Source: Edaphobacter lichenicola | Lineage (GTDB): Bacteria; Acidobacteriota; Terriglobia; Terriglobales; Acidobacteriaceae | Assembly: GCF_025264645.1 (NCBI RefSeq) | Contig: NZ_CP073696.1 | Coordinates: 4,216,001-4,280,000, forward strand | Length of the DNA: 64,000 nt | Direction of reading: 5' to 3' | In this document: in pieces, positions 1-64,000 of the stretch | Layout: each line of letters begins with the position of its first letter | Numbering within the stretch: the first letter of the stretch is position 1 | Notes under the pieces: generated by a model | What the model was told of the DNA's origin: nothing | Databases searched by the model: none | What the model saw: only the letters and a program-made list of their open reading frames with translations | Translations under genes and position numbers: made by a program

Positions 1-36
1 GCATGAAACAAGCAACGACGACAGGGATCCCTTCCC

Positions 37-128
37 CATTCGACTACGCTCAGGGTCAGGATGACGACTCTAAAGGGTTCGCTCAGGATGATGGTTTCGT
101 AAAATGACGGCTTCATAAAACGATGGCC
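37..128. repeat. Degenerate short intergenic repeats at the left edge
   Basis: Two kinds of short repeat are visible. CGCTCAGG followed by CAGGATGA or ATGATGG occurs at about 47-64 and 80-93. A 15-nt unit GG(T/C)TTC(G/A)TAAAA(T/C)GA occurs at 93-107 and 109-123, a 16-nt period. There is no plausible reading frame. It looks like dispersed intergenic repeat sequence; whether it recurs in the genome cannot be told from this window. Confidence 0.4.
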
Positions 129-184
129 GAGTGATGGAGCTTGTCTGGGTTCCGTCTTGCGCTGCTGTCGTGGGGTGACGAGGG

Positions 185-231
185 AATACCCGCCTTTGCG
201 ACTGTGTCCAGTGCCTGGGCGGGTATTTTTT
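185..231 (+). terminator. Rho-independent terminator, plus-strand orientation
   Basis: A perfect 10-bp stem, AATACCCGCC (185-194) with GGCGGGTATT (218-227), runs into a T-tract ending at 231. The T-tract is on the plus strand, so it would end plus-strand transcription from a gene left of the window. The CsbD-like gene on the minus strand ends at 267, and the same hairpin could serve it without a U-tract. Confidence 0.65.
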
Positions 232-266
232 CGCGCTTGCTGCGCTTCGCTGCTTCTCTGCTTGGG

Positions 267-596
267 TTATTTGTTGAGGTCGTGGATGGTTTGGCCTACG
301 GCCTGGCCGAGTTGGCCGGCAGCATCCTTGACTTTGCCTGCGACGCGGTCGGCAGCGCCTTCGTCGGCGAGGTTGGGGTTGTTGGTGAGGTTGCCGATAC
401 CTTGCTTGACGGCTCCTGCGAATGCGCCGACCTTACCTTCGGCCTGCTTTTTGGTGCCCCAGGAGAAGGTCTTGCGGGCGACGTCTGCGAATCCGTCGTA
501 GCTGGTGTCGTACTCCGGTTGGGGCTCGTTGAACAGGATGTAAGTGACGACGGCACCGACTCCAATACCGACAATGATCCAGGGAAGACCCTTCAT
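267..596 (-). CDS. Membrane-anchored CsbD-like stress protein
   Basis: 109 residues. Residues 4-21 form one hydrophobic segment. Residues about 53-105 are an alanine, glycine and lysine-rich helical region with the EGK...GxxKQ...AGKVKDAAG pattern of the CsbD-like family. CsbD proteins are abundant, stress-induced, mostly disordered proteins of unknown biochemistry; most are soluble, so the N-terminal membrane anchor is a variation. The ATG start has GGAGGGT 7 nt upstream. It stands alone. The family call rests on pattern recognition of a low-complexity domain. Confidence 0.7.
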   Translation of the reverse strand: MKGLPWIIVGIGVGAVVTYILFNEPQPEYDTSYDGFADVARKTFSWGTKKQAEGKVGAFAGAVKQGIGNLTNNPNLADEGAADRVAGKVKDAAGQLGQAVGQTIHDLNK

Positions 597-1033
597 AGTG
601 CACCCTCCAGTGTCGTGAGATGCGGAGTAAGATGCAAAGTTGTGCGCGGCCGCTTAAAATTTCCGCTGTGCCGGGCAGGCGACGGGGTGCGCGGGCGATT
701 GGGCGCGGTGGGGGTGCGTGGCCCTACCTTTGGCCGGGGTGGAGTTAGGGCGGTGGCCGGCGAGAGGGAAGATTCGGCGGAGATGGCCGGATTGATGGGG
801 GCCTGTTTTGGAGTCTGTCTGGGAATCTGTTTGGGGCGGGTGCTACCTTGGTATTCCTCCACAAAGCGAGGTGAGTTGTGGGCGATACAAGCGCAAGCAC
901 GCTCCGTCTGCGGATCTTCAATGGCACGCGTCGGCCGTTCGCGCCGCTTTACACCGATTACGTCGATGCGTGACTGGATTGTCAGACGATGAGGTGCCAG
1001 GGCCAATCGTAGAAAGAAATCGGAGGGACGCAG
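597..1033. other. Divergent intergenic region
   Basis: A 437-bp gap between the divergent CsbD-like gene and the next plus-strand gene. It holds the ribosome binding sites of both (GGAGGGT for the minus gene; GGAGGG at 1022-1027 for the plus gene). The middle is G-rich on the plus strand (about 670-840). The open frames that cross it have no recognisable features. Promoters for both genes are expected here, but I see no convincing -35/-10 pair. Confidence 0.4.
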
Positions 1034-1564
1034 ATGAGCAAGGATCCGGCAGCACCTAGCTTCAAGCAGAAGGCCGCACGAGAGTTTAAAGAATATCTTT
1101 GGATCTCTGCGTATCTGGCGTTTTTCTTCTGCGCGCTCTCAACGTACAGGACGCTGTTGTTGCGGAAGTATGACCTCAACGACAACTATTTGAACTACGG
1201 CTTCGCGATCATCACTGCCCTGGTGGTCGGCAAGGTGATTCTTGTTGCACAGATGGCGCACCTGGGCAGAGGGTACGAAGCAAAACCGCTGTATCAGACT
1301 GTTCTGTATAAGTCAGTTGTCTTTGGAGCGGTGGTGTTTGCGTTTCACTTTCTGGAGGAGTTCGTGAAGCGCGTGATTCATGGGAAGCCGTTTGGGACGG
1401 TGTGGCGGGAGACGCGGTGGGAGGATATCGTTGCATGGACGATCATCGTATTCTGCGCGTTTATTCCTCTGTTCGGCTTTATGGAGCTGCGACGAGTACT
1501 GGGGGAGGAGCGGCTCTACTTGCTGCTGCGGAGTCGCGGGGGTGTGGAGGAGGCGGGGTCGTAG
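1034..1564 (+). CDS. Hypothetical multi-pass membrane protein
   Basis: 176 residues with about four hydrophobic segments, near residues 24-42, 56-73, 93-110 and 130-150, and charged loops between them. The ATG start is supported by GGAGGG 6 nt upstream. The C-terminal tail is glycine and arginine-rich and probably cytoplasmic. I do not recognise the family. No neighbouring gene suggests a role, and the gene is followed by 560 bp without a gene. Confidence 0.7.
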   Translation: MSKDPAAPSFKQKAAREFKEYLWISAYLAFFFCALSTYRTLLLRKYDLNDNYLNYGFAIITALVVGKVILVAQMAHLGRGYEAKPLYQTVLYKSVVFGAVVFAFHFLEEFVKRVIHGKPFGTVWRETRWEDIVAWTIIVFCAFIPLFGFMELRRVLGEERLYLLLRSRGGVEEAGS

Positions 1565-2124
1565 GTACTGCGAAGCGTACGCGCCTGCACGCGGATTCGT
1601 ACTATCCCTGCGTTCTTGCGACCATCGGCGCTGAGCGTGATCGATACCCTAGGCCATCGTGCCGAGCGCTATCGTCCTACGATGAAGTTCCGCTGTGAAG
1701 TTTCGCTGCGGTTCGCTCTCGCGATATAGAGAGATGGGACTCATCCCAATCCCATCTCTCAATCGTTCTCTGTTAGAGATGCTCATCCTACCCTGCCGGA
1801 GCTGTTGCCGGGCCCGCAGTGTGTTTCTCTGCTTGTGCGGGTGTCCGGTTCGTCCGGTGTGTTCCAGAGCGGGATTGCCCAAATCCAGAGAGAACCAAGA
1901 AAAAGTGAGGCAAGGTGTTATGCATTTGATTTTTCGTATGACCTGTACTCAGCGTGTTTGAAGTCTTCCCGAAAGCTACCTCCGCGCGCGTCACAAAACA
2001 AGTGGGAAATTCACAAACCACCACTAAAGTCGCAGATGATCGGGGTTGAGTGCGTGTTGAGTCGCCTCATCACTTCCACTTCAATTTAAGTGCGGCGATC
2101 CGCTGGGCTCGCAGTGCTGAGTCG
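1565..2124. other. Convergent gene-free region with a hairpin
   Basis: 560 bp between convergent genes. Apart from the inverted repeat at 1729-1760, I see no coding feature, RNA gene or mobile-element end. Open frames on both strands have no ribosome binding site and no recognisable motif. Confidence 0.4.
1729..1760. repeat. Perfect 11-bp inverted repeat
   Basis: GAGAGATGGGA (1729-1739) pairs with TCCCATCTCTC (1750-1760) across a 10-nt loop. Neither flank has a T-tract. Lying between convergent genes, it may be a bidirectional U-less terminator or an mRNA 3'-end stabiliser. Confidence 0.6.
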
Positions 2125-2805
2125 CTAGTGCGTTGCTGTCTGACGCAGCGGCTGGAGGTCCTGATCGAGCATACCGGCGAGATCCGTTGCGAGACCCGCG
2201 CCCTTGGCGTCGGTGTATGTTCCCAGTGTTCCTTTCATCTCGATGTCCTGGACCTTGCCGGCGACGGTCTCGATGCAGGGAGTGCCCGTGAGGTATGACG
2301 CGGTGAAACCGATAGTGCGCTTGGCGGTGGTTTGCTCCTGGATGACGACGTGCAACGTTCGGTCGGCTTGCACGGGTTTGTCGACGAGATCGACGCCGCT
2401 GAGCGAGCTGATGGCTTGCTTGATCTGACCGGCAATTGCGCCAGTCGAGTCATCGCCCGCAACCGTGAGGAAGACGTGAATGCGTCCGGCTGGAACTGTG
2501 CCGCTCGCGGGACACGTAATCAGGTGCTTGTTGGGATCGTTGCGGACGGCGACCTCAAGGGCCTGGAGCTGCGCCTTGGTGAGCTTGTTCAAACCAACGG
2601 CTGCGAAGTCTGTCGCGCCCACATTCAGCGTCTGCTGGACGTCGGGTGCCCAGACAGCCGTGGTTGATGCCGGTTTGGCTGGAGCCTTCGCCTTGTGCGG
2701 TACGGGGGTTGCCGGTGACGTAACTGGCGGAGTAGCCGTTTGGGCTAGAGCGACCTGTCCTGCCAGAATCGCTAAGCTCGCTGCAAAACCAAACCAATCC
2801 TTCAC
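2125..2805 (-). CDS. Secreted hypothetical protein
   Basis: 226 residues. The N-terminus (GLAxxLAILAGQVALAQ, residues 5-22) is a Sec signal peptide with likely cleavage after ALAQ. A Thr/Pro/Ala-rich linker (residues 24-50) follows, then a mature domain with a valine-rich segment around GRIHVFLTV and two cysteines (near CPASG and PCIET) that could pair. The GTG start has GGAGGG 6 nt upstream. I do not recognise the family; a periplasmic or surface location is inferred from the signal peptide alone. Confidence 0.65.
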   Translation of the reverse strand: MKDWFGFAASLAILAGQVALAQTATPPVTSPATPVPHKAKAPAKPASTTAVWAPDVQQTLNVGATDFAAVGLNKLTKAQLQALEVAVRNDPNKHLITCPASGTVPAGRIHVFLTVAGDDSTGAIAGQIKQAISSLSGVDLVDKPVQADRTLHVVIQEQTTAKRTIGFTASYLTGTPCIETVAGKVQDIEMKGTLGTYTDAKGAGLATDLAGMLDQDLQPLRQTATH

Positions 2806-3115
2806 TGATTCCCTCCAATTCCCGTAAATGAAAAAGTACGCTAACTAGAGACGATCGAGCAAAGCGATAAGACCTAGTTGACGTTGCGGCGTGTGTGGAT
2901 CTGCCTAAGACTGAACCTCGAGGCTAGGCGTAGCTCGTCACAGCTAACCAGATTTAGCCTTTTGGAATGAAAGCTTTGCCTGTAGCTGCGATGGGTTGTT
3001 CTACTTAGTGATTGTAGTCCGCCTGCGACTAAGAGCATTCGACGAATTTATTCTCGCTGCGCATTTATTCCCGCTGCGGAGTGAGTGGCGCTCAAAAACT
3101 CGCATCTAACCGAAG
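2806..3115. other. Divergent intergenic region with tandem 17-bp repeat
   Basis: 310 bp between two divergent secreted-protein genes. It contains an imperfect tandem repeat, ATTTATTC(T/C)CGCTGCG plus one base, at 3046-3062 and 3063-3079 (15 of 17 matching), ending 36 nt before the plus-strand start. Promoters for both genes are expected; none is clear enough to place. Confidence 0.45.
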
Positions 3116-3484
3116 ATGACCAAGCTAAGAAAAGCGGTCCTTGCTCCTCTCCTGTTCGCAGTCAGCCTTGCTCCCGCGTACGCTCAGCGCCACAACAACA
3201 GCGCCTACTACAACGGCGTGCGCAGCGGCGGCCACGGCGGCGATTACTACAACAATCGCGACCAACGCTATCACGACGACCATTATCGCGATCAGAATCA
3301 AGGCGGGATTGGTCCGGGTAAAGGAGCGCTGATTGGCGGAGCTGGTGGGGCTGCGCTGGGCGCAGTCTTTGGCGGCGGCCTGAAGGGCACGATCATTGGC
3401 GGTGCAGCAGGTGCCGGTATTGGAGCCGTCATCGGGCAGGCCGCTCAGAACAACCGGAATAACAACAACTACTATCGGCACTAG
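3116..3484 (+). CDS. Secreted glycine-zipper protein
   Basis: 122 residues: signal peptide (1-24, AYAQ|RH), an Asn/Tyr/His/Asp-rich low-complexity stretch (25-62), then a glycine-zipper region (64-107) with repeated GG(A)GxAxGA spacing in two halves, and an Asn/Tyr-rich tail ending RH. Glycine-zipper repeats form tightly packed membrane helices in outer-membrane or periplasmic proteins. No good Shine-Dalgarno sequence precedes the ATG. It starts a plus-strand run of small secreted proteins. Confidence 0.75.
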   Translation: MTKLRKAVLAPLLFAVSLAPAYAQRHNNSAYYNGVRSGGHGGDYYNNRDQRYHDDHYRDQNQGGIGPGKGALIGGAGGAALGAVFGGGLKGTIIGGAAGAGIGAVIGQAAQNNRNNNNYYRH

Positions 3485-3521
3485 ACCACTTTAAAATTTT
3501 GTACGAAAAGGAACGATCCTC

Positions 3522-3914
3522 ATGCGCATGATGAACCGCTTCGCCATCTGCTTCGCCTTGGCTGCCGCCACGCTGACCGCGATCGCTCAGCAGCCGGCCT
3601 CTCCGGTAACGGTAACTCCGTCGGCGGACTCGGCCGCTCCACACAATTGGACGGTGCAACAGATTCTGACGTGCACTGTCTCCGATTGCTGGCAGCTTGC
3701 AGGAAAGAATGAGGCCACCTTCTTCGATATTATCCAGCAGCTCTCCGAGATCTCAGCTCAGCAGCGCGGGCTGACGCTTCCGGATAGCGCTGAGGCAGGC
3801 AAGCGCACCGGGGAGTACATCAAGGCGAAGGCCCACACCGACCACGGACAGCTGCTCTACGCAATCGTCGACGCGGCGATCCGCAAGGTAGGGACGAAGG
3901 CTCCTACCAACTAA
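3522..3914 (+). CDS. Secreted hypothetical protein, about 130 residues
   Basis: A signal peptide (about residues 1-23, ending AIAQQ) is followed by a small, mainly helical domain with two close cysteines in the CTVSDCW segment (near residues 51-56), which could form a disulfide. AGGA lies 9 nt before the ATG. The gene starts 37 bp after the glycine-zipper gene and is probably co-transcribed with it. Family not recognised. Confidence 0.65.
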   Translation: MRMMNRFAICFALAAATLTAIAQQPASPVTVTPSADSAAPHNWTVQQILTCTVSDCWQLAGKNEATFFDIIQQLSEISAQQRGLTLPDSAEAGKRTGEYIKAKAHTDHGQLLYAIVDAAIRKVGTKAPTN

Positions 3915-3968
3915 CTGCTCGCAAACTAACGGCTCCGAAAGGAGGAGACAGACGCTAACATATCTTCC

Positions 3969-4436
3969 ATGCGTCTCCTCCTCCTGGTTCCACTCTTCGT
4001 TTTGTTTGCCGCTCCCTCTCACGCGCAGACCTCTTCGGGCGCGATGCCTGCGCCGGTCGAGATTGTCAAACTTGAACAGAACCTTTGGACAACAATGGCT
4101 GAAGGTGACTTCGCCACAGTACGCGGTCTCTTTACATCCGACTTTATCCAGGTGAACGATCATATTCAGGCGCTCGATACTCTTCTGATTACGCTCAAAC
4201 ACTGCAAGCTGGAGTCATATGAGCTGCGCGATCTGCAAGTCCGCATCCTGACTCCGGACTCTGCAATGACTGCGTATCACGTTGTCAACAACTTCAACTG
4301 TGGCACCGTGGACGCGCCGCAAGCCAAGAGCAACGATAACAACGCTATAACCGTCTGGGTTCGTCACGCCAATGGAAAGAGATGGCTGGCACAGGCTCAC
4401 GCGGAGGTTCCTGCAAGCGCGGAGACGACGAAGTAG
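3969..4436 (+). CDS. Secreted DUF4440 / NTF2-like protein
   Basis: 155 residues: signal peptide (about 1-20, SHAQT), then an alpha+beta domain with IVKLEQNLWxxMxEGDFATVRGLFxxDFIQVN, typical of the SnoaL/DUF4440 cone-shaped fold, and a closing WVRHANGKRWLAQAHAE strand. These proteins are often small-molecule binders or orphan enzymes. The strong GGAGGAG at 3941-3947 lies 21 nt before the ATG, farther than usual. Two other proteins of this fold are encoded in the window. Confidence 0.65.
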   Translation: MRLLLLVPLFVLFAAPSHAQTSSGAMPAPVEIVKLEQNLWTTMAEGDFATVRGLFTSDFIQVNDHIQALDTLLITLKHCKLESYELRDLQVRILTPDSAMTAYHVVNNFNCGTVDAPQAKSNDNNAITVWVRHANGKRWLAQAHAEVPASAETTK

Positions 4437-4532
4437 TCTGTCGGCGGGGGCTTTCGTCTCTCTTGCCTAGTTGGGTTGGTGAAGTTTCACCGTCTCGACT
4501 ACATTCATTTGGATTGAGAAGGTGAGGCGTTC

Positions 4533-5420
4533 ATGTCTGTGATTTGGGTTCGTCGCAGATTTATCGTGGAGATCGTCGCCGCCGCTTCTCTTTGCGCGGC
4601 TATGAGTGGTTGCGTGAATCTGGACGATGCGGCTGGTCTTTCGAAGCTTGCCGATGAAGCGCGAGTTGCTCTGCCTAAAGTCTCCAAGGATGTCTCCGGT
4701 ACGTGTGCGCGCCAGAATGTTCTCTTCGCAGATATGCCTGCGGCAGAGCGACCTAAGATAGAGCAGGCACAGGATTGCAAACCGTACCAGGAGCTTGCCG
4801 ATCATCTTGCGAAGGATCAAGAGGCTCTCATCGCTTACTTCGATGCCCTTGGCAAGCTCTCGTCGAACCACCCCCTGGGCTATGATGCAGTCATTGATAA
4901 GAATGTAACAGCGGGTGGAACGAATTCTGCTTTCTCTGCCAGCGCGGTTACTGCAGGCAATGACGCGCAACATTTGCTCAAATCGCTCGCCGATGCGGCC
5001 ACTGCCGGGTATCGGGAGAAGCAGCTTGGCCGGCTTATCGACACGAACGATGCTGCTGTACAGTCGCTTACCCGATCGCTCAAGAAGGTTATTACGGCCG
5101 ACTACGTCCTGCTTCTCTCGAATGAGGAGCTGAGCCTGGACACGTTTTATCAAGGGCCGATGGCAAGTGCTCAGCCGAACGAACGGCTTGCGCTGATTCT
5201 CGTGCAGCGGCAATACGCGAATGACACGTCGGCGCTGCGACTTCGCAAAGAGGATGCTGTCTCCTATGGCAAGGTGATGGATGATCTGGCTGCTTTGCAC
5301 GCAAAGCTTAAGCAGGAGACGGAGAAGAATGCGAGCATGGTGGAAGTTGCGAGACAAGTCGCTCCCGTCGTCGAGTCGCTCAGGACTGCACTCTCAGATA
5401 TTCAATCGAGGTCGAACTAG
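4533..5420 (+). CDS. Hypothetical lipoprotein with helical domain
   Basis: 295 residues. The N-terminus has an arginine-rich n-region, a hydrophobic core and a lipobox-like AAMSGC with Cys27, so it is probably a lipoprotein. The mature part is alpha-helical and rich in Ala, Leu and charged residues, with a possible coiled coil near the C-terminus (DDLAALHAKLKQETEKN). AAGGTGAGG precedes the ATG. The next gene begins 2 nt after its stop, so the two are translationally coupled and likely act together. Family not recognised. Confidence 0.65.
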   Translation: MSVIWVRRRFIVEIVAAASLCAAMSGCVNLDDAAGLSKLADEARVALPKVSKDVSGTCARQNVLFADMPAAERPKIEQAQDCKPYQELADHLAKDQEALIAYFDALGKLSSNHPLGYDAVIDKNVTAGGTNSAFSASAVTAGNDAQHLLKSLADAATAGYREKQLGRLIDTNDAAVQSLTRSLKKVITADYVLLLSNEELSLDTFYQGPMASAQPNERLALILVQRQYANDTSALRLRKEDAVSYGKVMDDLAALHAKLKQETEKNASMVEVARQVAPVVESLRTALSDIQSRSN

Positions 5421-5422
5421 CT

Positions 5423-5854
5423 ATGAGATCCTCTGACATTCCAGTCACTACCACTCTCACAGATGACCAGATGCAGGCTCTGGCGCAGTCGTTTCACGAC
5501 ATAGCATTTGAAGTTGGACAGGTTCGCCTGGACGCCATTAGCGCGGGGAGCAAGCTTACTGATCCTGCTATCGTTCAGTTGCAAGGCTATGTGTATTCGC
5601 TGATGAACACAGCTACGAGCTTCGCTCTGAAGGCTGCGAACCTCACCCTTGCCAACGCTGATCAGGCCGTGAGCGAAATCACTCTCGCGACAAAAGCAGC
5701 GGACGATGCGCTCGATAAGCTTAAGGATGTCGATAAGGCGGTACAGATCGCTTCGTCCGTCATTGTTCTGGCGATGGCGATCTCGACCAAGGATCTGGGA
5801 CAGATCGCGACTGCGGCAAAATCGGTCGTGACGACCGCGGGTTTATCGGTATAG
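5423..5854 (+). CDS. Hypothetical helical protein coupled to the lipoprotein
   Basis: 143 residues, almost entirely helical by composition, without signal peptide or strong membrane segment except a weakly hydrophobic stretch near the C-terminus (VQIASSVIVLAMAIS). The ATG follows the lipoprotein stop by 2 nt and has no Shine-Dalgarno sequence of its own, which indicates translation by coupling. It may be a partner subunit of the lipoprotein. Family not recognised. Confidence 0.6.
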   Translation: MRSSDIPVTTTLTDDQMQALAQSFHDIAFEVGQVRLDAISAGSKLTDPAIVQLQGYVYSLMNTATSFALKAANLTLANADQAVSEITLATKAADDALDKLKDVDKAVQIASSVIVLAMAISTKDLGQIATAAKSVVTTAGLSV

Positions 5855-6074
5855 GATGGGCGTTCGGTGCGTGCCATTGAGCCGCTCCGATGACATCGAA
5901 CCGACTTCAAACGGATGGAGGCAGGACAACCACCGACGCCGTTCCGCATTCTTAACTGAATTAAGTGGAGCGCGGTCATCCAAAAACAGCATAGCCGAAA
6001 CTTTTGTATACCGTTCGCGTCTTCATTCCAAGTGAGCTTTGTGCTTATCAGGAAACCTCCCCGAGGGAACACGA

Positions 6075-6305
6075 ATGACTCTTACCTTGAAGTATTTCGC
6101 TACTACGCTGATGCTACTTGTCGCGCTCAGCTTCGCATTTGAACGCCAAGCCCACGCTTATGTCGATCCCGGATCTGGGCTCCTCCTCTTCCAAGGGATT
6201 AGTGCGACCGTCTCCGCTGCTCTCTTTTACTTCCGACGACGCATCAAAGGTTTGTTCGTTAGAGCACAGACTAAGAGCCACACTGTAACTCAACCCCGCG
6301 CTTAG
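6075..6305 (+). CDS. Small DPGSG-motif membrane protein
   Basis: 76 residues from the ATG at 6075, preceded by GAGGGA; an in-frame TTG upstream lacks a ribosome binding site. It has a signal peptide ending AHA, the short motif YVDPGSG, one transmembrane helix (LLLFQGISATVSAALFYF) and an RRRIK basic stop-transfer tail. Small secreted or membrane proteins with a (Y)VDPG(S/T)G motif recur in bacteria, often beside envelope-glycan genes, with no assigned function. Here it precedes a sulfatase-fold membrane enzyme on the same strand, 180 bp away. Confidence 0.7.
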   Translation: MTLTLKYFATTLMLLVALSFAFERQAHAYVDPGSGLLLFQGISATVSAALFYFRRRIKGLFVRAQTKSHTVTQPRA

Positions 6306-6485
6306 ACTAACTCAGGCGCGGATGGTTTTATTTCAGAGCGCGGTGAGGTCCGACAGCAGAATCGATACCTCTCTTTCGCGATACACGTTGGGCGCCTGAT
6401 GCGTGGGAAGCATCCAAAAAAAATCTGATTTGAAATGGCTACGCATGCTCACAACCTGTTTTATTTTCTTGAAGGATGACAGGCT

Positions 6486-8063
6486 GTGAGACCTCTCACA
6501 CACCCAATCACGATCGCCTTCGGTCTTGCAAATCTTTATCTGCTTGATCTCACCGGCCCTCTGATCTCAACCGGGCACGATGTGATATATCACCTCATCG
6601 GTTCGGCTTCGACGGTCATCATTCCGGTTGTGGTGTATGTCGTTCTCCTCTCGGCTCTCATTACGGGCCTGCTCTTTCTTGCAGAGAGGCCCGGCCCTCT
6701 TCGCGTCATTATCTGGTCGGCCCTCCTTCTGGCAATCCCTTCTATCCTTCTACACACGATCACCAATTTTTCGGGGGACGAGGTTCCCGACTGGATCACC
6801 TTCACCGTCGCTCCGCTCTGTGTTGTTGCGCTGATCGTGGTCTCGATTTTCTGGAAGAGATTTTTGCCGCGATTTGAGTCGGTCCAACCGGCCGCGGCGA
6901 CCATTCTCGGCTTCTTTGCCTTTACCGGCGTGCTGATCTTCGCACAGTTGATCTGGAACGGCTGGCAGGCGCGCAACCTGAACCCTGCGCCCACATTGCA
7001 TCAAGCGGGGGTCTCTCCGGCACGCCACCCGCGCATCATCTGGATCGTATTTGATGAATTGTCCTACCAACAGCTCTATGAGCGCCGCTTCAGCGGGCTT
7101 GAGCTTCCCGCGTTTGATCGGCTCGCCGCACAATCCACTGTCTTTACCCACGCCGTGCCGACGGGCGAATATACCCGCACCATCCTGCCTAGTCTCTTCA
7201 CCGGTATTCCTGCAAGCGCCATCGATGTCTCTGCGCGTGGCACACTGCTTGGTTTGCGGAACTCCTCTGGGGGCAAGTGGAGCGGGTTCCAGCAACACCA
7301 AACCGTATTCCAGGATGCCATCAACGCTGGCTATACCACTGGCCTCGCCGGCTGGTACAACCCCTACTGCCGCATCCTGCCTGAGGTTCTTGACCACTGC
7401 TTCTGGACCTATCGCGAATCGACACCTGCTAATTTGTCGCCCCATCGCTCAGTCGCCGTCAATCTTATTCGTCCGTTTCGCTACCTTTGGCTCGACATCA
7501 AACATCTCTTCGGGCGCGGACGCGGTGCACCCTCCGACGAGTCGCGCGACATTCGTCAGCACTCCATGGACTATCGACGGCTCTACGCTGCAGGTGATGC
7601 TTATCTTGCCGATCCGTCGATCGATTTCCTCTTTCTCCACATGCCCATCCCGCACCCCTACGGCTTCTATGACCGCGCCACAAAAACCTTCGCCAGCAAA
7701 CACACTTCGTACGTCGACAATCTTGCGCTGACTGATCTCTATCTTGCGCACGTCCGTCAGCTTCTCGAAGAGCGTGGCGAATGGGATTCCGCGACGGTTG
7801 TCGTCATGGGCGACCACTCGTGGCGGACGAGCCTCATCTGGGTTGACTCCATGACCTGGACTGATGAAGATCAGACCGCGAGCAAAGGAGGCGAGTTTGA
7901 TGATCGCCCGGCGTATATCGTCAAGCTGCCCAATCAGCAGACATCGGCGCGAATCGACGAGACATTCCCTGCGATTCGTACTCGCGCACTGCTCGATGCT
8001 CTGTTACGAGATCAACTTCGCACCCCGGATGACCTTCGAACCTGGGTGAGTTCGAAAAAGTAA
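6486..8063 (+). CDS. Membrane-anchored sulfatase / alkaline-phosphatase-superfamily enzyme
   Basis: 525 residues, GTG start with AAGGATG 8 nt upstream. About five membrane helices occupy residues 1-160. The periplasmic domain then shows the alkaline-phosphatase-superfamily layout: metal Asp in IVFDE (D190), a probable Thr nucleophile in GEYTRT near 230 followed by SLFTG, and the late metal motif MGDHSW (D443, H444). LtaS, PglZ-like and phosphoethanolamine or phosphoglycerol transferases share this architecture. Substrate cannot be assigned; a role in envelope glycan or lipid decoration is inferred. Confidence 0.8.
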   Translation: MRPLTHPITIAFGLANLYLLDLTGPLISTGHDVIYHLIGSASTVIIPVVVYVVLLSALITGLLFLAERPGPLRVIIWSALLLAIPSILLHTITNFSGDEVPDWITFTVAPLCVVALIVVSIFWKRFLPRFESVQPAAATILGFFAFTGVLIFAQLIWNGWQARNLNPAPTLHQAGVSPARHPRIIWIVFDELSYQQLYERRFSGLELPAFDRLAAQSTVFTHAVPTGEYTRTILPSLFTGIPASAIDVSARGTLLGLRNSSGGKWSGFQQHQTVFQDAINAGYTTGLAGWYNPYCRILPEVLDHCFWTYRESTPANLSPHRSVAVNLIRPFRYLWLDIKHLFGRGRGAPSDESRDIRQHSMDYRRLYAAGDAYLADPSIDFLFLHMPIPHPYGFYDRATKTFASKHTSYVDNLALTDLYLAHVRQLLEERGEWDSATVVVMGDHSWRTSLIWVDSMTWTDEDQTASKGGEFDDRPAYIVKLPNQQTSARIDETFPAIRTRALLDALLRDQLRTPDDLRTWVSSKK

Positions 8064-8091
8064 CCGTTCTAGTTGCTTTTTGGGGACAGCT

Positions 8092-8514
8092 TTACGGCTT
8101 CGCTGCGTCCTCCGGCATGATCGCTCCGGCCCGCACCCACTGTTCCACGGTCGCGATGTCCGCGTCTGAGAGCTTCGGCTGCTTCGGTGGCATCGGCATC
8201 GGATCGTTTGCCGGACCTTCATGCCGAATCAAGCGCACGAGCAGGCTTTTTGCCGGATCGCCGGGTACAAGTGCCGGCCCATCGTGTCCGCCCTTCAGCA
8301 TTCCTGCGCGCGTCTGAATACTCAAGCCGCCCCGATGATTCATTCCGCCATGGCATTTGTAGCAGTTCGCTTGAAAGATCGGCTGGACCTTCGTCGTGTA
8401 AAACTCCGGCTTCGCCGCTTCGTTTTGTCCTGCCGCCTGAACCGTTCCTGACCGTAAACTCCACCCGACGAACGCGGCTATTGCCAGCCCGAAACACAAT
8501 GCGGTGCTCTTCAT
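8092..8514 (-). CDS. Exported monohaem c-type cytochrome (PSCyt1-like)
   Basis: 140 residues: signal peptide (1-28), then VQPIFQANCYKCHGG with the CxxCH haem motif at C51-H55, and the downstream NDPMPMPP and LSDADIATVEQWVRAGA segments, which supply the methionine ligand region and last helix of class I cytochromes. The GGLSIQTR and GDPAKSLLVR segments are typical of cytochromes of the planctomycete/acidobacterial PSCyt1 kind. A strong GGAGG precedes the ATG. No electron-transfer partner gene is adjacent. Confidence 0.85.
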   Translation of the reverse strand: MKSTALCFGLAIAAFVGWSLRSGTVQAAGQNEAAKPEFYTTKVQPIFQANCYKCHGGMNHRGGLSIQTRAGMLKGGHDGPALVPGDPAKSLLVRLIRHEGPANDPMPMPPKQPKLSDADIATVEQWVRAGAIMPEDAAKP

Positions 8515-8625
8515 TCATCCTCCCCTGTTAATCGACAAGTATACGGAACCCACCTCGGTACTTACACGATTGCTCATCAATCTTTAATGTAGAAAGTGCT
8601 CTGGCGTTCCCGCGCCTCCGAAATC

Positions 8626-9855
8626 ATGATGCGTTTGAACGCCCCCATACCGGCCCTTCTGGCGCTTGCAGGTCTGTCTCTGTTTCCTGCCAGCAGCCTC
8701 GCCACGCCAACGCATCACCTGGCCCACTCAGCCACTGCTCCCTCCACGAAGCGTCCGGCGCATGGGAAGGTGGCCGAATCAGCGCGCGCTACCCGGACCA
8801 TTAAACATCGCTCCGCCAAGACCGCGCCCGCTAAAACGACACGTGTCCACGCCCATGCGGTGCCCAAGGGCCATCAGCTTCGTCAGGCTGTACGTTCTTC
8901 TGCTCCCACCATGAGTCGGCCAGAGGTTACGGCCACGGAAGCCACTTCGCAAAAGGCGACGTCGGAGGACTTCCTCAGAGCTGCCTCAGCCCAAACCGTA
9001 ACCCAGGTCGAAACGCAGCCGGCTGTTGCGATTCATGGAACCTCTCGCCCTGAAGAGCTGAACGAAACCGGGCCAGTCACACACGCGCCAGCACGTAAGC
9101 CTGTGGCCGCTTCAAAGCAGAGATCCGTGGCTAAGCCGGTTCCGGTCGTCAGTGTCATCCGCCCAGCCGTTGAAAGGCCTCAGCTGGCGAGTGTGGAGGA
9201 GGTTGCTTCGACGCCAGTGATCCTGCCAAATCTCTACAACAAGCGTGGACACCTCATCGTGCCTCCGCCTCTCAAGGGTTCGCACGAGATCCTCGTCCAT
9301 CAAAATGAGGTTGCCGACCGCGACGGCCTCGCTCGAGTTCAGAATGACGACGATCTGCTCGATATGCGCAGCAAAAAGATGCTGGTCGGAATCGCTGAGA
9401 ATGATGGTCTCCAGGTTGATGACCGTTTGCCTGAGAATCGCCGCTACTGCCGTCCCTGGACTGCGCAGTTTCTCGCGACCCTGGCCCGTGCCCATTACGC
9501 TCACTTTCACACGCCGCTACAGGTTAACTCTGCCGTACGCACCGTCGAGTTTCAGCAGCACCTCATGCACATCAACGGGAACGCCGCGCCAGCCGAAGGA
9601 GACACCGCTTCCCCTCACCTGACGGGTCAGGCTGTCGATATCGCTAAGCATGGGCTCTCGCTCGCCGAGATTGCGTGGTTGCGCGGCTATCTTCTGCCTC
9701 TTGTGCAGGAGGGAAAGATCGATGTCGAAGAGGAGTTCCAACAGTCCTGCTTTCACATCAGCGTCTACAAAAAATATCAGCCACCCACACCCGAGCGTGA
9801 GCTAGCGATGTCCCGTCATGGCGGAACTTCTGCTTTGGCTGCTGCGTTGCGCTAA
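8626..9855 (+). CDS. Secreted DUF5715 / M15-like peptidase
   Basis: 409 residues from the ATG at 8626 (a second ATG follows directly; an in-frame GTG at 8596 is less likely). It has a signal peptide, a long Ala/Thr/Lys-rich linker (to about 9180) and a C-terminal domain. The SPHLTGQAVDI segment at about 9615-9650 matches the zinc-site pattern SxHxxGxAxD of M15 D-Ala-D-Ala peptidases, and the late CFHISVYKKY supplies another His. DUF5715 proteins share this. Peptidoglycan peptide cleavage is inferred. Confidence 0.75.
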   Translation: MMRLNAPIPALLALAGLSLFPASSLATPTHHLAHSATAPSTKRPAHGKVAESARATRTIKHRSAKTAPAKTTRVHAHAVPKGHQLRQAVRSSAPTMSRPEVTATEATSQKATSEDFLRAASAQTVTQVETQPAVAIHGTSRPEELNETGPVTHAPARKPVAASKQRSVAKPVPVVSVIRPAVERPQLASVEEVASTPVILPNLYNKRGHLIVPPPLKGSHEILVHQNEVADRDGLARVQNDDDLLDMRSKKMLVGIAENDGLQVDDRLPENRRYCRPWTAQFLATLARAHYAHFHTPLQVNSAVRTVEFQQHLMHINGNAAPAEGDTASPHLTGQAVDIAKHGLSLAEIAWLRGYLLPLVQEGKIDVEEEFQQSCFHISVYKKYQPPTPERELAMSRHGGTSALAAALR

Positions 9856-9870
9856 GGCCATGCGGCTCGA

Positions 9871-10872
9871 TCAAACGGATTCGCGAATCCCGCTTCGCCA
9901 ACTGGCGTAGGCTGAATCAACGGCACGCATATTGTGGATACCGTCTTCACCCGACGCCACAAACCGTCCATGCTCGCGATACACCTGCGCAAAACTGTCG
10001 AGCATGCGGGTGTAGCCATCTCCGTTGTTGAAGGTTCTGGTCTCCACCAACTCACCAGCTGTGCGTAGGACTACGTCGACGGGCCGGTCGACGCTCAGGG
10101 CATTCTCCGAAGCTAGTACGCCCTCGCTTCCCGTGACTTCGACGAGGGAACGGTAGAGGCCACGGGCGTTTGCGTCCACGCTCGCATAGACACCACCCGT
10201 CATCTCCAGTTGCAGCGAGGCGGCCGCTTCGACCGGGCCAGACAGCTCGTCCTTTCGGGCGATTGTGCTGATGCTTACCACGTCTTCGCCAAGTACGAAG
10301 CGCAGTGCATCGATGCAATGCACGCCGACGTCGGCGATCGGGCCGCCACATGCCAATGTGGGATCGATGATCCATTTGCGGGGAGCCTTCGACGCCGGGT
10401 AGGAGTACTCCGCGTGCGCAAGCTGCGGCTTGCCGATCTGGCCTGCCGCGATCTGGTCCCGCATCCACTCGAGGCTTCGGTTGAAGCGGAAGTTCTGCGC
10501 TACTCCGAAGACAACACCGGCAGCGTTCGCAGCAGCGTTCATCTCTTCGGCCTCGGCGGCGTTCATCGCGAGCGGCTTTTCGCACAAAACCGACTTGCCG
10601 TGCTTTAGCGCCAGCAGTGTGTCGTCGCGATGCATCGCATCCGGCGATGTGATGAATACGACATCAACATCCGGCGATGCGCACAGCTCCTCGCGCGTAG
10701 AGAAGCAGTGAGGGATTTTGAACTCTGCACAGTTCTGTGCGGCAGCGGTCTGATCGCGTCGCCACATACCGGTCAGCGTCGCATCCTCACACTGCGAGAA
10801 GGCCGGCATCAACCGCCGAACCGCATGAAATCCAAATCCGAGGATTGCGAAACGCACCGGTGCCATCGCCAT
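9871..10872 (-). CDS. Gfo/Idh/MocA-family oxidoreductase
   Basis: 333 residues. The N-terminal Rossmann fold begins FAILGFGFHAVRR, a glycine-rich NAD(P) loop, and the family signature CEKPLAMN lies near residue 95-102. The C-terminal alpha/beta domain contains GGPIADVGVHCIDALR, matching the conserved catalytic GG.xxDxGxHxxD segment. These enzymes oxidise or reduce sugars and their derivatives with NAD(P). It starts 22 bp after the PPIase gene and is the last gene of the lptD-led minus-strand run, though its role there is unclear. Confidence 0.85.
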   Translation of the reverse strand: MAMAPVRFAILGFGFHAVRRLMPAFSQCEDATLTGMWRRDQTAAAQNCAEFKIPHCFSTREELCASPDVDVVFITSPDAMHRDDTLLALKHGKSVLCEKPLAMNAAEAEEMNAAANAAGVVFGVAQNFRFNRSLEWMRDQIAAGQIGKPQLAHAEYSYPASKAPRKWIIDPTLACGGPIADVGVHCIDALRFVLGEDVVSISTIARKDELSGPVEAAASLQLEMTGGVYASVDANARGLYRSLVEVTGSEGVLASENALSVDRPVDVVLRTAGELVETRTFNNGDGYTRMLDSFAQVYREHGRFVASGEDGIHNMRAVDSAYASWRSGIRESV

Positions 10873-10894
10873 GAACTTCTCCGTGGAGTCGTGT

Positions 10895-12019
10895 TTAGTG
10901 GGCGTCGTTTTTGAAGATCTGCTCGGCGAAGAAGTTCTCCACCTTCGCCTGATCGTGAAGCATCTCGAGATACGCGTTCTTCAAAAGCTGCGACCGTCCA
11001 TCGCGCAGCTGTTGACGAATCGCCTGCTGCACGCGTGGATCATTCACATCGCGCTGGCCCGCAGGCTCACGCGACAACAGCTTGTAGATTGCGTACCCCG
11101 CAGGCTTCTTCGTCTGCTGGTCCAGCAGCGGAAGAATATCGGTGATCTGGCCGGCCTTCAGCTTGGTCACTGCATTGAAGACTGCAGGATCCGCATGCAT
11201 CTGCGACTCGCCGACAAAGCCCATGTCACCGCCGTTGGGAGCGGTCGCCGGTTGCTCGGAGAAGTTCATCGCAATCGCGCCGAAGTCCTCGCCGCTGTCC
11301 AATCTGTTCTTCAGGGCCTGGATTTTTTTCTTTGCATCGAGGTCGCTGGTCGCTTTGCTGTTCTGCAGATTACCCGGTTGCGCATTTGGCAGGTCGGTAA
11401 CCTGAATCTGCGCCAGGTGATACTGCGTCTCGTTCAGGTTGAACTCAAACTTATGCTGGTTGTAGTAGTTCGTAACGTCGGCGTCGGTAACCGTGACTTT
11501 GGAGTTGATCTCCTTGTTCAGCAGCTTGTTGATGGTTAGCGACCGTCGTAGATCGTGCTTCACGTCGTCAAGCGTGTGATTGCTCGCCTTCAGGCGCTGC
11601 TCAAACTGCTCCTCAGTGTAGGGTGCCTTCATTTCGGCGAGCTTTGCATCAACCTCTTCATTGGTCGCGGTCAGGTTCATCTTCGCGGCGCGCTGCTGCA
11701 CGATCTCTTCGTCGATCAACTCGCGCAGCAAGTTCAATCGCAGCGAATCGGCCTGCTCCTGCGACGGCTGGCCCTGTTGCTGCTGAGCGGCATCTCCGAG
11801 CTGTGCCTGATAACGCTTGTCCAGTTCGGGCTTCATGATCGCGTGACCGTTCACCGTGGCCACGACATCGGCACTGTGGCCATGCTCGCAGCCGGCAACC
11901 GGCAGCAGCACGGCAGCCAGAATCAGCGCGAAGGGAATGGAAGTTTGGCGAAAGTTACGAAGTGTAAAAGAGCGACTAGTATCGTTCATCGATGTCGGCA
12001 AATCCTGGGTCTCCTGCAT
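10895..12019 (-). CDS. Periplasmic SurA/PrsA-like peptidyl-prolyl isomerase lipoprotein
   Basis: 374 residues. The lipobox LPVAGC places the lipidated Cys at 44; an alternative ATG at 11989 shortens the n-region. A SurA_N-like helical region (ATVNGHAIMKPELDKRY ... LLRELIDEEIVQQRA) is followed by a parvulin rotamase domain at about 195-310 (LDSGEDFGAIAMNFSEQP, GGDMGFVGE). It would chaperone outer-membrane proteins in the periplasm. It lies 7 bp behind a DsbA-like gene and downstream of lptD, a context that fits beta-barrel folding. Confidence 0.85.
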   Translation of the reverse strand: MQETQDLPTSMNDTSRSFTLRNFRQTSIPFALILAAVLLPVAGCEHGHSADVVATVNGHAIMKPELDKRYQAQLGDAAQQQQGQPSQEQADSLRLNLLRELIDEEIVQQRAAKMNLTATNEEVDAKLAEMKAPYTEEQFEQRLKASNHTLDDVKHDLRRSLTINKLLNKEINSKVTVTDADVTNYYNQHKFEFNLNETQYHLAQIQVTDLPNAQPGNLQNSKATSDLDAKKKIQALKNRLDSGEDFGAIAMNFSEQPATAPNGGDMGFVGESQMHADPAVFNAVTKLKAGQITDILPLLDQQTKKPAGYAIYKLLSREPAGQRDVNDPRVQQAIRQQLRDGRSQLLKNAYLEMLHDQAKVENFFAEQIFKNDAH

Positions 12020-12026
12020 TTCTCTG

Positions 12027-13001
12027 CTAATTGCCAGGCTTATTCGCCGGCGTAGTTTGAGGTGCGGACTGAGTGGGTGCCGGCGGCGGTGGTGGCGGCG
12101 TCTGGCCGGAGGCGATCAGCGCGTTATCGATCATACGATAGACGTACTCCAACGGCAGTGCTCCTTCGAGCTTTTCTCCGTTAATAAAGAGTGCGGGTGT
12201 CGAATCGACGCCCAGGCTCTCCCCAAGCTTCATTGAGGCCTTGATCGCCGTATCGTCCTGTTTGACGATGCAGGCGTTCAGGGTTTCGGCATTGAGATTC
12301 TGCCGCTTGCCTTCGTCGCGCGCCAAGGTATCAAGCGTGTCGTTCGCCTTGGCAAGACTTTTGTCGTCACCGCCCAGTTCGCCGGCATGGGCGTGAATGT
12401 GATCCACGAGGTTCCAGTAGCCCGTTGGGCTCTGTGCGCCGACACAGTTTGTGTCGACAGCCGCACGCATTGCCCACGGGTGCTGGTCGAGCGGGAAGTC
12501 GCGATAGACGATATGAATCTGATCTTTATAACGCTCTGTCAGAGCGGGAAAGAGCTGCTCATGCATCTTTGCGCAGTAGGGACACTCCAGGTCATCGAAG
12601 CCGACGATCAGGACCGGGGCCGTCGCCGGGCCGCCACGCGCAGGCCGTCCCTCTCCGCTGACGAGCAGCTTCGGATCTTTGCTGATGTCGAATTTGCGGA
12701 ACTGCGCCAACGTCTTGCCATCGGTTGAGAGCAGGAAATCCGTGCTGGTCGTCTTTCCATCCGCGGAAAAGGTCACGCTGATCGAGTCAAAGCCAGGCAC
12801 GTCGCTCTTCGTGCGGGGACCGATCTGGATGTCGTAGTTTGGCGGAACGCTGGACTTCGACCGGATCAAGACTTCAACCCGTCGCGTCATCTCGGGCGAC
12901 AGCTTTGCCGAGGTCGCCGCCGGAGTCTGGGCGTGGCAGCCAAGTGCTGCTAGTGTGAGGGCAAAGACAAGGGTACGGAACGGCTTCACGACGGTAGACA
13001 C
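12027..13001 (-). CDS. Exported DsbA-like thiol:disulfide protein
   Basis: 324 residues. An N-terminal signal (hydrophobic to about 20, with Cys22 in AALGCHAQ, possibly lipidated) is followed by a small N-terminal domain (30-115). A DsbA/DsbC-type thioredoxin fold follows, with the active site DLECPYCAKM (C140, C143), FPLDQHPWA, and a cis-Pro segment near STPALFINGE. The tail is Pro/Thr-rich. It probably oxidises or isomerises periplasmic disulfides. It lies between lptD (72 bp upstream) and a SurA-like chaperone gene. The GTG start is the most plausible one. Confidence 0.85.
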   Translation of the reverse strand: MSTVVKPFRTLVFALTLAALGCHAQTPAATSAKLSPEMTRRVEVLIRSKSSVPPNYDIQIGPRTKSDVPGFDSISVTFSADGKTTSTDFLLSTDGKTLAQFRKFDISKDPKLLVSGEGRPARGGPATAPVLIVGFDDLECPYCAKMHEQLFPALTERYKDQIHIVYRDFPLDQHPWAMRAAVDTNCVGAQSPTGYWNLVDHIHAHAGELGGDDKSLAKANDTLDTLARDEGKRQNLNAETLNACIVKQDDTAIKASMKLGESLGVDSTPALFINGEKLEGALPLEYVYRMIDNALIASGQTPPPPPPAPTQSAPQTTPANKPGN

Positions 13002-13073
13002 AATACCTCGATTATCTCACGCAGAGGCCATTTGCAAGGCCGCAGAGGCGCTTCGGCCTGATCCGCCGCCTGC

Positions 13074-15764
13074 TCAAAATAGACTCGCCGCCCGCCGCAG
13101 GTTGCCTGCCGTGCCTATGTTCAACAAGGTAAAGTTGAACCGCTCCGCGGTCTCGTTGCGCACCGCCCCCAGTTCGTACTTGCGCACTTCGACGCTAAAT
13201 CCGCAGCAGTCCCAGTTGTACGAGGCCTGCACCGCCCCATACTCCAACAGGCCGGTGTTGGTCGCATTCAAGTCCAGCCCCACGTTGCCTGCAACGCCCA
13301 GCCCCGGCTTCGTCGGCGAACCATACCCCAGCAGCAGCCGCAGCTGGTCAAAGTTCGAGACAGACGATAGGATGCCCTCGGTGTAGAAGCGCCCCGGCGC
13401 ATTAAGCCGCGCGTAGCTCAGGCCGCCGAAGACATTGCCTTCGTGCACATCCACCAGCACGTTGTTGGACGTGAACTTCTTCGCGCCTGTGTCGTAGTCG
13501 AAGTCCCACTCCACATCCATGTGCGCCGAGGTCCTGACCCTGAGCCGTGAGATCAGTGGCGAGATCGCCCGCGGCTCGGTCAAGAACGCGATTCCCGAGA
13601 GGTTTAGCGTCGTGTCGAATATATTGCGGCGCCCATTGATCACAGCTCCGCCGAAGTTCTCGTTGAAGAAGTACTTCTGCGTGAGTTGCCAACTGATCAT
13701 CTCCCGGCTTCCGCAGACCGGTTTTCTGCTCTTTAAGTCGATCTGCTCTCGGGTCTGCACCCTCCCTACGTCTTCATCCCAGTTCTGCTCCTGGCCGGGG
13801 CCGGGTGGCTTCTCCTGACAAGGCCGTTTCTTCACCGGCCGCAGAAACAGGCGTTGCGTGACTCCGTATTGAAGCTCGTTCGTATCGCTCATGATGTCGA
13901 TATCGTCGAAGCGCAGCACATTCAAAAAGTTATTGATGCCGCTCACATACCGGTACGTCACCTCAGGCTCGATCGTGTGCTTCACATCGTTGCCGTTGAA
14001 GAACTTCTCCACCGAGGGAGAGTCGAACGTCCGCTCCACCACCGGAGCCCTCATATCCACCTCAGCCTCCACATCCGCGCGATTCAGCGCATTGGGGAGT
14101 TCGACGGGAATTCCATCCGGTGAGTATGGCGTCTGCCTGCTTCTGCTGTAGACCGTCTCCCGCGCGCCAAGTGAGGCCTTGAGATGCCATCCATCCAAGC
14201 TGAGGGGATAGGAGATCTCAGGATGAAGATCCACCCGCTGCGTCAGGCCTCCGCTTGCAAAACCCGGCTCGACTCGTGATAGTCCGGCATAGGAGCTGTC
14301 CAGCCTCCACTGCACGCCGCTCCTGCCGATCTCATGTTCGGTGCTGCTGAAGTCCAGCGACGGCGCATGAAAGATCCTTACCTGCTCCTCGGGTATCGCT
14401 GGCGTCGTCGGCGTCGCGGCCTGGAAGGCCATCTTCAAACCCTGATATCGATCTGCCCTCGCCGAAGCGTCAAAGCCGTTCTCCTCATGCACTCCGTACA
14501 GGATCGAGAGGATATCGCTCGAGACCGCGAGACTGAAGTTCTCGGCAAACGCCTGGCGATAGGCGTACGAGCTCAAGTACTCCGCATCCGCCACGACTCG
14601 CGTCTGCGGACTGAAGTCATGCCGGCCCGAGAAGGTTACATCCTCTCCGCCTTGATTCAGGTAGACGCCGTTTGTCGTGATGCCACGGTCGAGCAGACCG
14701 CTGTATTTCGCCTTCGCAAAGTTATTTCCCAGCCCGCGATACCGGAAGCTCGCCGACTGCTCCCATCCACGCAGTGAGTAGTACTGGGCGCCGACGGTCA
14801 CATCGGTGCTTCGATTGATCGCCCAGTAGTACTGCTCGCCAAGGATGAAGCCCTTGCTCGACGAATAACTGATCGCTGGGATCAGAATCCCGCTCTGCCG
14901 CTGCTCGGAGTCCACTGGGTGCGTCACATAGGGCAGAAACAATATCGGGATATTCATCAGGCGAAAAGTGCTGTTCTGCGCCTTCGCCTTCTCGCTGTCG
15001 ACGGCGAATTTGCCCGAGTACAGCATCCAGTCCGGGCGGGGAAGCTGGCAGGTCGTCAGACTGCCATCGTAGATCTCGTACGTTTGCGGGCCGGTCCTCA
15101 CTACCATGCGGCCGGTAAATAGAAAGGGATTACTGCTCGCATATACCATCGCGTGTCCATTGCTTTTTAAGCCCACCGAGCCTGTTACGTCGTAAAAGGT
15201 TGCTGTCTGCCTGTTGAGGTTCATCGTTCCATGACTGGCCGTGAGGTCCTCGTGGTTCGAGCCTCCCGTCACATGCAGATGCCCATTCGCCGTCAGCTCG
15301 CTTGTGTCCTCGTCGAACTCGATGTGGTCGGCCTTGATAATCCGGTCGCGGTAGTGAATCTCCACATCTCCATCCAGGATGAAGCGGCTGCCTATCTTCG
15401 ACTGGGTATCGGATTCGATCGAAGCTGTCGTTGCATCATCGGTCGAGGGTAGCACTGCCGCAACCGGATACCGTGCCGCTTCGGGGCCATCCGGCAGGCT
15501 CGAAGACGATTCGCCAACCTCGCCCAGGGGGGTTGCCTGACTCGTCACCTCTTGCGCCCGCAGATGTGGATGACTTGCCGCCAGCACCATGATAGTTATC
15601 AAGAGGTAAACAGTCCTGCGGACGCTCCTGGAGTCACTTCCGCGACCATCCGTCGCACATCCGCCGGATACCAAAGCCAGCAAAGGCAGACGGCGCTGCC
15701 ACTGGGTCTTCCCCCGGGGTCCGTTCGGTTTGAAGCTTGATTTGGAACTAGTCAGACGCACCAC
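13074..15764 (-). CDS. lptD: LPS-assembly protein LptD
   Basis: 896 residues. A hydrophobic signal region (about 50-70, HLRAQ) precedes an OstA/LptA-like jellyroll (about 125-240: DGDVEIHYRDRIIKADHIEFDEDTSELTANG). A long beta-barrel LptD domain follows (about 330-896). LptD inserts lipopolysaccharide into the outer leaflet of the outer membrane. Cysteines fit disulfide-dependent folding: Cys239 after the jellyroll and an adjacent pair Cys853-Cys854 near the C-terminus, as in the Enterobacteria protein, plus two in an inserted loop (around KKRPCQE and KPVCGS). It heads a minus-strand run with DsbA-like and PPIase genes. Confidence 0.93.
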   Translation of the reverse strand: MVRLTSSKSSFKPNGPRGKTQWQRRLPLLALVSGGCATDGRGSDSRSVRRTVYLLITIMVLAASHPHLRAQEVTSQATPLGEVGESSSSLPDGPEAARYPVAAVLPSTDDATTASIESDTQSKIGSRFILDGDVEIHYRDRIIKADHIEFDEDTSELTANGHLHVTGGSNHEDLTASHGTMNLNRQTATFYDVTGSVGLKSNGHAMVYASSNPFLFTGRMVVRTGPQTYEIYDGSLTTCQLPRPDWMLYSGKFAVDSEKAKAQNSTFRLMNIPILFLPYVTHPVDSEQRQSGILIPAISYSSSKGFILGEQYYWAINRSTDVTVGAQYYSLRGWEQSASFRYRGLGNNFAKAKYSGLLDRGITTNGVYLNQGGEDVTFSGRHDFSPQTRVVADAEYLSSYAYRQAFAENFSLAVSSDILSILYGVHEENGFDASARADRYQGLKMAFQAATPTTPAIPEEQVRIFHAPSLDFSSTEHEIGRSGVQWRLDSSYAGLSRVEPGFASGGLTQRVDLHPEISYPLSLDGWHLKASLGARETVYSRSRQTPYSPDGIPVELPNALNRADVEAEVDMRAPVVERTFDSPSVEKFFNGNDVKHTIEPEVTYRYVSGINNFLNVLRFDDIDIMSDTNELQYGVTQRLFLRPVKKRPCQEKPPGPGQEQNWDEDVGRVQTREQIDLKSRKPVCGSREMISWQLTQKYFFNENFGGAVINGRRNIFDTTLNLSGIAFLTEPRAISPLISRLRVRTSAHMDVEWDFDYDTGAKKFTSNNVLVDVHEGNVFGGLSYARLNAPGRFYTEGILSSVSNFDQLRLLLGYGSPTKPGLGVAGNVGLDLNATNTGLLEYGAVQASYNWDCCGFSVEVRKYELGAVRNETAERFNFTLLNIGTAGNLRRAASLF

Positions 15765-15812
15765 CCTTTGAGGCTAAACGATTTTACGGAAGCGAGTTTG
15801 GAATTGAGCACA

Positions 15813-17183
15813 ATGAGCTCTGCACAGCGTGACCTGCACCCACTGGACGAAGCCACTGCCGAAACGGAAGCCGAAGCTCCGTTTGCCCTGAAGGAACAAG
15901 TTGCCCAGCGCCTCGCCGCTCACCGCGCGCGCCGCAATCAGCACTCCGGCAGCTTGGTTACTCCCATCGCGACGCCGTCACCGGCGAAGGCCCGGTCGTC
16001 TCGTATCGCCGCCGCAGTCGCCGAACGCTATGCGAACTCACCCAGCTACCGCACCTTCCTCGCTGCGCAGGCCGAGACGGCCATCCGCGAGGCAGAGGCT
16101 GCCGCTGAAGTAGCAGCCCGGAGCGCCCGCGCCATCGCTGATGCTCAGTACGAGCTCCTGGCTGAGCTCGATCAATGGACGCTGACGCCGCCGACCCCGC
16201 CACCGGCTCCCGCACCCGCACCCGCAGCGACGAGTCTCTCGATCACCGAGGCCCCACCTCTTCCCGCCGCGGCCGCAACGTCAAGCCCCGCCCTCACCGT
16301 CAGGCTCTACGAGGACGTCGCCCGCAGCCTCACCGAACCCGCTGTCACCTCCGCGCGAGTTTACGGCCAGGCTCAAGCCCAGGAGGCCATCGACGAAGAG
16401 GAGAACCTCATCCTCGACGACGAGATCGCCTTCCGTCAGGCGCCTGTCTTCGAGTCAGTCGGTGCTCCTATCGAGATTCCCGCAAATCTGATCGAGTTCC
16501 CTCGTCAGCTCGTCGCTCCGCGTAAGGCGCGCCCCCGGCTGGCCGAAGGTCCGCTCCGTGAAGACGCCGACCACGCCCCGGCGACCGCTCAGCTCCGCAT
16601 CTTCGAGGTCGAAGCAGACCAGATCTCGACCGCGCCTGTCGTCGAGTCGACCGTTCCCGAGTGGTCCTCCATCCTGCTGGCTGCTCACCCCGTCGCGGCA
16701 CCGGTGGAGACCGCCGAGGCCCCATTCCTCGCGGAGCTTCCGCCACAGACCGCACCGCTGAACCTGCGTCTGATGGCCACCATCGTCGATGGCTGTGTCG
16801 TAACGGCCGCCCTGTTGATCTTCATCGGTGCCTTTGCCATCACCGTGGATAAGCTCTCGGGTGCTCCTGCAGGCCCGGTGATCCCGCAGATCACGCTGCA
16901 GACCGCAGCCATCGGCGTGGCCGGCACACTGGCTGTGCTCACGCTGCTCTATCAGCTTCTCTTCTTCACCTTCTCCGATGCGACCCCCGGCATGCGCTAC
17001 GCTCGCATCGGCCTCTGCACCTTTTCCGATGACAATCCAACCCGCTCGGCGATGCGTCGTCGCATCTTCGCTGTAATTCTTGCAGCCTGCCCGCTCGGCA
17101 TCGGCTTTCTGTGGGCCTGGCTCGATGACGACGGCCTGGGCTGGCACGATCGCATCTCGCGTATGTATCAACGCAGTTATTAG
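15813..17183 (+). CDS. RDD-family membrane protein with long low-complexity N-terminus
   Basis: 456 residues from ATG 15813; an in-frame TTG at 15768 would add 15 residues but abuts the divergent lptD start. About 300 N-terminal residues are Ala/Pro/Glu-rich and probably disordered and cytoplasmic. The C-terminal 140 residues form an RDD domain with about three membrane helices, starting APLNLRLMATIVDGCVV with the conserved Arg and Asp, and ending GLGWHDRISR. RDD proteins are transporter-like or antiporter-like membrane proteins of mostly unknown role. Confidence 0.82.
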   Translation: MSSAQRDLHPLDEATAETEAEAPFALKEQVAQRLAAHRARRNQHSGSLVTPIATPSPAKARSSRIAAAVAERYANSPSYRTFLAAQAETAIREAEAAAEVAARSARAIADAQYELLAELDQWTLTPPTPPPAPAPAPAATSLSITEAPPLPAAAATSSPALTVRLYEDVARSLTEPAVTSARVYGQAQAQEAIDEEENLILDDEIAFRQAPVFESVGAPIEIPANLIEFPRQLVAPRKARPRLAEGPLREDADHAPATAQLRIFEVEADQISTAPVVESTVPEWSSILLAAHPVAAPVETAEAPFLAELPPQTAPLNLRLMATIVDGCVVTAALLIFIGAFAITVDKLSGAPAGPVIPQITLQTAAIGVAGTLAVLTLLYQLLFFTFSDATPGMRYARIGLCTFSDDNPTRSAMRRRIFAVILAACPLGIGFLWAWLDDDGLGWHDRISRMYQRSY

Positions 17184-17275
17184 GCAGCTACTAGAGCGCC
17201 TCGCAATTGGCAGCCTGGCAGCCAGGAGGCCATTGTCCGGAGTGCTGCAACGCACTTCACTTTAAAATGCAGAAG

Positions 17276-17301
17276 AAAAGCCCAGCTCTCGCTGGGCTTT
17301 T
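17276..17301. terminator. Bidirectional rho-independent terminator
   Basis: AAAAGCCCAGC (17276-17286) pairs perfectly with GCTGGGCTTTT (17291-17301) across a 4-nt loop. A-rich and T-rich ends make it work on both strands. It sits between the convergent RDD gene and bamA and would end both. Confidence 0.9.
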
Positions 17302-17360
17302 CCGATGAGTGATGTGAGATTCAGTAGCCTCCGGGTACAGCTCAGGAGGCAAGGATCAGG

Positions 17361-20324
17361 TTAGAAGGTCGTGCTGACCGTCAACCGGAACGTCTTCCTC
17401 GGCTCACGCAGAATGTAGTCAGCCCCATAGAACTGCAACGCCTGCTGATAGCTGAACTGTCCGGCCCCTGTGTCTGGGAAGTAGCTCTGGAAGGTATTGC
17501 CCGGCCCAGTGTTCGGCACCGCGAGCTTCTGCGGAATGTCTTTGTAGAGCCGCAGCGGGTTGTACGCATAGTAGATCCGGAAGGGAGCGTTGACGATCGG
17601 CAGGATCACCTGCAGCTCCGCGCCGTTCGACATACGCGGTACAAAGTTGGTTCCCGGCACGATCGCCAGCAGGTCGGGGAACTTGACCGCGGTGCCGCCG
17701 AAGCAGGCGCCATTGACGATCGTCGGGCAACCGTACTGCGCTCCGTTGAGCAGCGACTGTCCGGCCGTGCTCTGACGCAACTGGCCGTGCTGAGCGTCGA
17801 AGACCATTCCGAAGTCGGTGAAGAAGGCAAAGGTCACCTGGTTCACGATTGGAATTCGGTATTCCAGGTTGCTCGTCAGCGCCGTATCTCCGCCGATCGA
17901 TACGATGCGGTAGATTGGCAGCGGAATCTGGATTGGTCCCAACGGCGGGTTGGTCGGATCGCGTGGCACCGACGTCCCATCGGGGTTGGTCAGGATGAAC
18001 TGCACCTTGTTCGGAATAAAGGTGTAGGGCGAAAGCGACCGAGGATCGAACCCGCGGATGTCGGATTCGCCACCCTCGTAGAGACGGTGTGTCGGCGGAG
18101 CGACCTCGCCACCAAAGCCCGACGTATGCGCGAGCTGAATGCGATAGCCCAACACATTGTGCCCGTCGCCGCTGACCTTCAACCCCTTCATCGGGTAGAA
18201 CTGACGATAGCTGGCAATCGGCGAGATGTACTTCACATTTCCGCCCACGCCCGCAACCTGCATTGAGACGTTGAAGTCCTTGCCTCGGTGCGGACCGACT
18301 GCTCGATCGAGACTCGAGAACGTGAAGCTCGGCGTCACCACCGAGGTGATGATACCCGTCAGCTGATTCTGTCCCGCGACACCTGACCGGAAGGCCAGCG
18401 ACTGGAAGACATTGGTCGTATTTTGATTGAAGGTCGTGACCGAAGAACGCGACAGCGAGTACGACAGACCGATGCGAGTCACGCCGGAGCGTGAGAACAG
18501 ATGGCGCAGCGGCTCGCTGGCCGATATCGTCAAGCCGGTCGTCGACTGGTTATAGTTCGTCAGCAGCGACTGCTGCGCGGTCGTCAGATTTCCCGGCGCT
18601 GCGCCGGTTGGCGACTGGCTCTTGGAAGGATTGAAGTCGTACTTGCTGGCAAACACCTGCGCGCCCAGCGAGATTGGTTTATCCCGCAGATACGGCTCCG
18701 TAAACCCGAAGCTCAGATTGCGTGACAGGTCTCCGATATTTGCTACGACTGACAGAGTCTCGCCCAATCCGAGGAAGTTGTTGGTCTCGTAGTTCAACCC
18801 GACAAATGTTCCCGAAAGTCCGCTGATACCGCCATTCAGGCCGATCGAGTTCTTGCCCTTTTCCTTTAGCTTCAGCAACAGGTCAACGGTTCCGTCGTCG
18901 GTGTTCTGTCGGCTCTCCGAGTCCTGGTCTGCTTTGAGCACCTCAAAGTAGTTCAACTGATTCAGCCGCAGAATGGAGAGCTCCCAAAGCCGGCTGTTGT
19001 AGACCTGGCCTTCTTCGAGCAGCAACTCACGGCGAATTACCTTGTCGCGCGTAATCGTATTGCCCGTAAACTCGATCCGCGACACATAGAACGGCTTACC
19101 CTCGTCGATATCGATGTCGAGATAGATCAGCTTCTTCGCTTCATCGATCCTTGGAACGGGAGTTCCGACAAAGTTGATATAGCCAAGCTCGCCGTAAGCC
19201 TTACGCAACTGGTCGAGCCCCTTGCCGAACATGGTCGCGTTGAAGTACTCGCCGTCCTTCTGCGCAAACTGTGCCCGCAGAACCTTCACGTTGGGAACGT
19301 GCGTGTTGCCCTTGAAGGTGATGCCGCCCAGCTTATAGCGGTCTCCCTCCTCCACCGGCATCAAGATGTCGATCCGTTTGCCCTTGGATGGGTGCAACGT
19401 AAGCCAGTTCACACCGCCCGCATCGCGCACGTGCGTCGTCGGCTCGCTGGTGAGTGCCTTGAAGTAACCACGGTCGCGATAGGCCTGGCGTACGCGCTCG
19501 GTGTCTTCATCCAGCTTGCTCGCGTCGAAGGTCCGCGCGAACAGGTTTTCGAGGATGATTGAGTGCGGTATTCCGATCGGACGCAGATTCTTCATCGCCC
19601 CGCGCAACGTGCGATCGTTCAGGCTCTTGTTTCCGTCAAACGCGATCTTGCCGACCTTGACGGTCGGGCCTTCCTTGATATTGAAGGTGATCGCGACAGC
19701 CGCCGGAGGAATGGTCTTGACCTCGGTTTTGATCGTGGCGAACTGATGTCCGTGCTCGGCCAGCAGGTCTCTCAGAACCACCTCGGCCCGTTTGATCTTG
19801 GTTGGGTCGTACTGGCTCTCCACGGAAAGCGAGACCTTCGCCTTCTTGAAGCGGTCTACGATATCAGACTGCGTAACCGAGCCGAGACCCTTATAGTTGA
19901 TCTCCCGGATGGTCGGCTTTTCTTTCACATAGATGATGAGCTGGACGCACTTCGGGGAGTCCACCCGCTCGATGCGAACGTCGTCAAAATATCCCGTGTT
20001 CCAGAGAGAGTTGAAGTCCCGCTCGACCACCAGAGGGTCATATAGATCGTTCTGGCGGCTGTATAGCCGGGCCAGCACCGACTCCTTCGGGATGCGCCGA
20101 TTACCGATCACCTGTGGCTGGCAAAGCGTCTCGACTCCCTGAGACGACGCGGGTCGCGAAGCATTTGGAGACACCTGGGCAGGCAACATGGCTGCGGTAA
20201 CCACCGCAAACGCAAAGATGTACGCAGCATAGGCGATGCGGGAGCGTCGGGAGCGCGTGCACACAGGCCTGGTCTTACTTTTCAGGGAGCTTCCGCTCTC
20301 TCGATTCACGGTAAAGATACGCAC
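17361..20324 (-). CDS. bamA: Outer-membrane protein assembly factor BamA
   Basis: 987 residues, GTG start. A long basic n-region and hydrophobic core (about 30-50, MLPAQ) precede five POTRA-like repeats (about 65-440: IGNRRIPKESVLARLYSRQNDLYD, IREINYKGLG, VGKIAFDGNKSLNDRTLRGAM, GGITFKGNTHVPNVKVL, YVSRIEFTGNTITRDKVIRREL). A 16-strand barrel follows, with GGESDIRGFDPRSLSP, the lid-lock VRGF/Y motif. The last residue is Phe, as in beta-barrel sorting signals. BamA folds and inserts outer-membrane beta-barrels, including LptD encoded nearby. Confidence 0.95.
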   Translation of the reverse strand: MRIFTVNRESGSSLKSKTRPVCTRSRRSRIAYAAYIFAFAVVTAAMLPAQVSPNASRPASSQGVETLCQPQVIGNRRIPKESVLARLYSRQNDLYDPLVVERDFNSLWNTGYFDDVRIERVDSPKCVQLIIYVKEKPTIREINYKGLGSVTQSDIVDRFKKAKVSLSVESQYDPTKIKRAEVVLRDLLAEHGHQFATIKTEVKTIPPAAVAITFNIKEGPTVKVGKIAFDGNKSLNDRTLRGAMKNLRPIGIPHSIILENLFARTFDASKLDEDTERVRQAYRDRGYFKALTSEPTTHVRDAGGVNWLTLHPSKGKRIDILMPVEEGDRYKLGGITFKGNTHVPNVKVLRAQFAQKDGEYFNATMFGKGLDQLRKAYGELGYINFVGTPVPRIDEAKKLIYLDIDIDEGKPFYVSRIEFTGNTITRDKVIRRELLLEEGQVYNSRLWELSILRLNQLNYFEVLKADQDSESRQNTDDGTVDLLLKLKEKGKNSIGLNGGISGLSGTFVGLNYETNNFLGLGETLSVVANIGDLSRNLSFGFTEPYLRDKPISLGAQVFASKYDFNPSKSQSPTGAAPGNLTTAQQSLLTNYNQSTTGLTISASEPLRHLFSRSGVTRIGLSYSLSRSSVTTFNQNTTNVFQSLAFRSGVAGQNQLTGIITSVVTPSFTFSSLDRAVGPHRGKDFNVSMQVAGVGGNVKYISPIASYRQFYPMKGLKVSGDGHNVLGYRIQLAHTSGFGGEVAPPTHRLYEGGESDIRGFDPRSLSPYTFIPNKVQFILTNPDGTSVPRDPTNPPLGPIQIPLPIYRIVSIGGDTALTSNLEYRIPIVNQVTFAFFTDFGMVFDAQHGQLRQSTAGQSLLNGAQYGCPTIVNGACFGGTAVKFPDLLAIVPGTNFVPRMSNGAELQVILPIVNAPFRIYYAYNPLRLYKDIPQKLAVPNTGPGNTFQSYFPDTGAGQFSYQQALQFYGADYILREPRKTFRLTVSTTF

Positions 20325-20509
20325 ACCCTCACTGCTCTAAAATGACGCTCGCCAGCACAGTCAGCGAAGTCCTGATTATATGGGAGCGGCCAGCGGTTAG
20401 CGAGTTCGCCCCTTGATTCAGGTCAGATCCGCCACGATCCAACCCGCCTGAATTCAGCTAATATTTCATCTTTGACGAAGCGAACGGCACAAAGGCTTGC
20501 CTGCCGCAA

Positions 20510-20695
20510 CTAACTTTCCAGCTCCGCCATAATCGTAAACTCCCGAGCCGATCCGTCCCAACGCACCGTTAGCACATTAGGCTGGCAGCATACCTGGCAG
20601 TCCTCGACGTACTGCTGTTTTGACCCGCCGGACTCATCGACCGTAGTTTCAATCCACTCCCCGCACCCGGCGCACTGAAACCCTGCCGCGAACAT
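20510..20695 (-). CDS. CPXCG-motif cysteine-rich small protein
   Basis: 61 residues with a CAGCGEW pair near residues 8-11 and a CQVCCQPN pair near 33-37, consistent with a four-Cys zinc knuckle as in the CPXCG-motif cysteine-rich family (function unknown). The sequence between them (TTVDESGGSKQQYVEDC) and the C-terminal VRWDGSAREFTI match my memory of the family. It starts 2 nt after the stop of the upstream membrane-protein gene and is probably co-translated. Confidence 0.8.
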   Translation of the reverse strand: MFAAGFQCAGCGEWIETTVDESGGSKQQYVEDCQVCCQPNVLTVRWDGSAREFTIMAELES

Positions 20696-20697
20696 GT

Positions 20698-21432
20698 TTA
20701 TTCTTCTCCGCTGATCTCTTTTGTCACTTTACCCGCTGCATTCATGAACCGGAGCACTGGCTCTCCGTCCGCCTTCACCGTCAAAACCGCACGCACGCGG
20801 CCGGCAGCATCACTCAGACTCATCCCCACCGAATCGTCCTTCTGTCGGCCAAAAAATCCGCGCTCCGCCCCCTGGGGATAGCTTTCGTTCAGCTTCGCCC
20901 ACGCAGCCGACCGCGCCTCGCCTTGTGGCATCGCCTTCACATGTTCTACAGCAGCCACATACTCTGGCGTGATTGGAAAGCTTGCGACATCATTCACCAT
21001 GACTCCGGACGTGCGCTTTCCTCCGTCGAGGCTTGCCCCAAGCACGAGTGTCTGATCCTGATCGTATTGATCGAAGCTGAGATGGCTGAAGCTTGACGGT
21101 CCCGCTCCGGCTTCTTTGTGGCCACCGTAGATGAGGCCACCATCCTCTGTCCCCTCATCGTTCACAAAGAGCATTCCAGCCGAGTCGCCGCGGTCGGGCC
21201 TCTGAATCTGTTTTCCGTGGAGATAGAGTCCGGGGAACTCGGCCTTATCGGACACAATGAGCCGAATCGTTCCATCGGGCTCGACAACATTGATCCGGCG
21301 CACCGTGATCTGGTCGTAAGTTGCACTCCACCATGGCCGCGCAAACCCCGCCAACACTGTTACCGCAAAGATAAGCGTCAGACAGCCTGAATAGATCGCC
21401 AGAAAACGGCGACTGGAAAAAAATCCAACCAT
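20698..21432 (-). CDS. Hypothetical single-pass membrane protein
   Basis: 244 residues. One N-terminal membrane helix (about 12-32, YSGCLTLIFAVTVLAGFA) is followed by an extracytoplasmic domain rich in beta-strand (ITVRRINVVEPDGTIRLIVSDKAEFPGLYLHGKQIQRP ... GMLFVNDEGTEDGGLIYGG) and a closing SDAAGRVRAVLTVKADGEPVLRFMNAAGK repeat-like segment. I have seen similar uncharacterised proteins in Acidobacteria but know no function. Two copies of GAGGTGAG precede the ATG, 14 bp apart. Confidence 0.7.
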   Translation of the reverse strand: MVGFFSSRRFLAIYSGCLTLIFAVTVLAGFARPWWSATYDQITVRRINVVEPDGTIRLIVSDKAEFPGLYLHGKQIQRPDRGDSAGMLFVNDEGTEDGGLIYGGHKEAGAGPSSFSHLSFDQYDQDQTLVLGASLDGGKRTSGVMVNDVASFPITPEYVAAVEHVKAMPQGEARSAAWAKLNESYPQGAERGFFGRQKDDSVGMSLSDAAGRVRAVLTVKADGEPVLRFMNAAGKVTKEISGEE

Positions 21433-21599
21433 GTCCTCACCTCAAAGTTCTCACCTCAAAAAACTGAGCAATCAAACATAGCGTAACCGCTTGGCCGCTT
21501 ACCGTACTTCTTCATCCAGTTGGTGATCACAACGGATCTTAACGGCAGAACGGTGCCGCGACAGGAAACTCAATCAATCCAGGGCTTCAGCCGGAGATT

Positions 21600-22187
21600 T
21601 TAGGCGAGACTCATCTTTTCGACAGCCACTTCGGAGGTGAGAACGCCGAGTTCGCTGGTGTAGGACAAACTTACCGTTTGATAGCTCTTCGATTTGAGGT
21701 CGTAGACCTCGCACGCGTCGAAGGGCCGGGAGTAGATGTGAAGTGTGACCGCTCGGGAGGCGAAGGCAGGCGGATTGACCAAAAGATGAATTGGCTCGCC
21801 GGAATCAACCTCGGCGGGATGGTCGGAGTCGATAATGTAGCGGTCCGTAGGGGTGAGTTCACAGAAACGCGTCGCGGTGTCGTGATGGACGACGTGGTAG
21901 TTCTGCACTTGTACCTTGCCAAGAGCGACACCCATCCAGCAGCGCTGATTCGTGTGGTTGTGAATCCTGCTCTTCTGCCCGATCTCCCAGCAGAGAGCCA
22001 TGAGATCGAAGAGCGGCGTGTGAAGGATGAGATTTCGAGTGTAGTGCTCGGCGTTGAAGTAGAGATAGGGATCGAGGCTGGCAATCGAGACGGGATTGTC
22101 GCGCATGTACTCGAGAACTGCGCTATCGGTAAACTGCTCCTCCGGGATTTCGCTAAGCCCGGTGGCGAAAGCGCTGATATCGATCAT
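21600..22187 (-). CDS. Cysteine dioxygenase-type cupin
   Basis: 195 residues from the ATG at 22187, which has GGAG 9 nt upstream; an in-frame TTG adds 8 residues. The iron facial triad is visible: H76 and H78 in RIHNHTNQR and H134 in PIHLL. It also keeps C83 (five residues after the second His) and Y152 in LHIYSRPFDAC, the positions that form the Cys-Tyr crosslink in mammalian cysteine dioxygenase. The enzyme would oxidise cysteine, or a related thiol, to the sulfinate with O2. No sulfur-metabolism genes adjoin it. Confidence 0.85.
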   Translation of the reverse strand: MIDISAFATGLSEIPEEQFTDSAVLEYMRDNPVSIASLDPYLYFNAEHYTRNLILHTPLFDLMALCWEIGQKSRIHNHTNQRCWMGVALGKVQVQNYHVVHHDTATRFCELTPTDRYIIDSDHPAEVDSGEPIHLLVNPPAFASRAVTLHIYSRPFDACEVYDLKSKSYQTVSLSYTSELGVLTSEVAVEKMSLA

Positions 22188-22308
22188 GGAATCCAACTCC
22201 TGTAGTGCCAATCTGAATTGTTGCTTGTTGTGCAGGGAGAGTCAAGAGAGTCGCAAATAAGCCATTCGCGCCGCTATTGCGCTGATCTTATCCAGACTCG
22301 GCAGTACG

Positions 22309-24495
22309 TTACCGAACTTCAGCGTGGCCCTTCCGCACTTCAACCAGCGTCGAATAAAACGTAGCGCCACCCCCAATATCGGTCAGCGTCTCCGACGTCA
22401 GCGCGTTTACATTCACACCATCGGCAGAGAGCTTGTTCCAATCCAGCCGCGCCGCCACGACACCTGCGGAGACCTGCGCATTCACCAGCGCCCGCAGCGT
22501 AATGCTCCCCCGGCCGTTGAACACTTCAACCGCATCGCCGGTGGAGATCTTTCGCAAAGCTGCGTCCGTTGCGTGCATCTCCAACACGCCCGCCGTCCGC
22601 GCCTCCATCCGCTGATGCAGCGGAATATTCGCAAAGGTCGAGTTCATATAGTTGTCGGCCTTGCGCGGCAAAAACTCCAACGGGTATGCTCCCTTCGCCG
22701 CATGCGCCCGCGACTCCGTTGGTGCAGAAAAGACTGGCACCGGCGTCAGCTCACCACGTCCACTCTTTGTCCTGAACCACTCTGCCGTGCTGAACGGAAG
22801 CACTTCGCCATTTGCATTGACCGGCATCTGCAACGGGACATGACCATCTCGCTCAAGCCGTTCTCGCGTAATCCCCGCAAGCCACGGGTCCGTCGTATCG
22901 AGCGCCTGATCGATCATCGCGTCCTCGCGATCGTCAAAGCAAGCCTCTTCAAAACCCATCCGGCGTCCCAGCTCACCAAACATCGCGACGTTGCTCCGAG
23001 CCTCGCCTAACGGCGCAATTGCCCGGCTATTCACCTGCACAAACAGATGCCCGTAGGCACCCTGCACATCCTTCACCTCAAGAAACGTCGGCGCGGGCAA
23101 CACCACATCTGCGTAGTCGGTCGTGTCAGTAAAGAACTGCTCATGCACCACCGTGAAGAGATCCTCCCGGAGCATTCCTTGCAATACGTCGTTCTGATTC
23201 GGAGCCACGGCCGCAGGATTTGAGTTGTACACAAACAGCGCCTTCACTCGCGGGCCGTCTTTTGCATCCCCGCCGAGTGACGTCAACGCCTGCCCCAGCT
23301 GGCTCATATTCACCACTCGCGACGCGCGTCCGAGCGGACTCGCCAACATCAGCTCCGGCATCTGCAGTGCATCTTCGTTGAACTTAAACGAGCCCGACGT
23401 TGAGAGCTGCAGGCCGCCACCTTTGTACTTCCACGCGCCGGTCAACAACGGCAGCATGCACACCGCTCTCGCCGCCGTCCCGCCGTTCTCGCTCCGCTGA
23501 ATTCCATAGTTCAACCGAATCACAGCCGGACCAACCGAGTTCTTACGCCCCGCCGCAGCATAGGCTCGCGCCAACCGAACGATCGCCCCCGGCTCGATTC
23601 CTGTCGCCTTCGCGACATTTTCCGGCGAATACTCAGGCCGCAACGCGTGCGCCCTCAGCTCCTCAAAACCAGTCGTACACGCGGCGATGTACTCGCGATC
23701 CTCCAAGCCCATGCTCAGAATCACATGCATCAAGCCCAGCGCAAGCGCAGCATCGGTTCCAGGATTAATCGATAGATGTTCATCGGCCAGCGCAGCCGTC
23801 CGCGTCTTATACGGATCGATCACTACCAATTTCGCACCGCGCCGTCTTGCCTCTTCGATGAAGGGCCACAGGTGGATATTATTTCCGTGGATGTTTGCAC
23901 CCCACGCGATCACGAGTCCAGCATGGGCAAAGTCCTGCGGTGTCGTGCCTAGCTTCACCCCATACACATTCTTCAGCGCGACTCCACCTGCCTCGGCACA
24001 AATCGTCCGCGCCAACTGCGAGGCGCCAAGCCGATGAAAGAACCTACGGTCCATCGACCCGTACCCTAACTGACCAATCGTCCCCGCATAGCTGTAGGGC
24101 AGCACACTCTCGGGTCCAAACTCCGCACTGATCTTCGTCAGCCGCGCCGCAATCTCATCGAGCGCTTCATCCCACGAGATGCGCTCAAATGCGTCAGCTT
24201 CGCGACCACGCACTCCGCCATAACCAGCGGGTCCCTTGCGCACACCCTTTTTTCTTCGCATCGGATACAGCAGACGATCCGGCGAATACACCCGTTCCAG
24301 GTACTTCGCCACCTTGCCGCACAAAAATCCACGCGTCACAGGATGCGACGGATCACCCTGCACCTTCACCGCCCGGCCCGTGAGCTGATCCACCGTCACC
24401 AGCACTCCGCACGAGTCCGGGCAGTCATGCGAACAAACCGCATGCACAACCTTCGTCGCGTCCAAACGCGCCACTTCGGTGGAATTTGTCTCCAT
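22309..24495 (-). CDS. Molybdopterin oxidoreductase (formate dehydrogenase/BisC-like)
   Basis: 728 residues, the usual size of DMSO-reductase-superfamily catalytic subunits. The N-terminus carries a [4Fe-4S] site, HAVCSHDCPDSCG ... GFLCGK (C21, C25, C29, C59). Motifs of the bis-MGD folds follow: SYAGTIGQLGYGSMDRRF, VIAWGANIHGNNIHLWPFIEEARRRGAKLVVIDP, INPGTDAALALGLMHV. The C-terminal MopB-CT domain includes MHATDAALRKISTGDAVEVFNGRG. No Tat signal, so cytoplasmic. No FeS or membrane subunit is adjacent; substrate unknown. Confidence 0.88.
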   Translation of the reverse strand: METNSTEVARLDATKVVHAVCSHDCPDSCGVLVTVDQLTGRAVKVQGDPSHPVTRGFLCGKVAKYLERVYSPDRLLYPMRRKKGVRKGPAGYGGVRGREADAFERISWDEALDEIAARLTKISAEFGPESVLPYSYAGTIGQLGYGSMDRRFFHRLGASQLARTICAEAGGVALKNVYGVKLGTTPQDFAHAGLVIAWGANIHGNNIHLWPFIEEARRRGAKLVVIDPYKTRTAALADEHLSINPGTDAALALGLMHVILSMGLEDREYIAACTTGFEELRAHALRPEYSPENVAKATGIEPGAIVRLARAYAAAGRKNSVGPAVIRLNYGIQRSENGGTAARAVCMLPLLTGAWKYKGGGLQLSTSGSFKFNEDALQMPELMLASPLGRASRVVNMSQLGQALTSLGGDAKDGPRVKALFVYNSNPAAVAPNQNDVLQGMLREDLFTVVHEQFFTDTTDYADVVLPAPTFLEVKDVQGAYGHLFVQVNSRAIAPLGEARSNVAMFGELGRRMGFEEACFDDREDAMIDQALDTTDPWLAGITRERLERDGHVPLQMPVNANGEVLPFSTAEWFRTKSGRGELTPVPVFSAPTESRAHAAKGAYPLEFLPRKADNYMNSTFANIPLHQRMEARTAGVLEMHATDAALRKISTGDAVEVFNGRGSITLRALVNAQVSAGVVAARLDWNKLSADGVNVNALTSETLTDIGGGATFYSTLVEVRKGHAEVR

Positions 24496-24599
24496 ACTGT
24501 AATTTTAGTGCACTTACACGCGTGCCATGCACGGAAATGCCGTTGTATGCTGCTCGAAGACTGAATTCCATAGCTACGACGAGACCACGCCCCGCCACC

Positions 24600-25217
24600 A
24601 TGTCCCATCAAGTCTCCAGCCCGGCCCGACTCGAAGCCTTCTCAGACGGAGTCATCGCCGTCATCATCACCATCATGGTGCTTGAGCTCAAGGTTCCCCA
24701 TCAGGATGGTATTGCCGGTCTCTACGCTGTGCTTCCTATCTTCGGGGTCTACGCCATCTCCTTTGCTTTCACCGGTATTTACTGGATAAATCACCATCAC
24801 CTTGTCCACCGTACCGAAGAGGCCGACGAACTCATCCTCTATGCCAACCTCTTCTTTCTCTTCTGTCTGTCGCTCCTGCCCTTCTTCACGTCCTATGTCC
24901 TCGAAAAAAAGCTCGACTCCTTTTCGGTTGCCCTCTATATCGGGTCAATGATTGTTACGGGTTTCAGTTTCCTGCTGCTGCGTCTCTCCATCAGCCGTCG
25001 ACTTCGTAGCACAGGCAAACTCGAGGCGCAGGACACATCGGTCCAGCACAAACATTGGCTCTCACTCTTCGTCTACGTTGTCAGCTTGTTTCTCGCGTTT
25101 GCGCACCCACAGGTCGCCCTCGGCCTCTGCGCCTTTGTCACCGTGATCTGGGTCACGCCCACCACAGGCGTCAAGCCTCGCGAGCCGAAAGATAACATGC
25201 ACTTCGACCGCGGCTGA
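24600..25217 (+). CDS. TMEM175-family (DUF1211) potassium channel-like membrane protein
   Basis: 205 residues from ATG 24600; an in-frame upstream extension lacks the family pattern. The first helix carries the signature RLEAFSDGVIAVIITIMVLELK (FSD motif) of TMEM175 channels, followed by about five more helices and the INHHHLVHRT loop. Bacterial TMEM175 proteins are six-helix subunits that assemble into K+-permeable channels. The gene is divergent from the molybdopterin oxidoreductase. Activity is inferred by family. Confidence 0.87.
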   Translation: MSHQVSSPARLEAFSDGVIAVIITIMVLELKVPHQDGIAGLYAVLPIFGVYAISFAFTGIYWINHHHLVHRTEEADELILYANLFFLFCLSLLPFFTSYVLEKKLDSFSVALYIGSMIVTGFSFLLLRLSISRRLRSTGKLEAQDTSVQHKHWLSLFVYVVSLFLAFAHPQVALGLCAFVTVIWVTPTTGVKPREPKDNMHFDRG

Positions 25218-25222
25218 CCGCG

Positions 25223-26002
25223 CTAAAGGGAGCGGATGATGGAGGCGGCGATGCTCTCGACCGGAACGGTTTTGCGCTGCGGAGCATCGCGCGCAGGATC
25301 GTAGTACAGCAGCCGGCCGCAGCTCTCGCAGGTCATCATGGTGTCATCGTTGCTGCGATCGCGGAGGTCGTTCCAGCGCTGCGGACGCACCATCATCTGG
25401 CACGCCATGCACTTTTGATTGAGCGCTTCGGCCACGGCTGTTCCCTTGGCCTTTGCGATGCGATCGTAGGTCGAAAGCGCGGCCTCTCCGATCTCGGCGC
25501 GCTCTGCCTGCCGCTTCTCTTCCACTGCAGCCAGAAGTGTTTTATCGAGCGCGACTGTCTCGCTTGCTCGAATGCGCTCGCGGTCAAGGGCGGCGGTGGC
25601 GTCGGCTACGGCTTCATCAGCAAGTCTTTTCTGTGCCTCGAGTTCTTCGCTGCGTTCCATGCTTTCAATCTCAGCGTCTTCGAGCTTGCCGATCTCTGCC
25701 TGGGCGAAGGCGATCTCATGCTCGAACGCAGTCACCTGCACGGTGGTTGTTGCCAGATCCATATGCTTCCGCGTCCGCTCAATTTTGGCCTTCTGGTCCT
25801 TGACGTCGGACTCCTGACGCCGACGCAGCGCCTCTTCTTTGGCAATCAGATCGAGCACGACGGCACGTTGTCCCTGTGTTGCCTTCGCTTTCGTCTCGAG
25901 TGCAGCTACATGCTTCGGCAACGCAACCATCTCGTCACGCAGCCGTTTGGCTTCAACATCATGAGCCTGCAGCACAATCAACTTCTCAAGGTCCGGATGC
26001 AT
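25223..26002 (-). CDS. C4-type zinc-ribbon coiled-coil protein
   Basis: 259 residues. Residues about 1-190 form a long coiled coil rich in Glu, Lys, Arg and Ala. The C-terminal 60 residues contain the zinc ribbon CMACQMMV ... MTCESCGRLLYYDP (two CxxC pairs). Members of this family (CT398-like, DUF164) are conserved in many bacteria. Suggested links are to flagellar or secretion ATPases or nucleic acid, but no function is firmly known. It lies downstream of an M1 peptidase gene on the same strand (101 bp). Confidence 0.85.
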   Translation of the reverse strand: MHPDLEKLIVLQAHDVEAKRLRDEMVALPKHVAALETKAKATQGQRAVVLDLIAKEEALRRRQESDVKDQKAKIERTRKHMDLATTTVQVTAFEHEIAFAQAEIGKLEDAEIESMERSEELEAQKRLADEAVADATAALDRERIRASETVALDKTLLAAVEEKRQAERAEIGEAALSTYDRIAKAKGTAVAEALNQKCMACQMMVRPQRWNDLRDRSNDDTMMTCESCGRLLYYDPARDAPQRKTVPVESIAASIIRSL

Positions 26003-26103
26003 CTCGTATCTCTCTTTCCACAGCTTTCAACTACCGAAAAAGCGCAACTACAGCGGAAGGTTCGCAGTCTAGCACTACTCCGCACCTGATGTTAAGTATG
26101 CGC

Positions 26104-27807
26104 CTATATCTTGTTGACGTTGATGTAGTACAGATCGGTCGCCACATCGAACTGATCCTTCGTCAACGTCGTCTTCATCGTCTGCCACTCCGTCGTCGGG
26201 TGAATGATCTCCCAACTCTGCTTCAAGCCTACTCGCACTGGCATGGCGAAGGTTTTTTCATCTGCCTGCCAGCGGTACTGAACTGCGCCTGAGGCCTCGT
26301 CAAACTTCAGCTCCAGCGTCGGAATCGCAGTATGACGCAGGTACTGGTCGAAGACAGGGGTCAGGTTCATTCCAGTCTGCTGATTGAAGTACTGCACAAC
26401 GTCTTCCGTCATAATGTTCTGATATTTGAAGTGCTGGTAGAAGTCGTGGATCAGAGCAAACCAGCGAGCGTCGTTATCTACGATGCTTCGCAAGGTATTG
26501 ATGAAGAGAGCGCCTTTGAAGTACTGGTCCTGTGGCGGCTCGGCGTTGGTGCCGCGGGCGGAGATGATGGGACGATCGTTCTTCACTTTTTTCTTGAGCG
26601 AGTTGACGTACTTCACCTCGTCGTCGTGGCCATAGTTGTACTCAACGTAGAGGCATTCAAGATAGGTGGTCCAGCCCTCGTGGATCCACATGTCGGACTT
26701 GTCGGCCGCGGTGATGGCGTTGCCGAACCACTCGTGTCCACTCTCGTGAATGATGATGAAGTCGAATCGCGGGCTGATGCCGACGCCGGTCCAGTCGGGA
26801 ACCTGGTAGCTGTTCGCGAAGTGGTTGCCATAGGCGACGGCGCTCTGGTGCTCCATGCCCGCATAGGGAACTTCGATGAGTTTGTAGCCGTCTTTCTTGA
26901 AAGGGTACTCGCCGAAGTAGTGGTAGTAGGCCTTCATCATGCCGGGGACCTGTGCGAACTGACGCTTCGCTCCTTCGAGGCTCTCGGGCAGAACGTAATA
27001 GTCGAGCGGTAGGCCCTCGAACTTGTCGTCAAAGTGGACGTAGTTGCCGATGTTCAGCGCCACGTCGTAGTTGTTGATGGGGTAATGCACTCTCCAGTCC
27101 CAGCGCGTGTAGCCATCGCCAAGATCTTTCTTGCCGACGAACTTTCCGTTCGAGACATCCATCAAGCCGTTCGGTACGGCAACGCTGATCTCCATGCCCT
27201 CCTGCGGTTCGTCGCGCCACTGGTCTTTATTCGGCCACCAAACGCTGGCGCCTTCCTCTTCGCAGGCGGTGTTGATCCAGGGATGTCCTGCGGGGTCCTG
27301 CCTGAAGGTGAAGCAACCAAATCGGCCCGTCTCCACTGGACTTCCTGAGTAGTGGACATCGATCGAGTATGTGCGCCCGGTGTGGAGCGTCTTTGGGAAG
27401 TCGACGAAGAAGGTACCCCCGTCGCGCTGATACTTCAGCGGAATCTTGCCCATCTCGATCTTGTCGATCTGGAGGGTAGGGAAGAGCTCGAGCTGAATGC
27501 GGGGGCCATCCTCGAGCATCTTGAAGCGAATTGTGTTCGTACCGTTGATGAACTTCTTCTCAGGATCGACGCGAAGTTCGAGATGGTAGAAGAGCAGATC
27601 GTTGTTGGCGCGATACGGCCCATAGGATCCACGCAGAAGATCCGCATGCGAGGGCTCAGCCACCGTTGCAGGCGGCGTCGAAGTTGTCGCGGGTTGCGAT
27701 GTTTGCGCGAAGAGAGGCGATGAAAGACCGCCGAGCAGGAGCAAGACGAGCAAGGGCCGATTGCAAACAGCGTCGTTAAACATTGAACTTAGCCTATCGC
27801 GATTCAT
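26104..27807 (-). CDS. Secreted M1-family metallopeptidase
   Basis: 567 residues with a signal peptide (about 18-35, LFAQT). The domain order fits M1 aminopeptidases: an N-terminal beta saddle (residues 50-230), the GMEHQSAVAYGN motif in place of GAMEN, then the zinc site HESGHEWFGN with the third ligand Glu in DMWIHEGWTTYLE. It lacks the long ERAP-type C-terminal domain. It would remove N-terminal residues from peptides in the periplasm or outside. PaiB-like (18 bp upstream) and zinc-ribbon genes flank it on the same strand. Confidence 0.9.
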   Translation of the reverse strand: MNRDRLSSMFNDAVCNRPLLVLLLLGGLSSPLFAQTSQPATTSTPPATVAEPSHADLLRGSYGPYRANNDLLFYHLELRVDPEKKFINGTNTIRFKMLEDGPRIQLELFPTLQIDKIEMGKIPLKYQRDGGTFFVDFPKTLHTGRTYSIDVHYSGSPVETGRFGCFTFRQDPAGHPWINTACEEEGASVWWPNKDQWRDEPQEGMEISVAVPNGLMDVSNGKFVGKKDLGDGYTRWDWRVHYPINNYDVALNIGNYVHFDDKFEGLPLDYYVLPESLEGAKRQFAQVPGMMKAYYHYFGEYPFKKDGYKLIEVPYAGMEHQSAVAYGNHFANSYQVPDWTGVGISPRFDFIIIHESGHEWFGNAITAADKSDMWIHEGWTTYLECLYVEYNYGHDDEVKYVNSLKKKVKNDRPIISARGTNAEPPQDQYFKGALFINTLRSIVDNDARWFALIHDFYQHFKYQNIMTEDVVQYFNQQTGMNLTPVFDQYLRHTAIPTLELKFDEASGAVQYRWQADEKTFAMPVRVGLKQSWEIIHPTTEWQTMKTTLTKDQFDVATDLYYINVNKI

Positions 27808-27825
27808 CGGGAATTGCGCTGCAGG

Positions 27826-28458
27826 TCAACGGCGCTGCTCGACGAGTGCCTTCATCGCCAAGCTCTCCTCGGTATTTAGATCTGTTAGTCCCTCCGCGAC
27901 GCCGACGCGGTCCTGCTCCGAGCGGTTCTGGCTGACCTTCCACTTTCCCTCGAGGCGCTCAATCACCATTTCGAGCCCGACGATGCCCTTCACCTGCGAT
28001 GCAACATAGTCCGCCGGGGCATCTCCGATCTTCCACGGAACGGAGAAGCTGGCTTCGTGAATGCTGACCAGGCTTTCCAGATGGGCCATCAACCATTCGC
28101 TGTCTTCGATGACCTTGAGATGCCCGTAGGCGTGAACGACCGCATAGTTCCAGGTAGGCACGACCTTTGCCGTCTTGGCCTTTTCGGGATACCACGAAGG
28201 TGTGATGTAGTGCTGTGGTCCGGAGAAGATCGCAAGGGCCGCGATGGAGGGCGAGAGTTCCTTCCACTGTTGATTCGCTCGCGAGAGATGGCACTTTATT
28301 CGTCCGAAGGGAGTGCCATCGCGTTCGAGGACCATCGGAATATGCGACGCAAACAGCCCCGAGGTTCCCATGGTGATGAGAGACGCAAATGGCTGATCTT
28401 CCATCAACTTGTGGATGACGGGGATGCGATCTTCCTGATTTGCCCTGGGAATGTACAT
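27826..28458 (-). CDS. PaiB-like FMN-binding protein
   Basis: 210 residues beginning MYIPRANQEDR, the start typical of the PaiB/FMN-binding negative transcriptional regulator family, followed by the split-barrel FASLITMGTSGLFASHIPM, HLSRANQQWKEL, FSGPQHYITPSWYPEK and VPTWNYAVVHAYG segments. GAGGAG lies 7 nt before the ATG. In Bacillus, PaiB was described as a regulator of degradative enzymes; a DNA-binding role is doubtful for many members. It is divergent from the MFS exporter and may share a promoter region with it. Confidence 0.85.
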   Translation of the reverse strand: MYIPRANQEDRIPVIHKLMEDQPFASLITMGTSGLFASHIPMVLERDGTPFGRIKCHLSRANQQWKELSPSIAALAIFSGPQHYITPSWYPEKAKTAKVVPTWNYAVVHAYGHLKVIEDSEWLMAHLESLVSIHEASFSVPWKIGDAPADYVASQVKGIVGLEMVIERLEGKWKVSQNRSEQDRVGVAEGLTDLNTEESLAMKALVEQRR

Positions 28459-28593
28459 GTCCGCTCCTCAAAAATGGCTCTCGCTTGCAACCCTATCACC
28501 AAAGATTTGACGGAAGTCACTCGAACGATTGCTTGTTTTCTCGAAAGAATCTCTGAATCTTGGCCTATCTCGATACAATCGAATAAACCACAC

Positions 28594-30264
28594 ATGGCAA
28601 CCACATTAGTAGATCTCCCCGAGGCGGAGCTCCCCAAAGCGCAGACTCCCGAGCACCACACCACCGTGGAACAGCCCTGGCGGCCGCGCATCAATCCATG
28701 GATCATCGCCATGACGGTCACGCTGGCCACATTTATGGAGGTGCTCGACTCCTCCATCGCCAACGTTGCCCTGCCGCACATCGCCGGCGGTCTTGGCGCG
28801 ACGCAGGACGAAGCCACCTGGGTGCTCACCGCGTATCTGGTCGCCAATGCAATTATTCTGCCTGCAGGCGCCTACATGACGACCTTTATTGGACGCAAGC
28901 GGTTCTACATGATCTGCGTCGCGCTCTTCGGCATCAGCTCTGCGCTCTGTGGCTTTGCGCCCTCACTGCCTATCCTTATCTTCTGCCGCATTCTGCAGGG
29001 TGTCGGCGGCGGCGGCCTCGCGCCGTCGGAGCAGGCGATCCTTGCCGATACGTTCCCGCCCGAAAAACGTGGGCAGGCCTTTGCGATGTATGGCCTCGCC
29101 GTCGTCTGCGCGCCCGCCATTGGCCCAACGCTGGGCGGCTACATTACCGACAACTTCGACTGGCGTTGGATCTTCTTCCTCAACGTCCCCATCTGCCTGA
29201 TATCTCTTTTTCTGACTTCTCGCATCGTGGAAGACCCGCCATACGTGAAGAAGCAGGTTGCTCTATCCCAGAAGGGCGGCATCAAGCTCGACTTTCTCGG
29301 CTTCGGTCTGCTTGGCCTCACCTTCGGCTCGCTCGAGTTCATCCTCGACAAGGGACAGGAAGATGACTGGTTCTCCTCTCACCTGATCACGTTCTTCACT
29401 GTCGCGATGGTGGTTGCGTTCATCGCCATGATCTGGTGGGAGCTCAAACAGCTTCGTGAAGGCCATCGGCCCATCCTCAATCTCACGCTCTTCAAACGAC
29501 GCAACTTCGCTATTAGTTTCCTCCTCATGTTTGTGTTGGGATTCTCGCTCTACGGCACGACTATCCTGATCCCACAGTTCGTGCAAACTTTGCTGGGCTA
29601 CACTGCAGAGCTTGCTGGACTGGTCCTGTCGCCTGCAGGTCTGATGATGATGTGCATGATGCCGGTCGTCGGCATCCTTTCAGGAAAGGTCGATCCGCGG
29701 AAGCTCATCGGGTATGGCTTTGTCATGCTGACGCTTTCACTCGTCACCATGCACACGCTCAACCTCGGCGTGAGCTACGGATACCTTGTCTTCCTTCGCT
29801 GTTTCCAGGCATCGGGCCTCGCGTTCCTCTTTATTCCGATCAACACCATCGCGTACATCGGCGTGAAGCAGTCTGAAAATAACGATGTCTCGGGCTTGAC
29901 CAACCTCGCGCGCAACATCGGCGGATCGGTGGGAACGGCGTTTGTCGCTACGATGCTGACCCGCCGCTCTGCCGCGCACGAGACCAACATGGTTCGCAAC
30001 CTCACCTCGGGTAACCAGGCCTTCATGGACCGCGTGGCCAAGCTAAAGGGTATGTTTGGCGGTCACACCGGCGGTAACCCGATGACAGGCGCCGGCTCGC
30101 ATACTGCCCAGGCCTATCTCTACAACGAGCTGCACCGACAGTCCGGCATGCTCGCTTATCTCGACATCATCCAATATATGGCGATCTTCTGCGCCTGCAT
30201 GTTGCCACTGCTCTTCTTCATCCCGCGTCCGCCGAAGCACGCCAGTGCCTCTGCCGGCCACTAG
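28594..30264 (+). CDS. EmrB/QacA-type (DHA2) MFS multidrug exporter
   Basis: 556 residues from ATG 28594; the frame is open farther upstream but that part overlaps the PaiB-like gene. About 14 membrane helices. Family motifs are visible: LDSSIANVALPHIAGGLG in helix 1 (motif D1), ILPAGAYMTTFIGRKRFY (motif A-like), and RILQGVGGGGLAPSEQAIL and AIGPTLGGYITDNFDWRWIFFLNVPI (motif C). It would export hydrophobic compounds in exchange for protons. No membrane-fusion partner (EmrA-like) adjoins it. The start lacks a clear Shine-Dalgarno sequence. Confidence 0.88.
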   Translation: MATTLVDLPEAELPKAQTPEHHTTVEQPWRPRINPWIIAMTVTLATFMEVLDSSIANVALPHIAGGLGATQDEATWVLTAYLVANAIILPAGAYMTTFIGRKRFYMICVALFGISSALCGFAPSLPILIFCRILQGVGGGGLAPSEQAILADTFPPEKRGQAFAMYGLAVVCAPAIGPTLGGYITDNFDWRWIFFLNVPICLISLFLTSRIVEDPPYVKKQVALSQKGGIKLDFLGFGLLGLTFGSLEFILDKGQEDDWFSSHLITFFTVAMVVAFIAMIWWELKQLREGHRPILNLTLFKRRNFAISFLLMFVLGFSLYGTTILIPQFVQTLLGYTAELAGLVLSPAGLMMMCMMPVVGILSGKVDPRKLIGYGFVMLTLSLVTMHTLNLGVSYGYLVFLRCFQASGLAFLFIPINTIAYIGVKQSENNDVSGLTNLARNIGGSVGTAFVATMLTRRSAAHETNMVRNLTSGNQAFMDRVAKLKGMFGGHTGGNPMTGAGSHTAQAYLYNELHRQSGMLAYLDIIQYMAIFCACMLPLLFFIPRPPKHASASAGH

Positions 30265-30271
30265 GTAGCCC

Positions 30272-30313
30272 ATCCGTTATAGATTCTTTATGCCTTCATA
30301 ACGGATTCTTTAT
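30272..30313. promoter_or_regulatory. Inverted repeat overlapping a direct repeat
   Basis: ATCCGTTAT (30272-30280) and ATAACGGAT (30298-30306) form a perfect 9-bp inverted repeat. GATTCTTTAT occurs twice in the same orientation, at 30282-30291 and 30304-30313, 22 bp apart (about two helical turns). The structure follows the exporter stop and ends 62 bp before the porin start, so it may be a terminator, an operator, or both. Confidence 0.45.
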
Positions 30314-30375
30314 CGCGCAATCGCTATGTTCGATGAGCGGCTTGGTCCGCTTGCTCAAACCGCGGAGGCGTTAAA

Positions 30376-31995
30376 GTGAAGAAGTACAGCAGTAGAGGAA
30401 CGAAATCACCCCGTAAGAAACTAAGTCTAATCGGGTTAGCGTTTGGAGTCGGAATAGTGCTCAGCGCAGGAGATCTGCAGGCACAGATTCAAGCACAAAA
30501 TCTTCAAACAGCAGTAGAAAATACCCAGGCCACTCCGGATCATCAGACCGCACAAGATCAGAAGATCCAGCAGTTACAGGACAAGCTGGAGGAGATCCAG
30601 AAAGAACTGATGGAGCTGAAGCAGTCCAGCTCCGTCGCGCCGGAGACTCATCACACCACCACACCAAAAGCATCTGTTACTTCATCCGACTTCAGCGAGG
30701 CGGAGCCTGAGATTACCGACCCGTCTAATCCCCACTCGGAACCCTTCGCCTTTGCCGATTTCACTTGGCTAACTGGCAATGCACGTACAAAAGATACGCC
30801 GTATGCAACCAAGTTTTTCACTCCGGAGATACGTTCGGACGCGAACTATACGTACGACTTTCGTCATCCTCAGGACGACACGATCGGCGGGTCGAGCGAG
30901 ATCTTTCGCTCGAATGAAGTGCAGCTGACTCAGTTCGGAGTCGGTGGGGACTTCCACTACGACAACGTGCGCGCCCGCTTCATGACGCAGTTTGGCCTCT
31001 ACTCCGAGACCACTCCGCGGAACGATGCAAGCCCGGCACGCGGACAGTGGAACCTGGCAGATGCGTATCGCTATCTCTCGGAAGCTTACGGCGGCTATCA
31101 CTTCAACGTGCAGCATGGCATCAACGTCGACGCCGGCATCTTTATGTCCTACGTCGGTCTGTTCTCCTACTACCAGTTCGACAACTGGGCGTATCAACCG
31201 TCGTACGTATCGTCCAACACGCCCTGGTTCTTCAACGGCGTGCGTGTGCAGTGGTTTCCAACCGCGAAGTTGAAGATCGAACCGTGGTTCATCAACGGCT
31301 GGCAGTCGTATGGCCGGTTCAACAATCGGCCTGGTCTCGGCGGACAAATCCTGTACCGGCCCAACGGTAATTGGTCCATCGTTGGCAACCAGTACGGATA
31401 TGGCGAAGACGCCCTCGGCATACCGTCCCGCACCCGCTATCACACTGACGACAGCCTTCAGTACAAGTATTACGAACGGCACGACTCATTCGTCAGTAAG
31501 GCAGCGGCCTCACTCACCGGCGACGCGGGTTGCGAGAGCGGAGGCGGCGTAAGCTGCTTCGGCAATGGCAAGACTGGCCCCAAGCAGAGCTTCCTTGGAT
31601 TCATGGCTTACAACCGCTTGTGGTTCGATCGGGATCGCTACGCTTTGACACTTGGTGGAGGACGCATCAACAACCCCGGCCGCTACCTTGTGCTATTGCC
31701 GCCGATTAATGGAGCGACTGCAGCCTCGGGGACGCCGTACTTCACGGAGAATCCGGGAGACCAGTACAAGGCGTGGGACGCCTCCGTCACAGCGGATTAC
31801 ATGCCGAGTCAGTACTTCACGTATCGGCTGGAATACAACCACCGTGCGGCAAACGTACCGTACTTCAGCGGGCCTGGAGGTGTTACGCCACCAGGAGGAA
31901 ACACCGGAGCCCCGGGATCTCTCGTGCCCGGCTGGAGTCCTGATCTTCGCAACAGCGAAAACCGTATCACTGGCGCTTTCCTTGTGAAGTTCTAA
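30376..31995 (+). CDS. Outer-membrane beta-barrel porin (OmpL/BBP2-like)
   Basis: 539 residues, GTG start with GGAGG 8 nt upstream. A signal peptide (to about residue 36) is followed by a short coiled coil (about 60-83, KIQQLQDKLEEIQKELMELKQ) as in trimeric porins of the Oprl/BBP2 type, then a barrel domain from about 115. Repeated aromatic beta-strands and GNxxxIxEAYGGYHF-like turns are visible, and the last residue is Phe. It likely forms a general or carbohydrate channel. It precedes a convergent glycan-degradation group. Confidence 0.75.
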   Translation: MKKYSSRGTKSPRKKLSLIGLAFGVGIVLSAGDLQAQIQAQNLQTAVENTQATPDHQTAQDQKIQQLQDKLEEIQKELMELKQSSSVAPETHHTTTPKASVTSSDFSEAEPEITDPSNPHSEPFAFADFTWLTGNARTKDTPYATKFFTPEIRSDANYTYDFRHPQDDTIGGSSEIFRSNEVQLTQFGVGGDFHYDNVRARFMTQFGLYSETTPRNDASPARGQWNLADAYRYLSEAYGGYHFNVQHGINVDAGIFMSYVGLFSYYQFDNWAYQPSYVSSNTPWFFNGVRVQWFPTAKLKIEPWFINGWQSYGRFNNRPGLGGQILYRPNGNWSIVGNQYGYGEDALGIPSRTRYHTDDSLQYKYYERHDSFVSKAAASLTGDAGCESGGGVSCFGNGKTGPKQSFLGFMAYNRLWFDRDRYALTLGGGRINNPGRYLVLLPPINGATAASGTPYFTENPGDQYKAWDASVTADYMPSQYFTYRLEYNHRAANVPYFSGPGGVTPPGGNTGAPGSLVPGWSPDLRNSENRITGAFLVKF

Positions 31996-32025
31996 CAGTC
32001 AAGCCGCTCTACTCAACACAACGAT

Positions 32026-32055
32026 GAAGGCCTGCGGTGATTGCCGCAGGCCTTC
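32026..32055. terminator. Strong hairpin terminator
   Basis: GAAGGCCTGCGG (32026-32037) pairs perfectly with CCGCAGGCCTTC (32044-32055), with a 6-nt loop and a short TTT after it on the plus strand. It lies 30 bp after the porin stop and before the end of the convergent GH35 gene. Confidence 0.8.
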
Positions 32056-32098
32056 TTTCATACATTCACGCGTCGTTATGACCGAGTCCCTTCGTTGA

Positions 32099-33913
32099 TC
32101 AAAGTACTGGCTTGTCCAACCCACGAAGAGTGGCGCCCATTTTTCCCTGAAGATCGAAGACGGTCACATCATTGTTACCTTCAACCATCCATGGAGCTGG
32201 CGCATACAGGGTCTTCTGAGGGCCGACATTCCAAATCCGGCCCAGGGCATGTCCGTTGAGCCAAAGTTGCCCCTTCGTAAATTCGCTGGTGTCGAGAAAA
32301 GTATCACCGACTGCTTTCACATCGAAGCTTGTGCGATAGAAGCATGCACCTTCGCAAGGCTCCTTCGAAAACTTCAAACTAGAGACATCCTGCATGGGCA
32401 ACGGATAGATCTCCCAACCAGTAAGCGCACCACCGGCCAGTGTTACCTGCCTGGTAATACCGGCGCGTTCGCCACCGATCGACTTGCCGAAGTTAACCCG
32501 GCCAGTGTTTTCCACCAGAATATCGAGACGAGCTTTCTTACCGGTAGCAGGAAGTGTAAGACGATCCTGCTTTAGCCTTCGATCCAGCGTGCCAACCAAT
32601 TTGCCATCCAGATAGATCAACGCATAGCTGTGTAGCTGATCGAGCACAAGTTCCCCACTCGTCATTCCCTTCAACGTAGTGCGATACAGGATGTATCCAT
32701 ACGCCTGATCCACATCCTCCATGCTTAAAATCTGCTCGGAGCGAATTGGCGCTGGAAGGTTCTTCCATAACGAGGCGGCCTCCACCATCTTCGCCTCGGG
32801 AGTATGGATCGCTGGTGCGATCGTCGGGACAGGCGGAGCGGCAACGCCAGTGGCCTTTGCAATCAGATCGCGAAAGACGAAGTACTTTGGAACTGGCCGG
32901 CCACTCTCATCCAATGCAGCGTCGTAGTTGTAGCTTGTTACGTCCGGCTCGTAGCTGCCCTTTCCATCGCTGTTCGCGCCGTTCATCCATCCGAAGCTGG
33001 TTCCACCATGAAACATATAGAAACTCACCGAATAACCATGCGACAGCATCCACTGCAGATTTGCGGCCTGATTGTCGGCGTTTGTCCCCGCGTGTTTTCC
33101 ACCCCAATGATCGAACCACCCAGCCCAATACTCACTATTCATTGAGGGACCGCTCGGACGAAACTTCCTCAGCGTCGCGAACGCCGCCTTCGCGTCACCA
33201 TCGTGCTCACCACCAAAGTTGATTCCAACCGGAAGCTCCGGCAGCGAGCCGGCAGGCACTTGTTCGGGTCCATCCGCGGTATAAAGCTGCGATTTCGTAA
33301 ATCCCGCATCGACCAGCAGCTTATGAATCTGCTCCATGTAGGCGTGATCATTGCCGAACGAACCATACTCATTCTCCACCTGCGTAAGAATGATCGGTCC
33401 GCCGTTTTCTATCTGTAGGGGAGCAAGTTCTTTACCAAGCCGCGTCGTCCATCGAGCAACCGCAGCAATAAATTTAGGGTCGCTGGTGCGCACCACCATG
33501 TCGTGATCTTTCAGGAGCCACGCCGGAAATCCGCCAAACTCCCACTCCGCGCATACATACGGTCCCGGACGCAGGATCACATAGAGCCCCTCCTGCTGCG
33601 CTTCGCGTACGAACTCCACAACATCGTTGTTCCCGGAGAAGTCATACTCTCCTGGCCGTGGCTCGTGCACGTTCCAGAAGACGTAGGTAGTAATTGTGTT
33701 CAGTCCCATGGCCTTCGCCATGCGAAGGCGCTCGCGCCAGTAAGCCCGCGGAATCCTCGGATAGTGCATCTCTCCGGAGATCACCTGAAACGGCTTCCCA
33801 TCGAGCACGTAGTGATCACCATTTACCGCGAACTGATGCGCCTGCTGAGCCTGCGTGTAGCCGCCAGCAAGAATTAAAAGACAAAACACCAACGCAGGAA
33901 ATCTTCGGCGCAT
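32099..33913 (-). CDS. Secreted GH35 beta-galactosidase
   Basis: 604 residues with a signal peptide (1-22, TQAQQ). Family 35 motifs are clear: SGEMHYPRIPRAYWRERL, GLNTITTYVFWNVHEPRPGEYDFSG and RPGPYVCAEWEFGG. The acid/base Glu is E182 in VENEYGS and the nucleophile Glu is E261 in MNSEYWAGWFDHWGG. A C-terminal galactose-binding-like beta domain is present (about 430-600). It removes terminal beta-galactose from oligosaccharides in the periplasm or outside. It is the last gene of a minus-strand group with an aldo/keto reductase and GH127. Confidence 0.93.
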   Translation of the reverse strand: MRRRFPALVFCLLILAGGYTQAQQAHQFAVNGDHYVLDGKPFQVISGEMHYPRIPRAYWRERLRMAKAMGLNTITTYVFWNVHEPRPGEYDFSGNNDVVEFVREAQQEGLYVILRPGPYVCAEWEFGGFPAWLLKDHDMVVRTSDPKFIAAVARWTTRLGKELAPLQIENGGPIILTQVENEYGSFGNDHAYMEQIHKLLVDAGFTKSQLYTADGPEQVPAGSLPELPVGINFGGEHDGDAKAAFATLRKFRPSGPSMNSEYWAGWFDHWGGKHAGTNADNQAANLQWMLSHGYSVSFYMFHGGTSFGWMNGANSDGKGSYEPDVTSYNYDAALDESGRPVPKYFVFRDLIAKATGVAAPPVPTIAPAIHTPEAKMVEAASLWKNLPAPIRSEQILSMEDVDQAYGYILYRTTLKGMTSGELVLDQLHSYALIYLDGKLVGTLDRRLKQDRLTLPATGKKARLDILVENTGRVNFGKSIGGERAGITRQVTLAGGALTGWEIYPLPMQDVSSLKFSKEPCEGACFYRTSFDVKAVGDTFLDTSEFTKGQLWLNGHALGRIWNVGPQKTLYAPAPWMVEGNNDVTVFDLQGKMGATLRGLDKPVL

Positions 33914-33939
33914 TCAACCCTCACACGTACCAAATTGGC

Positions 33940-33966
33940 AGAGGCCCGCAACAACTGCGAGCCTCT
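33940..33966 (-). terminator. Possible hairpin between AKR and GH35 genes
   Basis: AGAGGC (33940-33945) pairs with GCCTCT (33961-33966), and an inner CGCA/TGCG stem extends it through one G-U pair. It has no T-tract on the minus strand, so termination is uncertain. Confidence 0.4.
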
Positions 33967-33989
33967 AAAACAACGCCAATTCTACGCGC

Positions 33990-35024
33990 TTAAACCGGGA
34001 ACGGATTCCGTTCCGCAAACTGCACCTGATGCCAGTACGGGTACGCCTTCGGGAGATCACTCGCCGCATCCAGTTTAGCCACTTGCTCGGGCGTTAGCTT
34101 CCAACCCACCGCACCCAGATTCGCCTTCAGCTGCTCCTCATTGCGTGCACCGATGATCAGCGTCGATACAGTAGGCCGGCGCAGCAACCAGTTCAAAGCA
34201 ATCTGCGGAATTGTCTTGCCGGTCTCCTTCGCCATTTCATCCAGGGCATCGACGACCTTGTAGAGATACTCCTCCGGTACCTGGGGGCCTGCGTCCACGA
34301 CTACCTTGGCGTTCAACCGGCTGTCCTTCGGAACTCCCGTCTCACGGCGGATCTTGCCTGTCAGTCGTCCCCAGCCAAGCGGTGACCACACCAGCGCTCC
34401 GACGCCCTGATCGACCGCGAGCGGCATCAACTCCCACTCATAGTCGCGACCCACCAGCGAGTAGTACACCTGGTGCCCAACGTACTTCGCCCAGCCATAC
34501 CGCTCGCTCACGCTGAGCGATTTCATCAGATGCCACCCCGAAAAGTTCGAGCATGCGATGTAACGCACCTTGCCGTCGCTCACCATCTTGTTTAGCGTGT
34601 CCAACGTCTCGTCTACCGGCGTCGTCGCATCGAATGCATGCAGATGGTACACGTCCACGTAGTCCGTTTTGAGCCGCTTCAGACCCTTCTCGAGCGACTG
34701 GATCAGGTGATATCGGCTCGACCCGACATCATTTGGCCCATCGCCGAAGCGGAAGGTCGCCTTAGTCGAAAGCAGCACATCTTTACGCTTGTGGTGCGCG
34801 ATCGCCTTACCCAGCGCGGTCTCGCTGCCGCCATTCGAATAGATATCTGCCGTATCGAAGAAGTTCAATCCCGCATCCATACAGATGTCGATGATTCGCT
34901 TCGCCTCGTCTTCAGACGTCTTACCCCAGGCCTCAAAGAACTCGCCCTTCGTCCCAAACGTCCCTGCACCGAAGCAAAGCTCCGGCACCTTAAAACCCGA
35001 CTTACCAAGCTGTCTATATTCCAT
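33990..35024 (-). CDS. Aldo/keto reductase
   Basis: 344 residues forming a TIM barrel with NADPH-dependent reductase motifs: MEYRQLGKSGFKVPELCFG at the start, the catalytic Asp57 and Tyr62 in FFDTADIYSNGGSE, Lys88 in LLSTKAT and His129 in DVYHLHAFD. The C-terminal IIGARNEEQLKANLGAV binds the nucleotide phosphate. It would reduce or oxidise a sugar or carbonyl. It lies between GH127 and GH35 genes (spacings of about 75 bp), which suggests a sugar-related substrate. Confidence 0.9.
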   Translation of the reverse strand: MEYRQLGKSGFKVPELCFGAGTFGTKGEFFEAWGKTSEDEAKRIIDICMDAGLNFFDTADIYSNGGSETALGKAIAHHKRKDVLLSTKATFRFGDGPNDVGSSRYHLIQSLEKGLKRLKTDYVDVYHLHAFDATTPVDETLDTLNKMVSDGKVRYIACSNFSGWHLMKSLSVSERYGWAKYVGHQVYYSLVGRDYEWELMPLAVDQGVGALVWSPLGWGRLTGKIRRETGVPKDSRLNAKVVVDAGPQVPEEYLYKVVDALDEMAKETGKTIPQIALNWLLRRPTVSTLIIGARNEEQLKANLGAVGWKLTPEQVAKLDAASDLPKAYPYWHQVQFAERNPFPV

Positions 35025-35096
35025 AGGATTTGGATGCTGCTGCCACCCCCTCCGTTCGTAAATTTTTAAACGTCGCTGCCATTCACAGTCAGCCGC

Positions 35097-36992
35097 CTAA
35101 CCAACTACTTGAATATAAGTTAAATATCTTCGGTCTCCGACTGAGGTGAATGGCACCAGATTTACCGAACCGTGCTTAGCCTCCATCCTCCACTCCCCTG
35201 CACCGGCTTGTTGCACCGCAAGCACATTCGCCTTACTGATCACTACCGGATCCGTAGCCAGCGCAAACAGCACCCTCGGCCCAAACATGACTGCGGCGGT
35301 CTCGGGATGCGCCGGATCCAATACCTCGATCCGCGGCTTCATTGGCAAGACCAGCGTCACGACATCACCAGTGCGCCACTTGCGTCGAATCGTGGCAAAC
35401 CCAGCCACAGCCTTTAGCGGCGCGGACCGTCCATTCACATGTACGGTTGCTCCATCCGCCCACGAGGGAATTCGCAGCTTGAGCGAAAACCCAGTCGGCT
35501 GCGAAGTCTTCATGCTCAAATGAACCTCCGGAGTGTCCGGATAGGTGCCACTCTGCTCCATCTCGATGCTTGCCTCACCTTCGCTCCAGCGCAGAACGGA
35601 CGGCACATAAAGATTTACCCATAGCGCCCCGGGCTCACGGAAATAGCCATTGATCCAATAGTCCGCGACCACCTGCGGCAACGTTCCCGAGCAGCAGGGC
35701 CAGCGATGGTCCGAGTAAACCCGCTCGCCCGCTGAAGCCTGCGCTCGGCTCGCGGAGGACTTGGCAGGATCTTCGGCAACGTCGGCTGAAGGCCGCGAGT
35801 GATAGTCCGAATAATAGAAGGCGTGTCCATCTGGCTGTAGCGGCATCGCGCCCAGCACCGTGTTGTACATCACACGCTCCATACTGTCGCCGTAACGACC
35901 GTCCCGCGTGCAGCGCAGCAGATAGCGAGTCAACTTCATGTGCGCGTAAGCTCCGCACGGTGTCTCGAAGCTGTTGTGGCTCTTTGCAAGGCTCGCAAAC
36001 ACCTTCCCCGATCCCGGCGTCTGCAGCATCTCATCCGGTCCCCACCCGCCAGTCGCAAAACTTTGAGACGTCAGCATGTCGAACGCATTTTTCGCCGCTT
36101 GCAGATGCTTTTCGCTCCCTCCGACCACGTACGCCTGCATCGCTGAACACAGCGCATTCACATAACTGTATGCGTGCCTGCCTCCCAGCACGTTCTCCCC
36201 ACGCGCAAGGGGATCGAAGTAGGTTGCGTCATCAAGGTAGTCCCCAGCCATCTCGCGATAGATAGACCCCTCAGCTCCCATTTGTGCCGACACAAGATAC
36301 AAATTTTCTGGCAGCGTGTAGCTTTCATCCCAGGTCCAGGAGACGTCTTTTCCTTGCCGCCATACGACCTCTCTATCCACAGCATGTCCTGGCAACTCCG
36401 GCAGCGCAGCCTTGCGTGTACGCTCCAAGATATCCAACGCATCCGTATCACCAGACAGCCGATGCGCATCCATCAAGCCGCATACCAGCTTGTCGAAGCA
36501 GTAGGCTGGAAAGCGGTTCTTTGCAAAATATTCCGTCGAAATCGTCTGCGCGTATAGCCGGTTCAGCCGAACTGCCCGCTCTCGCAGCGACTGATCCCCA
36601 GTGATCACCGACATTCGCGACAAGGCCGATACCCACTGGCCAAAGGTCGCGCTTGGAGCCAACCCGGCGTTGTCTTTTTTGTAGTCGTAGTCCGACCGGT
36701 ATTGGTACCACCCGCCGATATCCTCCCCCGGTGCACCCTGGCCGACCATCTTGCGAAACGGCATGAGCAGACTATCGTCGCTCAGCCCGATCAACACAGA
36801 GCGCGCATTTTCCAACTGTGCCAGATGCAGCGGACTTTTCAGCGTCACCTGGCCGTAACCAACCTCCTCCAGTGGCCGCACATTAGTTGCCGAATCAATC
36901 CCTTTGGCAAGCCCGGCACGCTGCAGTGTTCCGCCGACGAGAGCGGCAGCCCCACCCCGCAGAACATCACGCCTGGAGATCTCGAAGCTCAT
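35097..36992 (-). CDS. GH127-family beta-L-arabinofuranosidase (DUF1680), Tat-exported
   Basis: 631 residues from ATG 36992 (MSFEIS), placed so that the Tat motif ISRRDVLRGG begins near residue 5; an in-frame upstream ATG adds 12 residues. The (alpha/alpha)6 catalytic domain contains NSFETPCGAYAHMKLTRYLL and RWPCCSGTLPQVV, matching the Glu/Cys zinc-thiolate site of GH127. The first Glu and Cys are three residues apart here rather than two, as I recall. A beta-sandwich C-terminal part follows. It removes L-arabinofuranose from plant glycans. Confidence 0.85.
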   Translation of the reverse strand: MSFEISRRDVLRGGAAALVGGTLQRAGLAKGIDSATNVRPLEEVGYGQVTLKSPLHLAQLENARSVLIGLSDDSLLMPFRKMVGQGAPGEDIGGWYQYRSDYDYKKDNAGLAPSATFGQWVSALSRMSVITGDQSLRERAVRLNRLYAQTISTEYFAKNRFPAYCFDKLVCGLMDAHRLSGDTDALDILERTRKAALPELPGHAVDREVVWRQGKDVSWTWDESYTLPENLYLVSAQMGAEGSIYREMAGDYLDDATYFDPLARGENVLGGRHAYSYVNALCSAMQAYVVGGSEKHLQAAKNAFDMLTSQSFATGGWGPDEMLQTPGSGKVFASLAKSHNSFETPCGAYAHMKLTRYLLRCTRDGRYGDSMERVMYNTVLGAMPLQPDGHAFYYSDYHSRPSADVAEDPAKSSASRAQASAGERVYSDHRWPCCSGTLPQVVADYWINGYFREPGALWVNLYVPSVLRWSEGEASIEMEQSGTYPDTPEVHLSMKTSQPTGFSLKLRIPSWADGATVHVNGRSAPLKAVAGFATIRRKWRTGDVVTLVLPMKPRIEVLDPAHPETAAVMFGPRVLFALATDPVVISKANVLAVQQAGAGEWRMEAKHGSVNLVPFTSVGDRRYLTYIQVVG

Positions 36993-37069
36993 CCCAACAT
37001 TGTCCGCCTCGATGGCCGACCCTGTCACTTACGGAGCCATCGAAAAGCTAACGCCCGCGGTTGAAGACT

Positions 37070-37546
37070 CTACTTCGCCGCAACCTTTGGCAGATTGGTT
37101 GTGGCATCACGAATGGCCTTCCACCCGTCGGCCGTCTTCTCCATCACGAGAAGATAATATCCATCCGCATTTCCACCGGCGGCACTCGTCCGTTCCAGGT
37201 GAAAGCGCCCGGTCACCGTAGCAAATCGTTCATCGAGCGGCTGAACCTCAACCTCCGAAAAGGTAAGCGTTCCCATCTTCTCGCGGGTCGGAAAGGCTTT
37301 GTGATATCGCGCTACCATCGCCGCATAGCCCTTATCGATAGGCGAACCCATAAACAGGATATCGGGCGAATCTTTATATCCCGTAGCAAAGGCGTCCAGG
37401 TCCCCGCGATTCCAGTCCGTGGCTTGCTTGTTCAGAAGAGCGCGGATCTGCTGATCATCTTGCGAACTGGCTTGGGCCAACATGTGGGGCGCATTAGCAA
37501 ACACGGCTACGGCAAGCAACACAACGAAAGCACGAAAGATTCGCAC
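37070..37546 (-). CDS. Secreted NTF2-like / DUF4440 protein
   Basis: 158 residues from the GTG at 37546, which has GGAG 9 nt upstream and starts a good signal peptide (ending MLAQA). A more distal TTG adds 20 residues. The domain DDQQIRALLNKQATDWNRGDLDAFATGYKDSPDILFMGS is typical of the YybH/SgcJ-like NTF2 fold, and the C-terminus GYYLLVMEKTADGWKAIRDATTN gives the last strands. Function unknown; such proteins bind small hydrophobic ligands. It lies 77 bp upstream of the GH127 gene. Confidence 0.75.
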   Translation of the reverse strand: MRIFRAFVVLLAVAVFANAPHMLAQASSQDDQQIRALLNKQATDWNRGDLDAFATGYKDSPDILFMGSPIDKGYAAMVARYHKAFPTREKMGTLTFSEVEVQPLDERFATVTGRFHLERTSAAGGNADGYYLLVMEKTADGWKAIRDATTNLPKVAAK

Positions 37547-37681
37547 AGGCTGAAGCTCCTTGAGTGGACGTTGAGTGGATCTGGATCGACACAATGAATC
37601 GAGCAAAAAACCTGAGATGGAACTGCCGCAATACTAGCTCCGACTCTGTTTGCTGCCAATGCATAAATTCGACGACACGCT

Positions 37682-39742
37682 CTAAGCCTCTACCGGCTTG
37701 TCCACCTGCGACTGGTAGATCTCCTCCACCCGCTCCACTGTGTCGATCTCGTCGACCGGCTTATCCGTTCTGATTCGTAGGATTCGCGGAAACCGCATGG
37801 CGAATCCACTTGCATGCCGCCCACTCCGCATGATGTTGTTGAACGCAACCTCCAGCACCATCAATGGTTCGACGGTGCGAAAAAACCCCTGGTCTTCAAG
37901 CGTATGTTCCATCATCCAAGTGCTCATCTCATTAATCTCGCTGTCGGTGAGACCGGAGTAGGCCTTCCCCACATTCAGCAGCTCGCCATCAGGACCACGC
38001 ACTGCAAAGGTGTAGTCACTCAGGATTCCAGCGCGCCTTCCATGCCCAAACTCCGCGCCCGTCACCACCACATCCAGAGTCGCCAGTTCGCGCTTCAACT
38101 TCACCCATGCAAGGCCTCGCCTCCCGGGCTGATACACCGACTCCGCCGCCTTCAGCATCACACCCTCATTCGCCCGCGCACGCGCATCGGCATACGCACG
38201 ATCGATATCCTCAGCCGACTCCACCAGACGCGAGGGCGAGATCATCAGCCGCTCCACGCCAGCGCTCTCTTCGCCCGCAAACAATACCGCCTGCGAGCCC
38301 CTTGCTCGTTCATCCACCACCACCGGCGATGCCACCCGCTCCACCAGCGCCTCCGCCACCGCCTCCAGTCGATTGCGCCTCTCGCGCAGCGGCAGCTCAA
38401 GCAGCAGTTCGCCGCCCGCATACATAAGATCGAACGCCATAAATATCACTGGCACCTGCCCACGCATCTCGTTCGAGACCTTTTTCCTGCCAATCCGCGT
38501 CCCCAATACCGCGAACGGCAGCGCCCTGCCTGCCTCCAGGTCCCAGCCAAGAATCTCTCCGTCGAAGATTAGGGCTCCATCGTGCTCCGGATCGACCCGC
38601 GCAAACGCCTCCTCCAACTCCGGAAAGCTCGCCGTTACATCTTCCCGATTGCGAGAGTAGATCGCCACACGGCCCGGCTGACTGGCATCCCCACAGTGCA
38701 CCTGCGCACGCATCCCGTCATATTTGTCCTCGAGAAACGCCTTAACACTGTGCGCGTCCGCCAAATTTTTCTTTCCGTCATCAGTATCTTCCGCCTCGAC
38801 CGCGATCACATCCGCTGGCGAAGCATCCCTGAACTCCTCCGCCTCCACATCCGAAGCCTGTGGGACGAAGTCTCGTCGTGACTCTTCGGCTTCGGCCTCG
38901 ACGGCGACCTCAGTCTCCCGTTCCGGATCGAGCTCGAGAGCCCGCCGCAAGCTCTCCTCGACCTGTGCTTTCTTTGCCTTCCGCGGCTTCTTCTCCTTCA
39001 CCGCTGGTATCTTCGCGGGCTTCTCCGTAAATCGCTCCACCGCCTCCTCAGGAGTTTCCACCGGCGACGCAAGCATGAACCCCAGCGGATGAAACAGCCG
39101 CATCCGCGCCTCACCCAACGTCCCTGCAAATGCTCGCCGTACCGCTCCGGCAAGATCCGCCTCCAGCATGACAGCCCGCCGAACGACCTCCACCGACGCG
39201 CCAGCGGCAATCGCAATCGCCTCCTCAACGAGACTCTGCTTTACCCCGATCCGCATGTCACCCAACATCAACTTCAGCAGATACTTCGCCTCAAGCGGCG
39301 TGGTCCGACGCAGTAGTCCCTCCACCAGAGCCGCACGAATCGCCGTCGTCTTCGCGGCCGCCATCCCGGCAAACACGTCGGACACCTCAGCCAGCGTCAG
39401 CTCAGACGTCTTCGCTGCACCGCCGGCGATCAGCAGATCGAACGCAGCCGCCCCCATGTCTCCGTGCCGCCGGTACGCAGCGGTCAAAGCCGAATCACTT
39501 GCTCCACTCACCATCAGTAACGCCTTCGACAGCAGCGCTCCACCGGCGTTCAGCTTGCGCGAATCTGCCTCGGCAAACGGTGTCCCTGCAACATACAACG
39601 CAAACCACCCGGCATCGTCGCTCTCCTGTGCGCCTTCGTGGACTGCCGCAATGGCAGCGGCAATTGCCGCGCGCTTCTTCAGCCGTCCAGCCTCCTGCGA
39701 GAGCTCCTCCGCGAGCGTCGCAACTGCAGAAAACAAAGCCAT
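37682..39742 (-). CDS. ATP-dependent DNA ligase
   Basis: 686 residues from ATG 39742, chosen because GGAGAGGG precedes it; the frame is open 87 bp farther. An N-terminal DNA-binding domain (about 1-225, LLRRTTPLEAKYLLKLMLGDMRIGV) is followed by the adenylation domain with the nucleotidyl-Lys motif EDKYDG (K340). LIFDGEILGW, GVMLKAAESVYQPGRR and WVKLKRE, and a C-terminal OB fold (LEVAFNNIMRS) follow. Between the N-terminal domain and the lysine lies an unusual acidic and basic stretch of about 95 residues (238-333). It is a replication or repair ligase of the archaeal/LigB type. Confidence 0.9.
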   Translation of the reverse strand: MALFSAVATLAEELSQEAGRLKKRAAIAAAIAAVHEGAQESDDAGWFALYVAGTPFAEADSRKLNAGGALLSKALLMVSGASDSALTAAYRRHGDMGAAAFDLLIAGGAAKTSELTLAEVSDVFAGMAAAKTTAIRAALVEGLLRRTTPLEAKYLLKLMLGDMRIGVKQSLVEEAIAIAAGASVEVVRRAVMLEADLAGAVRRAFAGTLGEARMRLFHPLGFMLASPVETPEEAVERFTEKPAKIPAVKEKKPRKAKKAQVEESLRRALELDPERETEVAVEAEAEESRRDFVPQASDVEAEEFRDASPADVIAVEAEDTDDGKKNLADAHSVKAFLEDKYDGMRAQVHCGDASQPGRVAIYSRNREDVTASFPELEEAFARVDPEHDGALIFDGEILGWDLEAGRALPFAVLGTRIGRKKVSNEMRGQVPVIFMAFDLMYAGGELLLELPLRERRNRLEAVAEALVERVASPVVVDERARGSQAVLFAGEESAGVERLMISPSRLVESAEDIDRAYADARARANEGVMLKAAESVYQPGRRGLAWVKLKRELATLDVVVTGAEFGHGRRAGILSDYTFAVRGPDGELLNVGKAYSGLTDSEINEMSTWMMEHTLEDQGFFRTVEPLMVLEVAFNNIMRSGRHASGFAMRFPRILRIRTDKPVDEIDTVERVEEIYQSQVDKPVEA

Positions 39743-39973
39743 TCCGCACCAGCCCTCTCCACAAACTGCTCCCAAACGGGATTCTCCTCTAAAAGATGCA
39801 TTCCGCATCATCCGGGTCAGGAGTAACATCTAAATAGACATGAACGCAGCCGCAAATCCGGTGTTCACCCCCCACGTGATCAAGTCTCTCGACCGTCACG
39901 ACTTTGCCTAGCTACGCCTCACCTCTCTAGTTATCCCTCTCAAACTAATCACTTTCCCAAATGGAGCACCACC

Positions 39974-41050
<1,077 letters not shown>

Positions 41051-41095
41051 TGAGCTCTCCCGCCGTTCAGAATCGCATCACTCAGATTGGGGCAG

Positions 41096-41141
41096 GCTGA
41101 CTTGGCAATCTTCGCACTCCTCGGCGAAAATCCAAGTCAGC
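41096..41141. repeat. Long inverted repeat after prfA
   Basis: GCTGACTTGG (41096-41105) pairs with CCAAGTCAGC (41132-41141), and an inner TTCGC (41111-41115) pairs with GCGAA (41124-41128). The hairpin lies 45 bp after the prfA stop and has no T-tract, so it is a possible U-less terminator or processing signal. Confidence 0.6.
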
Positions 41142-41172
41142 ATATCCAGAGGATTTCAAGAGGACTCGATTC

Positions 41173-42018
41173 ATGACCAGGCAACATCGCAGTGTGCTCC
41201 ATCGTTCCGCGAAACACCTCTTCCTCTTTGCTCTTCTCTTGATTCTGACTGCCAGCAGCCGAGCGCAGGACGAGCACACTCCGCCCTTCAACGGCATCGC
41301 CCACGTGGCCATTCGCGTCCGCGACCTCGCTGCTTCCGTCGCATTCTACGAAAAGCTCGGCTTCGAACAAGCCTTCGATCTTCGCAAGAACGACGTCCCC
41401 TACGAGTCCTTCATCAAGATCAACGATACCCAGTTCATCGAGCTCTACCCTGTCACCGAACACGATCCCGACACCGGTTTCCTGCATCTCTGCTTCGAAG
41501 GCAAGGACCTCCAGGCCATCAACGACGACTACGCAACCCACGGCCTCACACCCAAGCCCGTCCGCAAGGCTGGGGCGGGCAACCTCCTCTTCACTATGGC
41601 TGGCCCAATTCAACCCTCCGGCCCGCAAAACATCGAGTACACGCAATACATGCCCGGCTCTCTGCATAGCGAAGACCAGGGCAAACACCTCGGCCCTGAC
41701 CGCGTCGCTGACAAACTCATCGCTGTATCACTCGCGATGAAAGATCCCACAGCCGCTCGCGACTTCTACATTAACCAGCTTCACTTCAAACCCATCGCCA
41801 ACGACCCGATGTATCTGCACATGCCCGGCGAGTCCGGGCAGGAGGTCGAGATCGTCCCAGCCGCCCTTGGCTCCGTCGCTGTCATCACCCTTCAATCGGA
41901 GAACCTCGGCAAGGCCGCTCGCCATCTCCACAAAGAGGATGTCAAAGCCGTCAAAAATGGAGCCACCCTCACCATTACCGATCCCGACGGTAACGTGCTT
42001 CTCCTCGATAACCGCTAA
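41173..42018 (+). CDS. Secreted VOC-superfamily (glyoxalase-like) protein
   Basis: 281 residues. A signal peptide (about 1-32, ASSRAQD) is followed by two vicinal-oxygen-chelate domains (GIAHVAIRVRDLAASVAFYEKLGFEQAF, and IAVSLAMKDPTAARDFYINQLHFKPI). Metal-ligand positions are partly visible (H at the start of strand 1, E in FIELYP). Signal-bearing VOC proteins are unusual, as most glyoxalases are cytoplasmic. AGAGGA lies 8 nt before the ATG. It lies between prfA and prmC. Substrate unknown. Confidence 0.8.
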   Translation: MTRQHRSVLHRSAKHLFLFALLLILTASSRAQDEHTPPFNGIAHVAIRVRDLAASVAFYEKLGFEQAFDLRKNDVPYESFIKINDTQFIELYPVTEHDPDTGFLHLCFEGKDLQAINDDYATHGLTPKPVRKAGAGNLLFTMAGPIQPSGPQNIEYTQYMPGSLHSEDQGKHLGPDRVADKLIAVSLAMKDPTAARDFYINQLHFKPIANDPMYLHMPGESGQEVEIVPAALGSVAVITLQSENLGKAARHLHKEDVKAVKNGATLTITDPDGNVLLLDNR

Positions 42019-42045
42019 GGTATCTCTGCTACCGTAAAGTCACGC

Positions 42046-42873
42046 ATGAGTATCCGCCAGAGCTTCGGAGCCGCATCTTTCGCCTGCTTGTTGCTTTACT
42101 CTGCGTCAGTCATTGCGAAAGCCCAGCAGTCCAGCCCTGCGCTCGATCAGATCCTCACCCGCGTCGAAGCCAACACCGAACAGTACAAAGCCTCCGTCCC
42201 GAGCTTCCTCTGCGACGAACACATCACCTCGCAGGAACTCCACGACGGTAAACTCAAGCACGAGACCACCGTCGACGCTGTCTTTCGCGTCACCCGATCC
42301 ACAGCGCAGACAGGCATCTTCAGCGAGTTCCGAGAGGTTAAGGCGATCGATGGAAAGCCTTCAAGCAACGGCAAAATAAATATGCCAATATCCTTCAGCG
42401 GCGGCTTCAGCGGAGCACTGGATAAGTTTCTCTCTGCCGACCATCGAAGATGCTTTGACTATGAACCTGATTCAAGCGCCGCATCTCCATCTGGCACTGC
42501 AGCGTTTACATTTGTTACCCGTGAAGCCGCCGCCAACGATCCTGCCTGCTCTTCTATCCAGTCCGGCACAACAGGAAGATTCGTCATCGACACAGCCACC
42601 CTGCAAGTTACTCACATCGAGCGAACAGTCCCCCAGTCCGTCGGCAAAGATCGCGCCGTCCTCGGCACAGCCGCAGTCGACTTCGCTCCAGTAAACCTCA
42701 GCGGCAAATCCTTTTGGCTTCCCGTCACGATCAGTGCTTACACAACAGAGACTCCAAAGACGAATGCCTTCCGCTTCACCGCGCACTACAGCAACTATCA
42801 TCGCTTTGCCGCCAGCTCCACAATCTTCCCCGCAACATCGGACGATTCCGCCACCAAGCCACCAACCAGATAG
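42046..42873 (+). CDS. Secreted hypothetical protein between prfA and prmC
   Basis: 275 residues: signal peptide (about 1-26, VIAKAQQ), then a domain beginning LDQILTRVEANTEQYKASVPSFLCDEHITSQ, with cysteines in FLCDE, RRCFDY and DPACSS, and a beta-rich C-terminus (FWLPVTISAYTTETPKTNAFRFTAHYSNYHRF). Similar secreted proteins of unknown function occur in Acidobacteria, in my recollection. It ends 8 nt before the prmC start and is probably co-transcribed with it. Confidence 0.7.
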   Translation: MSIRQSFGAASFACLLLYSASVIAKAQQSSPALDQILTRVEANTEQYKASVPSFLCDEHITSQELHDGKLKHETTVDAVFRVTRSTAQTGIFSEFREVKAIDGKPSSNGKINMPISFSGGFSGALDKFLSADHRRCFDYEPDSSAASPSGTAAFTFVTREAAANDPACSSIQSGTTGRFVIDTATLQVTHIERTVPQSVGKDRAVLGTAAVDFAPVNLSGKSFWLPVTISAYTTETPKTNAFRFTAHYSNYHRFAASSTIFPATSDDSATKPPTR

Positions 42874-42881
42874 CAGCCAGC

Positions 42882-43730
42882 ATGACGCTCCGACAGGCCA
42901 TCACCGCCGCCGCAACCCAACTCGCTGAAGACGAGCATCTCCGCGCCACCGCTAACCGCGACGCCGAACTTCTGCTCCTCCTTCTATTACAGATCTCTCG
43001 CGCAAACCTGCTCGCCTATCCAGAGCGCGAACTTCCCTCCAACCAGCAAACCGCCTATCAAAGCTTGATCGAACGTCGCCTGCAACACGAACCAATCCAA
43101 TACATCACTGGCGAGCAGGAGTTTTACGGCCTCAACTTTCACGTCACGCCAGCCGTCCTTATTCCGCGCCCAGAGACCGAGCATCTCGTCGAAGCTGTCC
43201 TAAAACTCCTTCCATCGAACCAGTCGGTGACGCTCGCCGACATAGGCACCGGCTCCGGTGCCATCGCAATCGCACTCGCCGCGCACCTTCCCCACGCCGC
43301 GATCACCGCTCTCGACATCTCACTCGACGCGCTTGCCATAGCAACCACCAATGCCCGCGAAAACAACGTAGCCGACCGCATCCTCTTCCTCCAGTCCGAC
43401 CTGCTGAGCGCACTCAGCCCGGAAGAAGAGTTCGACGCCATTGTCAGCAACCCACCGTATATCCCGGAGATCGACCGCCTCTCCCTTCACCCTCAAGTCC
43501 GCGACCACGAGCCCACCACCGCGCTCTTCGCTGGCGAAATGGGACTCGACATCTATCGTCGCCTCATTCCTCAAGCCCACAAAGCGCTCAAACAGAATGG
43601 CCTGCTCGCCCTTGAGATCGGCCACGGCCAGCAAGCCGCCCTCACCGAACTACTCTCCGGCTGGAACACCGTCTCTTTTATCGACGACCTTCAGCAGATC
43701 CCCCGCGTCGCCCTTGCCCGCAAACCGTAA
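42882..43730 (+). CDS. prmC: Release factor glutamine methyltransferase PrmC (HemK)
   Basis: 282 residues from ATG 42882, chosen because the upstream in-frame extension overlaps the preceding gene. The N-terminal helical domain (1-80) is followed by a class I SAM methyltransferase: LADIGTGSGAIAIAL (D120-G126) binds SAM, and the catalytic NPPY motif is at 190-193. It methylates the glutamine of the GGQ motif of RF1 and RF2. It lies downstream of prfA, with two secreted-protein genes between them. Confidence 0.95.
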   Translation: MTLRQAITAAATQLAEDEHLRATANRDAELLLLLLLQISRANLLAYPERELPSNQQTAYQSLIERRLQHEPIQYITGEQEFYGLNFHVTPAVLIPRPETEHLVEAVLKLLPSNQSVTLADIGTGSGAIAIALAAHLPHAAITALDISLDALAIATTNARENNVADRILFLQSDLLSALSPEEEFDAIVSNPPYIPEIDRLSLHPQVRDHEPTTALFAGEMGLDIYRRLIPQAHKALKQNGLLALEIGHGQQAALTELLSGWNTVSFIDDLQQIPRVALARKP

Positions 43731-43808
43731 CCTTATGGAACGCATAGTCAAATCGGTAATAATGAAACCCTTCGCGTCGCCGTTCGTATAATAGTGAGAG
43801 CCGTTCTC

Positions 43809-44159
43809 ATGAAAAAGCCCGAACTGCAAGACCACCTCTACGCGCTCGAAGAGCGTCTCCTTCACCCCGACCGCGAGGCCGACAGAAAAGCTCTGATCCC
43901 TCTCTTCGCCGAAGAGTACAAAGAGTTCTGCACCTCTGGCCGCGTCTTCAACCGTCAGCAGACTATTGACGTCCTGCTTACCGGCGCCGCGCGCCCCGCA
44001 ACGATCCACCACTTTTACATCGCGCAGCTCGCAGAAAATGTAGTCCTCGCCACCTACCGTGTCACCACCGCCGTCGCCATCTCCCACCGCTCCTCGCTCT
44101 GGACCCTCCGCGATAATCGCTGGCAGCTCTACTTCCACCAGGGCACCATCGCCACCTAG
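43809..44159 (+). CDS. DUF4440 / NTF2-like protein (cytoplasmic)
   Basis: 116 residues from ATG 43809. No signal peptide. The pattern LQDHLYALEERLLHPDREADRKALIPLFAEEYKEFCTSGRVFNRQQTIDVLL, then VLATYRVTTAVAISHRSSLWTLRDNRWQLYFHQGT, is that of DUF4440 proteins with one NTF2 fold, which in many genomes are annotated as nuclear transport factor 2 family. Possible enzymatic or binding role unknown. The ribosome binding site is weak. Confidence 0.78.
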   Translation: MKKPELQDHLYALEERLLHPDREADRKALIPLFAEEYKEFCTSGRVFNRQQTIDVLLTGAARPATIHHFYIAQLAENVVLATYRVTTAVAISHRSSLWTLRDNRWQLYFHQGTIAT

Positions 44160-44222
44160 CAGAACCGGCGTCGCACGAAGAAAACCGCGCAGATCAGATA
44201 TCACGTCTGCTACCCTCCTTTC

Positions 44223-46010
44223 ATGCGCCCCCACCTCCTGCCGCTTCTTCTGGCAACCTGCCTCTACGCTGCACCGATCCTCGCCCAGACTCCCTCCGTC
44301 GAAACTCGCCTCGCCGCACAAAATGCTCTCTTCGAAGAGATCTACCAGGCCGATCTGAAGAACAGCCCCGAGCGCGCCACCGCCTACGGAGACTATCGCT
44401 ACAACGATCAGCTCAGCGACCGCTCCCTCGCCGCCATCGCCCGTCGCCACTCCGAAGACACCACCAACATGGCTCGACTTCAGGCCGTCTCGACCACAGG
44501 ATTTCTCGAACAGGACATACTTTCCCACGACCTCCTCATTCGCGTTCTCCAGCAACGCATCACCGACTACGACCTCAAAGAGTACGAGATGCCCGTCGAC
44601 CAGATGAACGGCATCCACACCGGCTTGGCCGACCTCCCTCTCTCCATGCCCTTCGACTCAGTCAAGCACTACGAGGACTACATCGCACGCCTGCATCAGA
44701 TCCCACGTGTTCTCGCCCAGACCACCGAAGTTCTTCGCGCTGGTCTCAAAGACAACCTGATGCCCGTCCGCTTTCTCCTCGAAAAAGTGCCCGGCCAATG
44801 CAACGGCATCATCGAATCCGATCCATTCCTCATTCCAACAAAAAAGTTCCCCGCCAGCATCTCCGCGGCAGACCAGAAACGTCTCACCGATGAGATCACT
44901 GAAGCTGCCACCAAAGACGTCCTTCCCGCCTACCGCACCTTCGCCGCCTTCATCACTACCGAATACGCCCCACACGGCCGCACCACACTCTCCGTCACCT
45001 CGCTCCCCGATGGAGAGAAGCGCTACCAGAACGACATCCTCGGCCGCACCACCACTCACCTCACTCCCGAGCAGATCCACACCCTGGGCCTCAACGAAGT
45101 CGCACGCATCACCGCTGAGATGACCGCGCTCGCCCACAAGGCGGGCTTTGCCGATCTCGCCGCCTTCCGCGCCTCCATCAACAACAACCCCAAGTGGACC
45201 CCCACCTCAGCCGAGCAGATCCTCGACGACTACCGTCACTACATCGCGCAGATGCAGCCCAAACTCCCCGACCTCTTCACCGTCATTCCCGGAAGCCCTG
45301 TCACCGTCGAAGCCATCCCAGCCTTCCAGTCCGCCGACTCCACCCACTACCAAACCGGCACACCAGACGGCAAACGCCCCGGCCGCGTCGTCGTCGCCAC
45401 CAGCGACTTCTCCAAACGAACCCTCGTGCTCGATGAGGCCGTCGCCTACCACGAAGGCATTCCCGGCCATCACATGCAGCTCTCGGTCCAGCAACAGCTC
45501 AAAGGACTACCGAAGTTCCGCCTGCACACCGGCTTCAGCGCATACGCCGAAGGCTGGGCGCTCTACGCCGAACAACTCGGCAAAGAGGTCGGCTTCTATC
45601 AAGACCCGGTCAGTGACTACGGGCGCCTTAACTCCGAGCTCTTCCGCGCCGTCCGCCTCGTCGTCGACACCGGCATCCATGCCGACGGCTGGTCACGCGA
45701 TCAAGTCGTCGACTATATGCGCAAAAACGACGTCAACGAGCCTCTCATCCAATCCGAGACAGACCGCTACATCGCGTGGCCCGGTCAGGCCTGCTCCTAC
45801 AAGCTCGGCCAGCTCAAGATCCTCGAGCTGCGCGAACGAGCAAAGAAAGAGCTAGGCTCGAACTTCGACATCCGCACCTTCCACGATGAGATTCTCAGCG
45901 GAGGCTCGCTCCCGCTCGACATGCTCGACGCCCGCACCACCCAATGGATCGCTACCCAGAAAGCCAGATCGAGCAAAATCCTACAGACCGGCGTACCAGT
46001 CGTACCCTAA
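44223..46010 (+). CDS. Secreted DUF885 metallopeptidase-like protein
   Basis: 595 residues with a signal peptide (1-22, PILAQT). The DUF885 pattern is clear: SPERATAYGDYRYNDQLSD near the N-terminus and the gluzincin-like zinc motif YHEGIPGHHMQLSVQQQL at about 410-425, then AYAEGWALYAEQLGKE. DUF885 proteins resemble M32 carboxypeptidases but their peptide substrates are mostly unknown. It overlaps the 3' end of the convergent MsrP-like gene by 30 bp (45981-46010). Confidence 0.88.
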   Translation: MRPHLLPLLLATCLYAAPILAQTPSVETRLAAQNALFEEIYQADLKNSPERATAYGDYRYNDQLSDRSLAAIARRHSEDTTNMARLQAVSTTGFLEQDILSHDLLIRVLQQRITDYDLKEYEMPVDQMNGIHTGLADLPLSMPFDSVKHYEDYIARLHQIPRVLAQTTEVLRAGLKDNLMPVRFLLEKVPGQCNGIIESDPFLIPTKKFPASISAADQKRLTDEITEAATKDVLPAYRTFAAFITTEYAPHGRTTLSVTSLPDGEKRYQNDILGRTTTHLTPEQIHTLGLNEVARITAEMTALAHKAGFADLAAFRASINNNPKWTPTSAEQILDDYRHYIAQMQPKLPDLFTVIPGSPVTVEAIPAFQSADSTHYQTGTPDGKRPGRVVVATSDFSKRTLVLDEAVAYHEGIPGHHMQLSVQQQLKGLPKFRLHTGFSAYAEGWALYAEQLGKEVGFYQDPVSDYGRLNSELFRAVRLVVDTGIHADGWSRDQVVDYMRKNDVNEPLIQSETDRYIAWPGQACSYKLGQLKILELRERAKKELGSNFDIRTFHDEILSGGSLPLDMLDARTTQWIATQKARSSKILQTGVPVVP

Positions 46011-47219
46011 CTTCGTCCAGTAATCGTCGGGCCGCATGTCGGTATATGCAATCAGCCCAATGCGTTTGATCTGTTTGTAACCGTACTTGATCGGCATATG
46101 TAACCGCATCGGTGCGCCATGCCACTGCGCCAACGGGCGCCCTGCCATCTCAGTCGCCAGCAGACTCTGCGGATGCATACAAGCCTGCAGGCTATACCCG
46201 CAGTAGTAATCTCCATCCGGCGTCTCCATGTAGACGTACTTCGGCAGCGACCCATCCTGCTTCTTCTCCGGTGGATACTTTGTAATCAAATCCGCCAGCC
46301 GATACCCACCCCAATGCACCACCTGGCTCCACCCCTCGATGCACTTGAACTCAGTCACCAGTTCATGATGCGGCAGGCTCGTAACGTCATCCATCTTCAA
46401 AAGCAACCCAGGAGTACCCGGCATCAGCGTGCTACGCGACATGCCCGCCTCCTCCTGACCGCGCGGCCTCTTCATCTTCTTCATCACCGCCTCAAGCTCT
46501 GGCGAAACCGTCAGTGCCTTCCCCTTTGCGCTACTGCCCACCATCGTGCTCGCCGGACCGCCCATCATCATCGGTCCCAGTCCGGCACCCGCATCTCCAT
46601 TCGGATCGGCCTTCGCCGCAGCATCATCGGCTCCAGTCGGCTCACTCTTCGGCCGCACCTTCGTATCATGCTCGACCGGTCCTGCTTCCTGCTTCACCTC
46701 GTACTGATACTCCCAGGCCGTCACGTCATCCACATATTGCGGAAGACCCTTCGCATCTTCCACCCCCACCATCTGCAACCGATAGCTCTCCGGCACCAGA
46801 TCCATCTTCAACCCGTAGTTCCCATTCGTCCGCAGCTCCACTGACTTCGCTACCGGATACGTCGGTGCCAATCCGCGCTCATTAAAGATCGCGCGCGACA
46901 CCTTCGCGTTAAATCGGAGCATGTGACGCAGCGGCTCCTGAAGCCGCATGTTCATCGGGCTACGATCGAGCCAGCGATAAAACCCATACCCACCCACAGC
47001 CGCGGCAGCAGCGATCAAAAAACTCCGACGCGTTCTCTGCCCCGACTCCGCCCGAACAGCGGCATTCGGCGCCTCAACCTCCGCAGCCCGCGAATCTCTT
47101 CTCTCACGGTCTCCATCGCGCTCCCAATCACGATCGAGATCGTCCTCCCGATCTTTTTTTTCCTTCTCCCACTTGCGCCGCTCCTCCTGCTCCTCGCGCT
47201 CCTCTCGTCCGTCGCTCAT
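45981..47219 (-). CDS. Tat-exported MsrP/SorA-like molybdopterin oxidoreductase
   Basis: 412 residues from ATG 47219, which overlaps the cytochrome b stop by 4 nt (ATGA). The first 42 residues are almost all Glu, Arg, Asp and Lys. The Tat motif RTRRSFLIAA (Arg64-Arg65) follows. The catalytic domain contains the Mo-coordinating Cys in FKCIEGWSQVVHWGG and the HGAPMRLHMPIKYGYKQIKRI segment of the sulfite oxidase family. It probably takes electrons from the cytochrome b, to reduce protein methionine sulfoxide or to act on a sulfur compound. Confidence 0.85.
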   Translation of the reverse strand: MSDGREEREEQEERRKWEKEKKDREDDLDRDWERDGDRERRDSRAAEVEAPNAAVRAESGQRTRRSFLIAAAAAVGGYGFYRWLDRSPMNMRLQEPLRHMLRFNAKVSRAIFNERGLAPTYPVAKSVELRTNGNYGLKMDLVPESYRLQMVGVEDAKGLPQYVDDVTAWEYQYEVKQEAGPVEHDTKVRPKSEPTGADDAAAKADPNGDAGAGLGPMMMGGPASTMVGSSAKGKALTVSPELEAVMKKMKRPRGQEEAGMSRSTLMPGTPGLLLKMDDVTSLPHHELVTEFKCIEGWSQVVHWGGYRLADLITKYPPEKKQDGSLPKYVYMETPDGDYYCGYSLQACMHPQSLLATEMAGRPLAQWHGAPMRLHMPIKYGYKQIKRIGLIAYTDMRPDDYWTKLGYDWYAGL

Positions 47220-48163
47220 CCTGCCCTCCTTTCTTCCTCCAACGATGTCTTCTCCACCGGCACAATCTCGTACCCACTCACCATCGAACGAAAGTTGTTC
47301 CAGCCTGCGAGAATCACCTGCACCACATGCACCACAAAAAACGCACAGAAGCCCATCGTCAACCAGAAGTGCTCCCATCGCGCCATCTCATACCCGCCCA
47401 ACAGCGACGTAATCCAGTGCACCTGCGTCGGCTTGTAGATGGAGAGCCCCGTCACCAGCGACCCAAAGCCCATCAAAACCACCGACGTGTAAGCGATCTT
47501 CTGCGCTCCGTTGTACTTCTTCTGCGGAGGCAAGCTTTTAAGTAGGTGTAGATCAACCAGCGTAACTCGGATCGCATCAACGAACGATCTGCGCTCCGGC
47601 ACCAGCACCCGCCACTCCCCCGAGATCAGCAGATAGGAGACGTATAAGATCCCATTGATCGCAAAGATCCACATGAAGAAGAAGTGATACCCCAGCCCCT
47701 CGGTCACCCGATAGGGCGCGTTGATCGCCTTCCAAAACCACGGCGAAAATAGTCGCACCACCGTCAGCGAACCGATCCCAACCCGGTACACCGCATGCGG
47801 ATGCTGATACGCGTTGTCCGAATCGTTCCAATAGATCAGCAGTCCGCTCCAGATCATCGTGAACAGCACTGGAAAGTTCACCCAATGCATCCATCGAATC
47901 GCCAGCGGATGTTTCTTCTCCAGACGAATCGTCGCGACCGCCGTGTCTTTTGCGTCCACACTCGCGGGAGCGACAACTGCCTTCGCAACTGGTGCAGGTT
48001 TACCACCATGCTCCACAGAAGGTGCCTCAACCAGCGCTTCTCCCGCCGCTTTCGCCTTATCCGTCAGCAAGTCTTCTGCAGCCTCAGGTGCTTCCGTGGG
48101 AGACTGGGCTGCCGAATCGACTGGCTCACCCGGCTCACTCTCATGTGTTGGCTTCTCTGACAT
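47216..48163 (-). CDS. Cytochrome b partner of the Mo enzyme
   Basis: 315 residues from ATG 48163 (GGAG about 9 nt upstream). The N-terminal ~90 residues are Ala/Glu/Pro-rich and charged. Residues about 90-310 form a Ni/Fe-hydrogenase or formate-dehydrogenase-type cytochrome b with four or five helices and His ligands (AIRWMHWVNFPVLFTMIWSG; WEHFWLTMGFCAFFVVHVVQV). It anchors the Tat-exported Mo subunit and connects it to the quinone pool. The genes overlap by 4 nt (translational coupling). Confidence 0.87.
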   Translation of the reverse strand: MSEKPTHESEPGEPVDSAAQSPTEAPEAAEDLLTDKAKAAGEALVEAPSVEHGGKPAPVAKAVVAPASVDAKDTAVATIRLEKKHPLAIRWMHWVNFPVLFTMIWSGLLIYWNDSDNAYQHPHAVYRVGIGSLTVVRLFSPWFWKAINAPYRVTEGLGYHFFFMWIFAINGILYVSYLLISGEWRVLVPERRSFVDAIRVTLVDLHLLKSLPPQKKYNGAQKIAYTSVVLMGFGSLVTGLSIYKPTQVHWITSLLGGYEMARWEHFWLTMGFCAFFVVHVVQVILAGWNNFRSMVSGYEIVPVEKTSLEEERRAG

Positions 48164-48276
48164 CTGAGCTCCATCGAGCACCCTCGCGCTCAGCTACAAC
48201 CAGCGAGAGATGTCCGAAATATTAGACCGGCAAGTCCCTGGCAGGTTACAGCTTATTTTCAAGCTCAATTCTAGGC

Positions 48277-48666
48277 CTACCGCAACTCCACCCTGATTCC
48301 GGCACCGTTCTCATCCACAAACTTAACCTCTTTCGCGCTCATCGTCGCCAGCGCCCCACCTCCGCGACCATCCAACGGAAACACCGTCGCATGGTCCGCA
48401 TCGGTCCAACAAACCAATCTCTGCAAGCAGCCTAGAACCTGCGGCACGCCCGGCACCCCATTCCACGCCTGTACTAAATAACGCCGCTCCGTTCCGGGCT
48501 CCTCCACCAGCACATCATTCGAGAAGTTAATGAACAGCCGCGCCCCATCAATAGCAACGCCGTTCCGTTCCACCTTCCCAAGCGGGTCCCGCAAGAAGAT
48601 CCTCTGGCGAAATACGGCAACAACCACAATCAGCAGCAGCACCGCGAAAGTCAGAATCTTCCTCAA
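48277..48666 (-). CDS. Hypothetical small membrane-anchored protein
   Basis: 129 residues from a TTG at 48666, which begins 1 nt after the FAD oxidoreductase stop and has GGAG 9 nt upstream. It has one membrane helix (ILTFAVLLLIVVVAVF, about 3-19) and a beta-rich extracytoplasmic domain with cysteines in LGCLQRLVCW. Family not recognised. Coupling to the oxidoreductase gene suggests a joint role. An ATG start farther upstream would overlap that gene. Confidence 0.6.
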   Translation of the reverse strand: MRKILTFAVLLLIVVVAVFRQRIFLRDPLGKVERNGVAIDGARLFINFSNDVLVEEPGTERRYLVQAWNGVPGVPQVLGCLQRLVCWTDADHATVFPLDGRGGGALATMSAKEVKFVDENGAGIRVELR

Positions 48667-48667
48667 G

Positions 48668-50344
48668 CTATTTCTCCTCGTGGTACTCCTGCTCTGTATT
48701 GATCCCCCACAGCGCAGTCTTATCGACATGCCCAGCAACGATACCATCCACCACCGTCATCGCCGTCAACATACTGTGATCCTGGTTGTTGTACTTATGC
48801 ATTCCATTTCGTCCCACCAGAAACAAATTCTCAAATCCATCCGTAAATTCACGCAGCTCATCAAATCGGTCATACGTGCCAAAGTAAGCCGGATACGTCT
48901 TCGGCACCCGAACCACGTGCCCATCCGAAACATCCTCAGCATTCAGGATCCCGATCTTCGCCACCTCGGCGATCGCGAACCTCTTCAACTCCTCATCCGG
49001 CATCTTCCACAGATCATCGGTGTCGTAACAGAAATACTCCAACCCGATCCACACCTTCGTCGGATCAGCCACCAGATATGGGCTCCAGTTATTGAAGATC
49101 TGTAACCGCCCAAGTATCACATCCGGTTCCTGCACATAGATCCAGGTATCCTTCAGCAACCCGCCATCCGGCTCCTTTACCTTCAACCGATCTGCCAGCA
49201 GCCCCACGGTAATGAAGTCTCGATACTGCAACCCGGCACTAACCTCACGCACATTCTCGGGCACCGGAGCATCCATCGCCTCCACCAGCTCACGCATCGG
49301 CATCGTCGAGAAGAAATAATCTCCCGCGAAAGTCTGCCGATCCCCCTGCGCATTCGCCGCGTCGATCGACACCACACGCCTGCCCTCGCAATGAATCCGA
49401 TCCACCTTCCATCCCATGTGGATCTCTCCGCCTTTTTCGCGAATCTGATCCGCCACATGCTCCCACAACTGCCCCGGCCCGAACTTCGGGTACATGAACC
49501 GCTCGATCAAGCTCGTATCCGTACCCTTCTGCGCCAGATCGCCCCGCTGCTTCCTACCAAAAGCCTTCTTCAAGAAGTGCTTCACCGCCGTCGTCAGACT
49601 CAGCCCCTTGATCCTCTGCGCGCCCCACTCAGCGGAGATCTCGTCGCACGGCGTGCCCCAAACCTTCTCCGTATAGCTCTTGAAGAACGTCAGGTAAAGC
49701 TGTCTTCCAAACCGGTTGATCAGGAAGTCTTCAAGACTCTTCTCCGGCGTAATCTGACTTACCTTCGATTTCATATAACTCACACCAACACGAAACGTCC
49801 TCACCAACCCAAGGTTCTTCAGCGTCGTCGCAGTTAACGTAATCGGATAGTCAAAGAACTTGCGCAGATAGTAGATTCGGCTCTTGCGCGGCCGAATCAA
49901 CATCACCAGATCAGGATCATGCGGTGCCACTTCAACGAGCATCTCGGCAGACGTTAGATCGAGCTCCTCGTCTTTATTCGTTTCCTCGGCCGCATGAGGG
50001 TCAATCGGTCCAACCCCGCGCAAAACAGGCTCCTCGGTCAGCCGCGCCGGCACCGCCACGACACGCTTCTTCCCCTGATAACTAATCTCCGGTTCCGACC
50101 CCGAATTCTCAACATCGGGCGGCATCAGGTCGACCCACCACTGCATCACCCGATCACTCTTTGAGAAAAACCGATGGCCTCCGATATCCATTCGATTGCC
50201 CTTGTACTTAATCGTCCGCGAGATGCCACCAATCTCATCGCTCGCTTCGAGAAGGATCGGCTGCACACCGGTCCTGCGCAGCAGCTCAAGCCCGGCCGTC
50301 AGCCCCGCTGGCCCAGCCCCAATTATGATCGCCCTTTTTTGCAT
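48668..50344 (-). CDS. FAD-dependent oxidoreductase, UDP-galactopyranose mutase/amine-oxidase-like
   Basis: 558 residues. The dinucleotide-binding loop [17 protein letters not shown] is at residues 5-22, followed by an amine-oxidase-type [30 protein letters not shown] segment. [22 protein letters not shown] and the C-terminal [18 protein letters not shown], an FAD-contact motif, are typical of the UDP-galactopyranose-mutase-related flavoproteins often found in glycan or surface-polymer gene groups. A direct catalytic assignment is not possible. It lies between a membrane acyltransferase and a small membrane protein. Confidence 0.82.
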
Positions 50345-50387
50345 TCGTTCTTACGGAATAATCCCTTCACCAGCCTCGCACATTGTC

Positions 50388-51527
50388 TCACTCCACTCTC
50401 AACGCCTTCTTCGTTAACGGCATCTGAAGAGTCTTTCGCTGCTGCATTCGTTTAGCAAGACGCCTGCCGAGACGCAGCGAGGGTTCCTCGATAAAGATGC
50501 AGAACAGATGTGCAGCGATCAATGTAGTCACTCCGTAGATTGCGGCGAACAGCATCATCGACACCTTTCCATAAAGAAGGTTCAATCCGACAAACAAAAT
50601 CGTCCCGTGAATCAGGTACGAACTGTAGGAGATACGGCCAAGGTACTCAGCAACCGGGCTTTTCAAGCCGACACGAAGCCTAGGATCCTGAATCAGCAGA
50701 ATCACGCCGCATGAACCAAGCATGGTCAACAAATCCGTCGCTCGCTGCACCGGCGATACAAAAGGTCCATAGCAATACGCGCCAATAGAAAGCAACAACA
50801 TCAACCACAACAGATGCGCGCGTATATCTCCAATAACTCTCTTCAACGTCTCCCGCTCGCGCGAAAGTGCCGCGCCCGCGATAAAGGAAGTCGAGTAGTA
50901 TATCGTCTGACCTAGATTCGTCGGCCCAGCCCCGATGCGAAACAGTAGATATGCCGATATGCCCGTCGCGGCTACAAGAAAGAGGCCAGAGTGGCGCCCC
51001 ATTCGCACCATTAGCAAACACAAAAACGGAAAGATCAGGGACATCTCCATCTCGTAACGCAGAGACCAAAATGCCGTATTCAATACAGGCTGCGGATCCA
51101 TCACGAGCTGTTGCCAAACGACCCAGACACTGAGCGGCGTCTGCCATGTCTCATAGAACCACGGAGTAAGTGGCAACCGTGAGCCAACGAAGAAATAGCA
51201 CCCTATACCTGCCACAACAGCAGCAGCCAGGTAGGGTAAGTAGATCCGGCTTACACGTCGCGCGAGATATTCCGGATAGGCAGCGATCTTATTCGCCCAC
51301 ATCGGAAGCGAAAGCACGTAACCGCTCAGGACGAAGAAAAGAATGACCGCCTCATGTCCTGCAAAGAATGGCTGAAAATACCAATGAGGCAGGGCGGTCC
51401 AAAAGGCATTTCGACAGTGATGGCAAACCACGGCCACTGCTGCGACACCCCTCAATGAGTCCAGTTCAGCGACTCTCCCGATAGAGGAGTTGCTTGGAGC
51501 GCGCACCTCCGCATTTGAAACTTCCAT
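50388..51527 (-). CDS. Acyltransferase family 3 (OafA/YrhL-type) membrane protein
   Basis: 379 residues with about ten membrane helices. The signature RVAELDSLRGVAAVAVVCHHCRNAFW holds the conserved Arg and His of the family, and FFVLSGYVLSLPMW follows. These enzymes O-acetylate (or acylate) surface polysaccharides, lipids or peptidoglycan. It is followed 43 bp downstream by the FAD oxidoreductase gene, a possible two-gene glycan-modification unit. Confidence 0.9.
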   Translation of the reverse strand: MEVSNAEVRAPSNSSIGRVAELDSLRGVAAVAVVCHHCRNAFWTALPHWYFQPFFAGHEAVILFFVLSGYVLSLPMWANKIAAYPEYLARRVSRIYLPYLAAAVVAGIGCYFFVGSRLPLTPWFYETWQTPLSVWVVWQQLVMDPQPVLNTAFWSLRYEMEMSLIFPFLCLLMVRMGRHSGLFLVAATGISAYLLFRIGAGPTNLGQTIYYSTSFIAGAALSRERETLKRVIGDIRAHLLWLMLLLSIGAYCYGPFVSPVQRATDLLTMLGSCGVILLIQDPRLRVGLKSPVAEYLGRISYSSYLIHGTILFVGLNLLYGKVSMMLFAAIYGVTTLIAAHLFCIFIEEPSLRLGRRLAKRMQQRKTLQMPLTKKALRVE

Positions 51528-51607
51528 GGTTTAAAAGATACAGGCCGCAACGGCGAAGCGGTTGTTATTCAAGCAAAAGATACTTTGGATGAGTGCTCGT
51601 TCAACTG

Positions 51608-51660
51608 CTGGCAGCGTCGATTCTATGAGGACTCAGGCCTCATCTCATCGACGCTGCCAG
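51608..51660. repeat. Long perfect inverted repeat between clpB and acyltransferase
   Basis: CTGGCAGCGTCGAT (51608-51621) and ATCGACGCTGCCAG (51647-51660) are perfect 14-bp arms. An inner 5-bp stem TGAGG (51626-51630) with CCTCA (51638-51642) sits inside. No T-tract on either strand. It follows the clpB stop at 51688 on the minus strand by about 28 bp and is likely a strong RNA hairpin at the 3' end of the clpB transcript. Confidence 0.7.
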
Positions 51661-51687
51661 ACATAGAAGCAGGTTTAGTCGAAACCG

Positions 51688-54345
51688 TTACGCCTTCACG
51701 GCCTCCCGATCCTTCACGACAAACTCCAGCCCGTTCTTGCCCGCTGTCACCACGACATGATCGCCATGCAATACGCTGCCGTCGAGGATCTTCACTGCCA
51801 GCTTGTCCTGCACCAGCCGCTGGATCGCTCTCTTCAGAGGTCGCGCTCCATAAGCCCGGTCGTACCCAGCCTTGAAGATCGCCTTCCGCGCTTCATCGGT
51901 CAGCTCCAGGGTAATCTTGCGATCCGCCAGCAGCTTCTGCAGATCCTTCAACCGCAGATCGACAATATGCGTCAGTTGCTCATCGGCCAGGGGATGGAAG
52001 ATCACGATATCGTCCACGCGATTCAGGAACTCCGGCTTGAAGTGCTTGCGCAACTCATCCATGACGCGACCCTTCGCCTCTTCGAAGCCATCTTCTCCCT
52101 GCGCCCAAGCCGTAGATAACTGCCCCGCGCCGACATTCGACGTCATGATCAGCACCGTGTTCTTGAAGTCCACGGTCCTGCCCTTCGAATCCGTCAGCCG
52201 GCCATCGTCGAGCACCTGCAGCAGCACATTGAACACATCCGGATGCGCCTTCTCGATCTCATCGAACAGCACCACCGCATAGGGCCGCCTGCGCACCGCC
52301 TCAGTCAACTGCCCGCCTTCGTCGTACCCAACGTATCCTGGAGGCGCCCCAATCAGCCGCGCCACGGCATGTTTCTCCATATACTCACTCATGTCGATCC
52401 GCACCATCGCGGCCTCGTCATCAAAGAGAAACTCCGCCAGCGCCCTCGCCGTCTCGGTCTTTCCAACACCGGTCGGACCAAGAAAGATGAACGAACCAAT
52501 CGGCCGTTTCGGATCGGAGAGCCCCGCACGCGACCGGCGAATCGCATTCGCCACTACGTTGAGCCCTTCATCCTGGCCAACCACCCGCTCGCGCAAACGA
52601 TCCTCCATCTGCACCAGCTTCTGCATCTCGCCCTCAAGCATCTTCGCAACAGGAATCCCCGTCCACTTCGACACCACAGCAGCGATATCCTCTTCGTCGA
52701 CCTCTTCCTTCAACATCCGCGAGGGCCTCTTTGCAGCGCCCGACTTCGCCTCTGCCTCATCTTCACGAACGGCCGCATCCTGCTCGGCCGTCAACTCACG
52801 CAGCTCAGCCTCCAGCTTCGGAATCTCGCCGTACTGCAGCTCAGCCGCACGCTGCAGATTCCCCTTGCGAGTCTCCTCGCCCATCTGGAACCGCAGCGAC
52901 TCCAACTGCTCCTTCAACTCAGCCATCTTGCCAATCGCGCCGCGCTCCGTCTGCCATCTTGCACGCAGACCCGCAGCAGCTTCCTTCACCTCAGCCAGCT
53001 CACGCTCTACAATCTCCAACCGCTCCTGCGAGCCAGCATCCTTCTCTCGCTTCAACGCAGCGCGTTCAATCTCAAGCGAGGTCGCCCTCCGCTCGAGATC
53101 ATCAATCTCCACCGGCACAGACCCAATCTGAATCGCCAGCGCCGCTGCAGCTTCATCGACCAGGTCAATCGCCTTATCCGGCAGAAACCGGTCCGAGATG
53201 TACCGATGGCTCAACGTCGCCGCCGCCACAATCGCCGAATCCTTAATCCGTACCTTGTGGTGCGCCTCGTACTTCTCCTTCAACCCACGCAGAATCGCCA
53301 CCGTATCCTCGACGTTCGGTTCGCCGACGAACACAATCTGAAACCGCCTTTCCAGCGCCGCATCCTTCTCGATGTACTTCCGATACTCCGTCAGCGTGGT
53401 TGCGCCGATCGCCCGCAAACCGCCGCGAGCCAACGCAGGCTTCAGCATGTTGCTCGCATCGAGCGACCCTTCGCTCGCACCCGCGCCCACCAGAGTATGT
53501 AACTCGTCGATGAACAAAATCACTTCACCATTCGAGTCTTCAATCTCCTTAAGCACCGCCTTCAGCCGGTCCTCAAACTCCCCGCGGAACTTCGCTCCGG
53601 CGATCATCGCGCCCAGGTCCAGCGAACACACTCTCTTGTTACGCAGAATCTCCGGCACATCACCGAGAAAGATCCTTCGCGCCAACCCTTCGACGATCGC
53701 CGTCTTACCAACGCCCGGCTCGCCGATCAACACAGGATTGTTCTTCGTCCGGCGGCTCAGCACCTGCACCACACGCCGAATCTCTTCATCCCGCCCGATC
53801 ACCGGATCAAGCTTCCCCCTCCGCGCCAGATCCGTCAGATCCTTCGCGTACTTCTCCAGCGCCTGGAACTTGCCCTCAGGATTCTGGTCCGTCACTCTCT
53901 GTCCGCCGCGAACCGCACTCAGCGCCTTCAGAATCGCCTCATGCGTCCCACCCAGCGCCGCCAACGCCAGCTGCACCGGGTCGTTCTTCGTCTTCGACAA
54001 CGCCAGCAGCAGATGCTCCGTCGATACGTAGTCGTCCTTAAAGCTCTCCGCCTCTTTAAATCCCTGCTCCAACACCTTCTGTAACGCAGCCGACAGCCCC
54101 GGCTGCCCCCCACCCTGCACCTTCGGCAGCTTCTCAATCGCCGAGTTCACCCCCGAAAGCAGCTGCTCCACCGGCACCCCAACTTTCTCCAGCACCGGGA
54201 TCACCACTCCCTCGCGGTCCTCCAACAGCGCCGCCATCAAATGCAGCGGCTGCACCTCCGGATTGCCGTTCTCCGCCGCATGTCCGCTGGCAGCCTGCAC
54301 GGCCTCCTGAGACTTCACCGTCAAACGCTCCCACTTAATCGCCAT
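51688..54345 (-). CDS. clpB: Disaggregase ClpB
   Basis: 885 residues from ATG 54345 ([15 protein letters not shown], the family start); the in-frame upstream region is not conserved. Order: Clp N domain (1-145), AAA-1 with Walker A GEPGVGKT at 208-215 and [23 protein letters not shown], a coiled-coil middle domain (about 400-530), then AAA-2 with GPTGVGKTE near 610 and the conserved arginine-finger region, and a C-terminal small domain. ClpB dissolves protein aggregates with DnaK. An inverted repeat shared with hsp20 lies upstream at 54414-54442. Confidence 0.95.
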
Positions 54346-54413
54346 AAATCCTGTCCCTTCATCAATTTCAGTTTGCTTACAGATTAGACGCGCCAAGACT
54401 CAACAAGATGCGG

Positions 54414-54442
54414 GAAATATGACAATAACTCACTCATATTTC
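54414..54442 (-). promoter_or_regulatory. Candidate heat-shock operator upstream of clpB
   Basis: GAAATATGA (54414-54422) and TCATATTTC (54434-54442) form a perfect 9-bp inverted repeat with an 11-bp spacer (54423-54433), 68 bp upstream of the clpB start. The hsp20 upstream region has the same arms (8 bp) at the same spacing. The repeat is not CIRCE (TTAGCACTC-N9-GAGTGCTAA) or HAIR (CTTGAGT-N7-ACTCAAG). It could be a repressor operator overlapping the promoter, or the promoter of an alternative sigma factor. Confidence 0.6.
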
Positions 54443-54544
54443 ATAGCCCTCGTTCCCGGAACCCCGGAAACCATTACAAATAAAACACCTAAGCACTCCC
54501 ACCTGGGCATAGCATAGATTGATGGACCAATCTCCAGCCTCGGA

Positions 54545-55339
54545 GTGACCTTCTCCACCATTAAGCTCGCCATCGTCTATCTGACTCTCGGCCCTCCCGC
54601 CGGAATCCTTGGCATCCTCTACTCCCTTATTACCGGCAAAACCGACATCCTCTACAAGTCCGGACTCATGCGCATCGCCCGCTTCGGCACACAAGCGGCC
54701 GGCGTCCGCGTCACACTCCGCGGCCTCGAAAACGTCCCAGCCGATCGTCCCTGCGTCTTCATGGCGAACCACGCCTCCAATCTCGATCCGCCGATCATCC
54801 TTCCGCTCATCCCTGGCCGCACTTCGATCCTGATGAAAAGTTCGCTCATGCGAATTCCCATCCTGGGCACGGCAATGCGCATGGGCAAGTTCGTTCCCAT
54901 TGAACGCGGCGGCTCATTAGAAGGAAGTCGTCGCAGCGTTCAAGCTGCCTCCGACGCCATCCGCTCCGGCCTTCATCTCCTGGTCTTTCCGGAGGGCACC
55001 CGCTCACCCGATGGCCGTCTCACCAGCTTCAAAAAAGGTCCGTTCTTCCTGGCAGAGCGGTCAGGAGCGCCGATCATTCCTGTCGCTATCGCCGGAACAG
55101 AACGCCTCATGCCCAAAAACAGCGCCGGTATCCATCCCGGTGATGTTCAGGTCACCTATCTCCCGTTGATCGAACCGCGTGACTATCCTACTCGCAACGC
55201 ATTGATGGAGGCTGTGCACTCAGCGATATCCGCCGCGCTGCCAACAGATCTCAGGCCCGTCGATCTTCCGAAAAAGCTCACACCAATCGCGCTGCCCTTC
55301 GTCAGCCATGACGTGTTGAGCGATGCCATCATGCCGTAA
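54545..55339 (+). CDS. plsC: 1-acyl-sn-glycerol-3-phosphate acyltransferase
   Basis: 264 residues, GTG start (the first possible in-frame start after a stop; the ribosome binding site is weak). PlsC motifs are clear: NHASNLD (H76xxxxD81), VPIERGG near 118, FPEGTR at 148-153, and a late VPVAI-like PVAIAGTE. It acylates lysophosphatidate at the sn-2 position on the inner membrane during phospholipid synthesis. An N-terminal helix anchors it. It is divergent from clpB across an intergenic region that holds the putative clpB operator. Confidence 0.87.
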   Translation: MTFSTIKLAIVYLTLGPPAGILGILYSLITGKTDILYKSGLMRIARFGTQAAGVRVTLRGLENVPADRPCVFMANHASNLDPPIILPLIPGRTSILMKSSLMRIPILGTAMRMGKFVPIERGGSLEGSRRSVQAASDAIRSGLHLLVFPEGTRSPDGRLTSFKKGPFFLAERSGAPIIPVAIAGTERLMPKNSAGIHPGDVQVTYLPLIEPRDYPTRNALMEAVHSAISAALPTDLRPVDLPKKLTPIALPFVSHDVLSDAIMP

Positions 55340-55357
55340 AAACGAGACACCGTCGTC

Positions 55358-56119
55358 CTAACGAATCCTTGCCAGCTGGTCCATCGCATCCCGAACCGCG
55401 GTAGAAGAGATTCTCAGAACGCCACTGAACGGCGAATACATCTCCAAAATGACGAAGATGGCTCCTGAGACCGACAGCGCGCAGATGACCAGCGTCGCCA
55501 TCACCGTCGCGTTCTTCGGAGCGAAGATCCCAAAACTGATGAAGATCGTCACCAGCCACAGTGTAACGACAGCCAGCAGCGGAATGGGAATCGTAGCCTG
55601 CTCCGACTCAAGGAACATCAGCCAGTAAGACTTTCGCAGGCTTTGCATCAGCAAGGCTACTTGTGTCTTGGCGTAAACCTGCTCGTCATTCTTTGGTATA
55701 AGCAGTTGCATCTGCGCGTTAAGGACATCGTCATTGCTCTTCGGTCGAAGCTCAGATAGACGTGACTTCTCTTTAGGCCAGATCCGATCGACCGCATCTC
55801 CTACAGATTGGCGGATCTCAACACGAAGTGGTTCGCTATCATGTCCGAAGATGGCAAGCGCGTTATCGAGGAGAATCACCTCGGTCGACATCTCCGCGAC
55901 CTTGCTCCTTTGACCGTCGTAGTAAGTCTTCGCCGACGAAACAAGCATCCCAAGCACCAGGCCGGTCATCGCTGCGACAAGCCCAATCGCGAGCCTCATC
56001 GTATCTTTCGCGTCCTCCCCCAAATGCTCCTGCGGCAAAGCCCGGCGCAGAACGATTCCAACAAGCGCCCCCGAGAAGACCAGTGAAAAGACGACAAAGC
56101 TTACCGCCAGTGAGTTCAT
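55358..56119 (-). CDS. DUF4239 membrane protein
   Basis: 253 residues with an N-terminal helix, a second at about 45-65, a cytoplasmic helical stretch (70-170) and two C-terminal helices (about 177-235). The RLAIGLVAAMTGLVLGMLVSSAKTYYDGQR segment is characteristic of DUF4239, a bestrophin-like integral membrane family of unknown function found mainly in Proteobacteria and Acidobacteria. It lies convergent with plsC. Confidence 0.8.
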   Translation of the reverse strand: MNSLAVSFVVFSLVFSGALVGIVLRRALPQEHLGEDAKDTMRLAIGLVAAMTGLVLGMLVSSAKTYYDGQRSKVAEMSTEVILLDNALAIFGHDSEPLRVEIRQSVGDAVDRIWPKEKSRLSELRPKSNDDVLNAQMQLLIPKNDEQVYAKTQVALLMQSLRKSYWLMFLESEQATIPIPLLAVVTLWLVTIFISFGIFAPKNATVMATLVICALSVSGAIFVILEMYSPFSGVLRISSTAVRDAMDQLARIR

Positions 56120-56347
56120 AGACCTTCGACTCTTTCTCCCTCTGACCGAATGGCACTACGTCATGCGACCTTGCATCCGTAAACCTAAGTGGAAAGAGAA
56201 TATCGCCCAAACTCGGAATGTGCCTGGAACCAACTCACACAGTGTGGACTGCAGAAACGAGCGCTGCAACTGGCAAAAGTAATAACCAGCTGAAGATCGC
56301 TCGAAACTGTCCGGCAAAACGGTCACACGGATTGAAGACGCCCCGGT

Positions 56348-57532
56348 TTAAAAATCCACCACCGTCAGGTCGACTGGAAACTCCAGTTTCCTGCTCGACG
56401 GGCTGGCGAAAAGGCCCTTGCTCCACTCTCCGTTCAGCCCGTCCTTATCGAACTGCGCAGCCGGCAGCTGACCCGCTACCTCGAAGTGGTCGATGACATA
56501 AGGCAGCCCCGACGACCCCAGCACCGAAGTGCCATCCATCAGGTGAAAGTGCAGGTGAGGAGCCGACGTGTTGCCCGTATTACCAAGCAGCGCAAGCGCC
56601 TGACCACGCTTCACATGATCCCCCGTGTGAACCAGCAGCGAGTTTTTCTGCAGGTGAGCATAGAACCCATATCTGCCCCCACCAAGGTCGAGCACGATAT
56701 GATTGCCGTCCACGTTTTCGATCGTAATCGTCTTGGGATCGGGCAGATCTCCCGGCACTTGATCGTCAAGCGTCGAAAGCGCATCGATCACGGTGCCATC
56801 GGCCACGGCAATCACCGTTGCGCCATAATCGAAGTAGTCCTTCACACCCTTTCCATTCCCGCGAAAGAACTTTGCATCCGCTCCCAACAGCATCCAGTCA
56901 ATCGCGAACCGCTGTGCATACTGCATGACCCCATTCACAGGCTGCCCACTGCCGCGATGCACACCTCCTGCCTCGCAACATCCATTGAGAGCAACCCATC
57001 CCTTACCCGAAAGCGGTGGCCCAAGCACCATCACATCCGTGCTCACTGCAATCGGCGCAATCGTATAGGTCTGCTCCACCGCCAGATCCTTCGGCGACCC
57101 CGGAGGCCCACCTGCCAGCAGATGAAACCGATGCATCAATCTCGCTGGCGGCTGAGCATCCCCATCAAGCGCGATGTCAATCAACAGTAGCCGAGTCTCA
57201 CTGAACCCAATCGTCGCTGCAGTCATCGCGTCGCCACGCCCGGCATAACGCAGACGAGACAACAAGGCGGCGCCTTCGAAGCTGGCAAGCACCTGCTTCG
57301 AATCAGCAGCACTCACAACGTCAACTCCCTGCAACGTCGCCATCGCGCTTCCCGTATTTGTAATCTCAAGTTCGTAGACAAGGTGCAGTTTGTTGTCCGT
57401 CCCCCGAAAGGCAATCGTCGAAGGCTTCATCGCCGACGCCACCACCGGGGTCAGCACATCTCCCGCTCGAGCCTGAAGATTCGCAGACAAACAGACAGCC
57501 GCAACCAACAGGAAGAGACGAATCACACGCAT
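56348..57532 (-). CDS. Secreted M23-family peptidase
   Basis: 394 residues from ATG 57532 (MRVIRLFLLVAAVC, a signal peptide ending near ARAG); an in-frame upstream ATG adds 21. Residues 20-200 are a beta-rich region, followed by the M23/LytM domain with the zinc motif TSAPHLHFHL (HxH), HTGDHVKRGQALALLGNTG, and an HxxxD-type first ligand in DWMLLGADAKF or GVMQYAQRFAID. M23 enzymes cut peptidoglycan cross-links. Whether all zinc ligands are present is hard to see, so it could be an inactive regulator. Confidence 0.83.
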   Translation of the reverse strand: MRVIRLFLLVAAVCLSANLQARAGDVLTPVVASAMKPSTIAFRGTDNKLHLVYELEITNTGSAMATLQGVDVVSAADSKQVLASFEGAALLSRLRYAGRGDAMTAATIGFSETRLLLIDIALDGDAQPPARLMHRFHLLAGGPPGSPKDLAVEQTYTIAPIAVSTDVMVLGPPLSGKGWVALNGCCEAGGVHRGSGQPVNGVMQYAQRFAIDWMLLGADAKFFRGNGKGVKDYFDYGATVIAVADGTVIDALSTLDDQVPGDLPDPKTITIENVDGNHIVLDLGGGRYGFYAHLQKNSLLVHTGDHVKRGQALALLGNTGNTSAPHLHFHLMDGTSVLGSSGLPYVIDHFEVAGQLPAAQFDKDGLNGEWSKGLFASPSSRKLEFPVDLTVVDF

Positions 57533-57712
57533 AAGCAAGCCTCTAGAACGTAGATTTTTCAGTGACTGGCCCGGAGGGAGGGAGAGAGCAATCACATTAG
57601 AGCAGAGTCTTCAGCGTATTGCCATCTGCAACACCCTATTCGTGCAGCTCACAAAACCACGCCCAACAAAGCCCTTCGCCCTTTACCATCAGCTCTGAGC
57701 ACAACTCAATCT

Positions 57713-58390
57713 ATGAGTACCACCACCGGCATCACCGTCAAACCCAACGCGCTCCCCGACGCCATGCTCCTCGCAACCACCGGAGGCCTGCTCGACGCCT
57801 TCATCTTCCTCAACCACGGCCATGTCTTCGCCAACGCCATGACCGGCAACGTCGTCTTCCTCGGAATCGCCCTGATCGGTCGCGACTGGAAAGAGATCGT
57901 TCCCCATCTCGTCCCCATCTGCGGCTTTATCGTTGGCGTTGCCGCCTCAAAACGTGCCCGCTCTCACCTTCAGGAGCGCCCCCTCCTCCTGCTCGGCCTC
58001 TCGTTTGAGATCGTGGTGCTCTTTGCGCTTGGCTGGCTCCCCATCGATGCCCCGCACATGGTCTTCGCCGCAACCACCGCGATCGTCGGCGCCTTTCAAG
58101 TCGCCAGCTATCGCCACGTCGAAGGCTTCGGGTACAACTCCACCTTCATCACCGGCAACCTGCGCGACACAGTGGAAGGCTTCTACGACGCCATCACACC
58201 AGGCGTTACCCCGGAGGTGCGCGACAAAGGCCGCGCCAAGGCACTCGACCTCGGCCTCATCTGCCTCTGCTTTCTCGCCGGAGCCGTCATCGGAGCGTGG
58301 GCCGCACCTCGCTTCGCCAACCACACCCTTTGGTTCGCCGAGCCGTTCCTCTTCGTCGTCGCCCTTCGCGCTCTAAGCCTGCGCGCCTGA
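57713..58390 (+). CDS. YoaK-like DUF1275 membrane protein
   Basis: 225 residues with about six helices. The DUF1275 pattern is clear: LLATTGGLLDAFIFLNHGHVFANAMTGNVVFLGIAL at the N-terminus (GGxxDAxxF, ANAMTGN) and VASYRHVEGFGYNSTFITGNLRDTVE in the second half, an internal repeat. The role of DUF1275/YoaK transporters is unknown. It has no clear Shine-Dalgarno sequence. It is followed by a shared terminator region with hsp20. Confidence 0.87.
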   Translation: MSTTTGITVKPNALPDAMLLATTGGLLDAFIFLNHGHVFANAMTGNVVFLGIALIGRDWKEIVPHLVPICGFIVGVAASKRARSHLQERPLLLLGLSFEIVVLFALGWLPIDAPHMVFAATTAIVGAFQVASYRHVEGFGYNSTFITGNLRDTVEGFYDAITPGVTPEVRDKGRAKALDLGLICLCFLAGAVIGAWAAPRFANHTLWFAEPFLFVVALRALSLRA

Positions 58391-58410
58391 CCCCATCACC
58401 AAAACAGAAA

Positions 58411-58431
58411 GGGGAGGCGTCAAGCCTCCCC
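58411..58431. terminator. Terminator between DUF1275 gene and hsp20
   Basis: GGGGAGGC (58411-58418) pairs with GCCTCCCC (58424-58431) around a 5-nt loop. On the minus strand the stem is followed by a T-rich run (TTTCTGTTTT), so it best fits the hsp20 transcript, which ends at 58453; it can act in the other direction too. Confidence 0.7.
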
Positions 58432-58452
58432 ACAAACAATCATTCGTCACTC

Positions 58453-58932
58453 TTACTGAGCAGCCTGCGCCTCAACCTGCTTCGAAGCACCAACCTGCAC
58501 CTTGATCTGCTTCGGCTGAGCCTCTGCCTTCTTCGACAGAGAGATCGTCAAGACTCCAGCGTCAGAACTAGCAGTCACGCCCTCGGTATCGACGGTCTGC
58601 GGCAGCGTAAAGCTCCGGACGAAGCTCCCAAACCGGCGTTCAATCCGGTGGAAGTTCTCCGCCTTCTCGGTCTGCTCGAACTTCCGCTCGCCTTTGACGA
58701 CCAGCGTATTGTTCTCCAGCCGAATATCCAGATCCTCCTGCTTCACCCCAGGAATCTCCAGCTTCAAAACCAGCTTCTCTGCATCCTCGTAGACATCGAC
58801 GGCAGGAGTAAATCCTGCGTTCGAGCCCTCCGATCCGGCAAAGTCATTGAAGATCGAGTTCAAACGCTTCTGCAACCCGGCAACATCCTCAAACGGCGTA
58901 CGCAACGGCACAAATCGAGTCATCGTCGTCAT
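58453..58932 (-). CDS. Hsp20 / alpha-crystallin small heat-shock protein
   Basis: 159 residues. The alpha-crystallin domain is at about 40-145 (FTPAVDVYEDAEKLVLKLEIPGVKQEDLDIRLENNTLVVKGERKFEQTEKAENFHRIERRFGSFVRSFTLP). The C-terminal extension is Ala/Gln/Lys-rich, without a clean IxI motif. It binds unfolding proteins and hands them to DnaK/ClpB. A strong GGAGG precedes the ATG by 6 nt. The 217-bp upstream region has the palindromic motif at 59029-59055, also seen at clpB. Confidence 0.93.
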   Translation of the reverse strand: MTTMTRFVPLRTPFEDVAGLQKRLNSIFNDFAGSEGSNAGFTPAVDVYEDAEKLVLKLEIPGVKQEDLDIRLENNTLVVKGERKFEQTEKAENFHRIERRFGSFVRSFTLPQTVDTEGVTASSDAGVLTISLSKKAEAQPKQIKVQVGASKQVEAQAAQ

Positions 58933-58992
58933 AAAATCCTCCTGAATCAGTTACTTGAGATGTCCAGAACGACTTCGCTTCATCGTCCTGCG

Positions 58993-59079
58993 CTTAGTTA
59001 GACGTAGTATAGCTCCAATGGTTGCATAAAATATGATGTAAATACACTCATATTTGCAATTAAAACTTTCCTAACTAAG
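58993..59079. repeat. Outer 9-bp inverted repeat flanking the hsp20 operator
   Basis: CTTAGTTAG (58993-59001) and CTAACTAAG (59071-59079) are perfectly complementary, 69 bp apart, and enclose the 59029-59055 palindrome. The two centres lie about 6 bp apart. No comparable outer repeat is present at clpB. Confidence 0.5.
59029..59055 (-). promoter_or_regulatory. Candidate heat-shock operator upstream of hsp20
   Basis: AAATATGA (59029-59036) and TCATATTT (59048-59055) with an 11-bp spacer, 96 bp upstream of the hsp20 start. On the minus strand it overlaps possible promoter elements (TTGCAA and CATATT 18 bp apart). The same arms and spacing occur upstream of clpB, and both share AAATATGAGTG on the minus strand. 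Confidence 0.6.
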
Positions 59080-59107
59080 TCAACAACTTACGAAGACTTA
59101 AACACCA

Positions 59108-59127
59108 AAGCCACCCATAGGTGGCTT
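59108..59127 (-). terminator. Terminator after the S10 peptidase gene
   Basis: AAGCCACC (59108-59115) pairs with GGTGGCTT (59120-59127) around a 4-nt loop; on the minus strand the stem is followed by TTTGGTGTTT. It fits the S10 peptidase stop at 59150. Confidence 0.65.
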
Positions 59128-59149
59128 CGAATGCACAACTTGCCGTGAA

Positions 59150-60826
59150 TTACTTCCCGTCTTCCGTCCCCCGGACAAAAGCCGCCACATCCGCATGGAA
59201 CTGCTTCAGCACATCCTCATTCACATAGACCATGTGCCCGCTCTGATAGTAGTGATAGCTGATGTTCGCCTGCATCTTCTGCGGAATCTGCAGATGATGC
59301 ATCTCGAACTTGCCCTCAAAGTAAGGCGTGGCCAGATCGAAGTACCCTCCAGCCAGCATCACCTTCATCTTCGGGTTCGACTTCATCGTGAATGCCAGAT
59401 CCGGCATCACATTCGTCCCACCCTCTTGGAAGTTCGCCGGAGGTCCTCCCGGAGCCTGGTGCCGCAGATCCCATGTAAAGTCAGGATCCACATAAGCGCC
59501 CGGTTTGTACGTCTGGTCCTGCCCATACTTCAGCTCCGTCCGCATGTACTGGTTCAGCGCCGCCGTATACGCCGACGAGATCGCGTTGCTCTGTGGGTCA
59601 TACTCCGCATCTGAGCTCAGCGGATCCAGATCCGGCCCTTTGTACCGCGTATCCAGCCGCCCCGTCGTCGTCTCATCATCCAGCTGGAGCTGCTTGCTGA
59701 AGGCTCCCCCAGTCACCCGCAGATTCGCCCGCAGCAGATACGTCACCGGCAACCCGGTATATTGATGCAGCTTCTCCGCCACCGCCTGCTTCGAGGCGTC
59801 GGGCAGCTCAGAGCCCTTCAACAGCGCGCTCATATAGTCGCCCATCGCATACTGCTCCACCTCGGCCAGAAACGGCTCCAGCGCCGCAGGTTGCGACGGC
59901 AGCTTGTGATGATAGAAAGCGCTCGCCGCAAAAGTCGGCAGCCCCAGCGCATACGCCTGATCGACGCCCGGATTCCACTTCGGCCCGTCGATACTATTAT
60001 CAAAGCTCAAGATCTGCGACAGCAAAACAATTCCGTTCAAATCGACGTTCTGCAGGTCAGCCGACAACACAGCACTCCGCGGCGTTCCATAGCTCTCGCC
60101 AAACAGATACTTCGGTGAGTTCCAGCGGTCATACTTCGTCAAAAACCGCCGAATGAACCGCTCAAATGCATGCGCATCCGGATCGGTCCCCCAAAACGCC
60201 TTCTCCTTATCCTTGCCCATGATCCGGCTGAAACCAGTCCCAGGAGCATCGATGAACACGACATCCGTAACATCAAGCATACTGTACTCATTGTTGACGA
60301 TCTTGTAAGGGGCACCCTCATCATGCTGCGCATCCGTCGTCACCACGCGACGCGGGCCAAACGACCCCATATGCAGCCACATCGACGCCGACCCCGGCCC
60401 ACCGTTATACAAAAACATCACGGGCCGCCCCGGCTTCGCATCCTTCTTGAAGTACGCCACATAAAACATTCGCGCCGTGGCTGTCGCCTCTTCCGGCTTC
60501 TCCGGATCGGGAGCCTTCTCGCCTGTATCCGGCAGCATCTTTCCATCCAGCCCCAGCATCGCGTCCTGCGAGTCAGTAGACCCCACCGTCAGCGTCCCGG
60601 CCACTGCCTTATACGCAATCGCCTGCCCGCCAACCGTCACCGAACCTTCCGTCGTCGAGTCAGCCGGAGGCTCAGCAGGCGTCACTACCGGCGTCCCCGT
60701 CACCACAACCTTCTCAGCCTTCTTGTCAGCGTCTTTCTTATCCTGTGCCGTCGCCCCCATCACCGACACAGCAGACACCAGCAAAACCCCTGCAGACATC
60801 CCAATCCACATCCGATTCATCAGCAT
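59150..60826 (-). CDS. Secreted S10-family serine carboxypeptidase-like protein
   Basis: 558 residues from ATG 60826 (GGAG 10 nt upstream); a TTG adds 5. Signal peptide (about 1-27, VMGATAQD), then an acidic and Thr-rich region. The alpha/beta hydrolase domain has YNGGPGSASMWLHMGSFGPRRV, FIDAPGTGFS and the nucleophile Ser245 in FGESYGTPR. Late catalytic residues are Asp497 in GGYFDLATPY and His531 in SGHMVYVNED, so the triad appears complete. It removes C-terminal residues at acidic pH, which suits an acidophilic or soil lifestyle. Confidence 0.9.
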   Translation of the reverse strand: MLMNRMWIGMSAGVLLVSAVSVMGATAQDKKDADKKAEKVVVTGTPVVTPAEPPADSTTEGSVTVGGQAIAYKAVAGTLTVGSTDSQDAMLGLDGKMLPDTGEKAPDPEKPEEATATARMFYVAYFKKDAKPGRPVMFLYNGGPGSASMWLHMGSFGPRRVVTTDAQHDEGAPYKIVNNEYSMLDVTDVVFIDAPGTGFSRIMGKDKEKAFWGTDPDAHAFERFIRRFLTKYDRWNSPKYLFGESYGTPRSAVLSADLQNVDLNGIVLLSQILSFDNSIDGPKWNPGVDQAYALGLPTFAASAFYHHKLPSQPAALEPFLAEVEQYAMGDYMSALLKGSELPDASKQAVAEKLHQYTGLPVTYLLRANLRVTGGAFSKQLQLDDETTTGRLDTRYKGPDLDPLSSDAEYDPQSNAISSAYTAALNQYMRTELKYGQDQTYKPGAYVDPDFTWDLRHQAPGGPPANFQEGGTNVMPDLAFTMKSNPKMKVMLAGGYFDLATPYFEGKFEMHHLQIPQKMQANISYHYYQSGHMVYVNEDVLKQFHADVAAFVRGTEDGK

Positions 60827-60841
60827 GCTCACACGCTCCAA

Positions 60842-61279
60842 AACGCCCTATCTTCTTGTGCCAGTCAGTATATCCGTGCAAACGAAGCCAAATCATCGAG
60901 AAGACAACGATCTTCCCAGACAATCCGCCCCGCGCAGAAAAGCAAGCAACACCCAAAGAAACGTCTCACGCTACGAGATAGTTCCCCAGCGCTCAAAAAG
61001 AAGAACGCCTACTCCGCCCGCAGCGCCTCAACCAGATTCATCGAAGCCGCCATTCGACGTGCCCACTCCCGGATCGACCTGATGAATCGCAGACACAATC
61101 GCCGGCAGCGCACCGTCGGCAGCCTGAAGGTCCGGGCATCCTTACAATCGGCGACACGAATCTCACACAATAGGTCGCATTCTCTCGACCGATTACGCTT
61201 GAAGTCCTTCGAATCTTTCTTGTCTTCACCGTAACAAGCCTCGATGGACCGTGTCTGTACCATCAACTCCGAGGGCCCC
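60842..61279. other. Divergent intergenic region with permease remnant
   Basis: About 440 bp between the S10 peptidase and VWA genes. The left 160 bp hold nothing recognisable apart from the upstream region of the peptidase gene. The middle (about 61012-61205) carries the decayed permease tail listed separately. The last 70 bp precede the VWA gene. Confidence 0.4.
61012..61205 (-). pseudogene. Decayed MacB/FtsX-type permease tail (ADOP-like)
   Basis: On the minus strand, three frames give pieces of an acidobacterial duplicated orphan permease. One reads ALPAIVSAIHQVDPG (the periplasmic xxAVxxVDP motif). A second ends ARRMAASMNLVEALRAE, with a stop at 61012, the usual ARRAAxxxPxEALRxE C-terminus. 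A third reads ENATYCVRFVSPIVR. No single frame is continuous, so the piece has at least two frameshifts or internal deletions. Evidence is motif-level only. Confidence 0.45.
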
Positions 61280-62935
61280 ATGAGACTTTCGTTCCCCTGC
61301 GCACTCTTGCTCTTTGCTCTCTCTGCCAGTCTTTCAAGCACCCTCTTCGCACAGCAACCGCCCGCACCAACTCCCTCCACCCCAGCGCAAACATCCGCCC
61401 CACCGCCCGCGCAGACGCCGCCGCCTCAAGCCCAACCCGCCGGTTCGGAGCCCGTCAAAGACGCAAACGGCGTCTACACCATCCGCCGCAACGCCCGCCT
61501 CGTCGTTCTTGACCTCGTCGTTACCGACACCAAGGGAAACATCGTCACTGACCTCAAGCGCGACGAGTTTCATGTCACCGAAGCCAACGAACCCGAGACC
61601 ATTCTCAACTTCGAAGCCGCAGGCGCCCATCCCCTCGATCCCCAGGCCACCATTAACTCCACGCAGGACCTCGATCGCCTCGCACCCAACGCTCCTGTCA
61701 ACATCATCCTGCTCGATGAGTTCAACACCCGCTTCGAAGACATGGCCTTCGCCCGCTACTCCCTCAAAAAGTTTCTCGAGCGGCAGCCCGGCAAACTCGA
61801 CACCCCCACCATGCTCATCGCCGTCGACGTCGAACACTTCACCGTCCTACGCGACTACACCCAGAACAAGGACGAGATCCTCACCGCGCTCGACCATCAC
61901 TTCGCCGCCTATCCCTGGCAGGCGCAACAAGGTCAGTGGCGCTCCGACCGCATCGGCACAGCCTTCCTCACCCTCCGCCGCGTCGCCGAAGCCGTCATCG
62001 GTCATCCCGGCCACAAAAATATGATCTGGGTTGGCCGCGGCTTCCCCGCCGTCATGTGGTCCAACGTCCCCGTCGACACCCTCAACCGCGTCAACAATGC
62101 CGTTCAGGACTGCGTCAACATCCTCCGCGACGCCCGCGTCACCCTCTACACCATCGACCCCGCCGGCGTTCAAATCAATCCTCAAGCCTACGGCTTCGCG
62201 GCCGGGTTCAACGACCCCTTCGGCGGCGAATACCAATTCAACCGTCTCGCCAAAGCCACCGGCGGCCGCACCCTCTATGGCCGCAACGACGTCGACGCCG
62301 AGATCGGCACCGCCATCCGCGACGGCGCCAGCTTCTACACCCTCACCTATCGCCCGCAAAACACATCGCTCGACCCCTCCAAGTTCCGCAAGATCCAGGT
62401 CACCCTCGACCGCCCCGGCCTCATCGTCTATACCCGACAGGGTTATTATCTCCAGCGCGGTCCCGGCCGGGTCGATCCCGCTAATCCCTCACGCCGCCTC
62501 ATGGCGGATCTCGCCTCCGCCGACTCCAGCACCATGGTCTACGACGGCGTCCCCCTCAGCCTCGAACCCTCGCCCACCAACCCTGACAGCTTCACCGTCC
62601 ACATCGACGGAAAAGGTCTCTACTGGACTCCCGCCACCGACACCGAACCGCGTCACACCGACGTGATCCTCGCCGTCTCCACCTTCGACAAAAAAGGTAA
62701 GGAGCTCAAGAGCGTGGCCAAGAACATCCACGCCAGTGCATCGCCCGATGTAGCCCCCACAGGTCGCATCGATCGCGGCCTCAACCTCGTCTACACCATC
62801 GACCATGACCCCAAGGCTGTCCGAGCGCGCTTTGTCGTCCGCGTCACCTCCTCAGGCCGCATCGGCACCGCCGACGCAACCTTGGGCCAGCAAGCTTCCA
62901 CTCCACCACCAACCCCAGCCCCGACAACCCCGTAG
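61280..62935 (+). CDS. Secreted VWA-domain protein (VWFA-related, acidobacterial type)
   Basis: 551 residues from ATG 61280 (GAGGG 4 nt upstream); an in-frame earlier ATG adds 12. Signal peptide (to about 26, TLFAQQ), a Pro/Thr/Ala-rich linker (27-65), then IRRNARLVVLDLVVTDTKGNIVTDLKRDEFHVTE, the N-terminal beta segment of the VWFA-related family TIGR03436. The von Willebrand-like fold follows (LLDEFNTRFEDMAFARYSLKKFL), where the MIDAS DxSxS is replaced by DEFNT. The C-terminus is beta-rich with a Pro/Thr tail. Function unknown; surface or periplasmic binding is inferred. Confidence 0.85.
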   Translation: MRLSFPCALLLFALSASLSSTLFAQQPPAPTPSTPAQTSAPPPAQTPPPQAQPAGSEPVKDANGVYTIRRNARLVVLDLVVTDTKGNIVTDLKRDEFHVTEANEPETILNFEAAGAHPLDPQATINSTQDLDRLAPNAPVNIILLDEFNTRFEDMAFARYSLKKFLERQPGKLDTPTMLIAVDVEHFTVLRDYTQNKDEILTALDHHFAAYPWQAQQGQWRSDRIGTAFLTLRRVAEAVIGHPGHKNMIWVGRGFPAVMWSNVPVDTLNRVNNAVQDCVNILRDARVTLYTIDPAGVQINPQAYGFAAGFNDPFGGEYQFNRLAKATGGRTLYGRNDVDAEIGTAIRDGASFYTLTYRPQNTSLDPSKFRKIQVTLDRPGLIVYTRQGYYLQRGPGRVDPANPSRRLMADLASADSSTMVYDGVPLSLEPSPTNPDSFTVHIDGKGLYWTPATDTEPRHTDVILAVSTFDKKGKELKSVAKNIHASASPDVAPTGRIDRGLNLVYTIDHDPKAVRARFVVRVTSSGRIGTADATLGQQASTPPPTPAPTTP

Positions 62936-62939
62936 CGCC

Positions 62940-62966
62940 GAAGTCGGAAAAGAACCTCCGAACTTC
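62940..62966 (+). terminator. Possible terminator after the VWA gene
   Basis: GAAGTCGGA (62940-62948) pairs with TCCGAACTTC (62957-62966) with a one-base bulge, followed by TTAATTC. It lies 4 bp after the stop; the weak T-tract lowers confidence. Confidence 0.5.
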
Positions 62967-63130
62967 TTAATTCAGCACTCGGGCTCGATACGGTAGAAGA
63001 GAAAAAATGGCAGTTCTCGTTAGGTGCCGGATGCCCCTATCTTGATTTTGAGATGTGGGCATCAGCCCGCGAAGCACGAACTGCTCTCATCAACTCCGAT
63101 AAACTAAAACTTCCCCTGACGGGAAGCCGC

Positions 63131-63913
63131 ATGCCAGCCGAAATCATCCTCCAGCGAACCCCGGACGACGACGCGCTCCTCGACAAGCGCGAGCAACTTG
63201 CCATCGTCCGCACCACGCTTGCCGAGCGCGAATCCGAACTCGCCCAGATCCGCGCCCAGCTCAAGACCTTCGAAGGCCGTTACGTCCGTCAGGTTGGCAT
63301 CCTCTACGCCGAGCTCGACGACCTCGAAGCGCGCATCGCCGAGCGCGAAGTCGACCTCTACGACTCCGACTCCGCCCGCCGCCGGGCGGAAGAGACCCGG
63401 CAGCGCGCACAGGAGACCCACGATGCCGCATTCAGCGAGGCCCGCGAAGCCGAAGAGTTCGACCCGCCACCCAGCCTCAAGACCCTCTTCCGCGAGGTCG
63501 CCAAGCGCATCCACCCAGACTTCGCCCGCGACGACGCCGAGCAGAAGCACTTCACCCTCTTGATGGCCCGCGCCAATCAGGCCTACACCCGCGGCGACAC
63601 CGAAACCCTCCAGCGTCTGCTCGACGATCACCGCGAGATCAATGCCTCCATCGCCGGCGAAGGCGCCGCCGCCGAGCTTCTTCGCATCACACGCCAGATC
63701 CACCACGCCGAGCGCGACATCGCCACCCTCAACGCCGAGCGGAACACGCTGCTCGCCAGCGAAATCGCCCAACTCCACCTCGATGCCGAAGCCGCTGCCC
63801 GCGAGCACCGCGACCTCCTCACCGAACTCGCCACCAACCTCCGCGAGCAGATCGCCGACGCCCAGCGCCGCTTCGAGCTCATCGACCGCCAGATCAGCGC
63901 CCATGGAAAATAG
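63131..63913 (+). CDS. Coiled-coil protein with central J-domain
   Basis: 260 residues from ATG 63131 (GGAAG 5 nt upstream); an ATG at 63053 adds 26. An N-terminal coiled coil (about 20-105, REQLAIVRTTLAERESELAQIRAQL) is followed by a short J-domain at about 115-155 (SLKTLFREVAKRIHPDFARDDAEQKHFTLLMARANQAY) with the HPD motif at 128-130. A C-terminal coiled coil (about 160-260) follows. Helix I and the Gly/Phe region of DnaJ are absent. It should stimulate a DnaK-type Hsp70, with the coiled coils as client or dimer parts. Confidence 0.8.
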   Translation: MPAEIILQRTPDDDALLDKREQLAIVRTTLAERESELAQIRAQLKTFEGRYVRQVGILYAELDDLEARIAEREVDLYDSDSARRRAEETRQRAQETHDAAFSEAREAEEFDPPPSLKTLFREVAKRIHPDFARDDAEQKHFTLLMARANQAYTRGDTETLQRLLDDHREINASIAGEGAAAELLRITRQIHHAERDIATLNAERNTLLASEIAQLHLDAEAAAREHRDLLTELATNLREQIADAQRRFELIDRQISAHGK

Positions 63914-63915
63914 AC

Positions 63916-64000
63916 ATGTCCATGGACGATAAAGCCACACCCAAACCCGGCCTCCAGCACATCCCCACTGGCACCGCGCTGTCGCTTCATTCGCCCACGC
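63916..64000 (+). CDS. Start of a truncated gene
   Basis: An ATG 2 nt after the J-domain gene stop begins a frame that stays open to the window edge (MSMDDKATPKPGLQHIPTG...; a second in-frame ATG is at 63922). The ribosome binding site is weak, and only 28 codons are visible, so no family can be named. Close spacing suggests co-transcription with the J-domain gene. Confidence 0.4.
   Translation, partial: MSMDDKATPKPGLQHIPTGTALSLHSPT

Follow-up and report, generated by a model that had tools for sequence, protein, structure and literature searches.

Upstream of two minus-strand chaperone genes of Edaphobacter lichenicola, clpB and hsp20, lies the same palindrome, AAATATGA-N11-TCATATTT, and the question raised by this locus is which protein, if any, recognizes it. 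We analysed a stretch of 64,000 nucleotides (the window; genome positions 4216001-4280000), together with the remainder of the genome and 300 genomes of the family. With a probability of about 0.87, and judging from sequence comparison, the two palindromes are operators of the repressor HspR in a local form of its known binding site, HAIR. The genes and predicted operators are as follows (window coordinates):

51688..54345, minus strand: clpB, 885 aa from the likely ATG; Pfam Clp_N, AAA, AAA_2 and ClpB_D2-small
54415..54441, no strand assigned: predicted HAIR-like operator of clpB; arms extend to 54414-54442, HAIR core 54418-54438
58453..58932, minus strand: hsp20, 159 aa; Pfam HSP20, E=6e-25
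59029..59055, no strand assigned: predicted HAIR-like operator of hsp20, an exact palindrome; HAIR core 59032-59052

The palindromes before clpB and hsp20

The palindrome is genuine. As the original prediction had stated, both copies are exact and share an identical N11 spacer, at 54414-54442 (9-bp arms) and 59029-59055. The distances of 68 and 96 bp to the start codons were also confirmed (68-69 bp to the likely ATG of clpB at 54345, 96 bp to the ATG of hsp20 at 58932, both on the minus strand), as was a shared sequence at one end, both sites reading AAATATGAGTG on the minus strand. Four likely genes, named by eye, separate clpB from hsp20 in this genome, and each of the two has its own site.

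In the whole genome (one contig, 5.66 Mb) the palindrome has only these two exact copies. Dinucleotide shuffles of the window never contained two matches at up to three mismatches (0/100; mean 0.04). When the genome was scanned at the same tolerance, three sites were obtained, namely the two exact copies and one with three mismatches; a reversed-pattern control also gave three, so that only the exact copies rise above the background of loose matches. The looser pattern TATGAGYG-N5-CRCTCATA, again at up to three mismatches, matched 30 sites versus 23 in the reversed control; one of its matches was the groES site, and the scan was not useful alone. No Rfam family matched the window at gathering thresholds. 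A CIRCE element at clpB or hsp20 was considered and rejected: TTAGCACTC-N9-GAGTGCTAA at up to three mismatches had only two matches in the genome, at groES (one mismatch) and a poor one at 4519379, in line with the earlier statement that HrcA/CIRCE sites look different.

Across the family, the palindrome was matched with up to two mismatches in 148/300 genomes (own included), versus 29/300 for the reversed control (a count of rows). Among 30 loci fetched by this motif search, 13 had the site before an hsp20-clpB pair, while the other 17 were not at these genes. A second set of upstream regions was chosen without the motif, through a ClpB search which found the protein in 281/300 genomes and supplied 30 + 40 = 70 loci. 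Excluded from these were L123, L124, L130, L131 and L136 (no anchor gene), L082 (own genome), L085 (same as L086) and L132 (too short), leaving 62; from the motif route, 12 of the 13 loci with an anchor gene were kept and L012 was dropped as a near copy. L374-L381 stand outside the resulting count of 74.

These regions were scored against a 22-position consensus. At least 15/22 was reached at 53 of the 74 loci, where shuffles predict 1.3 for the whole set, and at 41/62 on the ClpB route alone, the counts not being independent as the loci come from related genomes. Eleven of the 74 scored below 14/22, and in three of these (L092, L100, L102) the site lies further upstream. A survey of hsp20 sites at 77 loci, which is circular in that they were found using the window's own consensus, left seven loci without any score of at least 13. 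The site is thus kept in orthologous upstream regions, and the proposal of a common heat-shock regulator site for clpB and hsp20 is supported. Conservation of this extent renders it extremely improbable that the palindromes reflect chance, or the functionless shared descent of one duplicated promoter, even though 13 relatives have hsp20 and clpB side by side after a single site, from which it follows that the window pair may have arisen by copying.

Relation to HAIR sites and an HspR-like protein

The original prediction held that HspR/HAIR sites look different. This is understandable: each window site matches HAIR directly at 8/14, a level which shuffled 250-bp stretches usually reach, and the form TTGAGY-N7-ACTCAA at 8/12, again background. 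It is nevertheless probably wrong, given that the spacing of the palindrome is that of HAIR, that the arms of dnaK sites are graded and that an HspR-like protein is encoded. The palindrome is probably HAIR with altered outer arms rather than a new kind of operator, the local form being TGAGY-N7-RCTCA, whose outer arms are AT-rich, where canonical HAIR has CTTGAGT-N7-ACTCAAG. As the direct score is at background, the tie of the window sites to HAIR rests on intermediate forms.

Such forms occur at dnaK. The dnaK site of the same genome, GTTGACAATAAGTGACTCAAG at 159324-159344, lies 62 bp upstream of the start in the alignment and matches HAIR at 11/14, reached by none of 200 shuffles. TTGACA-N7-ACTCA, a pattern with some circularity as it was composed after the first dnaK sites had been seen, was present within 250 bp of the dnaK start in 49/51 loci with a usable start (50 distinct, L293 and L311 being one contig). 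The two bases following ACTCA were AG in 27 cases (canonical ACTCAAG), CA in 7, AT in 7, TA in 5, AC in 2 and GA in 1; one and the same position in orthologous dnaK promoters hence holds either canonical ACTCAAG or the window-type arms ACTCATA and ACTCACA. At five loci scanned for a second dnaK paralog, no convincing site was seen. In several distant genera the hsp20/clpB site itself reads TTGACAATAATACACTCATATTT or close to it, nearer to canonical HAIR, and its left arm contains TTGACA.

At groES, where the same genome has CTTGCGTGACTTTCACTCATATTT, a site was found in all 29 loci that could be anchored, out of 30 fetched, with 15-21/22 and a shuffle fraction of at most 0.01, the search again being circular in its use of the window's own consensus. 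The layout in these 29 loci is the site, then a TTGAC box, which we read as TTGACA in 26 cases, then a CIRCE-like repeat (14-18/18). Sites at chaperone genes of the genome under study are those of dnaK, clpB, hsp20 and groES. The expectation of copies near other heat-shock genes came true in part, with related sites at dnaK and groES and none convincing at 11 lon loci.

Weight matrices built from these sites were run over the approximately 64,000 window positions. The groES matrix comprised 28 sites picked solely by best fit to the published Streptomyces HAIR consensus, several of which are by our reading not HAIR sites; it placed clpB first and hsp20 second, with the third position close (13.3 vs 13.0), and none of 200 coding-region controls put both window sites in the top two. 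With a matrix of 37 distinct dnaK sites, all from other genomes, the clpB site ranked first at 21.3, the next best position scoring 1.5, while the hsp20 site ranked 18th, or 36th with other pseudocounts. When 29 rows from distant hsp20-clpB loci, chosen with the window consensus, were made into a matrix, clpB and hsp20 took ranks 1 and 2.

The regulator was predicted to lie outside the window, and an HspR-like MerR protein is indeed encoded elsewhere in the genome (G000:C1:166493-166909), one of three MerR_1 matches. Its best family is NCBIfam HspR (NF047375; E=3e-29), with 100.8 bits, just under the cut-off of 105 bits, versus 53.7 bits for the best non-HspR family; eight relatives score 99.8-104.7. 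Among the best 80 of 392 matches, the closest named relatives belong to Edaphobacter, Granulicella and unclassified Acidobacteriaceae. The best of its 27 PDB matches were CadR and other MerR proteins, and no solved HspR structure was among them. The gene order is dnaK, nei, dnaJ, hspR, and an ORF on the opposite strand separates dnaK from nei; by eye, neither a grpE-like ORF between dnaK and hspR nor a clear site before hspR itself was noticed. A dnaJ match was present near hspR in 71/86 fetched loci and in 21/30 short loci; hspR usually, though not universally, sits with dnaK and dnaJ.

HspR-like relatives occur in 287/300 family genomes. One genome without a hit (G008, rated 100% complete) has no hsp20 site, yet scores 16/22 at groES; a single motif match lies elsewhere in it. 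In five others, 68-93% complete and likewise lacking a hit, hsp20 sites are retained with scores of 14-18/22, and the missing HspR is likely due to assembly gaps. From these six genomes it follows that the presence of HspR and that of the site are not strictly coupled. The retained sites in the incomplete genomes would also fit a different, undescribed regulator that binds AAATATGA-N11-TCATATTT, the likeness to HAIR being coincidental, as would the background level of direct HAIR matches, the mere two exact copies in the genome and the outer arms, which are AT-rich and make the palindrome more symmetrical than HAIR. We regard such a regulator as quite improbable, since the sites of orthologous dnaK and groES promoters pass by degrees from canonical HAIR arms to the window form and an HspR-like protein is encoded almost throughout the family.

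A second shared element downstream of the palindromes

The original prediction had offered, as another reading, a promoter of an alternative sigma factor. This suits a second element, TGCAWC-N16-CGTCTAA, which is common to both window promoters (with one mismatch at clpB) and directly follows the palindrome, rather than the palindrome itself:

54384..54412, minus strand: CGCATC-N16-CGTCTAA, candidate ECF-type promoter of clpB; between the operator (2 bp away) and the ATG (38 bp away)
58998..59026, minus strand: TGCAAC-N16-CGTCTAA, candidate ECF-type promoter of hsp20; between the operator (2 bp away) and the ATG (65 bp away)

The genome contains three exact copies, at hsp20, lon and a tlpA-dsbD pair. 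One-mismatch sites number 13, of which two precede stress genes (clpB, trxC) and several more fall within long ORFs. At up to two mismatches the control (309 sites) exceeded the element itself (189), and the analysis was accordingly confined to exact matches and to one-mismatch sites with a fitting gene. In 21 genomes of the genus (16 with a match), 30 exact copies were found, the reversed control giving 12 (row sum); behind them are lon (11), hsp20 (5), clpB (1), tlpA-dsbD (2), nadA-like genes (3) and others (8). One of the three nadA-like assignments was confirmed by Pfam. The clpB promoters of L083, L084, L086, L087, L088 and L091 retain a similar element, and a looser form occurs in 36/70 hsp20/clpB promoters (related rows), where shuffles gave a mean of 0.09 and a maximum of 3.

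Written as TGCAWC-N17-GTC, the element agrees with the SigH consensus GGAAYR-N17-GTT in spacing but not in its -35 and -10 letters, and it looks like the promoter of an ECF sigma factor. Sig1 of Deinococcus radiodurans is a sigma factor of the ECF type. A cognate gene was sought among the 29 Sigma70_r2 matches of the genome, which presumably include the housekeeping factor, and no convincing autoregulatory copy of the element was seen before any of them (the best, 11/13 positions in 2/29, was judged chance); the neighbour of L250, examined for a sigma gene, gave no clear lead. In many relatives a TGNTATANT-like extended -10 lies between the two boxes of the element, and a sigma-70 promoter may therefore occupy the same place.

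The position of the element bears on whether the palindrome is an operator at all, or instead part of the promoter of an alternative sigma factor, such as an UP element or a -35 region. In the window, exactly 2 bp separate the end of the palindrome from the element, and the same holds for the best palindrome match at five exact-element hsp20/clpB loci of other genomes (four scoring above all shuffles, L224 with 13/22 not); in distant genera TTGACA falls within the left arm. Both observations are compatible with a promoter part. Against it, the element appears without a convincing palindrome within 250 bp at 11 lon, one trxC and two tlpA loci (best score 14/22; shuffle fractions 0.04, 0.08 and otherwise higher), and dnaK and groES carry the palindrome with TTGACA boxes instead of the element. 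We consider a promoter part very improbable.

Under the preferred reading, that of HspR operators, an HspR dimer would in unstressed cells sit on the palindrome beside the core promoter and keep clpB and hsp20 down. Heat or protein misfolding would release HspR, as its known biology suggests, and transcription could then proceed from the promoter just downstream, a candidate ECF-type stress sigma promoter. HspR most likely binds beside or over the promoter and represses, as elsewhere; the TTGACA box of dnaK lies inside the left arm, which makes occlusion plausible there. Tentatively, and at somewhat less than even odds, a candidate ECF-type heat-shock sigma factor of the Acidobacteriaceae drives lon, hsp20, clpB, trxC and thiol-redox genes through promoters of the form TGCAWC-N16-CGTCTAA, with HspR layered on hsp20 and clpB. 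If this is true, a single family would place HspR on sigma-70 promoters in the case of dnaK and groESL and on the stress-sigma promoter in that of hsp20 and clpB.

Comparison with known systems

The proposed arrangement is a concrete model of heat-shock control, open to testing, in a soil phylum that is widespread, and it also suggests a stress-sigma regulon. In the literature searched, which left most subscription journals outside, no account of HspR control in Acidobacteria was found, and for HrcA/CIRCE in this phylum only a paper citing such work.

In Streptomyces coelicolor, HspR is a MerR-type repressor that recognizes the inverted repeat TTGAGY-N7-ACTCAA, and its targets are dnaK, clpB and lon; hsp20 and clpB are among those of D. 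radiodurans (PMC2687793). The Acidobacteriaceae resemble S. coelicolor in having a MerR-type candidate repressor with dnaK and clpB as predicted targets, but their outer arms are AT-rich, hsp20 and groES also have the site, and lon lacks it. Mycobacteria carry an operon of dnaK, dnaJ, grpE and hspR (PMC5515531).

At groESL of Campylobacter jejuni and Helicobacter pylori, HAIR lies upstream of the core promoter and CIRCE at the start region (PMC7464140, PMC6102357). The order at groES is the same here, where the best site per promoter was scored. In Mycobacterium tuberculosis, the HspR site of clpB overlaps a promoter of SigH, whose spacing equals that of TGCAWC-N17-GTC (PMC4803200); the -35 and -10 letters differ, however, and here the palindrome lies 2 bp upstream of the element without overlap. 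Finally, D. radiodurans requires the sigma factor Sig1 for chaperone induction while HspR represses in the same organism (PMC6888292), a combination of a stress sigma factor and HspR repression in one organism that resembles the candidate sigma factor and predicted repression proposed here.

A shared element at hsp20, clpB and lon

TGCAWC-N16-CGTCTAA was common to hsp20, lon and, with one mismatch, clpB, and these copies likely mark a candidate promoter for a stress sigma factor:

window 58998-59026, minus strand: hsp20 copy
window 54384-54412, minus strand: clpB copy, one mismatch
G000:C1:1441606-1441634 (own genome): lon copy

In 11 genomes of the genus, the element ended only 7-13 bp before the likely lon start codon, and the lon mRNA would therefore be nearly leaderless.

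Genes behind promoter-like elements

A GAF-SpoIIE phosphatase gene lies behind a promoter-like element with two mismatches in the own genome (L175), and a GAF protein gene behind an exact copy in a relative (L222); a link of these genes to sigma control is possible.

Gene order and the groES repeat

In many relatives clpB and hsp20 stand side by side, whereas in the window they are parted. Four likely genes, named by eye, lie between them:

window 54545-58390: acyltransferase-like, membrane protein, M23-peptidase-like, DUF1275-like

In the dnaK-hspR cluster of locus L288, a gene for an Fpg/Nei-type DNA glycosylase (Pfam) sits between dnaK and dnaJ; a similar ORF was seen by eye at the same place in G098 (L289).

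At groES, a CIRCE-like repeat was present:

G000:C1:1489060-1489086 (own genome, L182): CIRCE-like repeat

Across the groES loci (L182 and L184-L213), the left arm of this kind of repeat read TTAGCAATC, not TTAGCACTC, in 14 of 29 counted by hand.
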